The notes below the pieces were generated by a model. That model was not told where the DNA came from. It made no database searches and was given only the letters and a program-made list of their open reading frames with translations. 39,103 bases of DNA, from NCBI GenBank assembly GCA_947369165.1, contig CANBKJ010000019.1, positions 1-39,103 of the forward strand. Reading direction: 5' to 3'. This stretch comes from an uncultured Lachnoclostridium sp. GTDB taxonomy: Bacteria; Bacillota; Clostridia; Lachnospirales; Lachnospiraceae. Shown here piece after piece: positions 1-39,103 of the stretch (position 1 is the first letter of the stretch; each line of letters begins with the position of its first letter). The translations under genes and the position numbers were made by a program.

Positions 1-138
1 CAGAGAAGATATATATAGCCAGACCTGAAAGAATGAGTTTGTCAACAGGTCCAAAATTTCAAACCCTCGAAATTTCTCGCTGCTTTTTTTTGAGGCAGGT
101 GGATTTATTGTGATAATTGTAAGCTGATAAATCACATC

Positions 139-552
139 TTATTTACAAATGACTTTTCTCATACCAGAACCACAAAATTCATGTGGAATTATTTTAAATC
201 CCATTTTTTCATAAAATAGTTCTTTTCCTTTTTCTGCAATCAACTGTATACTGGAACGCCCGCCGATTGGTGTTGTCTTATCAACATATTCAATTATCAT
301 ATTGACAATTTTATTACCGATACCTCGTTTCTGATAATTCGGTTGTACCACAATATCAGCTATCATATAGTACATTCCGTCACCTATCAATCTTCCCATT
401 CCAATAGGCTGATTATCGTCAACTGCAATTACTGTGTATAGACTATTGTTGAGAGCTTTTTGTGTCTGCTCTTTTGAAAAAGGCAACCATTCAACGCTCT
501 CTCTTAACTTACAATAATCCTCATAAAATAACGCATTTTCTTTATATTCCAT
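139..552 (-). CDS. GNAT-family N-acetyltransferase
   Basis: Predicted 137-residue GCN5-related N-acetyltransferase that would transfer an acetyl group from acetyl-CoA to an unidentified amine. The central part shows the fold: a beta strand with DNQPIGMGRLIGDG, then MIADIVVQPNYQKRGIGNKIV, where Q-K-R-G-I-G is the acetyl-CoA pyrophosphate loop (R/QxxGxG/A), and a C-terminal FYEKMGFK, the usual last-helix motif of GNATs. A longer reading starts at a TTG (570), but GGAGG lies inside that extension 8 nt before the ATG at 552, so I use 552. It lies 50 nt downstream of the MBL hydrolase on the same strand, so the two are probably cotranscribed. It is more AT-rich than the fab or ABC genes, which fits an accessory origin. 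Substrate unknown. Confidence 0.85.
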   Translation of the reverse strand: MEYKENALFYEDYCKLRESVEWLPFSKEQTQKALNNSLYTVIAVDDNQPIGMGRLIGDGMYYMIADIVVQPNYQKRGIGNKIVNMIIEYVDKTTPIGGRSSIQLIAEKGKELFYEKMGFKIIPHEFCGSGMRKVICK

Positions 553-602
553 GTGCTTTTCCTCCAACAATTAACTTTTTGACCTATGAATTTATTTTTC
601 AT

Positions 603-1367
603 TCAAATATGGATTTGAAAATCTTCAAATTCATATACACCAGCCCCCTGCTTTAACATTCCATTATCGTCTAATTCATTAAAGGCTTTTTCAATTCTCT
701 CAATTATTCCAATCGAAATATTAAGCTGATGGTGTGCGGGTAAAAGTCGATTTATCTCCAAAGATTCCACTTTTTTAACAGATTGCCAAAAAAAGAATGG
801 GTCAGTTGTTGGATAAAAAGCGTCTAAGCAGCCACTATATATCAAATCACCCGAAAATAAATACTTTCTTTCTGGCTCATAAAAACAGCAATGTCCCGGA
901 GAATGTCCAGGTGTGTGAATGACAGTCAGATTTCTATTCCCTAAATTTATGCTATCTCTGTCTTTAAAAATCCTTTGTGGCATTCCCTGAAAAATTTGAT
1001 AATTGGCTATATCAAAATTTAGAGGAAATTCACAAGGCTTGCAAACAAGATTGTGCTTTACAGCTTGTAATGGTATTGGGAACTTGACAGACAACCAATC
1101 TTTTTCTGCTTCATGGACTGCAATATTATCAAAATATTTATGCCCTCCAATGTGATCCCAATGTATATGTGTTGTTGCAACCATAATGGGAAGTGTTGTC
1201 AGACTGTCAATAATTTTTTTAATATTCGCAATTCCTAAACCAGTGTCAAATAAAACTGCCTTTTCAGTACCACATAGCAAATAACAATGGGTTTCCTCCC
1301 AATGACCGTACTCACTGATTGCATATGTATCAGTATCAATTTTTTCGACTGTAAACCAATCTTTCAC
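603..1367 (-). CDS. MBL-fold metallo-hydrolase
   Basis: 254-residue metallo-beta-lactamase-fold hydrolase. The metal-binding signature HxHxDH is explicit in TTHIHWDHIGGH (around residues 65-76). It is followed by HTPGHSPGH, which carries the next metal His, by FSGDLIYSG with the bridging Asp, and by LLPAHH near the C-terminus. Together these are a complete dinuclear zinc/iron centre. The family includes glyoxalase II-like thioesterases, lactonases and phosphodiesterases, and nothing here fixes the substrate. There is no signal peptide, so it is probably cytosolic. Translation starts at GTG 1367, with AGGAG about 10 nt upstream. It probably forms a two-gene unit with the downstream acetyltransferase. 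AT-rich codon use resembles the acetyltransferase rather than the pilus genes. Confidence 0.9.
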   Translation of the reverse strand: MKDWFTVEKIDTDTYAISEYGHWEETHCYLLCGTEKAVLFDTGLGIANIKKIIDSLTTLPIMVATTHIHWDHIGGHKYFDNIAVHEAEKDWLSVKFPIPLQAVKHNLVCKPCEFPLNFDIANYQIFQGMPQRIFKDRDSINLGNRNLTVIHTPGHSPGHCCFYEPERKYLFSGDLIYSGCLDAFYPTTDPFFFWQSVKKVESLEINRLLPAHHQLNISIGIIERIEKAFNELDDNGMLKQGAGVYEFEDFQIHI

Positions 1368-1583
1368 TATATCACATCTCCTAAATTCTTTATTTGCACT
1401 GCTACTATAATACCACTGTCACGCTTATATTTCTATCATATTACTATTAAATTTCTTCTTCACTCCGGTTAAGTCTTACTCTATTGCCTGCTCTCGTTCT
1501 GAAGCCCCCCTTCAAGGTTCTTCCTGCTGTAACTGATTACCACGGCATACGCTCACTCTATGGTGGTTTTTGGCTTCTCCCTA

Positions 1584-1621
1584 CCGATACTGTCATACTC
1601 GGCTTGTCATGACTGTATCGG
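1584..1621. other. Long inverted repeat in a 460-nt gene-free stretch
   Basis: Between the MBL gene start (1367) and the pilus promoter (1759) I find no gene. Within it, CCGATACTGTCAT (1584-1596) pairs with ATGACTGTATCGG (1609-1621): 12 of 13 positions are complementary, with a single T-T mismatch. The surrounding DNA from about 1470 to 1640 is visibly richer in G+C than the neighbouring acetyltransferase/hydrolase genes. The right arm is followed by GCGCTTTTC rather than a clean T-tract, so a terminator is only one option. A remnant of a mobile element end is another. Function is not established. Confidence 0.5.
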
Positions 1622-1758
1622 CGCTTTTCTTTGTTTCTATCTATATTATTCATAACAGAAGGACGGGGATGGGGAATATATTTAGTTTCCTCATAATGAT
1701 CCATGATTTATGTAAAAGGTTATAAAAAACTTTCTCAACTTTTGTTACATTGTGACAA

Positions 1759-1787
1759 TTTACAAAAGACAAAAATGGTGATATGAT
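1759..1787 (+). promoter_or_regulatory. Sigma-A-type promoter of the Tad-like operon
   Basis: TTTACA at 1759-1764 and TATGAT at 1782-1787 are separated by exactly 17 bp. The element lies 45 nt upstream of the TadZ-like start. No terminator is visible between the following genes up to 9336, which overlap or nearly touch, so this promoter could drive the whole locus. Confidence 0.65.
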
Positions 1788-1831
1788 AATGCCATTCCAC
1801 TAAAAAAAGAAAGAAGGAAGTGATTGATGGA

Positions 1832-2656
1832 TTGAAAATTGCTTTTTGGAGCAATTCGCCGGGGAAATCCGGAGTTACAGGCAATCTGTCCTGTATCAGT
1901 ATCCTTTCGGCTATGATTCAGCCGTCTAAAATGGTTCTGTTTGAGAATCATTCTAATATCAATGATCTTGGTAGTATGTTTCTAAATCAAAATTCCTATG
2001 ACAAACTAAAAGAAGAAAATTCATATTTTGTAGAAAACGGGCTGGGCAGAATTTTAAACTGCTGTGACATGGGAGATGACGTGAGTTCTGGTATCGTACT
2101 CCGAACATGTCTGTCCGTGTTTGACCAGAGAGTGTTTTACCTCCCGCCGGGAGGCATGAACCGGGATCTTCTGGAGTTTCGCCTGAACCGGCATGTAGAA
2201 AATGTAATGGATCTGCTGGAGCAGGTTTGTGGTACCGTATGTGTGGACCTCTCTTCATCATCTCTTGAAAGTTCAAGAAAAATCTTAAAAGAAGCGGATC
2301 TGATTGTAGTCAATCTGTGTCAGAATGATCAGCTGCTATCTCATTTTTTCAGAAATTTCTCAGAAATAAGAAAAAAAGCATTTTATGTAATAGGAAATTA
2401 TGATCCAGAATCATTCATCAGGAAAAGCGATATCGTAAGACGGTTTGAACTGTCAGGAAATATGGTGGGTACGATCCCGTATAACCGGAGATTTGCGGAT
2501 GCATTGACAAAGGGAAATGTCGTTTCATATCTATTAAAAAATTTTTCCTGTGGGGCGGACAATATAAATTACGAGTTTATTTCCGCAGCCAGGGAGACAG
2601 CATGCCTGTTTGAACAGGCAAAGGAAACATGCAGCAGGGGGAAGACAGGGGGGTGA
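1832..2656 (+). CDS. TadZ/CpaE-like ParA/MinD-family ATPase homologue
   Basis: 274-residue protein of the SIMIBI ParA/MinD type, first gene of a Tad-like locus. It opens MKIAFWSNSPGKSGVTGN, where SPGKSGVT occupies the position of the deviant Walker A motif (KGGxGKT). The pattern is degenerate, as in many TadZ/CpaE proteins. The middle contains CVDLSSSSLE and ADLIVVNLCQND, which match the switch and nucleotide-sensing strands of the fold. In Tad systems TadZ localises the machinery to a cell pole or site. A GTG at 1820 also gives an open frame, but it overlaps the AAGGAAG ribosome binding site (1814-1820). The TTG at 1832, 11 nt downstream, gives the canonical N-terminus and is preferred. The stop is 5 nt before the start of the next gene. 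Confidence 0.75.
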   Translation: MKIAFWSNSPGKSGVTGNLSCISILSAMIQPSKMVLFENHSNINDLGSMFLNQNSYDKLKEENSYFVENGLGRILNCCDMGDDVSSGIVLRTCLSVFDQRVFYLPPGGMNRDLLEFRLNRHVENVMDLLEQVCGTVCVDLSSSSLESSRKILKEADLIVVNLCQNDQLLSHFFRNFSEIRKKAFYVIGNYDPESFIRKSDIVRRFELSGNMVGTIPYNRRFADALTKGNVVSYLLKNFSCGADNINYEFISAARETACLFEQAKETCSRGKTGG

Positions 2657-2661
2657 AGGCA

Positions 2662-5250
2662 GTGAAAAGAAGGAGGATCCTTCTCATGCTGTCTGTGCTG
2701 GCAGCAATAATGTTTCTGATACCGGAGAGGGCAGGTGCCGCAGTTATCAGACGGGTAGAAACTCTCAAGGAACTGGAACAGGCGCTGTCACTGAGCGGTA
2801 AGGCAGTTATTGTTTTAAAGAAAGATATCATGGTCAGCAGGATGCTGCGGGTAAACGGCAAAAAGACCATCAACGGCGCCTCAAGATACCAGCTCCGGAG
2901 AAAGACAAAGCCCGCCTATAAGGGGACCCTGCTCTGGATGCAGGGGGAACGTCTGCGATTGGAAGGAGTGACGTTAGATGGCAGCGGCCGGAGCAGCAGT
3001 GTAAGTGGTGATATCAATGGAAGACTGCTAGAGACCGTGTCAGGAACAGTGCTGCTTGAAAAGGGAGCCAGATTATGTGCCAATTATAACTTGATATCCT
3101 TTACGGATGGTGGAGGTGGAATCACTATTCATTCTGGGGGAAAAGTGGTTATGAGGGAGGGCAGCGCGATCTATGATAATTTGTCTATAACCGGCGGCAG
3201 CGGTATTCGGATCGAGAAGGGCGGAAGTTTCGTGATGGAAGGTGGAACCATCCGGGACAATGTGGTGACTGGACAAAAGGAAGGCTCTGATTTTGACGGT
3301 CGGGGCGGCGGCATACATAACCGGGGGGAAGTCTGGATCCAGGGCGGCACCATCACTGGAAACATTGCCAGGGGATATGGTAGGGGAGAGAACGCCGGGG
3401 GATTTGGCGGCGCTGTTTATAACCAGAACCGATTGCGTATCACAGGCGGGATCATGAAGAATAATCAGGCATCCTTTGCCGGAGGCGCTGTCTATACGAA
3501 TGAGGAGGGCCAAGTGGCATTGGAAGGTGGTGAGATCTGTGAAAACCGGGCGGAAGACCAGAGGGGTGGGGGAATTTATATATCCGCTTCCTCCCAGGTT
3601 AAGGTGTCGGGTGGAAGGATCCAGGACAACACAGCAAGGCATGGAAGCCAGATCTTTTTAAGCAGTACCTCTTCTGGTGTTTTGTCCGTTTCTGGCGGGA
3701 AAATTAGCGGAGCAGGAACTGCAGTATGGAATAATGGAGCCAGAGTCATAGTTACCGGTGGTGAGATTCAGGGCAGTGACTGTGGTTTGAGAAATTTGGG
3801 GGACAGTCAGATCCGGGGTGGAAGTATCTCAGGGGGAGAAAAGGGAATTTTCCACGACGCAGGAAGGCTGTGTCTGTCCGGAAGTATTCAGGTAAAAAAG
3901 ATTCAGATGACAGAGGAGCAGTATGTTATAGTGGATCAAAAACTTCAAATCCAGGGAATTTGTGAGATTTCGCCGGAAAGCTACCGGGAGGGAAAGCTGC
4001 TGGCACGCATCACGTCGGGGGAGCTGGAAAGGGATGTTCAGAAGAATTTTTCTCTGAAGAAGCGGAAACGGTTCATCCTGGAAGCAAGACCAGGAGGACT
4101 GTATATTGGAAGGGAAAAGTATGTGATTAAATTTGATGCCAACGGTGGTTTGGGGGAAATGAGGGAGCAGAAAGTTTATGTGGACGAGAGCGTACCATTG
4201 GATCCTTGTACATTTACAAGATCCGGTTATAGGTTTGTGGGCTGGTCTGCCCAGTTAATACCGAAGGTGACAGAGCCAGGGATGATAAGGTGGAAGGACA
4301 AGGGATTGGTGAAAAATCTAGCAGAGAATGGGGAGATTATCCTTCTATATGCTCTGTGGGTAAAAGCTCCGGTGTTTTCCGGGGAAGAAACAGAGCTGAT
4401 CTTTTATGAGGATGAGCAGGTGGATCAGGAGATCATGGGTTATGGCATCTGGGCAGAGGACGAGTTAGAGGGGGATCTGACGGAAAAGATCCGGGTAGAG
4501 AAGATCATTCTGCCAGACTTCAGGGAATTAAAGGGAGTGGACAGGCTCCCGACGGATTCCGATCATCTCGGAAAGGGAAGTATTGTTCTGACAGTATCTA
4601 ATTCTTTTGGGGTTTCTAGTCAGTGGATCCAGACATATGAGGTGATTTCCAATGTAGAGCCGGAGCTGGAAGTATCTGACCGGTATTATTTTGTATCAGA
4701 GCTTCAAAATTCCCAGAAGAAGGAAATTATACAGGATTTTCGGAGAAGTATCCGGTTTTGGGATGAGACAGAGACACAAGAACAGCTGGAACATGATCTG
4801 GAGATCATTTGGGAGAGACTGGATTTTGAGAGGGCGGGCAATTATCAGGTTCATGTGAGGATCCGTGATCAGTTTGGGAACCGCTTTTATATGAAACCGG
4901 AGGAACAGAGAAGATACGGACGGGGAAAACTGAACGAGATGGAGTTTGTGGTTCATGTGGTGGATCGGGAAAATGACAATGCAGCTGAGGAGGCAGCGGG
5001 GTATGTGCGTTTTATCAGCCGGGAGTACCTGGATACCCTTTCATCGGATTCTATGTGGAAGGCAGAAAAGTTTCGCAGGCTTTTGGAAGAATCTTTGGGT
5101 AAAGAACCAGAGCAGTACGAGGAAATCTGGGTGATCACCGGAGAGGATAAGAAAAGGATCAAAAACTTTATCAGAGCCCGGGAGAATCCTTTTACCAAGG
5201 AGAGCAACAAGAATTTTATAGAGATGTTTTCTGGGTTAAGGAAGAAATAA
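2662..5250 (+). CDS. Secreted beta-helix / InlB-repeat protein in the Tad-like operon
   Basis: 862-residue exported protein. It starts with a basic stretch and hydrophobic segment (KRRRILLMLSVLAAIMFL) ending in AGA, a plausible Sec signal peptide. Residues of about 100-420 form repeated short units such as GGAVYNQNRLRITGG and GGGIHNRGEVWIQGG, typical of a right-handed parallel beta-helix. Around residues 486-552 comes a Listeria-Bacteroides/InlB B-repeat (FDANGGLG, then a Y-R-F-V-G-W-S end). The last 300 residues look like Ig/cadherin-like surface modules and a helical tail. There is no LPXTG motif and no C-terminal membrane segment. I use GTG 2662, which has AGGGGGG 8 nt upstream and begins directly at the signal peptide; ATG 2629 lies inside the preceding gene. 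Position in the operon suggests an adhesin, pilus tip or exported cargo (inference). Confidence 0.75.
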   Translation: MKRRRILLMLSVLAAIMFLIPERAGAAVIRRVETLKELEQALSLSGKAVIVLKKDIMVSRMLRVNGKKTINGASRYQLRRKTKPAYKGTLLWMQGERLRLEGVTLDGSGRSSSVSGDINGRLLETVSGTVLLEKGARLCANYNLISFTDGGGGITIHSGGKVVMREGSAIYDNLSITGGSGIRIEKGGSFVMEGGTIRDNVVTGQKEGSDFDGRGGGIHNRGEVWIQGGTITGNIARGYGRGENAGGFGGAVYNQNRLRITGGIMKNNQASFAGGAVYTNEEGQVALEGGEICENRAEDQRGGGIYISASSQVKVSGGRIQDNTARHGSQIFLSSTSSGVLSVSGGKISGAGTAVWNNGARVIVTGGEIQGSDCGLRNLGDSQIRGGSISGGEKGIFHDAGRLCLSGSIQVKKIQMTEEQYVIVDQKLQIQGICEISPESYREGKLLARITSGELERDVQKNFSLKKRKRFILEARPGGLYIGREKYVIKFDANGGLGEMREQKVYVDESVPLDPCTFTRSGYRFVGWSAQLIPKVTEPGMIRWKDKGLVKNLAENGEIILLYALWVKAPVFSGEETELIFYEDEQVDQEIMGYGIWAEDELEGDLTEKIRVEKIILPDFRELKGVDRLPTDSDHLGKGSIVLTVSNSFGVSSQWIQTYEVISNVEPELEVSDRYYFVSELQNSQKKEIIQDFRRSIRFWDETETQEQLEHDLEIIWERLDFERAGNYQVHVRIRDQFGNRFYMKPEEQRRYGRGKLNEMEFVVHVVDRENDNAAEEAAGYVRFISREYLDTLSSDSMWKAEKFRRLLEESLGKEPEQYEEIWVITGEDKKRIKNFIRARENPFTKESNKNFIEMFSGLRKK

Positions 5251-5280
5251 TAAGAGCTGTAATTCATATGGAGGGATTTT

Positions 5281-5475
5281 ATGACAGAATTTTTACAGGA
5301 ATATGGAAAGATTATAGTGGCAGTATTAGTAGTGCTTGCTCTGGTATCGGTGGTCGTGCTGTTTCGAGAGCCGATCCAGAACATGTTTGAGGGATTGTTT
5401 TCCAGCTTTTTTCAGGAGATTGAGACAGAGTCTGGTTTTACACTGCCAGGCTTCCAGGCAGGAGGGAAAAAATGA
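5281..5475 (+). CDS. Small E-Y-G membrane protein, candidate leaderless Flp-like pilin
   Basis: 64-residue protein beginning MTEFLQEYGKIIVAVLVV, with one hydrophobic segment of about 20 residues directly after the EYG motif and a polar tail rich in Phe, Gly and Glu. In Flp/Tad pilins the mature N-terminus carries a Glu-Tyr pair at the start of the hydrophobic helix (the EYGLI motif). Here the same motif lies at residues 7-9, but no leader peptide precedes it. Three further proteins of this locus (7870, 7968, 8110) share the pattern. The stop overlaps the TadA start as ATGA, implying translational coupling. The ribosome site is GGAGGGA. Role as structural subunit is inference; a small assembly factor is the alternative. 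Confidence 0.65.
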   Translation: MTEFLQEYGKIIVAVLVVLALVSVVVLFREPIQNMFEGLFSSFFQEIETESGFTLPGFQAGGKK

Positions 5476-6539
5476 ACATAGAGGATTTTGAAACCAGATT
5501 CTTGCTGCGACGCCAGGATTATGGAGTGTTGTATCCCTATATTGTCTCAGAGGATGTGACGGATATCAACTGGAATGGCAGGCAGCTCTGGATCGATGAT
5601 CTAAAAAAGGGAAGGTATCAGGCGGGAGAGGTGCTGGCGAAGGAATTTGTAGAGCGCTTTGCCTCCCTGATCTCCAGTGTGGTGAGCATACCTTTCAATA
5701 AAATGAATCCAGTATTGGAGGCGGAGACGGAGGAGCTCAGGATCAGTATCGTACACGAGTGTGTTACAAGTTCCGGAGTCACGATCTCACTGCGAAAGAT
5801 TCCGGCGGTGAGACGTATGAAAAAAGAAGAAATGATACGGGAGGGTTACTGTGAAAAGGCGGTGGCGGAGTTTCTGGAAGGATGTATTCAGGCACATTGT
5901 AATATCGCTATATGCGGAATGCCGGGAGCCGGTAAGACAGAGCTTTTAAAATATCTCACCCGATTTATACCAGATTCGGAACGGGTAATAACCATTGAGG
6001 ATACTTTGGAGATCCATTACGGTAAGATCAATCCAAGAAAGGATTGTGTGGAGATGAAGGTAGCGGAAAATTTTACTTATACGGCGGCGATCAAAGCCTG
6101 TCTTCGCCAGCTTCCCCGGTGGATCATTCTTTCTGAGGCAAGATCCGAGGAGGTTCGTTATCTGATGGAGAGTTTAAGTACGGGAACTTATGGGCTGACT
6201 ACGCTTCACACCGACGATGTCAGAAATATTCCGGACCGGATCAAAAATATGGCAGGCGGTGATATGGGCAGAGAGCGGATCCTGAATGATGTCTATCGGT
6301 TTATCAATATTGGTGTATTGGTGAAAAGTATCATAGAAGATGGGGGAAGAATCACCAGGAGGATAGAGCAGATCTGCGCATTTGACAGAAGAGGGGAGAA
6401 CTATTTAAAAAGTGTAAATGAAATAACCCTGCTTGTGGATCACGCAGAGATGACCGGAGAAAAACTGCCCATGAACCTGGCGAGAAGGTTTTTGGAACAG
6501 GGGATATCCTCTGCATTTCAGACGGAGGTGGGGGAATGA
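5472..6539 (+). CDS. TadA/CpaF-like secretion ATPase
   Basis: 355-residue hexameric-type secretion ATPase of the VirB11/TadA/CpaF family, which powers assembly and sometimes retraction of Tad/Flp pili from the cytoplasmic side. Walker A is GMPGAGKT at residues 149-156. The Asp box follows as ITIEDTLEIHY, Walker B as WIILSEARSEEVRYLM, and the His box as LTTLHTDD. The N-terminal part contains the small domain with ITISLRKIP-like strand SGVTISLRKIP. It is somewhat shorter than typical CpaF proteins (about 400-480), lacking the long N-terminal extension. The start overlaps the upstream stop (ATGA) and its own stop overlaps the next start in the same way, so production is tightly coupled to the pilin-like protein and the platform protein. 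Confidence 0.92.
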   Translation: MNIEDFETRFLLRRQDYGVLYPYIVSEDVTDINWNGRQLWIDDLKKGRYQAGEVLAKEFVERFASLISSVVSIPFNKMNPVLEAETEELRISIVHECVTSSGVTISLRKIPAVRRMKKEEMIREGYCEKAVAEFLEGCIQAHCNIAICGMPGAGKTELLKYLTRFIPDSERVITIEDTLEIHYGKINPRKDCVEMKVAENFTYTAAIKACLRQLPRWIILSEARSEEVRYLMESLSTGTYGLTTLHTDDVRNIPDRIKNMAGGDMGRERILNDVYRFINIGVLVKSIIEDGGRITRRIEQICAFDRRGENYLKSVNEITLLVDHAEMTGEKLPMNLARRFLEQGISSAFQTEVGE

Positions 6540-7846
6540 AATGGGGGAGGAGTTTGTTTGTATTTCTGGCAGCCGTCGGAATTCAGCTTGTTATAGGGTG
6601 GATCTATGGACTGAGTACAGGGCTTATCATATGTTTGACTGTCGGCGGCTGTCTGGCATTGAAGAGAATTCGTTTTCACATCTATCGGGAAAGGGAGTTT
6701 GAGCAGGAGTATGGTCAGGTGGTGACCTATCTCGAACAGCTTCTTTGCTCTTATCGCAGGCTGGGACATACTGGCAGGGCGATGGAGGACTGCAGTTCCC
6801 TCTTTGAACCGAGGAGCCGGATGGGCGGGGCGATCCAAAGGGCAAAACATATCTTTTTGACGGGAGAAGGTGTGGAGGATGGAGCGATCTTAGAGGCGGC
6901 ATTTGCAGAGATCGAAAAGGAATATGACAGCCGGCGAATGAAGATCATACATACTTTTTTGTGTAATGGGGATCGGACGGGAAGTGACAGCGGGAGTTCT
7001 CTGGACATTCTTCTGGAAGATCTGGAATTTTGGAAAAATCGTACTTCAATATATGAAAAGAGAAAGAAATTCATAAAGACCGAGTGTGCAGTTGCTGCAG
7101 GGCTCGCGGCGGTACTGTGCTATGTGTCCCGACTACTTACGCCGGAGGAACTGGGTCTGCACATAGCAGACAACCCCATCTATCAGATTTCCACTACAGT
7201 GGTCCTTTTGGCGCTGTGGTGGCTGATCGCCCTGATCTATCGCAAGCTGTCAGTGAAATGGCTGGATAGCTGCAAAAACAAAGCGGAAGAGGAGGGGCGC
7301 CTGGAGAAATTGTATCAGACATTGGAAAAAGATCCTGTATTGGTATCTGGACTGTCAGCTCATGTGGCAAAAAGGGTGCTGAGACGATATGTCAGACAGG
7401 AGTTTCCTTATTGGATTATGATCGTCACACTCTATCTGCAGACAGAGAGCGGTTATCAGGCGCTTAAGAAATCCACAGCTCAAACGGGTGGGATATTCCG
7501 CAAGGAAATACAGACTCTTACGGAGAAGATTTACGATTCGCCGAGAGATTTGCAGCCATATATAGAGTTTTTTGGAAAACTGGAGCTTCCGGAGATACAG
7601 ACAGGAATGAAAATACTTTATTCTGTCAGTACAAATGGTTATGAAGATTCAAGACGGCAACTGGACTTTCTGGTGGCGCAGAACAACCGTCTGATGGATC
7701 GAAGTGAGGCTTTTGTTCAGAATAATAAAATGGCGGGGATGGGGCTTTTGAAACAGCTTCCGATGGTACTTTCCAGTGTAAAGCTGCTGCTGGATCTGAT
7801 CCATCTATTAACGATGACTATGGGAAGATTTCAAAATTTATATTGA
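6536..7846 (+). CDS. TadB/TadC-like inner-membrane platform protein (single polypeptide)
   Basis: 436-residue integral membrane protein in the position where Tad loci carry tadB and tadC. Two hydrophobic hairpins are visible: residues 5-42 (FVFLAAVGIQLVIGWIYG and LIICLTVGGCLAL) and about 180-235 (ECAVAAGLAAVLCYV and ISTTVVLLALWWLIALIY). A last hydrophobic stretch, SVKLLLDLIHLLTMTMG, ends the protein. The soluble helical part before the second hairpin contains a GRAMEDCSSLF segment resembling T2SF/GspF cytoplasmic domains, and the part after it contains TESGYQALKKS, possibly a second, diverged half. There is one platform gene here rather than two, so it may replace both TadB and TadC. The start overlaps the TadA stop (ATGA). 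Confidence 0.75.
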   Translation: MKWGRSLFVFLAAVGIQLVIGWIYGLSTGLIICLTVGGCLALKRIRFHIYREREFEQEYGQVVTYLEQLLCSYRRLGHTGRAMEDCSSLFEPRSRMGGAIQRAKHIFLTGEGVEDGAILEAAFAEIEKEYDSRRMKIIHTFLCNGDRTGSDSGSSLDILLEDLEFWKNRTSIYEKRKKFIKTECAVAAGLAAVLCYVSRLLTPEELGLHIADNPIYQISTTVVLLALWWLIALIYRKLSVKWLDSCKNKAEEEGRLEKLYQTLEKDPVLVSGLSAHVAKRVLRRYVRQEFPYWIMIVTLYLQTESGYQALKKSTAQTGGIFRKEIQTLTEKIYDSPRDLQPYIEFFGKLELPEIQTGMKILYSVSTNGYEDSRRQLDFLVAQNNRLMDRSEAFVQNNKMAGMGLLKQLPMVLSSVKLLLDLIHLLTMTMGRFQNLY

Positions 7847-7869
7847 AGTAATAAAAGGGGAGAAGCGGA

Positions 7870-7971
7870 ATGGATGAATTTATCGAGGAATTTGGTGAGA
7901 CAGTAACCACTACACTTTTTGGTATGATTTTAATTTACGTGTTTACATTGATACTGGAGATGGTGTTATGA
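7870..7971 (+). CDS. 33-residue E-F-G membrane mini-protein of the Tad-like locus
   Basis: Very small ORF encoding 33 residues: MDEFIEEFGETVTTT followed by a hydrophobic stretch LFGMILIYVFTLILEMVL to the end. It has a GGGGAG ribosome site 7 nt before the ATG, and its stop overlaps the next start as ATGA, the same coupling seen across this operon. The N-terminus aligns by eye with the 5281, 7968 and 8110 products (acidic residues, then E-[YF]-G at positions 7-9, then a single membrane helix). It consists of little more than the Flp-like helix. It could be a minor pilin or a subunit that packs with the other E-Y-G proteins. Function inferred from context only. Confidence 0.65.
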   Translation: MDEFIEEFGETVTTTLFGMILIYVFTLILEMVL

Positions 7972-8108
7972 GTGAGATGATCAAAGAATATGGCAGGGTT
8001 ATTGTGTGCGTATTGGAGTGCGGATTTGTGACAGGGCTGATCGGTTTTCTTTTTGTAAAGATCGCACAATTTATGTTGTATTATGCAGAACGAATGATGG
8101 GGGGATAA
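7968..8108 (+). CDS. 46-residue E-Y-G membrane mini-protein of the Tad-like locus
   Basis: Encodes 46 residues: MSEMIKEYGRVIVCVLECG, a hydrophobic helix (FVTGLIGFLFVKIAQFML) and a short polar end (YYAERMMGG). It is the third member of the set with E-[YF]-G-[KRE] at positions 7-10. The ATG is embedded in the preceding stop (ATGA) and the next ATG follows one base after its own stop, so it is certainly part of the operon if translated. No leader or prepilin cleavage site is visible. A Flp-like pilin or pseudopilin is the most economical idea, but an accessory membrane protein is also possible. Confidence 0.65.
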   Translation: MSEMIKEYGRVIVCVLECGFVTGLIGFLFVKIAQFMLYYAERMMGG

Positions 8109-8109
8109 A

Positions 8110-8628
8110 ATGCAGTTTTTTATATCGGAATATGGAAAAATAGTGTTGGCAGTAGTCGTATCTTTTTTCATTGTATCTGTCGTATTTACGTCCTTTTTGG
8201 CGGGATGGAATCGGGCAGGAGGGGTTTCTGACAGTGTAAAAACAGATTTTTCATCCAATGAAGAAAGGCGTACTTCTCCGGCATTATATGTAAAAGATTT
8301 TAAAGTAAAAAGTGGTGAAAAAGTGGATTTTAAATCGTATCTCTCGGCGTTTGATTTTGACCGGGGAGATCTTTCAAGTTATATTCAGGTGGCAGAGAGG
8401 GATGACAGTGGAAAAGTGGTCACGGCATACCAAAATATACTAGGAGAAGATGCGGAAAAGAGCTGGGGAGCTCCAGGAATCTACCGTTATCTTACCCGCG
8501 TCCAGAGCCCGGTTACTGGTAAGGTGACGGAAAAAGGACTTCTGGTATTGGTTGATTACGGCGATGCAGCAGGAAGTGGGAAAAATTCGTCCTGTGGAAA
8601 TGAGGAAAAATATGAAAATGGTAATTGA
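8110..8628 (+). CDS. E-Y-G membrane protein with extracytoplasmic Ig-like domain
   Basis: 172-residue protein. It begins MQFFISEYGKIVLAVVVS and continues as one hydrophobic helix to residue 33, then a soluble part of about 140 residues. The soluble part (from about residue 55: ALYVKDFKVKSGEKVDF, then YLSAFDFDRGDLSSYI and GAPGIYRYLTRV) resembles a bacterial Ig/cadherin-like beta sandwich of the kind seen in surface proteins. So it combines the same N-terminal helix as the three mini-proteins with a head domain, as a minor pilin or tip subunit would. It has four-gene coupling: one base separates it from the upstream stop, and its 3' end overlaps the next start by 17 nt. Confidence 0.65.
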   Translation: MQFFISEYGKIVLAVVVSFFIVSVVFTSFLAGWNRAGGVSDSVKTDFSSNEERRTSPALYVKDFKVKSGEKVDFKSYLSAFDFDRGDLSSYIQVAERDDSGKVVTAYQNILGEDAEKSWGAPGIYRYLTRVQSPVTGKVTEKGLLVLVDYGDAAGSGKNSSCGNEEKYENGN

Positions 8629-8938
8629 GCATTTTATAACATTTTTGCTTTTGTTGATATTTATATGGATCGGAATTGCATATATTATACAAAATGTATT
8701 GTACTCCAGTGCCAGAGAATTTCATGGAAGCGTAGTGACACAGGTAGAAAACAGTTATTTTGACGCTGATGTCATCGAAGACTGTAAAAAACGGGCGGAA
8801 AAGGCGGGATATGAACTAAAGGTTCAAGTGTACGGGGAGGAAAATAAAAAGGATGCCAAGATCACGCTTGGATTCCGGTATGTCATACCACTGGCAGGAA
8901 TCGTAAAAAAATATGAGATAGAGGGATATTCACGATGA
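8612..8938 (+). CDS. TadE/DUF4320-like pseudopilin candidate
   Basis: 108-residue membrane protein: MKMVIEHFITFLLLLIFIW starts a single N-terminal helix, followed by a polar domain ending FRYVIPLAGIVKKYEIEGYSR. The layout (short cytoplasmic stub, long hydrophobic helix, extracytoplasmic domain with an aromatic-rich strand) matches TadE-type pseudopilins and the uncharacterised DUF4320 group; I name the latter only tentatively. Longer readings begin at 8552 or 8600, but GAGG sits 6 nt before ATG 8612 and the shorter form begins at the helix. It overlaps the previous gene by 17 nt and its stop overlaps the next start (ATGA). Confidence 0.6.
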   Translation: MKMVIEHFITFLLLLIFIWIGIAYIIQNVLYSSAREFHGSVVTQVENSYFDADVIEDCKKRAEKAGYELKVQVYGEENKKDAKITLGFRYVIPLAGIVKKYEIEGYSR

Positions 8939-9336
8939 AATCAGTTATAGTTTCTTCTGTATGTATCAGCACCATCCTTCTGGTGTTGGCGATACATACC
9001 GTAATTGATGGTAAGACGGCAGCTTTGCAGGAATTGGAAGATTCCCTGGCGGTGTCGGTTTCACAGACGATGAAAGAAGTAATGGAACAAAAGAGTTATG
9101 GGATTCAAGATAAGAATGAGTTTATCGCTGCGTTTCTTCAAGCCCTGGTCATGAGGACAAATTCCGATGTGGATATGACCGTGAATGTTATATCTGCTGA
9201 CATGGAGCAGGGACTTATGGATATTGAAGTGACTGAGAAGATCTCTTTTCTAAATATGAAAGAGAAGGAAATTAAAGTGAGGAGAACGGTGATCTTTGAA
9301 AAAAAAGAGCACTCTCACCTGGCTTTGGCTCTGTAG
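8935..9336 (+). CDS. TadE/TadG-like membrane protein, last gene of the operon
   Basis: 133-residue protein with one N-terminal helix (IVSSVCISTILLVLAIHTV) and a soluble region containing SLAVSVSQTMKEVMEQKSYG and a VDMTVNVISADMEQGLMDIEVTEK beta-rich stretch. This resembles the minor pseudopilins TadE/TadG by size and topology, not by a diagnostic motif. ATGA overlap with the preceding gene. The locus ends here: the next gene, at 9400-10713, is convergent, and I see no clear intrinsic terminator in the 63-nt gap. No tadV/cpaA prepilin peptidase follows. Confidence 0.55.
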   Translation: MKSVIVSSVCISTILLVLAIHTVIDGKTAALQELEDSLAVSVSQTMKEVMEQKSYGIQDKNEFIAAFLQALVMRTNSDVDMTVNVISADMEQGLMDIEVTEKISFLNMKEKEIKVRRTVIFEKKEHSHLALAL

Positions 9337-9399
9337 AACTGACGGCCATACCAGGTCAGAAATACTCAAAACAAACGAAAGATATTAAGTTGTTCCAGA

Positions 9400-10713
9400 T
9401 TATTCTTCCTCTTCTTCTGGTTGAGGATGAATCAAAATATGAACCTTGTCAATGCGGTTCTTTTCAGCTTCCAGTACAGTATATACAGCGTAATCATCTT
9501 TTGCACATTCCCCAGGATTTGGGAAATGCTCCAGAAGTTTAATGATGTGGCCGGAAATGGAATCATATTCATCGGATTCTAATGGAATGCCTAAAAGCTC
9601 ATTGACATCATCCAGTGGGGTAGATCCAAGAAGAATGTATTCATTTTCAGAGATATGTTGAATCTCGTCTTCCTCATCTTCATCGTATTCATCACGGATC
9701 TCCCCTACGATCTCTTCGACTAAATCCTCCATTGTGATTAGACCGGAGAGAGCACCATACTCATCCAGAACAATGGTCATAGGAATAGATTCTTTACGCA
9801 TTTCCATAAAGAGTTCCGACACATTTTTGTACTCGTAGGTAATGTGCGCATCCCGGATCAGGTCTTTCAGGGAGAAATCATTTTTGTCCCCTTTGTAGAA
9901 TACAAAATCTTTTAAATTTATGATCCCCACAATGTTGTCTATGGTTTCATCATAGACAGGCATACGTGCAAATTTGCTTTCCGTAAATTCCGAGAGGAGT
10001 TCATCATAAGAGATCGAAAGCTCTACCATACAGATATCCAATCGCGGGATCATGACGTCCTTTGCGATGGAGTCACCAAAATCAACGATATTGGTAATCA
10101 TTTTCCGTTCTTCACTCTCTATGACACCTTCTTCGTGGCTTACGTCCACAAAAGTTCGAAGCTCATCTTCGGTAATTCCTTTTCCGGCTCCACTTGTGTC
10201 CACGCGAAGTATAAAAAGGAAGAATACTACAAACTTGTCAATGACAAAGATAACAGGAGTTAAAAGCTTTGTCAGGAGTAATATGGACCGACTGAAAGCA
10301 AGCGCCATTTTTTCGGCATTGATGGTTGCCATGGTTTTGGGCGAAATTTCACCAAAGATGAGGATCAGGAAAGTCAGTATTCCAGTAGCGATACCGGCGC
10401 CCAGACTGGTATTGTTCTCAAGTCCCATCTGTTTGCAGATGGAAAAGGCAAGAGAAGTTGAAATTGACGATGCCGAAAGGTTTACCACATTGTTGCATAT
10501 AAGGATACAGCTCAGCATTTTTGATGGGTTTTCAAGAAGTTTTAAAACCCTCATCGCAGCCTTGTTCTTTTCATCTGCCAAAGCTCGCATTCTGAGTTTG
10601 TTTGAAGTTGTCAGCGCTGTCTCTGCCGACGAAAAAAAGGCAGATAAAAGCAACAGAATAAATATGATAACAATGTTTAGCACGATAGAATTTGTCGCGT
10701 CACCGGGCTCCAA
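9400..10713 (-). CDS. HlyC/CorC (CNNM) family membrane protein with CBS pair
   Basis: 437-residue member of the CNNM/CorC family, associated with Mg2+ and other divalent cation export in bacteria (for example MpfA). The first 190 residues form the DUF21 transmembrane domain, with four hydrophobic segments and the conserved LILIFGEISPKTMA. Two CBS domains follow (about 205-330; PRLDICMVELS, then GIINLKDFVF and MTIVLDEYGALSGLITMEDLVEEIVGEI). A CorC_HlyC C-terminal domain with GSTPLDDVNELLGI and an acidic tail ends it. The start is TTG at 10713 with GGAG about 9 nt upstream; no ATG gives a full DUF21 domain. Expression is from its own strong promoter (10803-10831). It points toward the Tad operon. 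Confidence 0.92.
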   Translation of the reverse strand: MEPGDATNSIVLNIVIIFILLLLSAFFSSAETALTTSNKLRMRALADEKNKAAMRVLKLLENPSKMLSCILICNNVVNLSASSISTSLAFSICKQMGLENNTSLGAGIATGILTFLILIFGEISPKTMATINAEKMALAFSRSILLLTKLLTPVIFVIDKFVVFFLFILRVDTSGAGKGITEDELRTFVDVSHEEGVIESEERKMITNIVDFGDSIAKDVMIPRLDICMVELSISYDELLSEFTESKFARMPVYDETIDNIVGIINLKDFVFYKGDKNDFSLKDLIRDAHITYEYKNVSELFMEMRKESIPMTIVLDEYGALSGLITMEDLVEEIVGEIRDEYDEDEEDEIQHISENEYILLGSTPLDDVNELLGIPLESDEYDSISGHIIKLLEHFPNPGECAKDDYAVYTVLEAEKNRIDKVHILIHPQPEEEEE

Positions 10714-10754
10714 AAAAAATCACTCCAATCAAAATATAATAATAAGTATAGTGT

Positions 10755-10792
10755 CTCTGATATCAGTGGGTTGCCTTTCGACTCTGATATCA
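10755..10792 (-). other. Repeated palindromic motif in the corC-like leader
   Basis: CTCTGATATCA occurs twice as a direct repeat (10755-10765 and 10782-10792). Because TGATATCA is self-complementary, the two copies can also pair as a hairpin of about 9 bp in the 5' UTR transcribed from the promoter at 10803-10831. It could be a dimer-repressor operator pair just downstream of the start point or an RNA element. I cannot decide between these from sequence. Confidence 0.4.
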
Positions 10793-10802
10793 TCATAGTA
10801 CT

Positions 10803-10831
10803 ATTGTATTGGAAAATACAAGATTTGTCAA
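10803..10831 (-). promoter_or_regulatory. Consensus sigma-A promoter of the CorC-family gene
   Basis: On the minus strand TTGACA (10826-10831) and TACAAT (10803-10808) are separated by exactly 17 bp, near-perfect consensus. It starts 2 nt beyond the stop of the ABC-F gene and gives an 80-90 nt leader before the TTG start at 10713. Confidence 0.8.
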
Positions 10832-10832
10832 A

Positions 10833-12443
10833 TTAACTTAATGATTGACGTTTTCTCGCCATTTCATCGCTGTCCAGATATTCATCATACGTAGTCACCT
10901 TATCAATCATTCCATTCGGAGTGAGTTCAATGATACGGTTTGCTATGGTCTGGATAAACTGATGGTCCTGGGAGGTGAAAAGGACGATTCCAGGGAACTT
11001 AATCAGTCCGTTGTTGACGGAAGTGATGGATTCCATATCCAGATGGTTGGTGGGCTCATCCATAATAAGGGCGTTGGCTCCCATCATCATCATCTTAGAG
11101 AGCATGACTCTCACCTTTTCACCACCGGAGAGAACGTTTACTTTTTTTAACCCATCATCGCCGGAAAACAGCATGCGTCCCAGGAAACCACGGACATAGG
11201 TAGCGTCCTTTTCGGGAGAATATGGCATCAGCCAGTCTACGATGGTATCTGTTCCGGCAAAATCTTTGGTGTTGTCCTTCGGGAAATATGCCTGGCTGGT
11301 AGTGATTCCCCATTTATAATCGCCTTCGTCCGGTTCCATCTCACCGGCAAGGATCTGGAAAAGTGTCGTTGCAGCTATTCCATAGGAGCCTACAAAAGCG
11401 ATCTTATCGTCGTGTCCAACCGTGAAAGACACATTGTCAAGCACTTTTTCTCCATCGATGGTTTTAGAGAGATTTGTCACAGTCAGAACCTCATTTCCGA
11501 TCTCACGGTCCGGTTTAAAATCTACATAAGGATATTTTCTGCTGGATGGACGAAGGGTATCAAGCTCAATTTTTTCCAGGGCTCGTTTACGGGAGGTTGC
11601 CTGTTTGGATTTGGATGCATTGGCACTGAAGCGCTGGATAAATTCCTGAAGTTCTTTAATCTTTTCTTCCTTCTTCTTATTGGCTTCCTTCATCTGTTTG
11701 ATCATAAGCTGGCTGGATTCATACCAGAAATCATAGTTGCCTGCATAAAGCTGCATCTTTGCGTAGTCGATATCCACTGTATGAGTACATACTTTATTAA
11801 GAAAATAACGGTCGTGGGAGACTACGATAATTGTATTTTCAAAATTTATGAGGAATTCTTCCAGCCAACGGATCGCATCCAGATCCAGATGGTTGGTGGG
11901 CTCATCCAGTAAAAGGATGTCTGGGTTACCGAACAGGGCTCTTGCCAGAAGTACTTTGACTTTTTCGCTTCCAGATAACTCACTCATTTGTTTGTAATGG
12001 AGATCTGTTTCGATATTAAGTCCATTGAGAAGAGTGGCGGCATCGGATTCTGCTTCCCAGCCGTTCATCGTGGCAAAGTCTGCCTCCAGTTCGCTGGCGC
12101 GGATACCGTCCTCTTCAGTGAAATCCTCTTTTGCATAAATCGCGTCCTTTTCCTTCATAATATCATAGAGACGCTGATTTCCCATGATGACAGTGTCCAA
12201 GACGATGCAGTCATCGTATTTGAAATGATCCTGTTCCAAAACGGAAAGACGTTCGCCCGGTGTAGTAATGATCTCACCCTGGGTAGGCTCCAGTTCTCCG
12301 GAGAGAATTTTTAAAAAGGTGGATTTGCCGGCGCCATTAGCACCAATGATACCGTAGCAGTTCCCTTCGGTAAATTTTATATTGACTTCTTCAAAAAGCG
12401 CTTTTTTGCCAAAACGCAGTGTTACATTGCTAGCCTGAATCAT
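10833..12443 (-). CDS. ABC-F family ATP-binding protein, YkpA/YbiT type
   Basis: 536-residue soluble protein with two ABC cassettes and no membrane segment, the ABC-F layout. Relatives act on the ribosome (EttA-like translation factors or antibiotic resistance proteins). Cassette 1 has an intact Walker A (GANGAGKST), signature LSGSEKV and Walker B LLLDEPTNHLD. A charged linker (NKKKEEKIKELQEFIQRF) follows. Cassette 2 keeps the signature LSGGEK and Walker B LIMDEPTNHLD, but its Walker A reads GSYGIAATT: Ala358 replaces the catalytic Lys and Ala357 a Gly. I start at ATG 12443, where GGAGG lies 6-7 nt upstream and gives the family N-terminus MIQASNVTLRFG, instead of 12461. A housekeeping translation role is more likely than resistance, but this is inference. 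Confidence 0.88.
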   Translation of the reverse strand: MIQASNVTLRFGKKALFEEVNIKFTEGNCYGIIGANGAGKSTFLKILSGELEPTQGEIITTPGERLSVLEQDHFKYDDCIVLDTVIMGNQRLYDIMKEKDAIYAKEDFTEEDGIRASELEADFATMNGWEAESDAATLLNGLNIETDLHYKQMSELSGSEKVKVLLARALFGNPDILLLDEPTNHLDLDAIRWLEEFLINFENTIIVVSHDRYFLNKVCTHTVDIDYAKMQLYAGNYDFWYESSQLMIKQMKEANKKKEEKIKELQEFIQRFSANASKSKQATSRKRALEKIELDTLRPSSRKYPYVDFKPDREIGNEVLTVTNLSKTIDGEKVLDNVSFTVGHDDKIAFVGSYGIAATTLFQILAGEMEPDEGDYKWGITTSQAYFPKDNTKDFAGTDTIVDWLMPYSPEKDATYVRGFLGRMLFSGDDGLKKVNVLSGGEKVRVMLSKMMMMGANALIMDEPTNHLDMESITSVNNGLIKFPGIVLFTSQDHQFIQTIANRIIELTPNGMIDKVTTYDEYLDSDEMARKRQSLS

Positions 12444-12491
12444 TTTTTTCCTCCATCGCAATTCTTTATATATTTTACATTAACACTCACT

Positions 12492-12519
12492 ATTTTACTA
12501 GAAAACTGTGATTTTGCAA
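12492..12519 (-). promoter_or_regulatory. Sigma-A-type promoter of the ABC-F gene
   Basis: Minus-strand TTGCAA (12514-12519) and TAAAAT (12492-12497) with a 16-bp spacer, about 50 nt before the start codon. Confidence 0.6.
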
Positions 12520-12551
12520 GCGTTTTTATAATATTTGCGATTCTTTTTCAC

Positions 12552-12580
12552 TTGTGATTGCATTTCAACTATGCTAAAAT
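12552..12580 (+). promoter_or_regulatory. Sigma-A-type promoter of the GH13-like gene
   Basis: TTGTGA (12552-12557) and TAAAAT (12575-12580) with a 17-bp spacer, 34 nt before the ATG at 12615. It is divergent from the ABC-F promoter 33 bp away. Confidence 0.6.
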
Positions 12581-12614
12581 AAAGCTGTGGCAGTCAGTAG
12601 AATAACAATTAAGG

Positions 12615-14411
12615 ATGACAGAATGGATGAATGCGATTGAAAATGGACAATTTGCGATAAAAAAAGCGAGTAATGTGAGAGAGGGAGTTTTTCTTTCGGA
12701 ATCCGGGAAAAGTGCTGAGATCACGATCTGGTGCAGGGATGCGAAGTCATGCAGGCTCTGCCTGTATGAAGAAAATAAGCTGCGGCATAAGATACCGATG
12801 TTTTCTATGAAAGAAATGGGGGCACAGGATCTGTTCAGTGTGCGGTTGGAGGGACAGGGATTAGCAGATTTTTTAAATCATTTTGAATATACTTTTGAGG
12901 CAGATCGACGGATTGTAAACGATCCATTTATGCGTGCTGTGGCGGGAAGAGATGTATTTGGTAAAAAACCGGGGAAACTTAGAGGAAGGTTTTCTCTCGA
13001 ATCCTTTGACTGGAGTGGTGAAAACAGAGTTTCTATCCCTTATGAAGACATGATTTTGTACCAGTGTCATTTGCGGGGCTACACGAAGCACAGCAGCTCT
13101 GGTGTGAAACATCCGGGAACCTTTGCCGGGTTTTGTGAAAAGATACCATATATAAAAGAGCTGGGGGTTAATACCATATTATTTCTTCCTCTATATGATT
13201 TCAATGAGCAGATGTATGCAGATGCGAAAAAAATTAATTATTGGGGATATACCGGGGATGCCTGTTATTTTGCCCCCAAAGCCTCTTATGCAGTGGAAGG
13301 TGCAGATGCAGTGCGGGAAATGAAACAGATGATAAAAACACTGCATCAAAATGGCATAAATCTTTTTTTAGACATGCATTTTGTGGATCGCTCTCCTGAA
13401 TTTATACTGAGATGTCTGGTATATTATGTGACAGAATTTCATGTGGATGGTTTTCTTGTCAATTCAGATGTGGTCTCAGAAGAGTGGCTTTTAGCAGATC
13501 CTTTTCTTCGGAATTGTAAATTTTTGAGCGCTGACTGGAAAAGGGCAGAACGGGTAGGCGGTGAGAGGAAGTTAGCCCGGTTTAATGATGAATATATGAC
13601 CGTGGCAAGGCGGTATCTCAAAAGTGACGAGGGGCAGGCGGGAGATTTTTACCAATGTTTCCGTAAGGATGAAAAGGAAATGGGGCGGATTCACTATATC
13701 ACTCAGAAAAATGGATTTACGCTGCGGGATCTGGTTTCTTACGATGTAAAGCACAATGAGGCAAATGGTGAGAGAAATGCAGATGGAACGGAATTTAATT
13801 ACAGTTGGAACTGCGGACAGGAGGGAGTGAGCCGTAAAAGAGTGGTGAACCAGATGCGGCTGCGGCAGACAAAGAATGCATTTTGTATGCTGTTTTTGGG
13901 ACTTGCCACACCGATGCTTTTAGCAGGGGATGAGTTCGGCAGATCCCAGAAAGGAAATAATAATGCCTATTGCCAGGATAATACTTCCACCTGGCTGGAC
14001 TGGAGCCTGCTGGAAAAGAATCAGCAGATTTATAAATTTTGTCACCAGCTGATTCAGTTTCGTAGAGAGCATCCGCTCTATCAGCGCCGTGAGATTCTGA
14101 GCGGGATGGATACGCTGGGAGTAGGGGCACCGGGGGTATCTTGTCATGGGATAGAACCTTGGGAAGCAAATTTTTCTTATTATAGCAGGGAAGTAGGAAT
14201 CTTATTCTACGGGTCTTACTATAGTGGAAAATCCTTATATATTGTTTTTAATTTTCACTGGGATGCTCATGAATTTTATCTTCCGGTGATCAATACGACA
14301 AAAAAATGGAATGTGATCCTGGATACGGATGATGAAAAGCAGAAAAAAAATAATGTGAAAAAATATATGGTCTCACCGCGGTCTGTGGTGGTGTTTGAAA
14401 GTGCGGAATAA
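12615..14411 (+). CDS. GH13 isoamylase/GlgX-like protein lacking catalytic residues
   Basis: 598-residue homologue of glycogen-debranching enzymes: an N-terminal CBM48-like sandwich, a TIM barrel (ILYQCHLRGYTKHSSSG, NYWGYTGDACYFAP) and a C-terminal domain. The match around region IV and after it (GFTLRDLVSYDVKHNEANGE, LLAGDEFGRSQKGNNNAYCQ) is strong. However, all three catalytic carboxylates are absent. Region II reads VDGFLVNSD, so Asn283 replaces the Asp nucleophile and Leu281 the Arg. Region III reads KFLSADWK, so Ala306 replaces the acid/base Glu. Region IV reads ITQKNGF, so Lys365-Asn366 replace His-Asp. Region I keeps Asp253 but has Val-Asp for Asn-His. The frame is intact, so this is a probable pseudoenzyme: a glycogen- or maltodextrin-binding or scaffold role is my inference. 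Confidence 0.85.
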   Translation: MTEWMNAIENGQFAIKKASNVREGVFLSESGKSAEITIWCRDAKSCRLCLYEENKLRHKIPMFSMKEMGAQDLFSVRLEGQGLADFLNHFEYTFEADRRIVNDPFMRAVAGRDVFGKKPGKLRGRFSLESFDWSGENRVSIPYEDMILYQCHLRGYTKHSSSGVKHPGTFAGFCEKIPYIKELGVNTILFLPLYDFNEQMYADAKKINYWGYTGDACYFAPKASYAVEGADAVREMKQMIKTLHQNGINLFLDMHFVDRSPEFILRCLVYYVTEFHVDGFLVNSDVVSEEWLLADPFLRNCKFLSADWKRAERVGGERKLARFNDEYMTVARRYLKSDEGQAGDFYQCFRKDEKEMGRIHYITQKNGFTLRDLVSYDVKHNEANGERNADGTEFNYSWNCGQEGVSRKRVVNQMRLRQTKNAFCMLFLGLATPMLLAGDEFGRSQKGNNNAYCQDNTSTWLDWSLLEKNQQIYKFCHQLIQFRREHPLYQRREILSGMDTLGVGAPGVSCHGIEPWEANFSYYSREVGILFYGSYYSGKSLYIVFNFHWDAHEFYLPVINTTKKWNVILDTDDEKQKKNNVKKYMVSPRSVVVFESAE

Positions 14412-14494
14412 ATGATCAATAAAATGCCTGGCGGATAAACGCTGGCTTCATAGCTTGCCACAGGCAAACCTGCTCTGTAGCAGAGAATTTTTCT

Positions 14495-14539
14495 AAAAAA
14501 GAAAAGCGCCAGATGATTTAGCAAGTTCTGACGCTTTTC
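14495..14539 (-). terminator. Intrinsic terminator, mainly for the Cys-rich gene
   Basis: GAAAAGCG-C-CAGA and TCTG-A-CGCTTTTC form a long stem (14501-14513 with 14527-14539). On the minus strand it is followed by TTTTTT (14500-14495). It probably also stops plus-strand reading from the GH13-like gene. Nothing else is recognisable in the rest of the 188-nt gap. Confidence 0.75.
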
Positions 14540-14599
14540 TCTGTCCGACAGCATGGCCGGACGACTCATTCCGATTCGCGAAGCGTGATGCGCGCGAGA

Positions 14600-14794
14600 T
14601 TACATAAAGTTGTGGTCAGCTGCGATCGGGTCAAACAGATCCAGTTTACAGTGTTTATTTTCTGAGAAATGTTTGCAGGTCGTACAGGAAACCTCCACAT
14701 CACCAGATTTATTTGTACACTTACAGCAGTCTTTTACGGCATAAGAACTGCAGTTTTTTGCTACATTTTTATAGGTTGATTCACTTGCTCTCAT
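14600..14794 (-). CDS. Small cysteine-rich protein
   Basis: 64-residue soluble protein with seven cysteines at positions 15, 23, 24, 26, 37, 40 and 49, including C-C-x-C and C-T-T-C pairs, plus three histidines (42, 48, 61). This is suitable for zinc or iron-sulfur binding. I do not recognise a named family; similar short Cys-rich proteins are common in Clostridia. ATG 14794 is preceded by AAGGAGA at good spacing. It has its own promoter with a palindrome in the spacer, and a strong terminator follows. The tight standalone unit suggests regulated expression, perhaps with metal or redox state (inference). Confidence 0.75.
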   Translation of the reverse strand: MRASESTYKNVAKNCSSYAVKDCCKCTNKSGDVEVSCTTCKHFSENKHCKLDLFDPIAADHNFM

Positions 14795-14817
14795 GGTGTC
14801 TTCTCCTTTCTGTATAT

Positions 14818-14846
14818 ATATTAAGATATGACGTTGATTACGTCAA
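14818..14846 (-). promoter_or_regulatory. Promoter with embedded palindrome for the Cys-rich gene
   Basis: Minus-strand TTGACG (14841-14846) and TAATAT (14818-14823) with a 17-bp spacer. Overlapping the -35 and the spacer is the palindrome TGACGT-TGATT-ACGTCA (14829-14845), placed where a repressor would block polymerase. It lies between the divergent Cys-rich gene and the 14901 gene, so it could control both. Confidence 0.6.
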
Positions 14847-14900
14847 AAATATTGTCTCCAAAAACAACAAATTTATTCGGGATCAAAGAGGTGTGCAGCG

Positions 14901-15350
14901 ATGCAGATATATAAAATAGAAGATGTAAGAGAGTTTATGGCAGTTCTTTTTTTAAAAGAAAATTTTGATAAGTTTTGCGTGGGGACGATGGAGATCAAGA
15001 CCTTTGTCTCTATATCCATCAAGGGGAATCTGTTGAAAGAATGGCTGACAGAGGAAGAGAAGGAAATATACGAAAGAAGAGAATATGTTCCCTGGAAGCT
15101 GTTGCGGCCGTTGGCATTTTCCATGATCAAGGGAGAGCAGACGCCTCAGCTGTTGCGGATTCAGTTTGTTCATTATATGAATAATGGAGATTGTGGTGGG
15201 ATTAGGATACAATATGAAAATAATGAACTACATTGTATCAGCAGCTTTACGCCGGCAAATTTTACCCTGGATAAGAGCAGTGAACAAATGTGGGATGACC
15301 AGTGCTCGGAATTTTTTCATAAAAATGGAATTGTTAGCACTCGGCTTTAA
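14901..15350 (+). CDS. Conserved Clostridia protein, DUF5721-like
   Basis: 149-residue soluble protein with no signal peptide or membrane helix. It opens MQIYKIEDVREFMAVLFLKE and contains a central EEEKEIYERREYVPWKLLRP helix-turn region and the segment FVHYMNNGDCGGIRIQYEN. I believe it belongs to the uncharacterised DUF5721 group of Lachnospiraceae, but without a search this is tentative. The ribosome site is AGAGGTG before ATG 14901. Its last codons overlap the CIRCE operator of the downstream htpG gene, so part of the coding end is under double constraint. Function unknown. Confidence 0.7.
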   Translation: MQIYKIEDVREFMAVLFLKENFDKFCVGTMEIKTFVSISIKGNLLKEWLTEEEKEIYERREYVPWKLLRPLAFSMIKGEQTPQLLRIQFVHYMNNGDCGGIRIQYENNELHCISSFTPANFTLDKSSEQMWDDQCSEFFHKNGIVSTRL

Positions 15351-15360
15351 TGAGTGCTAA
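15334..15360 (+). promoter_or_regulatory. CIRCE element (HrcA operator)
   Basis: Perfect 9-9-9 match to the CIRCE consensus: TTAGCACTC (15334-15342), nine spacer bases, GAGTGCTAA (15352-15360). CIRCE is bound by the heat-shock repressor HrcA. It spans the stop codon of the preceding gene (15348-15350) and ends 7 bp before the -35 box of the htpG promoter, upstream of the promoter and not over the start site. Confidence 0.95.
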
Positions 15361-15367
15361 AAAGTTC

Positions 15368-15396
15368 TTGACATCTTAACTTTTCTGTACTATCAT
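15368..15396 (+). promoter_or_regulatory. Consensus sigma-A promoter of htpG
   Basis: TTGACA (15368-15373) and TATCAT (15391-15396) with a 17-bp spacer, giving a leader of about 35 nt before the ATG at 15438. Confidence 0.8.
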
Positions 15397-15437
15397 TAGT
15401 TTTATACAGAAATTTGCAGAACAGGAGAGTGAAAAAG

Positions 15438-17471
15438 ATGAATAAAGAACAGGGTAGTTTAGCGATCAATTCCGAAAATATTTTTCCCATTATTAAAAAA
15501 TGGCTGTATTCTGATCACGATATTTTTATCCGTGAGCTCGTAAGTAATGGATGCGATGCCATTACAAAGCGGAAAAAGCTGGATATGATGGGGGAAACGT
15601 CTCTTCCGGATGAGTACAAAGAAAAAATCGAAGTATTTGTAAATGCCGAAGAAAAGACGATTCGTTTTGTGGATAATGGTCTGGGTATGTCGGCGGATGA
15701 GGTAAAAGAGTACATCAACCAGATCGCATTTTCTGGTGCGGCAGATTTTCTCGAAAAATATAAGGACAAGTCCAGCGAAGATCAGATTATTGGCCACTTT
15801 GGTCTTGGATTTTACTCTGCTTTTATGGTGGCGGATAAAGTGGAGATCAATACAAAGTCATACCGGGATGACGAAAGCGCGGTGCATTGGGAATCGGACT
15901 GTGGGACGGAATTCGAGATGGATAATGGAACAAGGGAAGAGACCGGAACAGAGATCATCCTTCATCTCAACGAGGACAGCTATGAATTCTCAAATGAATA
16001 CAGGGTTAAGGAAGTACTGGATAAATATTGCTCTTTTATGCCGGTGGAGATTTTCTTGGCTAATGAAAATGCTGAACCCCAGTATGAGACCATCCCCAGT
16101 GAAGAGGTGACTGAAAAGGATACGGTTATAGAGGAGATTGTGGAAGAGCCAAAGGAGAATGAAGAAGACGGCGATGAAAAGAAAGAGCCGGTCAAGAAGA
16201 CAAAGATCCTCAAGCGTCCGGTTTCAATCAGTGATACCCAGCCACTTTGGACCAAGCATCCAAATGAGTGCTCTGAAGAAGACTATAAGGAATTTTACCG
16301 TACAGTATTTCATGATTATAAGGAACCGTTGTTCTGGATCCATCTGAATATGGATTATCCCTTCAATCTCAAGGGAATTCTGTATTTTCCAAAGGTAAAC
16401 CTGGAGTATGAAAATGCCGAAGGCGTGATCAAACTCTACAACAATCAGGTGTTTATCGCAGATAATATCAAAGAGGTGATTCCAGAGTTTCTTCTTTTGC
16501 TGAAGGGGGTTATCGACTGTCCGGATCTTCCACTGAATGTATCGAGAAGTGCTCTGCAGAACGATGGTTTTGTTACTAAGATCTCGGAGTATATTACGAA
16601 AAAGGTGGCGGATAAGCTCAGCGGTATGTGCAAGACTGACCGGGAAAACTATGAGAAGTATTGGGATGATATCAGCCCATTTATTAAATATGGCTGTTTG
16701 AAAGACCAGAAATTCCAGGAAAAGATGAAAGATTTTATTCTTTTTAAGGATCTTGATGACAAATTTATGACGATGAAAGAATATCTGGAGACGGTGGAAG
16801 CACCGGAAGCCGAAGTTGTTGAGCCAGGTGAGGACACAGAGAACGGGGAGCCGGAAGAGCCGCCTAAGACAACCATCTATTATGTGACGGATCTTCAGCA
16901 GCAGAGCCAGTACATCAATTTGTTCCGGGAGCAGAACATGAACGCCTTTGTTCTTACCCACAGTATTGACCAGCCATTTATCTCGTCACTGGAAGCTGGA
17001 GGGGATAATGTGAAGTTCCAGCGGATCGATGCTGAGGTAACCGATGATTTCAGAGAGGAAGCCAGCGAGGAAGAACTGAAGGAGCAGACCGATATTCTCA
17101 CAGAGCTCTTCCGTAAAGTGTTGGGTAAAGAAAATCTGGAAGTAAAAGTGGAGAAACTGAAAAATGAGAAATTGTCTTCTATGATCACTGTTTCTGAGGA
17201 GACAAGACGTATGCAGGATATGATGAAAATGTACGCTGTGAATGGCATGGGCGGTATGGGTGATTTTGGCGGTGAGAAGCTGGTGCTGAATGCCAATCAT
17301 CCGCTTGTGCAGTATCTGGCAGAGCATAAAGAGGGTGAGCATGCGGAACTTTTCTGCCGGCAGCTGTATGATCTGGCGATGATCAGCCACAAACCACTGG
17401 AAGCAGAAGATATGACAGCATTTATCCAGAGAAGTAATGAAATTATGGAACTGCTGGCAAAGGACGAGTAA
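15438..17471 (+). CDS. htpG: Molecular chaperone HtpG (Hsp90)
   Basis: 677-residue bacterial Hsp90, an ATP-dependent homodimeric chaperone. The GHKL ATPase domain is at the N-terminus: IRELVSNGCDAI (Mg-ATP Asn helix; the usual ELISNASDA is varied), VDNGLGM and GHFGLGFYSAFMVADKV. A charged insert rich in Glu and Lys (about residues 225-260, KENEEDGDEKKEPVKK) separates it from the middle domain, which keeps DLPLNVSRSALQND with the catalytic Arg. A second acidic stretch (PEAEVVEPGEDTENGEPEEP) lies near residue 455. ATG 15438 has AGGAG upstream; the 15414 TTG reading is ignored. Regulation is by the CIRCE element, so HrcA repression released by heat or misfolding stress is expected. Confidence 0.97.
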   Translation: MNKEQGSLAINSENIFPIIKKWLYSDHDIFIRELVSNGCDAITKRKKLDMMGETSLPDEYKEKIEVFVNAEEKTIRFVDNGLGMSADEVKEYINQIAFSGAADFLEKYKDKSSEDQIIGHFGLGFYSAFMVADKVEINTKSYRDDESAVHWESDCGTEFEMDNGTREETGTEIILHLNEDSYEFSNEYRVKEVLDKYCSFMPVEIFLANENAEPQYETIPSEEVTEKDTVIEEIVEEPKENEEDGDEKKEPVKKTKILKRPVSISDTQPLWTKHPNECSEEDYKEFYRTVFHDYKEPLFWIHLNMDYPFNLKGILYFPKVNLEYENAEGVIKLYNNQVFIADNIKEVIPEFLLLLKGVIDCPDLPLNVSRSALQNDGFVTKISEYITKKVADKLSGMCKTDRENYEKYWDDISPFIKYGCLKDQKFQEKMKDFILFKDLDDKFMTMKEYLETVEAPEAEVVEPGEDTENGEPEEPPKTTIYYVTDLQQQSQYINLFREQNMNAFVLTHSIDQPFISSLEAGGDNVKFQRIDAEVTDDFREEASEEELKEQTDILTELFRKVLGKENLEVKVEKLKNEKLSSMITVSEETRRMQDMMKMYAVNGMGGMGDFGGEKLVLNANHPLVQYLAEHKEGEHAELFCRQLYDLAMISHKPLEAEDMTAFIQRSNEIMELLAKDE

Positions 17472-17512
17472 GTCTCAGGATGAAAACATCATTGGTATTG
17501 TATTAGATATGG

Positions 17513-17546
17513 GCGCTTTGCGGGACAGGTTGTATTCGCAAAGCGC
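17513..17546. other. Inverted repeat downstream of htpG
   Basis: GCGCTTTGCG (17513-17522) and CGCAAAGCGC (17537-17546) form a perfect 10-bp stem, but it is followed by A-residues on the plus strand, so it is not itself a canonical terminator. It may stabilise the htpG 3' end or act together with the stem at 17553. Confidence 0.55.
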
Positions 17547-17552
17547 AAAAAA

Positions 17553-17594
17553 AAAATCCTCCGGAACTATCTGAAACAGAATCCGGGGGATTTT
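17553..17594. terminator. Bidirectional terminator between htpG and a convergent gene
   Basis: AAAATCCTCCGGA (17553-17565) pairs with TCCGGGGGATTTT (17582-17594), with one wobble pair. The plus strand ends in TTTT. The minus strand ends in a ten-T run (complement of 17556-17547). It serves the convergent ends of htpG and the 17638 gene. Confidence 0.8.
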
Positions 17595-17637
17595 AAAAAT
17601 ATGTAATCTGTAATTGAAGACAGACCAGCAGATTATA

Positions 17638-17934
17638 TTACAGAAAAAAACTGGCTATAAAAACACCGCAGATTACCACGGCCACCATGAAATAAATCAC
17701 AGCATATACGATGCGGTTCGGAATAAAGCGAATTCCGCAAATGATACACAGAAGAGCCAGCAATACCAAGTCTACAGTGTTAGTAATAGTGATCGGAAGG
17801 ATATTGTCAAGTCCCAGTACTGCCAGAGCAAGAATAGTTATGGTGATGCTAATCTGAAGAATCAATATGATACATTCTTTGATCGAGTGTTTTTGTATGA
17901 AATATCCCACACTATTTTTAAATGTATTTCCCAT
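17638..17934 (-). CDS. Small three-helix membrane protein
   Basis: 98-residue protein with three hydrophobic segments: ECIILILQISITITILALAV, VDLVLLALLCIICGI and VYAVIYFMVAVVICGVFIAS. The N-terminal stub is MGNTFKNSVGYFIQKHS. No conserved catalytic residues or known domain are visible. GGAGG 8-9 nt upstream of ATG 17934 supports translation. It stands alone on the minus strand with its own terminator. The 250-nt upstream region holds a 52-nt palindrome (17990-18041) that may control it. Function unknown. Confidence 0.7.
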   Translation of the reverse strand: MGNTFKNSVGYFIQKHSIKECIILILQISITITILALAVLGLDNILPITITNTVDLVLLALLCIICGIRFIPNRIVYAVIYFMVAVVICGVFIASFFL

Positions 17935-17989
17935 ATTTCAGTTGTCCTCCAAAAATTCCCCCCTAAAAAATCTTAATGACTACCCTGAT

Positions 17990-18041
17990 GTATTGTATCA
18001 CTCACATTTCGTCAAATGACGTAGAATGAATGATACAGTAC
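17990..18041 (-). promoter_or_regulatory. 52-nt concentric palindrome upstream of the membrane protein gene
   Basis: Outer arms GTATTGTATCA (17990-18000) and TGATACAGTAC (18031-18041) and inner arms CGTCA/TGACG (18010-18021) share one centre at 18015.5. About 19 of 26 opposed positions are complementary. It has no T-tract, so it is not a plain terminator. It lies 56 nt before the ATG at 17934, so it may be an operator or a 5' UTR structure. The rest of 17935-18186 is AT-rich with no gene or clear promoter that I can support. Confidence 0.5.
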
Positions 18042-18186
18042 CCTAGCCCAACGGCATTATAATGAATGTCTGATATGATTTTGTCTGTGCCCTAAGCTAA
18101 CCCTATTATACAACAGTTTCAGATTGAATAAAATGTATATAATAAAAAAAGTTTATAAAAAAACTATAATATTCCATAAATAGTAC

Positions 18187-18215
18187 TTTACAAAATAGGA
18201 AAAGTCAGTTATAAT
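18187..18215 (+). promoter_or_regulatory. Promoter of tRNA-Thr
   Basis: TTTACA (18187-18192) and TATAAT (18210-18215) with a 17-bp spacer, 20 nt before the tRNA 5' end. Confidence 0.75.
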
Positions 18216-18235
18216 GTTTTAGGTCAAGTTATTAC

Positions 18236-18308
18236 GCCTCGATAGCTCAGTCGGTAGAGCACTTCACTCGTAATGAAGGGGTCGAGGGTTCAAGTCCCTT
18301 TCGAAGCT
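18236..18308 (+). tRNA. tRNA-Thr (anticodon CGT)
   Basis: 73-nt cloverleaf. The acceptor is GCCTCGA with TCGAAGC, the D arm GCTC/GAGC, the anticodon stem CTTCA/TGAAG with loop CTCGTAA (anticodon CGT, decoding ACG), and the T arm GAGGG-TTCAAGT-CCCTT. The 3' CCA is not encoded. The acceptor stem has one C-A mismatch at position 3:70. The gene stands alone with its own promoter and terminator. Confidence 0.93.
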
Positions 18309-18327
18309 TATGGGTTTGATACCTTTA

Positions 18328-18362
18328 AACACCGTAGAATCAAGGGGTCTACGGTGTTTTTT
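18328..18362 (+). terminator. Terminator of tRNA-Thr
   Basis: AACACCGTAGA (18328-18338) and TCTACGGTGTT (18348-18358) form a perfect 11-bp stem with a TTTTTT tail. Confidence 0.92.
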
Positions 18363-18502
18363 GTTGTGAACTGTATTAACTGGTTTGTCCTGATATGGCT
18401 AAAACTTGAGGAAAACATATTTTATGATACAAACGATAAAAATACTTATGCTATACTAATAAGCAGAAAGGAAGTGGAAAATTATTTACTATATTGGAAC
18501 AG

Positions 18503-18613
18503 ATGAATATAACGAAAACAGAATTGAGGGAAAATATTAAAATTTCCACAGCCACTCTTGCAAAACTGATACAGTTGCTTTACCCAATGATACACGTGAT
18601 CCAGCTATCATGA
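18503..18613 (+). pseudogene. Fragment of an XRE/Cro-type HTH regulator
   Basis: A 36-codon frame begins MNITKTELRENIKIST and continues ATLAKL, the recognisable start of small XRE-family repressors (usually KTELRE...IS..TLAKLGKNE). After TLAKL the sequence departs from the family and stops, so at least half of the roughly 65-residue domain is missing. No good ribosome site precedes it. It sits about 200 nt past a tRNA gene, where integrated elements often leave remnants. The rest of 18363-18675 is AT-rich without a gene I can support. Confidence 0.5.
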
Positions 18614-18675
18614 AAAAAGGAAGACAGGTCCCGGCAGCGGCCTTTTTTTCTTGGAAAAATCCGGTTGTGGCGGGG

Positions 18676-18704
18676 TTGACAAACAACATAAGATACTGTA
18701 AAAT
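18676..18704 (+). promoter_or_regulatory. Consensus promoter of the fatty acid operon
   Basis: TTGACA (18676-18681) and TAAAAT (18699-18704) with a 17-bp spacer, giving a leader of about 110 nt before acpP. Confidence 0.82.
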
Positions 18705-18713
18705 ACTGAATAA

Positions 18714-18727
18714 CTCAAATTGTTGAG
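18714..18727 (+). promoter_or_regulatory. Candidate operator at the acpP transcription start
   Basis: Dyad CTCAA-ATTG-TTGAG at 18714-18727, starting 10 bp after the -10 box and so overlapping the expected start point. Its position and AT-rich dyad would suit a FabT/FapR-type lipid repressor, but I cannot assign the regulator. Confidence 0.45.
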
Positions 18728-18822
18728 AAAAATTGAAAATAATATTTAGTCTGCTGAGGCCTACATAATGCCGAGGGAGTTGGTTCATGGATCTGGCAGG
18801 CTAGGAAAAAGGAGAAATAATC

Positions 18823-19053
18823 ATGTTAGAAAAAATGCAGGAACTTATCGCAGACCAGTTGAGCGTGGATGCAGACAGTATCACAGAGGCTTCTTCTTTC
18901 AAAGATGATTTGGGAGCAGATTCTCTGGATCTTTATGAATTGATCATGGCTCTTGAGGAAGAGTATGATGTTGAGATCCCTACAGATGATCTGGAAAGCA
19001 TTAATACTGTAGGTGATGTAATTAATTTCTTAAAGGAGAAGGGTGTAGAATAA
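18823..19053 (+). CDS. acpP: Acyl carrier protein
   Basis: 76-residue acidic acyl carrier protein. It holds growing fatty acyl chains as thioesters on a 4'-phosphopantetheine arm. The attachment Ser34 lies in [10 protein letters not shown] (DSL motif). The four-helix pattern and length are typical, with a negatively charged helix II ([17 protein letters not shown]). AGGAGA precedes the ATG. First gene of the fab cluster, transcribed from the strong promoter at 18676. It is separated from fabD by 255 nt that contain hairpins, which may allow acpP to be made in excess over the enzymes. Confidence 0.97.
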
Positions 19054-19070
19054 TCGCTGCATCTTTCGTT

Positions 19071-19242
19071 TGGCCTACCCGTTTGAGCGAGTTGGGATGG
19101 GTGTGGCAGACTGCTTGCATCTTAATGTGATTTACAAAATGTGAGAAATGGTGTGGTTGCTGATAAATGCTTATCGGCAGCCACCATTTCAAAATATGGG
19201 GATTTTGTAACACCATCAGTAGAAAAAGTGCTGCATGGTGTT
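19071..19242 (+). other. Structured gap between acpP and fabD
   Basis: The 255-nt gap has no convincing ORF but contains ordered hairpins: an imperfect one near 19071-19105 (GCC..ACCC with GGGT..GGC), a strong one at 19145-19190 (GAAATGGTG with CACCATTTC, plus GATAA/TTATC inside) and AACACCAT/ATGGTGTT at 19209-19242. None has a T-tract, so they are not standard terminators. RNA processing, mRNA stabilisation of acpP or a cis-regulatory role are possible. Confidence 0.5.
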
Positions 19243-19308
19243 GATGTACGTTGGCACCACAGAGTGATAAATAAGAAATAGAAATGGTTTTATGGAGGAA
19301 AGATAGTT

Positions 19309-20241
19309 ATGGGTAAGATTGCATTCGTATTTCCCGGACAGGGTGCACAAAAGGTAGGAATGGGAAAAGAATTTTATGAGTATTCTCCGATTGCAAAAGA
19401 AATATTTGATCAGGCAGGGGAAGCGGTAGGACTGGATCTGAAAGCCCTCTGTTTTGAGGATAATGAAGATATTAATATAACAGAGTTCACACAGGTGGCA
19501 CTATTGACTACCAGTGTGGCGATCATGGAAGTTCTGAGGGACAAAGGTCTGAAGCCGGATGTAGCGGCAGGACTCAGTCTTGGGGAATACTGTGCCCTTG
19601 TGGCAGCGGATTCCATGAATTATATCGATGCGGCAAAAGCCGTCCGCAAACGCGGTATCTATATGCAGGAAGAAGTTCCTGCCGGAGTTGGTGGCATGGC
19701 TGCGGTTATGGGACTGGATGCATTCCAGATCGAGAAGGCGATCGAGGGCATTGACCAGGTTCAGGTGGCAAATTATAATTGTCCGGGGCAGATCGTTATT
19801 TCTGGAAAGAAAGAGGCGGTGGAAGCCGGTGCTGCGAAATGTAAGGAAGCCGGTGCCAAGAGAACGGTTATGCTGAATGTCAGCGGACCATTTCACTCAG
19901 ATCTTCTGAAGGGGGCAGGAACAAAGCTGGAGGCTGTTCTGAATGAGATCGAGATCGGGGCACCGAAAATTCCCTATGTGGCAAATGTGACTGCGGGTTA
20001 TGTGACAGAGCAGGCGGATATCCAGCCTCTGCTGGTAAGACAGGTGTCCTCATCCGTGCGCTGGCAGCAGTCAGTAGAAACCATGTCAGCAGATGGTGTG
20101 GATACATTTATTGAGATCGGGCCGGGCCGTACCCTTGCGGGCTTTAATAAGAAGATCAGCAAAGCTATTGGAAAAGAGCTGACTACATATAGTGTGGGAA
20201 CAATCGCAGAGATGGATGCACTACTTGAGACCCTGGCATAA
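19309..20241 (+). CDS. fabD: Malonyl-CoA:ACP transacylase
   Basis: 310-residue FabD, which loads malonyl groups from CoA onto acyl carrier protein for chain elongation. Visible motifs are the N-terminal FPGQGAQKVGMG, the nucleophile elbow GLSLGEYCAL (Ser around residue 91), the catalytic His in VSGPFHSDLL (about 198) and the C-terminal EIGPGRTLAGF. Length is normal. It starts after GGAGG, 38 nt before fabG. It is part of a continuous fab operon. Confidence 0.97.
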   Translation: MGKIAFVFPGQGAQKVGMGKEFYEYSPIAKEIFDQAGEAVGLDLKALCFEDNEDINITEFTQVALLTTSVAIMEVLRDKGLKPDVAAGLSLGEYCALVAADSMNYIDAAKAVRKRGIYMQEEVPAGVGGMAAVMGLDAFQIEKAIEGIDQVQVANYNCPGQIVISGKKEAVEAGAAKCKEAGAKRTVMLNVSGPFHSDLLKGAGTKLEAVLNEIEIGAPKIPYVANVTAGYVTEQADIQPLLVRQVSSSVRWQQSVETMSADGVDTFIEIGPGRTLAGFNKKISKAIGKELTTYSVGTIAEMDALLETLA

Positions 20242-20279
20242 ATGGCGGCACAAAGAGCGCGCAGAAATGAGGAGGAAAT

Positions 20280-21023
20280 ATGTTATTAGAAGATAAGATT
20301 GCAGTAGTGACTGGGGCGGGAAGAGGAATTGGAAGAGGTATCGCCCTGGCTCTGGCCAGAGAAGGTGCCATGGTGGTCGTTAATTACAATGGTTCTGCAG
20401 ACCGCGCCGCAGAGGTGGTGGATACCATCTCGGCAGCTGGAGGGAAAGCGGTGTCGATCCAGTGTAATGTCAGCGATTTTGAGGCGGCAAAGGAGTTCTA
20501 TGCCGGCATCGTTAAAGAGTATGGTAGAATTGATATTCTTGTAAACAATGCGGGAATTACAAAAGATAATCTGATCATGAAAATGTCAGAACAGGAGTTC
20601 CAGAGTGTGATCCAGACCAATCTGGCGGGAACGTTCCATGGTGTTAAATTTGTGACCCGTCCGATGATGAAGCAGAGAAGCGGGCGGATCATAAATATTG
20701 CTTCTGTCTCCGGCGTGACAGGAAATATGGGACAGGCAAATTATTCGGCGTCGAAAGCCGGAGTGATCGGCCTGACCAAGGCGACAGCGAAGGAGCTGGC
20801 CTCCAGGAATATCACGGTAAATGCAGTTGCACCGGGATTTGTGGAGACGGAGATGACAGAGGTGTTGTCCGATTCGGTGAAGGAGGCGGCTGTGGCCACC
20901 ATTCCTCTTGGAAAATTTGGACAGGTAGAGGATATTGCAGAGGCAGTGGTATTTCTTGCTTCAGATAAGGCAAAATACATAACCGGCCAGGTACTTTGTG
21001 TAGATGGCGGTATAGCGATGTAA
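20280..21023 (+). CDS. fabG: 3-oxoacyl-ACP reductase
   Basis: 247-residue short-chain dehydrogenase that reduces 3-ketoacyl-ACP with NADPH. The Rossmann glycine motif is TGAGRGIGRGIA. NNAGI and the catalytic Ser-Tyr-Lys (ASVSG, then YSASKAG) are intact, and the C-terminus ends VLCVDGGIAM, typical of FabG. Ribosome site GAGGA. Context between fabD and fabF makes the lipid role firm over other SDRs. Confidence 0.96.
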   Translation: MLLEDKIAVVTGAGRGIGRGIALALAREGAMVVVNYNGSADRAAEVVDTISAAGGKAVSIQCNVSDFEAAKEFYAGIVKEYGRIDILVNNAGITKDNLIMKMSEQEFQSVIQTNLAGTFHGVKFVTRPMMKQRSGRIINIASVSGVTGNMGQANYSASKAGVIGLTKATAKELASRNITVNAVAPGFVETEMTEVLSDSVKEAAVATIPLGKFGQVEDIAEAVVFLASDKAKYITGQVLCVDGGIAM

Positions 21024-21060
21024 AAAATGGAACCATTATAATTTAGGAGGATTAAATTCA

Positions 21061-22299
21061 ATGAGCAGACGAGTAGTCATAACTGGAATGGGAGCGATCA
21101 CGCCCATTGGAAATTCGGTTGATGAATTCTGGGGAAATGTTAAGAAGGGCGTGGTAGGCATCGGCCCGATGACTCAGATCGATACTTCCGATTACAAGGC
21201 AAAGCTGGCAGCTGAGGTAAAGGACTTTGATCCAAAGGAGTATATGGATCCCAAATCCGCAAGACGTATGGAGCGGTTTGCCCAGTTTGCAGTAGCAGCA
21301 GCAAAACAGGCTTTGGAAGACAGTGGGCTGGATTTGGAAAAAGAAGATCCTTTTTTGGTTGGGACCAGTGTGGGCTGCGGTATCGGAAGTCTACAGTGTA
21401 CCCAGAGGGAGTATAAAAAGCTGTTAGATAAGGGACCAAACAGGGTATCGCCGTTGATGATCCCGATGCTGATTTCCAACATTGCCGCAGGAAATGTTGC
21501 GATCCAGTTTGGTTTAAAAGGAAAGAATATCAATATTGTTACAGCATGTGCCACAGGTACTCATTGTATCGGGGAAGGTTTCCGCTCGATCCAGTACGGT
21601 GAGGCAGATGTGATGGTTGCCGGAGGTTCTGAGGCGGCGATCACGGAACTGGGGGTAGCTGGATTTACCAGTATGACAGCTCTGTCTCTTTCCACAGATC
21701 CGGCAAAGGCATCGATTCCTTTTGATGTGGACCGCAGCGGCTTTGTAATGGGAGAAGGTGCCGGGATCGTTGTTCTGGAGGAACTGGAGCATGCGAAAAA
21801 ACGCGGTGCTAAGATTTATGCTGAGGTGACTGGATACGGAGCTACCAATGACGCTTATCATATTACTTCCCCGGCGGAAGATGGAAGCGGTGCGGCGAAG
21901 GCCATGGAATTTGCCATCAAAGATGCAGGGATCAAACCGGAAGATGTGGACTATATCAATGCTCATGGAACCAGTACTCATATGAATGATCTCTTTGAGA
22001 CAAGAGCAATCAAGCTGGCTATGGGAGAAGCGGCTTATCAGTGCAAAGTCAGCTCCACCAAATCCATGGTAGGCCACCTTTTGGGCGCGGCAGGCGGGGT
22101 AGAAACCATTGCCTGTGTAAAATCTATCATGGAAAATTATGTGCATGTCAATGCAGGGCTGACCAATCAGGATCCGGAATGTGACCTGGATTGTGTGAAG
22201 GGAGAAGGGATCGAGACAGAAGTAAAGATTGCGATGTCTAATTCCCTCGGTTTTGGCGGTCATAATGCGACGCTTATTTTCAAAGCTTATGAAGAATGA
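21061..22299 (+). CDS. fabF: 3-oxoacyl-ACP synthase II
   Basis: 412-residue elongating condensing enzyme. The Cys-His-His triad is present: Cys in TACATGTHC (about 163), His in NAHGTSTHMND (about 303) and His in KSMVGHLLGAAGG (about 338). The N-terminus RRVVITGMGAITPIGN and the C-terminal NSLGFGGHNATLIF are standard for FabF. AGGAGG precedes the ATG. The cluster has no KAS III gene for initiation, so priming must come from elsewhere. Confidence 0.97.
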   Translation: MSRRVVITGMGAITPIGNSVDEFWGNVKKGVVGIGPMTQIDTSDYKAKLAAEVKDFDPKEYMDPKSARRMERFAQFAVAAAKQALEDSGLDLEKEDPFLVGTSVGCGIGSLQCTQREYKKLLDKGPNRVSPLMIPMLISNIAAGNVAIQFGLKGKNINIVTACATGTHCIGEGFRSIQYGEADVMVAGGSEAAITELGVAGFTSMTALSLSTDPAKASIPFDVDRSGFVMGEGAGIVVLEELEHAKKRGAKIYAEVTGYGATNDAYHITSPAEDGSGAAKAMEFAIKDAGIKPEDVDYINAHGTSTHMNDLFETRAIKLAMGEAAYQCKVSSTKSMVGHLLGAAGGVETIACVKSIMENYVHVNAGLTNQDPECDLDCVKGEGIETEVKIAMSNSLGFGGHNATLIFKAYEE

Positions 22300-22321
22300 A
22301 CCAAATAAAAAAATAATTATC

Positions 22322-22343
22322 AGCCCGATGGCGCCATTGGGCT
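22322..22343. repeat. Palindromic hairpin sharing a 15-mer with 31447-31461
   Basis: AGCCCGATGGC/GCCATTGGGCT is a near-perfect 22-nt palindrome (one wobble). Its right part, TGGCGCCATTGGGCT, recurs exactly at 31447-31461, also in a hairpin between genes. Confidence 0.5.
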
Positions 22344-22357
22344 AAAGAAAAGGGGAG

Positions 22358-22378
22358 AGGCACGTTTTTGTGCCTTTT
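22358..22378 (+). terminator. Weak terminator after fabF
   Basis: AGGCAC-GTTTTT-GTGCCT stem followed by TTTT (22358-22378). The short stem suggests partial termination before fabZ. Confidence 0.5.
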
Positions 22379-22448
22379 GCCATTTTGTGACAGTCATATA
22401 TTACTTGTATTTGATAAAAAATTATGATATATATTGAAGGAGGCAGAC

Positions 22449-22874
22449 ATGTTATTAGATGTAAATGGTATCAAAGAAATTATTCCACACCGTTATCCTT
22501 TTTTACTGGTGGATTGTATTGAGGAGATGGAGCCCGGCGTAAAGGCAGTAGGTTATAAAAACGTGACTGTGAACGAGCCGTTTTTTCAGGGACATTTTCC
22601 ACAGAAACCAGTGATGCCGGGAGTTTTGATCGTCGAAGCGTTGGCGCAGGTGGGGGCGGTTGCTGTCCTGAGCCTGGAGGAGAACAAAGGAAAGCTGGCA
22701 TTTTTCGGCGGAATTGACAAAGCAAAATTCAGAAGGCAGGTTGTGCCGGGAGACAGGCTGCGGCTGGAGACGGAGATCATCAAATGCAAAGGGCCGATGG
22801 GAGTCGGCAGGGCTGTGGCTACGGTGGATGGAAAAACAGCATGTGAGGCCGAGATAAAATTTATGATAGGTTAA
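22449..22874 (+). CDS. fabZ: 3-hydroxyacyl-ACP dehydratase
   Basis: 141-residue hot-dog-fold dehydratase that removes water from 3-hydroxyacyl-ACP. Motifs: [12 protein letters not shown], the catalytic His in [15 protein letters not shown] (about residue 48) and the Glu in LIVEALAQ (about 62). A TTG at 22434 would extend the frame, but GGAGG sits 5 nt before ATG 22449, so I use that. A 149-nt gap with a hairpin and a weak terminator separates it from fabF, while the pyruvate formate-lyase gene begins only 15 nt after it. Confidence 0.95.
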
Positions 22875-22889
22875 CGAATGGAGGAAAAA

Positions 22890-25142
22890 ATGAGAGACTT
22901 TAAGCAGTGGGAAGGATTTTCAGGAAGACTTTGGAAGGAAGGCATCGATGTGCGTGACTTCATTCAGAATAACTACAAGCCCTACGATGGTGACGAATCG
23001 TTTTTAGAGGGACCGACAGATGCCACAGATCGATTGTGGGGCAGACTGCAGGAACTTCAGAAGGAAGAGCGCCAGAAGGGCGGTGTGCTGGATATGGACA
23101 CGGAAGTGGTATCCTCACTGACTTCCCATGGTCCTGGATACATCAGCGAGGAACTGAAAGACATGGAGCAGATCGTGGGCCTGCAGACAGATAAACCGCT
23201 CAAACGGGCTTTTATGCCTTACGGTGGGATCCGTATGGCGGAGCAGTCATGTACGATGTATGGCTATCAGCCGAATGAAAAGCTCCACGAGATCTTTACT
23301 GCTTATCATAAGACACACAGCGACGCGGTGTTTGAGGTATACACTCCGGAGATGAAGCGGATGCGCCACAGCAAGATCCTGACCGGACTTCCGGATACCT
23401 ACGGAAGAGGACGGATCGTGGGAGATTACCGGCGTGTGGCACTGTATGGCATCGATGCTCTGATCGAAGAAAAAGAAAAAGATTTTGCCGGCAGCGAACG
23501 GCGCAGCATGAGGAGCAAGGATTACCGGATCCGTGAAGAACTGGCGGAGCAGATCAAATCCCTGAAGGGAATGAAGGCGATGGCAGAGATTTATGGCTGT
23601 GATATTTCGGAGCCGGCGAAAAATGCCAAGGAAGCCTTTCAGTGGCTGTATTTTGCCTACCTGGCTGCCATTAAAACACAAAATGGCGCTGCTATGAGTG
23701 TGGGACGTGTCTCTACTTTCCTGGATATTTATATTGAGAGAGATCTGGCAAATGGTACTTTGACGGAGAAGGAAGCACAGGAGCTGGTGGATCATATGAC
23801 CATGAAGTTCCGTATGGTCAAATTTGCCCGTATTGAATCCTATAACCAGCTGTTTTCCGGTGATCCGGTATGGGCAACCCTGGATGTGGGCGGCATCGGA
23901 ATGGATGGGCGCTCCCAGGTGACAAAGACCTGCTTCCGTTTCCTTCACACCCTGGAAAATATGGGGCCGTCTCCGGAGCCGAACCTGACGGTGCTCTATT
24001 CATCCCATCTGCCGGAGACCTTTAAAAAATATGCGTCTTATATTTCCATAAAGACAAGCTCAGTACAGTATGAAAACGATGATGTGATGCGTCCGGTATG
24101 GGGCGATGATTATGCGGTGTGCTGCTGTGTATCAGCGACGGAGACAGGGAAAGAAATTCAGTTTTTTGGAGCGAGAGCCAACCTTGCCAAATGTCTTCTG
24201 TATGCCATCAACGGCGGTATTGACGAGAAAAATAAGACGCAGGTGGGGCCGAAATACCGTCCGATTACTTCGGAGTATCTGGATTATGAGGAAGTGATGG
24301 AAAAATATGAGGAGATGATGACATGGCTGGCACAGACTTATGTGGAAACTCTGAATATGATCCATTACATGCACGATAAATACTATTATGAGGCGTCCCA
24401 GATGGCTCTGATCGACACGGATGTGCGTCGTACCTTTGCCACCGGTATCGCCGGCTTCTCCCATGTGGTAGATTCTTTGTGTGCTATTAAATATGCAAAG
24501 GTGAAGGTGATCCGGGATGAGGACGGTCTGGCTGTAGATTATGAGACGGAGGGAGAGTTTCCCAAATACGGAAATGACGATCCCAGGGCAGATGAGGTGG
24601 CAGTCTGGCTTCTGCGTACCTTTATGGGCAAGATCCGCAACTGCCATACCTATCGGGATTCGGAGCCTACGACTTCGATCCTCACCATTACTTCTAATGT
24701 GGTATATGGCAAGGCCACTGGTTCCCTTCCGGACGGAAGAAAGGCGGGAGAGCCGCTGGCACCGGGCGCCAACCCATCCTATGGTGCAGAGCAGAATGGT
24801 CTGCTGGCTTCACTGAACTCTGTGGCGAAACTTCCCTATGAGGAGGCATTGGATGGTATTTCCAACACCCAGACCATCAATCCGGGAGCCCTGGGGAACA
24901 CAGAGGAGGAGCGGGTGAAAAATCTTGTTCAGGTGCTGGACGGTTATTTTGATCAGGGAGCCCACCACCTGAATGTCAATGTTTTTGGCAAGGAGAAGCT
25001 GATGGATGCCATGGAACATCCGGAGAAGGAAGAGTACGCGAACTTTACGATCCGCGTATCCGGCTACGCCGTGAAATTCATTGATCTGACCAGGGAGCAG
25101 CAGCTGGATGTGATTTCCAGGACCTGCCACGAAAGGATGTAA
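22890..25142 (+). CDS. pflB: Formate C-acetyltransferase (pyruvate formate-lyase)
   Basis: 750-residue glycyl radical enzyme converting pyruvate and CoA to acetyl-CoA and formate under anaerobiosis. The active-site cysteine pair lies in [15 protein letters not shown] and the radical Gly in [11 protein letters not shown], about 25 residues from the C-terminus. N-terminal sequence ([20 protein letters not shown]) and length match true PflB and not diol dehydratase-type paralogues. The ATG at 22878 overlaps the ribosome site, and GGAGG is placed correctly for ATG 22890. The activase gene follows 4 nt after its stop. Only 15 nt separate it from fabZ, so it may be read from the fab operon. Confidence 0.97.
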
Positions 25143-25146
25143 GAAA

Positions 25147-25884
25147 TTGAGTGAGAGAATTGGATATGTCCATTCTCTGGAAAGCTTTGGTTCTGCCGAC
25201 GGACCGGGCGTCCGGTATGTCATATTTCTGAGCGGCTGTCGCATGCGCTGCCAGTTCTGCCACAACCCGGACACCTGGGATCTTCGTGCCGGCAGGGAAT
25301 ATACGGCTTCTGAATTGATTCAGACAGCTTTGAGGTACCGCTCTTACTGGGGAAGTGAGGGCGGTATTACCGTCAGTGGGGGAGAGCCTCTGCTACAGAT
25401 CGACTTCTTACTGGAGCTGTTTTCCGAAGCTAAGAAAAAGGACATTCATACTACACTGGATACCAGCGGAAATCCATTTACGAGAGAGGAACCATTTTTT
25501 TCAAAATGGAAAGAACTGATGGAGGTCACAGATCTTGTCATGCTGGATATCAAACACATCGACGAGGAAGGGCACCAGATTTTAACCGGGCAGTCCGGCA
25601 AAAATATATTAGAGATGGCCAGGCTCATGTCTGATCTGGGACAGCCCATGTGGATCCGCCATGTGCTGGTGCCGGAGCGGAATGATAAAGACGAGTATCT
25701 TCGGGCGCTGGGGGCATTTATCCAGGAGTTAAAAACCGTGAAGAGAGTGGAAGTTCTTCCCTATCATACCCTTGGAATTTTTAAATGGGAGAATTTAGGA
25801 ATCCCTTATCCTTTGGAGGGGGTCGATCCCCCGTCGCCGGAGAGTGTGGCCCATGCGAAACAGATATTGGGGATCGTGGATTGA
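25147..25884 (+). CDS. pflA: Pyruvate formate-lyase activating enzyme
   Basis: 245-residue radical SAM enzyme that abstracts hydrogen from the PflB glycine. The [4Fe-4S] motif CxxxCxxC is CRMRCQFC, followed by HNPDTWD, and the SAM-contacting GGEP strand by TVSGGEPLLQ. Other family features are LDTSGNP and DLVMLDIKHID. The start is TTG 25147 (GGATG 7 nt upstream). Four-nt spacing after pflB and matched function make the pairing certain. Confidence 0.95.
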   Translation: MSERIGYVHSLESFGSADGPGVRYVIFLSGCRMRCQFCHNPDTWDLRAGREYTASELIQTALRYRSYWGSEGGITVSGGEPLLQIDFLLELFSEAKKKDIHTTLDTSGNPFTREEPFFSKWKELMEVTDLVMLDIKHIDEEGHQILTGQSGKNILEMARLMSDLGQPMWIRHVLVPERNDKDEYLRALGAFIQELKTVKRVEVLPYHTLGIFKWENLGIPYPLEGVDPPSPESVAHAKQILGIVD

Positions 25885-25937
25885 ACTGTCGAACAGGCTC
25901 AATCAGACACCAGCTTCATTTATTTTCTTAAAAATTG

Positions 25938-25966
25938 TTGAAATCTAAATGAAACAATAGTAAAAT
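25938..25966 (+). promoter_or_regulatory. Promoter of glyS-type gene
   Basis: TTGAAA (25938-25943) and TAAAAT (25961-25966) with a 17-bp spacer, 40 nt before the ATG. Confidence 0.7.
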
Positions 25967-26006
25967 AGCATACAGATTACGATTAAAAAAGGAAAGGACG
26001 ACGATT

Positions 26007-27395
26007 ATGGAAAAGACAATGGACAAAATTGTGGCACTTGCCAAAGGACGTGGTTTCATCTATCCGGGTTCGGAAATCTATGGCGGATTGGCGAATACAT
26101 GGGATTACGGAAATCTTGGAGTGGAGCTGAAAAACAACGTAAAAAAGGCATGGTGGCAGAAATTTATCCAGGAGAATAAATATAATGTCGGTGTGGACTG
26201 CGCCATTCTTATGAATCCGCAGACCTGGGTGGCTTCCGGTCATTTGGGCGGTTTTTCGGATCCGTTGATGGATTGTAAGGAATGCCACGAGAGATTTCGT
26301 GCAGATCAGCTGATCGAAAATTTTGCAGAGGAAAATGGCATGGAGCTGGATGGTTCTGTGGATGGCTGGGACAATACTAAAATGGAACAGTTTATTCAGG
26401 ATAAGGCAGTGCCGTGTCCTACCTGCGGCAAGCACAATTTTACGGAGATCAGACAGTTTAATCTGATGTTTAAGACTTTCCAGGGTGTCACAGAGGATGC
26501 AAAAAATACGGTATATCTCCGCCCGGAGACGGCACAGGGGATTTTTGTAAACTTTAAAAATGTACAGAGAACTTCCAGAAAAAAAGTACCTTTCGGTATC
26601 GGTCAGATCGGAAAATCCTTCCGTAATGAGATCACACCGGGGAACTTTACTTTCCGTACCCGCGAGTTTGAACAGATGGAGCTGGAGTTTTTCTGTGTAC
26701 CGGATACCGACCTGGAGTGGTTCTCTTACTGGAAAGAATTTTGTATCAAATGGCTGCAGGATCTGGGGATCAAAGAGGAAGAGATGCGGGTTCGCGACCA
26801 TGACAAAGAGGAGCTTTCCTTCTACAGTAAAGCCACCAGTGATATCGAGTTTTTATTCCCCTTTGGATGGGGCGAACTCTGGGGCATCGCAGACCGTACC
26901 GATTATGACCTGACCCAGCACCAGAATACCTCCGGCGAGGATATGAGTTATTTTGATGATGAGCGCAAGGACAAATACATACCTTATGTCATAGAGCCGT
27001 CCCTGGGCGCCGACCGTGTCACCCTTGCTTTTCTCTGCAGTGCTTATGATGAGGAAGAGCTGGAGGGTGGTGATGTGCGTACGGTTATGCACTTCCATCC
27101 GGCACTGGCACCGGTGAAGATCGGTGTGCTGCCACTGTCCAAGAAACTGGGTGAGGGGGCAGAGAAGGTATTTGAAGAACTGAGTAAATACTATAACTGT
27201 GAGTATGATGACCGTGGAAATATCGGCAAACGCTACCGCCGTCAGGATGAGATCGGAACCCCCTTCTGCATTACCTATGATTTTGATTCGGAAGAGGATG
27301 GAATGGTGACTGTGCGTGACCGTGATACGATGGAGCAGGAAAGAATAAAGATCACAGACCTTAAAATGTATTTTGAAAATAAATTTACATTTTAG
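26007..27395 (+). CDS. Glycine--tRNA ligase (single-chain dimeric type)
   Basis: 462-residue class II aminoacyl-tRNA synthetase charging tRNA-Gly. It is the alpha2 type (GlyQS/Grs1-like), not the bacterial alpha2-beta2 type. The N-terminus [15 protein letters not shown] and [11 protein letters not shown] are diagnostic. Motif 2 reads [20 protein letters not shown] and motif 3 EPSLGADRV. Cysteine pairs (CKECHE, CPTCGK) suggest a zinc-binding insert. Its own promoter precedes it. The next gene starts after a regulated 388-nt gap. Confidence 0.96.
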
Positions 27396-27448
27396 AATGT
27401 TTGTGGGTAAGTGGAATAATGGTACATGATAATATTACCAAAAAATGC

Positions 27449-27477
27449 TTGCAATAAATATGTAACTATGATAGGAT
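27449..27477 (+). promoter_or_regulatory. Promoter of leader peptide and ABC exporter operon
   Basis: TTGCAA (27449-27454) and TAGGAT (27472-27477) with a 17-bp spacer, giving a transcript start near 27484 and about 200 nt of leader before the ABC gene terminator. Confidence 0.75.
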
Positions 27478-27522
27478 AATAACCACGATAGCAAAATAGA
27501 AATTAGAAAGGAGGTGGACGAT

Positions 27523-27621
27523 ATGATCAGAACAATAAGAACAACAAATCATGCTTATTTGACAAAAGGAACAGCTTATATCAGAAATCTTATCGTCCAG
27601 CCTCCTGTTACCAGGGCTTAG
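27523..27621 (+). CDS. 32-residue leader peptide
   Basis: A short ORF with a very strong ribosome site (AAAGGAGGTGGACGAT directly before ATG 27523) encoding MIRTIRTTNHAYLTKGTA and then YIRNLIVQPPVTRA. It is basic, has no hydrophobic signal or cysteines, and contains a Pro-Pro pair at codons 27-28. Codons 20-28 form the middle strand of the attenuator and its ribosome site is part of the competing helix, so the likely role is translation sensing in cis, as with the leader upstream of the Bacillus bmrCD exporter. A secreted peptide substrate of the exporter is a less likely alternative, since it would not require these pairings. Confidence 0.75.
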   Translation: MIRTIRTTNHAYLTKGTAYIRNLIVQPPVTRA

Positions 27622-27678
27622 CGGGGAGAGAACTTTCTTTGCTTTGTAAAAAAATAGAAGAGTTTGGACGTAATGACG

Positions 27679-27711
27679 GGATTTCTGAGGAATATCAGAA
27701 ATCCTGTTTTT
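27679..27711 (+). terminator. Attenuator terminator before the ABC exporter pair
   Basis: Perfect 10-bp stem GGATTTCTGA/TCAGAAATCC with a 6-nt loop and a TGTTTTTC tail, between the leader peptide and the ABC gene at 27784. Confidence 0.85.
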
Positions 27712-27783
27712 CTATATTATGGAAGGTAAAGTCAAATAATATGCTTGTTGTACAGACATCATTTGTAGAGAGAGGAGAGAACA

Positions 27784-29637
27784 ATGAGTAAGAAGCCAGA
27801 GAAAAACAAAGGACTCGGGTTTTGGGAAACAGTAAAAAATAATTTTTATGCTCTGGGGTTTGTGTGGTCCATGAGTAAAAGTTATGTGATCCACGCATTT
27901 TTCAGCAATGCCATCGGCTATTTTATCTGGGTGTTTTACAGCGCCTATTTTATCCGTTATATCATTCAGGCAGTGACAGGAGGCGGAGCTGTTTCCACGG
28001 TGTATTTTTATATCGGCATGGTGTCAGCACTGATGTGTGTGCTCATACTTTATGACAGATATGTGGACCGGGTAGTGAAACCACTCAAAGAAGTTGAATT
28101 GTATCAGAGGATGTATTCGGTGTTTTATCACAAGGCGGAAAATGTGGAGCTGGAGTGCTTTGAGGATACAGAGTTTTACAACCGCTACACCATGGCAGTG
28201 GACCAGGCATGTGAGAAGATGACGAAGATCGTCTGGGAGATGACTAATATCATCTGTGCTGCCATTGCAGGGATCTCTACATATGTGCTGATGTACCGGA
28301 TGGATCCGAGAATGCTGCTGTTTGTATTGTCACCTATCGTCGGATCTTTTGTATTTGGGACGATAATGAATAAACTGAATTTTGCGATATACCGCGAGGT
28401 GACGCCGGATAACCGGAAGACAGAGTATGTAAACCGGGTGATGTATCTGGGGGAATATGCAAAGGAAATGCGGCTTTCCAATATATTTCAGGTGCTGAAG
28501 CGCACCTATGAGGAAGCAGTGGCGCACCGGATCCAGGTGGTGAAATCTTACATAAGCAGACTGATCCCCAGCGCGTTTCTGCAGTTCTATCTGTCTTATA
28601 TCATCATCTTTGAGGGGCTTTTGCTGTATGGAGCCTATCAGACAATGGTGGTACACCGGCTGAGCCTGGCGGATCTGTCGATTTTGTCCAGTATGATGGT
28701 GACCGCATCCTGGATCCTTGTACGCATTGGCAACTCCATGATGACCTGCAGCCAGAATGGAATGTTTGTATACAATATACGTACTTTTATGTCCTATGAA
28801 GAGAAGATTCCGGAAGATGCCAGGGGAGATCTGCCGGACCAGGAGATTGAAAGTATCGAATTCTGTCATGTATCCTTTTCCTACCGGGGAGGAAAAGAGG
28901 TGATCCACGATCTTTCATTTAAAATTGGAAAAAATGAATCTGTGGCTCTGGTGGGACACAACGGAGCCGGTAAAACCACGATCCTCAAATTGTTGTTCCG
29001 GCTCTATGATCCGGATGCGGGGCAGATCCTTGTGAATGGCAGAGATATCAGGGAGTATGACCTGGAGGCATATCGGAATTTATTTGCAGCAGCGTTCCAG
29101 GATTATAAGATCTTTGCCTACAGTGTCATGGATAATATCCTGATGGAGCGTCAGGTGGAGGATCCGGAAAAAGTGACAGTGGAGGCATTGAAGCGGGCGG
29201 GGGTTTACGAAAAGGTGATGAGCCTTCCCCAGGGCATCCACACGATGCTGACAAAAGAGTTTGAGGAGGAGGGGGCGGTGCTCTCCGGTGGTGAATACCA
29301 GAAGATCGTCGTGGCGAGGGCTTTTGCCAATCCGGCATCGGTCAAGGTGTTTGATGAACCATCCAGCGCGCTGGATCCCATCGCTGAATATGATCTGTTT
29401 CAGGCGATCCTGGAAGAGAGCCGGGATCACATCATGTTTTTTATTTCTCACCGGCTGTCCTCGGTAAAGGATGCGGATGTGGTGTATATGCTGGAAGAGG
29501 GATGCCTGATCGAGCAGGGAACCCATGAGGAGCTGATGGGACAGAACGGGAAATATGCCCGGATGTACCGGATGCAGGCGAAGAATTACCAGCCGGAGGA
29601 ATCAGATTTGGAGGTGGAATGGGATGCAGTCGGATAA
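27784..29637 (+). CDS. ABC exporter half-transporter (first of pair)
   Basis: 617-residue protein with a six-helix ABC exporter domain (about residues 35-320) fused to an ATPase domain. Walker A is LVGHNGAGKTT (about 392), the signature LSGGEYQK, Walker B VKVFDEPSSALDP and the H-loop FISHRLSSV; all catalytic residues are present. There is no peptidase domain, so it is not a double-glycine bacteriocin processor. The downstream gene overlaps by 14 nt and encodes a similar protein, so they likely form a heterodimer. The gene is transcribed only past the attenuator, as expected for a drug or peptide efflux pump induced by translation inhibition. Substrate not known. Confidence 0.9.
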   Translation: MSKKPEKNKGLGFWETVKNNFYALGFVWSMSKSYVIHAFFSNAIGYFIWVFYSAYFIRYIIQAVTGGGAVSTVYFYIGMVSALMCVLILYDRYVDRVVKPLKEVELYQRMYSVFYHKAENVELECFEDTEFYNRYTMAVDQACEKMTKIVWEMTNIICAAIAGISTYVLMYRMDPRMLLFVLSPIVGSFVFGTIMNKLNFAIYREVTPDNRKTEYVNRVMYLGEYAKEMRLSNIFQVLKRTYEEAVAHRIQVVKSYISRLIPSAFLQFYLSYIIIFEGLLLYGAYQTMVVHRLSLADLSILSSMMVTASWILVRIGNSMMTCSQNGMFVYNIRTFMSYEEKIPEDARGDLPDQEIESIEFCHVSFSYRGGKEVIHDLSFKIGKNESVALVGHNGAGKTTILKLLFRLYDPDAGQILVNGRDIREYDLEAYRNLFAAAFQDYKIFAYSVMDNILMERQVEDPEKVTVEALKRAGVYEKVMSLPQGIHTMLTKEFEEEGAVLSGGEYQKIVVARAFANPASVKVFDEPSSALDPIAEYDLFQAILEESRDHIMFFISHRLSSVKDADVVYMLEEGCLIEQGTHEELMGQNGKYARMYRMQAKNYQPEESDLEVEWDAVG

Positions 29638-31429
29638 AAAAATGAAACTCTCGACAAGAAAAACCTTTGCCAATACATGGTTTATGACCAGATTGATCTT
29701 TCAGGCATCGCCGATTTATGGTATTATGTTAATATTTGAAAAGATCCGGCACAATGGCCTGATCTTTGTAGAACATACACTGGGCATTGGATTTGTTCTG
29801 GAGGCGGCGGAGTTTGGGAAACCATTTCGGGAAGTACTGTATTTTATGTTGTTCCTGTTCGGCCTCCTGGCATTTTCTGGTTTGTATTCTGCTGTTTTCA
29901 ACTCCGTGGTGGCAGAGATCAGTATGCCGAAGATTGAAAAGAAGCTGAAATTTCTGTTATATGAAAAGTCGGGAAGACTGGATATCGCCTGTTATGACGA
30001 TCCGGAATATTACAACGAATTTGTGCTGGCGGTGTCAGAATCGAAAAATTCCATTGACCGTACAGTGAATCTTATCGGTATGCTGGTTTCCGGACTTGTG
30101 ATATTTTTTAGTTATGGTACATATTTTCTTTTAAAAGATTCTGTATCGGTCCTGTTTGTGCTGGTATCTTTTGTGGGAAGTTTTCTGATCCACGGCATTG
30201 CCAATAAGATCCGGTTCCGGCTGAATCTGAAGATCAATCCGCTGAATAAAAAGAGGCAGTATGTACACCGTGTTTTTTATCTCAGCGCTTATGCCAAAGA
30301 ACTCCGGCTTAACCGGAGGGTTTCGGGAAGGCTGCACAGGGATTTTGAGGAGACGAACCAGAAGATCTACCAGTGTCAGAAAAAAGAGAGTAAGAAGCTG
30401 TGGCTGTTGAACTTCCTGACAGGTTATGTGTTCAGTGATTTTATTTTCGATGGGGTTTATCTGGGATATCTGGTATTCCAGGCGGCGGTCAGAAAGGCAC
30501 TTTCCTTTAGCAGTCTGGTAGTGCTGTACAATTCCGCAGGAAGTTTGAGAAACGGTCTCAGGATTTTGTCAGACCTGCCTCCTGTGGCGGTGGAAACGGC
30601 CCTTTATGTAGAAAAGATCCGGAATTTTCTAGCCTATGAGACTAAGGTAGTGAGTGAACAGGATCTGCCTATGCCGGAAAAGATTGGAGAGATTCGCTTT
30701 GAAGACGTGTCCTTTGCCTATAATGAGAAGGATGGGGATATCATCCATCGGGTTTCCTTTTCTATTGCGCCCAGGGAAAAGATTGCCCTTGTGGGGTACA
30801 ATGGTGCTGGAAAGACTACGCTGATCAAGCTTCTGATGCGTCTATATGATCCCACAGAGGGAAGAATCCTTCTGAATGGTGTGGATATACGAAACTATGA
30901 CCTGGCACAGTACCGCAGCAGGATGGGGACCGTATTTCAGGATTACCAGATCTATGCTGCCACAGTTGCTGAGAACGTGGTGATGGATGCGGTGCCTGCC
31001 CATGCAGATGTAGCACCCGCACTTCAGCAGAGTGGATTTTATCCGCGGCTCCGGTCCATGAAAAATGGTGTAGATACGGGACTGACCAGAGAATTTGATG
31101 AGGAGGGCACGAACCTTTCCGGCGGGGAGAGCCAGAAGCTGGCAGTGGCGCGGGTGTTTTATAAGGATTGTGACTGGATCATCCTGGATGAGCCTTCCAG
31201 TGCGCTGGATCCAATTGCGGAATACCAGCTGAACATCTCTATGGCAAAGGCATCGGAGAACAAAAGCGTTATATTTATTTCCCACCGCCTTTCCACCACG
31301 AGACATGCGGACCGGATCCTTATGTTGGAAAAGGGCAGGATCATCGAGGCGGGGACCCACGATTCCCTCGTTGCCAGAGACGGAAAATATGCTCAGATGT
31401 GGCAGGCGCAGGCGAGTAAATATGTGTGA
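29624..31429 (+). CDS. ABC exporter half-transporter (second of pair)
   Basis: 601-residue half-transporter with the same layout as the preceding gene: six membrane helices (about 20-320) and an ATPase domain with LVGYNGAGKTT, LSGGESQK, WIILDEPSSALDP and FISHRLSTT. Both ATP sites of the pair look competent. I start at ATG 29624, where GGAGG lies 9 nt upstream; the frame opens at 29555 inside the previous gene. The 14-nt overlap implies coupled translation. Both subunits lack the N-terminal extension found in the next ABC pair, so the two pairs are different systems. Confidence 0.9.
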   Translation: MQSDKKMKLSTRKTFANTWFMTRLIFQASPIYGIMLIFEKIRHNGLIFVEHTLGIGFVLEAAEFGKPFREVLYFMLFLFGLLAFSGLYSAVFNSVVAEISMPKIEKKLKFLLYEKSGRLDIACYDDPEYYNEFVLAVSESKNSIDRTVNLIGMLVSGLVIFFSYGTYFLLKDSVSVLFVLVSFVGSFLIHGIANKIRFRLNLKINPLNKKRQYVHRVFYLSAYAKELRLNRRVSGRLHRDFEETNQKIYQCQKKESKKLWLLNFLTGYVFSDFIFDGVYLGYLVFQAAVRKALSFSSLVVLYNSAGSLRNGLRILSDLPPVAVETALYVEKIRNFLAYETKVVSEQDLPMPEKIGEIRFEDVSFAYNEKDGDIIHRVSFSIAPREKIALVGYNGAGKTTLIKLLMRLYDPTEGRILLNGVDIRNYDLAQYRSRMGTVFQDYQIYAATVAENVVMDAVPAHADVAPALQQSGFYPRLRSMKNGVDTGLTREFDEEGTNLSGGESQKLAVARVFYKDCDWIILDEPSSALDPIAEYQLNISMAKASENKSVIFISHRLSTTRHADRILMLEKGRIIEAGTHDSLVARDGKYAQMWQAQASKYV

Positions 31430-31446
31430 GTTATGATTGTTCAGAC

Positions 31447-31475
31447 TGGCGCCATTGGGCTGGCTTGATGGTGCC
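31447..31475 (+). repeat. Hairpin containing the repeated 15-mer
   Basis: TGGCGCCATTGGGCT (31447-31461) repeats 22329-22343 exactly. GGCGCCAT (31448-31455) pairs with ATGGTGCC (31468-31475). It lies in the 160-nt gap between the two ABC units and lacks a T-tract. Confidence 0.5.
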
Positions 31476-31491
31476 GATCTATGACAGGATA

Positions 31492-31519
31492 TTGCAATTT
31501 TTATGCAAGAAAATACATT
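31492..31519 (+). promoter_or_regulatory. Possible promoter of the second ABC/DUF1854 unit
   Basis: TTGCAA (31492-31497) and TACATT (31514-31519) with a 16-bp spacer, 70 nt before ATG 31590. Read-through from the upstream pair is an alternative. Confidence 0.4.
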
Positions 31520-31589
31520 TCTTTCTGTGTAAAGGTGCATTAAGATATAAACAGCATAAAACATGGTTGAGTATGAAATGGAGGAAGTT

Positions 31590-33923
31590 ATGAAAGAAAA
31601 CCGATTACCATCCCGGGTGCTTCAGCTGCTGAAGCCGGAGGGAATTGGTGCAGATGATATTTTGGATGTGTGTCCCATGGATTTGTCGGAGGACTGCGAA
31701 TATATCAGTGGGTATCTGTTTTTAACGGCAGACAGATTGGGAATCGTGACCAGTGAGCCCATTGGGAAGCGGGTGCGTTATTTCCGGGGTACAAGGACGA
31801 AGGATATGGATTATGGCGAGGATACGCTGGAGTATGCTTACCGGCTCCTGCCTCTGGAAGAAACTTCCCATATGCGCATCGAGAGACAGGTTGCCACGAA
31901 TCTGGTGACGGTGTTCCGCGGGAAGGTGCCGCTTCGGATCGGGGCGCTGACCAATCTCTATCTGGAGCAGATGAATCTTTTTCTGAAAAGTTACCGGAAA
32001 CTGAAAAAATATCCCGGTGCGGCAGATGAGGTGGAGGCTTCGGCAGAAGTACAGGAGGAACAGGCGGAATACTGCCCGGTGTGTGGTACCATGTACCCGG
32101 ATCCCAAGCGGAAGATCTGCCCGAAATGTATGAATAAAAGGTCTATTTTTACCCGGACTATGGGGTATTTTTTCCGGTATAAATGGAAATTTATCACGTT
32201 GTTTTTCTGTTATTTCGCGGCGGCGGGACTGAACCTGGTATGGCCATATCTCAATGGTACTATTTTGTATGATAAGGTATTAAAGATGGACAATGGCTTT
32301 TTAAAGCAGTTTGGCATAGCCGGAGAGTATGGGCTGGCATTGCTGCTTCTGGTAGCAGTGATGGTGCTGTCGAAGCTGGTGCAGCAGGGGGTAGCGCTGG
32401 TACAGGGAGCACTGATGGCGCAGGTTGTGGCAGCCACGATCCGGGACATGAAGCAGGATGTATTTTCCTCTATGGGCAGTCTTTCCATTGGTTTTTTTAC
32501 CAGTAAGCAGACTGGAAGCCTGATGACCAGGGTGCTCAGTGACGCAGACCGTGTGACGGATTTTTTCCTGGATGGATTTCCTTACATATTTGTACATGGA
32601 TTTACGATCATTGCCTCTTTTACAGTGATGTTCCGGCTGAACTGGCAGATGGCGCTGGTGGCATGTGTTCTTCTGCCGCTTTTGGTGATCATGAGTGTAA
32701 AGCTCAAGCCGAAATTGTGGAGTCTGTTTGGCAGACGCCACCGCGCGGAGCGGACGGTCAACAGCCGTGTCAATGATAATCTGACGGGAGCCAGGGTGGT
32801 GAAGGCATTTGGGCAGCAAGAGCAGGAAAATACCCGATTCGAGGGACCCAATGACCATCTGAGGGATGCGGAGGTCCGCATCGTTAAATATAATAACCGG
32901 TTTACGATACTTTATAATCTGGTACAGGAGGTCTCCAACATCTGGGTGTGGATTCTTGGTGTGATCCTCCTTCTGAATACCGGAAGTGTGGAGCTGGGTG
33001 TACTGATCACGTTTGTGGGATATGTGGGACAGCTGAATGGACCGATGAACTTTTTCTCAAGAGTATTCCATATGTGGTCCAACAGCATCAATGCAGCCCA
33101 GCGTATGTTTGAAATTATGGATGCTGTGCCGGAGATCCAGGAGATCGAAGACCCTGTCCATATGGCTGAGCCAAGAGGGGAGATCACACTGGATCATGTG
33201 ACCTTTGGATATGATATCAATAATCCGGTGCTTAAGGATATCAGCCTTCATGTGAAGGAAGGGGAGATGCTGGGCATCGTGGGACGTTCCGGTGCCGGGA
33301 AAACGACACTGGTAAACCTTATCTCCCGGCTGTATGATACCAATGAGGGAAGTATTTTTCTGGACGGCGTGGATGTCAAAGAGATTGCTTTCCATGATCT
33401 CCGGAGAAATGTGGCCATGGTTTCCCAGGATACATATATTTTTATGGGAACGGTGGCGGATAATATCGCCTATGCCAATCCCGACGCTACAAGGGCAGAT
33501 ATTATTCAGGCGGCGATGCTGGCCAGCGCCCATGAATTTATTTCTAATATGCCAGACGGCTATGATACTGTGATCGGAGCTTCCGGAAAGGACCTGTCCG
33601 GCGGAGAAAAGCAGCGTATCTCCATTGCGCGGGCGATCCTGGCGAATCCGAAGATACTGATCCTGGATGAGGCAACTGCAAGTGTGGATACGGAGACCGA
33701 GAAGGCTATCCAGAAATCTCTGGATTATCTGGTAAAGGGGAGAACCACGTTGTCTATCGCCCACCGGTTGTCAACCCTGCGGGATGCAGATCGTCTGGTG
33801 GTCATAGACAACGGAAAGATCGTGGAAGAGGGAACACACAGTGAACTAGAAGCCCTGGGAGGCATTTATTTTAAACTGATGGAGCTTCAGACAAAATCCC
33901 TGGCACTGAAAGGAGAGATGTAA
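31590..33923 (+). CDS. ABC exporter with N-terminal sensor-like domain and zinc ribbon
   Basis: 777-residue ABC half-exporter. The first 150 residues form a predicted beta-rich PH-like domain (YLFLTADRLGIVTSE, VTVFRGKVPLRIGALTN). It is followed by a zinc ribbon with Cys162, Cys165, Cys177 and Cys180 (CPVCGTMYPDP...CPKC), then six membrane helices from about residue 200. The ATPase domain has VGRSGAGKTT, LSGGEKQR, ILILDEATASVD and IAHRLSTL, all intact. ATG 31590 has GGAGG 6 nt upstream; the 31563 reading is rejected. One base separates its stop from the DUF1854-like gene. The zinc ribbon suggests an added docking or sensing role on the cytoplasmic side (inference). Confidence 0.88.
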   Translation: MKENRLPSRVLQLLKPEGIGADDILDVCPMDLSEDCEYISGYLFLTADRLGIVTSEPIGKRVRYFRGTRTKDMDYGEDTLEYAYRLLPLEETSHMRIERQVATNLVTVFRGKVPLRIGALTNLYLEQMNLFLKSYRKLKKYPGAADEVEASAEVQEEQAEYCPVCGTMYPDPKRKICPKCMNKRSIFTRTMGYFFRYKWKFITLFFCYFAAAGLNLVWPYLNGTILYDKVLKMDNGFLKQFGIAGEYGLALLLLVAVMVLSKLVQQGVALVQGALMAQVVAATIRDMKQDVFSSMGSLSIGFFTSKQTGSLMTRVLSDADRVTDFFLDGFPYIFVHGFTIIASFTVMFRLNWQMALVACVLLPLLVIMSVKLKPKLWSLFGRRHRAERTVNSRVNDNLTGARVVKAFGQQEQENTRFEGPNDHLRDAEVRIVKYNNRFTILYNLVQEVSNIWVWILGVILLLNTGSVELGVLITFVGYVGQLNGPMNFFSRVFHMWSNSINAAQRMFEIMDAVPEIQEIEDPVHMAEPRGEITLDHVTFGYDINNPVLKDISLHVKEGEMLGIVGRSGAGKTTLVNLISRLYDTNEGSIFLDGVDVKEIAFHDLRRNVAMVSQDTYIFMGTVADNIAYANPDATRADIIQAAMLASAHEFISNMPDGYDTVIGASGKDLSGGEKQRISIARAILANPKILILDEATASVDTETEKAIQKSLDYLVKGRTTLSIAHRLSTLRDADRLVVIDNGKIVEEGTHSELEALGGIYFKLMELQTKSLALKGEM

Positions 33924-33924
33924 T

Positions 33925-34467
33925 ATGGCAGAGGAATTTAAGATAGAGCAGATGGAAAAAGAAGTAGAAGAAATGACAGCACTCCGTTATCTGACGAAAG
34001 ATAATGCAGTATTTCAGAGGACAGAGGGTGGATTTGTAAGCCTGGAATATGACGGGAAGAAATGGGACCGTGTGCAGGTGATCCGCCTGTTTCCCTTTAC
34101 CGAGCCGGATCAGTTTATTTCCATCCGGACTGTAGAGGAACGCTCCAGGGAGATCGGAGTGATTGCGGATATGAAGCAGGTATCAAAAGATACCAGGAAG
34201 ATGCTGGAGCAGCAGTTGAACCTTCACTATTTTACGCCGGTGATCCAGAAGATCATGGACATCAAAGACGAGTACGGTTACGCGTATTTTCATGTAATGA
34301 CGGACCGGGGAGAGTGCCGGTTTACCATCAATATGGGCGGCAATGCCGTGGTGCGGCTGACGGACAGCAGGCTGCTGATCACGGATCTGGATGAAAACCG
34401 GTTTGAGATACCGGATGTATTCCAGCTGTCTCAGAAAGAACAGCGGAAGCTGGATCTGTTCCTGTAA
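33925..34467 (+). CDS. DUF1854-like protein
   Basis: 180-residue soluble protein matching the DUF1854 pattern: an N-terminal FQRTEGGFVSLEYDGKKWDRV strand set, the conserved VQVIRLFPFTEPDQFISI and EIGVI segments, and a beta-rich C-terminal half (YFHVMTDRGECRFTINMGG, LLITDLDENRFEIPD). DUF1854 occurs as a separate protein or as an extra domain with ABC exporters. It is placed between two ABC half-transporters, consistent with a complex subunit or ligand-binding partner. Its biochemical function is not established. Confidence 0.75.
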   Translation: MAEEFKIEQMEKEVEEMTALRYLTKDNAVFQRTEGGFVSLEYDGKKWDRVQVIRLFPFTEPDQFISIRTVEERSREIGVIADMKQVSKDTRKMLEQQLNLHYFTPVIQKIMDIKDEYGYAYFHVMTDRGECRFTINMGGNAVVRLTDSRLLITDLDENRFEIPDVFQLSQKEQRKLDLFL

Positions 34468-34494
34468 AAGCTATGTTTGTGAATGGAGGATGTA

Positions 34495-36672
34495 ATGATA
34501 TTACAATTTGATCTGCCGGAATCGGCAGCTTCCTGTATCCAGCTGGAGCAGGGAGAACGAATATATTATACCGTTCCCTTTGATGTGGCAGAGAACAGTA
34601 GATGGCTGCCGGACTCTTATCTGGCAGTCAGCACGAAGCATCTCTGGGTGATCCAGAAGGGGGAACTGCGAGAAAAGATCTGCCTCTCAGAGTGCAGGAA
34701 TGCCAGGGCGGAGGCGAAGATCGGCTGCGGACTTCTGGTGCTGGAACACAACGGAGTGCAGCGGTACATAGTACAGTATTCGGCAAAACATCTGTCCCGG
34801 TATGCCTATGTGGCACGTGGGATCAATATTCTGATCTCTGGCAGGGAGGAAGAAGTTATCAGCAATGAATATGAGAAGATCTGCCCTAACTGCGGGAGGG
34901 CGATACCAGGCACCAGATATTGCCCCCATTGTTCTAAGGAGGGCGGTTTCTGGAGCAGTTTCTTGAAGATGTCAGCTCCCTACAAGAAAAATTTTGTAGG
35001 CATCATCATTCTGATGATCCTGGCGGCAGTGGTGACGCTTCTAAATCCGGAAGTACAAAAACATCTGGTGGATGACGTGCTTACAAATGGCAGCGGAGGC
35101 ATGGGAGTGGCATTTACCTGTTTAGGTATCATGTTTTTCCTAAGCGTGGGAATCGTGGTGATCAATATACTGAAAAGTTATTATTGTACGGTTTTGGGAG
35201 CAAAGATAGCCAAAGATCTTCGGGAAAAGCTTTTTGCCAAAATTCAGATTCTCTCCCTGAGTTTTATCAATGACAGACGGCCGGGAGAGCTGATGAACCG
35301 TATTGTATTTGATACGGGAAAGATCCGTGACTTTATGGAGCGGACTTTCTGCAACATGTTTACGGTTTGTTTTATCTTTGCCTGTGATATTATCTTTATG
35401 CTGGCACTGAGTGTAAAGTTATCGCTGCTTAGTTTTATTTTTATCCCTGTAGCGTTAGTGATCACGTATCTTTTTCGTAAAAATATCCACCGCAGGTTTC
35501 ATCTGCAGTGGAAGAAAAGTGATGATGTTAACAGCAACCTGCAGGATGTGATATCAGGAATGCGGGTGGTAAAGTCCTACGGAAAAGAAGAGGCGGAGAA
35601 GAGTAAGTTTAATCATCTCGCCGAAGAATTCTGCCACGTGCAGACGAGAAATGAAGTATTCTGGGCGGTATTTTTTCCAGGAGTAAATTTTCTGATGGGA
35701 GCCGGAGTGTTTCTGGTGATCTATTTTGGCGGTATGGATGTGCTGCAGGGTGAGATGACCATCGGTGAGCTGCTGCAGTTTATAACCTACACCCAGCTGC
35801 TGTACCAGTACCTGAACTGGATGACCAGTATGCCAAGAGATCTGATGAACCTCATCAGCAGCATAGAGCGTATCAATGATGTAATGGCACAGGAACCCTT
35901 TATCGAGGATGTAGAAGATCCGGTGGAACTGGAAGTGGAAGGCGAGATCGAATTCCGCCATGCCACCTTTGGTTATAAGTCCTATCAGCCCGTGCTGGAG
36001 GATCTGAACTTAACGATTCACAAGGGAGAGATGATCGGTATCGTCGGGGCTTCGGGAACCGGAAAATCTACGCTGATCAACCTGATCATGCGTCTCTATG
36101 AGGTGGATGACGGAAATCTTATGGTGGACGGCCATGACATCAAAGAAATCAAGTCAGATCGGTTCCATTCCCAGATCGGTGTGGTACTTCAGGAGACCTT
36201 TTTGTTCTCTGGAACGATCTTGAACAATATCCGTTTTTCCAGACCGGATGCCAGCTATGAAGAGGTGGTCCGGGCGGCAAAACTGGCAAACGCCCACGAC
36301 TTTATCTGCAAGACGCCGGACGGCTATAATACTTATGTAGGAGAAAAAGGCTATAGTCTCTCCGGCGGGGAGCGTCAGCGGATCGCCATTGCCCGCGCTA
36401 TCCTGAATGAGCCAAGACTTCTCATCCTGGACGAAGCCACAGCCAGTCTCGATACAGAGAGTGAATTTATGATTCAGAAGGCACTGGAGCGTCTTACGGA
36501 GGGGCGTACTACCTTTGCTATCGCCCACCGATTGTCAACGCTGCAGAATGCGGACCGTCTGATCGTGATCGACGGGCACCAGGTGGCGGAAGTAGGATCC
36601 CATGAGGAATTGATCAGGAAGGGAGGAATCTACTATCGTCTGGTAAAAGCACAGCTGGAGATGCAGGGATAA
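34495..36672 (+). CDS. ABC exporter with N-terminal domain and zinc ribbon (partner)
   Basis: 725-residue half-exporter parallel to the 31590 product. The N-terminal about 125 residues are beta-rich (AVSTKHLWVIQKGELREKI, VQRYIVQYSAKHLSRYAYVA) and similar in character to its partner's. They are followed by a zinc ribbon (Cys130, Cys133, Cys143, Cys146; CPNCGRAIPGTRYCPHC), six helices (from about 165) and an intact ATPase domain (VGASGTGKST, LSGGERQR, LLILDEATASLD, IAHRLSTL). ATG 34495 has GGAGG upstream; 34483 is rejected. The two ABC proteins and the DUF1854-like protein probably form one complex. Substrate unknown. Confidence 0.88.
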   Translation: MILQFDLPESAASCIQLEQGERIYYTVPFDVAENSRWLPDSYLAVSTKHLWVIQKGELREKICLSECRNARAEAKIGCGLLVLEHNGVQRYIVQYSAKHLSRYAYVARGINILISGREEEVISNEYEKICPNCGRAIPGTRYCPHCSKEGGFWSSFLKMSAPYKKNFVGIIILMILAAVVTLLNPEVQKHLVDDVLTNGSGGMGVAFTCLGIMFFLSVGIVVINILKSYYCTVLGAKIAKDLREKLFAKIQILSLSFINDRRPGELMNRIVFDTGKIRDFMERTFCNMFTVCFIFACDIIFMLALSVKLSLLSFIFIPVALVITYLFRKNIHRRFHLQWKKSDDVNSNLQDVISGMRVVKSYGKEEAEKSKFNHLAEEFCHVQTRNEVFWAVFFPGVNFLMGAGVFLVIYFGGMDVLQGEMTIGELLQFITYTQLLYQYLNWMTSMPRDLMNLISSIERINDVMAQEPFIEDVEDPVELEVEGEIEFRHATFGYKSYQPVLEDLNLTIHKGEMIGIVGASGTGKSTLINLIMRLYEVDDGNLMVDGHDIKEIKSDRFHSQIGVVLQETFLFSGTILNNIRFSRPDASYEEVVRAAKLANAHDFICKTPDGYNTYVGEKGYSLSGGERQRIAIARAILNEPRLLILDEATASLDTESEFMIQKALERLTEGRTTFAIAHRLSTLQNADRLIVIDGHQVAEVGSHEELIRKGGIYYRLVKAQLEMQG

Positions 36673-36688
36673 GAGCCAGTATGTCGTA

Positions 36689-36741
36689 AAGAGGGCAGTC
36701 CTTTAAGTCATTTCATGACTTTCGGAACGCCCTCTTATTTT
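36689..36741 (+). terminator. Terminator of the ABC/DUF1854 unit
   Basis: AAGAGGGC (36689-36696) and GCCCTCTT (36729-36736) enclose a second stem (AAGTCAT/ATGACTT), followed by ATTTT. It may also work for the convergent chemotaxis gene. Confidence 0.8.
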
Positions 36742-36759
36742 CATTGTGTTCATTTCAAC

Positions 36760-38346
36760 CTATAGATTTGCAAAAATCTTTGTCTGTTTTTGAAGTTCTT
36801 CTACAATTTCCTGATTCATATCCATACGATTTGAGATATCTGCCATATCTGACGCCAGGCTCTGGGTGCTGTCTGCAGCTCCGGAGATGCCGGCGGCACC
36901 CTCATCGATAGCTTTCGTAATACTTTCGATGGAGTCAGCAATCTCAATCATGGATTGTTTTAGCCGATCGGTTCGATTGTGAAATTGATCCATAGCTTGT
37001 TCAATGTAAGCGGCATCATCTTTGTACTGCTTTCCAGAATTAACAAACTCCTGAAATTCTGCCAGAATTGATTCACTCAGATAATTCACCAGATCCTGGG
37101 AGTGTCTAGAAAGATTATGTACTGCACTGGTGACAATTTTATTTACTTCTTGAATGCGGTTGGCAGTTTCTCCACAGGAATCAGAAAGCTGGCGGATTTC
37201 TTCCGCTACTACTGCAAAGCCTTTTCCAGCAGCTCCAACACGGGCAGCTTCTACCGAAGCGTTTAGGGCAATTATATTGGTAGAAGAGGAAATCTGCAGG
37301 ATATCTTTGGTGAGGAGATTGACCTGGTCAACACTCCGGCTGTCTTCGATAGCTTCATTTAGTACTGTTAAAATATCTGAGACTTTTGCTCTCATGACCT
37401 CCATGTTTGTTTGGGCAGATTGTTCCATATCCTTTGCCCGTGCTTTCATGGCGATGGAATATTCCGTGATTGCACCGCATTCTTCAGCAGTATTATTAAC
37501 ATCGCGCTTGATGTCTGCTGCGCTGCTGTTAATGATGGAGGCATTGCTTGCTACTTTTTGGATGGCAGCAGATAACGCCCCTGTCAGAGATGAGAGGTCT
37601 TTTGTGCTTTTGTTAGATGTTTTCGCTCGTTTTAACACTTCACTTACCACATTGTTGATGCGGTCAGAACTTCCTTGAAGCGTATATAGAATACTTTTAA
37701 ATGGTTTGATAACATACTTCATAATGATGCTGATAGAGACTAATACCAATATAAGACCTATTATTATAGAAATAACACTGATGGTAAGAGAAGTTATATA
37801 AACTCTTGAAAGCGTATTTCTGGCAGTTGTTGTCTGAGCCTTAATTGAGGACTCCAGTTTGTTAATATTGCTCTCAATGGCATTACCGAAATCCGCTACA
37901 TCTCCATTAGCATAGGCATAAGCATCCTGTGTCTTGCTGTCTGCACTGGCACAAATGAGGTAAACCAGGGCGTGTTTGAAAGATTCATAATTTTTTAACA
38001 GTTCCTGATATGTTTTATCCTCTGCCGTCGTAACATAACTTTTATATTCTTTAAGCTTTTGGTTTAGATTTTTTTCTTCTTGTTTCATTTGAGTTACAAC
38101 AGTAATCATGGTGTTGTAATCTTCAGCGATGATATGGGATAGCGCCATCTTATGTGTGTTTGAGATGGAACGGCGGATTTCATCAAGTTTTGTTGTGCCG
38201 ACCATATAATTATCAACAATATTTGCCGCATTGGCATTGACATTATTGATATTAAAAACCGCCAGGACATTTGAAATCAGTGCTACAACTCCCAGCAGGA
38301 CGATGGGCAGAATTAAGCGGTGTTGAATTTTAAGCTTGTTTTTCAT
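36760..38346 (-). CDS. Methyl-accepting chemotaxis protein
   Basis: 528-residue chemoreceptor. The topology is classical: helix 1 (LILPIVLLGVVALISNVLAV), an extracytoplasmic four-helix-bundle sensor of about 150 residues (4HB_MCP-like, no PAS or Cache features), helix 2 (ITSLTISVISIIIGLILVLV), a short HAMP-like link and a cytoplasmic signalling domain. The hairpin tip contains SSSTNIIALNASVEAARVGA followed by AGKGFAVVAEEIRQLS, the CheA/CheW contact region. The extracellular gene partner 16 nt upstream is a solute-binding protein, so it may sense the ligand-loaded binding protein. The ATG at 38346 has AGGAGG before it. Confidence 0.93.
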   Translation of the reverse strand: MKNKLKIQHRLILPIVLLGVVALISNVLAVFNINNVNANAANIVDNYMVGTTKLDEIRRSISNTHKMALSHIIAEDYNTMITVVTQMKQEEKNLNQKLKEYKSYVTTAEDKTYQELLKNYESFKHALVYLICASADSKTQDAYAYANGDVADFGNAIESNINKLESSIKAQTTTARNTLSRVYITSLTISVISIIIGLILVLVSISIIMKYVIKPFKSILYTLQGSSDRINNVVSEVLKRAKTSNKSTKDLSSLTGALSAAIQKVASNASIINSSAADIKRDVNNTAEECGAITEYSIAMKARAKDMEQSAQTNMEVMRAKVSDILTVLNEAIEDSRSVDQVNLLTKDILQISSSTNIIALNASVEAARVGAAGKGFAVVAEEIRQLSDSCGETANRIQEVNKIVTSAVHNLSRHSQDLVNYLSESILAEFQEFVNSGKQYKDDAAYIEQAMDQFHNRTDRLKQSMIEIADSIESITKAIDEGAAGISGAADSTQSLASDMADISNRMDMNQEIVEELQKQTKIFANL

Positions 38347-38362
38347 TTCATATCCTCCTTTT

Positions 38363-39103
38363 TTATCTGGCAGTAATATCTTCTACCATCTTATCCATTT
38401 GTTTTTGCAGATTTTCATTTTTGGGATTTCCTTTTATAATATTTTTTGCAAAAGAGGCTACTGGTTCCCAGAATTTTCCGCCCACCCGCTGAAGATGTGA
38501 AAATTCAGTTTGTTCCAGTAATGCAGCGATGGCTGGTGCATTCTGAATTTCTGTGGAGGCAGCTGTCTTTGTGTTAGAAGGACCCTGTCCACGCATTTCA
38601 AATCGAAGCTTTTGATTTGCTTCATTGGTAATCCATTCTGCGAGCCTGGAAGCCCATTTGTGATTTTTAGAATAGGCATTAACACCAATCAGTTTGCAGC
38701 CTGAAAAAGATGCCATCTGTATCTGCCTGCCATCACAGGTATAGGTAGGAAGCTTGGCGGCTCCGGTATTTTTGCCCCAGATCTTTGTGACGGCAACGGA
38801 ATTCCATACTCCGCTTATGCCTGCGATCACCGAGCCGTTCTCAACACCGGTTAGGAAATCTTCGTCCTTTCGATTCCTAAAGCCTGGATTGCGGGCAATT
38901 TTCAGCATGGCTTTTGCTACATCCACACCGTTCACATCCGCATCTTTTTTGTTCCAGGTACAGTAGTTGGTAATTCCATCTTCATTCAGCCCTATTTCTA
39001 ATCCGGTATTGCCAAAAAAAGAATAGACATACCATGCAGAAGACCAATCCATAGTAATAAGTTTTTTATTTTTTTTAGCTATTTTCATTATATTGTCTAA
39101 AGA
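38363..39103 (-). CDS. Extracellular solute-binding protein, sugar type (partial)
   Basis: C-terminal 246 residues of an ABC importer-type binding protein (family 1, maltose/multiple sugar-binding fold). The frame stays open to the window edge (codons S-L-D-N-I precede the first internal Met), so the N-terminus with its lipoprotein signal lies outside. Fold marks are WSSAWYVYSFFGNTGLEIG, ENGSVIAGISGVWN and the typical closing pattern NKYAYSKNHKWASRLAEWI-like, here VNAYSKNHKWASRLAEWIT, and FEMRGQGPSN. No permease genes are seen in the window. It runs directly into the chemoreceptor gene, so the pair may form a chemotactic sensor. Confidence 0.8.
   Translation of the reverse strand, partial: SLDNIMKIAKKNKKLITMDWSSAWYVYSFFGNTGLEIGLNEDGITNYCTWNKKDADVNGVDVAKAMLKIARNPGFRNRKDEDFLTGVENGSVIAGISGVWNSVAVTKIWGKNTGAAKLPTYTCDGRQIQMASFSGCKLIGVNAYSKNHKWASRLAEWITNEANQKLRFEMRGQGPSNTKTAASTEIQNAPAIAALLEQTEFSHLQRVGGKFWEPVASFAKNIIKGNPKNENLQKQMDKMVEDITAR

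Follow-up and report, generated by a model that had tools for sequence, protein, structure and literature searches.

A probable ribosome-mediated transcription attenuator before ABC exporter genes in Lachnoclostridium and its relatives

Introduction

ABC transporter genes have already been noted as frequent targets of attenuators (PMC2965389). For instance, bmrB of Bacillus subtilis is a translated upstream open reading frame (uORF) located before the bmrCD multidrug ABC exporter genes; read-through depends on its translation and is increased by lincomycin (PMC4191407). This 53-codon ORF contains the terminator, which has alternative stem-loops, in its coding region, and it is also under AbrB (PMC4191407). 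The leader of B. subtilis vmlR is described as a set of anti-antiterminator, antiterminator and terminator in which an early stall in the uORF frees the antiterminator strand (PMC9226507). Its uORF has only three codons (MIN), two of the three uORF variants tested were fully functional, the downstream gene encodes an ABCF protein, and the system includes an extra hairpin that sequesters the Shine-Dalgarno (SD) sequence of the main gene, as well as mapped RNA polymerase pauses (PMC9226507). In Clostridioides difficile cplR, a 5′ hairpin sequesters a uORF of three codons (MRI), a downstream terminator also hides the SD of the main gene (again of the ABCF type), and an antiterminator forms upon ribosome stalling (PMC10201436).

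Other leaders share fewer traits with the one reported here. The toiL uORF of Escherichia coli topAI has been put forward as a sensor of several classes of drug, with stalls at any of its positions being effective, and it acts on translation and Rho-dependent termination (PMC12121999). In the same paper, stalling by chloramphenicol is associated with codons for Ala, Ser and Thr (PMC12121999). The B. subtilis tlrB (yxjB) leader combines a leader peptide with an intrinsic terminator and needs an RYR stall motif that ends a 9-residue peptide; no overlapping antiterminator was identified (PMC6851288). Its hairpin reportedly represses additional rounds of translation of the leader too, so that self-limitation as such is not new (PMC6851288). 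A screen of 26 genomes gives other uORF motifs (PMC8632094).

The present leader is found in a stretch of 39,103 nucleotides (hereafter the window) from an uncultured Lachnoclostridium sp. (GCA_947369165.1, contig CANBKJ010000019.1, positions 1-39,103, forward strand). No description of it appeared in the titles and abstract openings among the matches listed in our literature search. We conclude that it is probably a ribosome-mediated transcription attenuator of trp-type logic, switched on by ribosomes that stall early in a uORF.

Organization of the leader

The leader is placed between the ABC exporter genes and a gene at 26007-27395 that we take, from its sequence, to encode glycyl-tRNA synthetase; pfl and its activase, presumed likewise, are further genes on the 5′ side. 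ABC1, ABC2, ABC3, the DUF1854 gene and ABC4 follow 3′ of the leader in this order, all on the + strand (Table 1).

Table 1. Features of the leader and of the exporter genes in the window
Feature	Coordinates	Strand	Basis or remark
Probable promoter, TTGCAA-17 nt-TAGGAT	27449..27477	+	sequence; both hexamers unchanged in the six closest leaders
Segment 1: start codon of the uORF with its ribosome site; forms the 5′ arm of 1:2 (anti-antiterminator)	27509..27525	+	
Leader uORF, 32 codons, ATG...TAG, MIRTIRTTNHAYLTKGTAYIRNLIVQPPVTRA	27523..27621	+	ORF list
Segment 2: TCAGAAATC (27581-27589) and anti-SD strand (27591-27606); partner is segment 1 or 3	27581..27606	+	
Segment 3: 5′ arm of the terminator (27675-27688), preceded by RBS-like TTGGACG (27664-27670)	27664..27688	+	
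Intrinsic terminator (3:4), 14-bp stem, 6-nt loop, U run after	27675..27711	+	scan; strong covariation (14 leaders)
ABC1, exporter half-transporter, 617 aa	27784..29637	+	ORF list, profile searches
ABC2, exporter half-transporter	29642..31429	+	start inferred; ORF list gives 29555
ABC3, exporter half-transporter	31590..33923	+	start inferred; ORF list gives 31563
DUF1854 protein, 180 aa	33925..34467	+	PF08909, 136.7 bits
ABC4, exporter half-transporter, 729 aa	34483..36672	+	

An earlier note on this DNA had described a promoter, a uORF with a strong ribosome site and a terminator before exporter genes. The last two are as described: AGGAGGT precedes the uORF (27523-27621) at the 5′ end of the leader, and the intrinsic terminator (27675-27708) stands between uORF and genes, beyond the uORF stop codon. 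uORFs of 25-36 codons occupy the equivalent place in the 14 leaders considered below. The promoter can be located at 27449-27477 but is weak with respect to the consensus (8/12 matches, counted manually), and it is absent from the output of our promoter scan because the threshold was nine matches. By eye, TTGACA-17 nt-TATAAT is present at the equivalent position in five relatives (G108, G398, G408, G407 and G426).

Three helices compete in this leader. The anti-antiterminator involves the uORF region: ribosome site plus start (27509-27523) and 27591-27606 form a helix of 15 bp, as the note had claimed, in which a single G (27600) is bulged. The antiterminator (2:3), which competes with the terminator, has two parts. 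The 9-bp part joins TCAGAAATC (27581-27589) and GATTTCTGA (27680-27688), as stated before, while the RBS-like part joins CGTCCAG (27594-27600) and TTGGACG at 27664-27670, and not at 27665-27673 as first given; the coordinates of the earlier note are correct within three bases. The terminator is formed by 27675-27688 and 27695-27708 (14 bp), and its 3′ arm holds the second copy of TCAGAAATC (27695-27703), a repetition between ORF and terminator that had already been recognized. A shorter copy, ATCAGAA, is found at uORF codons 2-4.

The three pairings had been called mutually exclusive. They are indeed competing helices kept in relatives, but strict overlap between 1:2 and 2:3 is confined to 27594-27600, and their direct exclusivity exists because both use these bases. 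The 9-bp part of 2:3 has no base-for-base overlap with 1:2, 27581-27589 being in the loop of the latter. The minimum free energy of 27484-27711, a fold that the note had suggested computing, has z = -5.0, with 0/200 shuffles as low. When each helix of the window was compared with 500 dinucleotide shuffles, the values were p = 0.002 (the floor of the test) for 1:2, p = 0.028 for 2:3 and p = 0.006 for 3:4.

A structured leader with an intrinsic terminator would also be expected of a ligand-binding riboswitch or a T-box, an explanation that we regard as extremely improbable. No Rfam family reaches its gathering score on the leader (the only such match in the window is a tRNA), and none of eight sub-threshold matches on the leader is near its own. 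Moreover, the conserved elements are the ribosome site, the start codon and the paired strands, the middle being variable.

Genes downstream of the leader

In Pfam, ABC_tran is the only match of ABC1 and ABC2, but their alignments to exporter models (MsbA, for example) extend over the membrane part as well as the ATPase part; all of their best 25 of 182 and 185 NCBIfam rows, respectively, are well below the curated cut-off. ABC3 and ABC4 match both ABC_membrane and ABC_tran. Within the best 60 of 201 matches of ABC3 to solved structures, P-glycoprotein-type chains score highest, TM_0288 being the highest of the half-transporters. The name "cyanophycin metabolism-associated ABC transporter" was rejected (score 544 versus a cut-off of 880) and should not be used. 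The start of ABC3 was set at 31590 because two relatives have a stop between 31563 and 31590. A scan of 31380-31640, before ABC3, found neither terminator nor promoter. ABC3-DUF1854-ABC4 are predicted to be an exporter operon. A literature search gave no paper with both DUF1854 and an ABC transporter.

Distribution among relatives

The sample of relatives consisted of 39 genomes of the window's genus. A search of genome contigs with ABC1 gave 15 loci, and in five of them, labelled Roseburia, Eubacteriaceae or Eubacterium, ABC1 is 91-100% identical and has the same leader. Within the genus, five genomes besides that of the window have ABC1 orthologues behind the leader (91-100% identity), and six have diverged ABC1 homologues (47-52%). 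The rows G419, G431, G418, G423 and G411 of alignment A4 were taken from loci L008, L009, L010, L011 and L017, the leaders of which (212 bases) do not differ from those in these genomes. In G423, ABC1 and ABC3 are on separate contigs, where continuity is not visible.

BLAST with the leader gave strong matches in the window's genome and five others, as well as three diverged leaders (G406, G412 and G108) that are directly before the ABC3 orthologue and not before ABC1. A covariance model (R1) was built from nine leaders (alignment A3). It found four additional leaders at E < 1e-6 (G425, G398, G408 and G407) and that of G426 at E = 1.7e-4, all of them preceding ABC3 orthologues. Hence, R1 was built on nine of the 14 leaders and found the remaining five. 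ABC3 was detected (E up to 1e-200) in 18 of the 39 genomes and the leader in 14 of these. The claim that the leader precedes an ABC exporter therefore stands, but ABC1 adjoins it in only six of the 14 and ABC3 follows directly in the other eight: its usual partner is ABC3, not ABC1-ABC2.

In the four remaining genomes with ABC3 (G409, G399, G410 and G433) the leader was not found in the 420 upstream bases. R1 at E up to 1 had no match in G409, G399 and G433, and its two weak matches in G410 are on contigs other than that of ABC3. Among the 21 genus genomes without ABC3, only G428 had an R1 match below 1e-3 (E = 3.9e-4), before a different exporter. The 14 do not include this locus (L114), because its 2:3 is no better than shuffled (p = 0.615) and its genome has no ABC3 match. 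G415, G416 and weaker R1 matches in the genus, partly displayed, were rejected by eye.

At the family level, ABC3 matches are present in 20/250 genomes, two of them in the genus. Inspection of 19 upstream regions showed, in two genomes of other genera (G184 and G051), a 9-bp pairing between RBS and uORF, with a compensatory difference between both genomes, plus a terminator; a clear 2:3 was not found in either. A looser form of the leader may possibly spread beyond the genus. Loci L093 and L094 have 1:2 (9 bp) and lack a clear 2:3; in L088 and L090, from other genera and before ABC3 homologues, the RBS has no clear partner inside the uORF, although in L090 a 12-bp pairing of the start region is possible further downstream. 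With R1, matches at E up to 0.05 were obtained in 17/397 family genomes, of which two belong to the genus; ten of the 15 loci from outside it were inspected (that of L133 is cut), and none is clearly a member, G183 (L135) being a possible exception. In the order, 3/146 genomes matched at E up to 0.001; two again belong to the genus, and the sole non-genus match, G442, has no such leader. Regarding mobile elements, there was no match in the plasmids or phages searched.

Conservation of the helices

Covariation was assessed in structure-blind MAFFT alignments, with slid helices and 500 shuffles as controls. In the first nine leaders the terminator covaries clearly, with six cells changed on both sides (0/500 shuffles), and 1:2 and 2:3 covary weakly by the same measure (41 and 43 of 500 shuffles). 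The values for 14 leaders given below include five found with a model that holds 1:2 and 3:4, which biases both helices toward agreement; the letters of R1 also favour the 2:3 arms. In this set, 93.2% of the 192 cells of 3:4 are paired (42.4-53.6% when slid), and 24 cells are changed on both sides (0/500), in seven pairs (4/500). The 1:2 helix is paired in 89.5% of 210 cells versus 38.6-57.6% when slid, with 11 cells changed on both sides (0/500 shuffles with as many) and spread over four pairs (17/500); a control slid by +3 still has three pairs changed on both sides. Its inner nine pairs are kept in 126/126 cells, with compensatory changes at three pairs, and the outer six pairs (the SD half) in 62/84, the other 22 being unpaired, so that this half is lost in several relatives.

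The 2:3 register shifts between subgroups and this helix was therefore tested per leader and not column by column. Its duplex energy is better than with shuffled uORF ends in 14 of the 15 leaders tested (p = 0.002-0.042), the miss being that of G428 mentioned above, and the combined value over nine diverged representatives is p = 1.2e-11. A helix of at least 7 bp between uORF end and terminator 5′ arm can be formed in 14/14 leaders, in some with G-U pairs. The RBS-like part is the weaker portion of 2:3, with p < 0.05 in 4/9 representatives and a combined value of 9e-4, in which the G412 row is unreliable. Compensatory changes in relatives were the check that the earlier note had proposed, and its outcome is favourable: 1:2 and 3:4 covary in the 14 leaders and the 2:3 helix is always present.

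Variability of the leader peptide

The folds are kept more than the peptide, which diverges among the 14 leaders. Among the six closest leaders, not a single base differs in codons 1-5 and 20-26, whereas 12 of the 14 codons in 6-19 vary, ten of these in amino acid; by manual count, 18/42 bases vary in codons 6-19. At the rate of codons 6-19, the probability of zero changes is 0.0012 for the 12 bases of codons 2-5 and 8e-6 for the 21 bases of codons 20-26. The invariance of codons 20-26 is explained by segment 2. Codons 2-5 are outside the 1:2 helix and are likely to act as the stalling place or as an initiation signal.

Thr is present within codons 2-5 in 9/9 diverged leaders (permutation p = 0.001; p = 0.013 when the pool is restricted to codons 2-14) and Lys/Arg in 8/9 (p = 0.013), the Thr test being post hoc and one of five residue classes tried. 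This finding, together with the invariance of codons 2-5 in the closest leaders despite their position outside 1:2, could suggest that the same RNA device responds to a shortage of charged tRNA (threonine, or a mix of isoleucine, arginine and lysine), with ribosomes waiting at early codons. We consider this signal unlikely, since early residues differ between relatives, the downstream genes encode exporters and not biosynthetic enzymes or synthetases, and the long single-residue run of classical amino-acid leaders (thrL, hisL type) is missing, the longest run of codons for one amino acid being three (III, in G406).

The peptide was also rejected as a conserved element. PPVTRA plus stop is present in 5/397 family genomes, of which only that of the window is a uORF; the other four matches have no such leader around them. 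A peptide search of 250 family genomes matched solely the window's own genome. The pattern AAAGGNGGTGGACRATATG is present in 4/397 family genomes, G036 and G007 being, by eye, not leaders of this kind.

Folding states and proposed mechanism

When the early uORF is masked and the 3′ arm is unavailable, folding gives 2:3 in 14/14 leaders. The free full transcript has the terminator in 13/14, G108 preferring 2:3 even when free, and at equilibrium an early stall on the full transcript still keeps the terminator in 12/14. Because of this, the switch must rely on folding order during RNA synthesis, which is also when known attenuators decide. In the window's leader, as long as the 3′ arm is missing, the 1:2 route (-41.0 kcal/mol) and the 2:3 route (-39.3 kcal/mol) are less than 2 kcal/mol apart, which makes the ribosome-free default of this leader uncertain.

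The predominance of the terminator in the full-length transcript could also fit a fixed brake, that is, a uORF and hairpins that act as a partial terminator of the upstream gene or of the operon, with no regulated switching. However, a consensus promoter just before the leader in several relatives speaks against this very improbable explanation, which accounts for neither the covarying 1:2 nor the 2:3 complementarity.

The attenuator proposed here would work as follows. Transcription would start about 25 nt 5′ of the uORF ribosome site, and the uORF would be translated. With no ribosome, or with one that has finished, the RBS would pair with codons 23-28 (1:2) and segment 2 would be hidden; the terminator would then form and re-initiation at the uORF would be blocked. 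A freely moving ribosome would disturb segment 2 and likewise leave the terminator to form. In contrast, a ribosome halted at about codons 1-10 would cover segment 1, leaving segment 2 free; alternatively, the halt could take place further along the uORF with a second ribosome behind. Free segment 2 would pair with the terminator 5′ arm and the RBS-like stretch (2:3), the terminator would be prevented, and RNA polymerase would read into ABC1-ABC2 and onward to ABC3-DUF1854-ABC4, or into ABC3 where it follows directly. The earlier proposal of a ribosome-type attenuator with three competing pairings thus holds as regards the helices, kept and covarying in relatives, but not as regards ABC1-ABC2, which are not a constant partner. 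The leader very probably senses slowed protein synthesis, for which an antibiotic that inhibits translation is a candidate signal that we favour to a modest extent.

Comparison with known attenuators

The leader would be a new family with the known attenuation logic of vmlR, cplR and bmrB, from which it differs in the strand used: the RBS of the uORF serves as an arm of the anti-antiterminator, and its partner lies in the last third of the uORF. Its likeness to bmrB, as compared from the paper's description, is one of mechanism only (PMC4191407): the terminator of bmrB is inside the coding region, here it is beyond the stop codon, and control by AbrB is a further difference (PMC4191407). Unlike vmlR, the strand of the anti-antiterminator is the uORF's own RBS, the uORF of the window has 32 codons instead of three, and membrane exporters are encoded downstream (PMC9226507). 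The ARE-ABCF systems vmlR and cplR, with uORFs of three or four codons and downstream ABCF ATPases that lack membrane domains, are set apart by the ABC_membrane domain of ABC3 and ABC4, by the membrane parts over which ABC1 and ABC2 align, and by the 25-36 codons of the uORFs in the 14 leaders. In contrast to toiL, termination is intrinsic here (PMC12121999); in contrast to tlrB, there is an antiterminator, and conservation of the peptide is poor (PMC6851288).

A further proposal, which we offer tentatively and consider doubtful, is that these leaders are a distinct class, with the uORF ribosome site as the strand of the anti-antiterminator and an RBS-like second copy of it in the antiterminator. 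If this were true, one anti-SD strand would choose between the site and its copy, and the peptide would be nearly free to drift, which would make the leader a general sensor of slow early translation. Threonine at codons 2-5 would perhaps tune this sensor to stalling of the phenicol or oxazolidinone type; applying Thr-linked chloramphenicol stalling to this leader is speculative. Such a class would control the DUF1854-linked exporter operon and also other exporters after their insertion.

The attenuator would tie the gut-bacterial ABC3-DUF1854-ABC4 operon, adjoined by ABC1-ABC2 in some species, to translation stress, and would provide an initial hypothesis, open to experiment, on the conditions in which the pumps serve. 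Since its RNA pairings persist while the peptide drifts, this family may also help to distinguish, for leaders of this kind, the sensing of a single drug from that of slow translation as such.

Leaders at other loci

In two other genera (L093 in G184, L094 in G051), the ABC3 homologue is preceded by a uORF with a terminator, and the end of this uORF can form a 9-bp pairing with its ribosome-binding site (RBS; GGAGGC with GCCTCC and GGAGAC with GTCTCC). Pairings were searched for at both loci, and no clear antiterminator was found.

A leader in G428 (L114), similar to that of the window in having an RBS-sequestering uORF and a terminator, stands before a different ABC exporter; its antiterminator (2:3) pairing is no better than chance. 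In G183 (L135), the codons of a 24-codon uORF pair with the uORF's own RBS, and this uORF is followed by a terminator and an ORF that resembles RtcB RNA ligase; the leader could possibly be a translation-stress leader for RNA repair. A second site in G398 (L123), matching covariance model R1 with an E value of 0.049, carries an RBS, a 22-codon uORF starting MIRTN, and a terminator.

Inspection by eye also revealed other terminator-bearing leaders before diverged ABC1 homologues in Oscillospiraceae MAGs (L012 and L015), which have a CACTGTAT hairpin motif in common. This motif is all that L021 shares with them by eye.

Organization of the operon behind the leader

Coordinates of the features discussed (window positions unless indicated)
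Feature	Position	Remark
ATCAGAA	27526-27532	uORF codons 2-4
ABC1-ABC2	27784-31429	behind the leader
Longer ABC3 reading frame	31563	opening
Later ABC3 ATG	31590	
ABC3-DUF1854-ABC4	31590-36672	after ABC1-ABC2
L114 leader	1501-1730	in G428

Within the window leader, ATCAGAA is a third, shorter copy of the stretch present in segment 2 (the antiterminator strand within the uORF) and in the terminator 3' arm.

Since the frame opening at 31563 in the window meets a stop at codon 5 in G418 (L146) and G431 (L148), ABC3 must start in both at the later ATG, the counterpart of 31590.

In the window's clade, ABC1-ABC2 lies between the leader and the ABC3 operon, and ABC1 directly follows the leader in six of the 14 leader-bearing genomes. 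This arrangement suggests that ABC1-ABC2 is an inserted exporter, brought under the control of an older leader.
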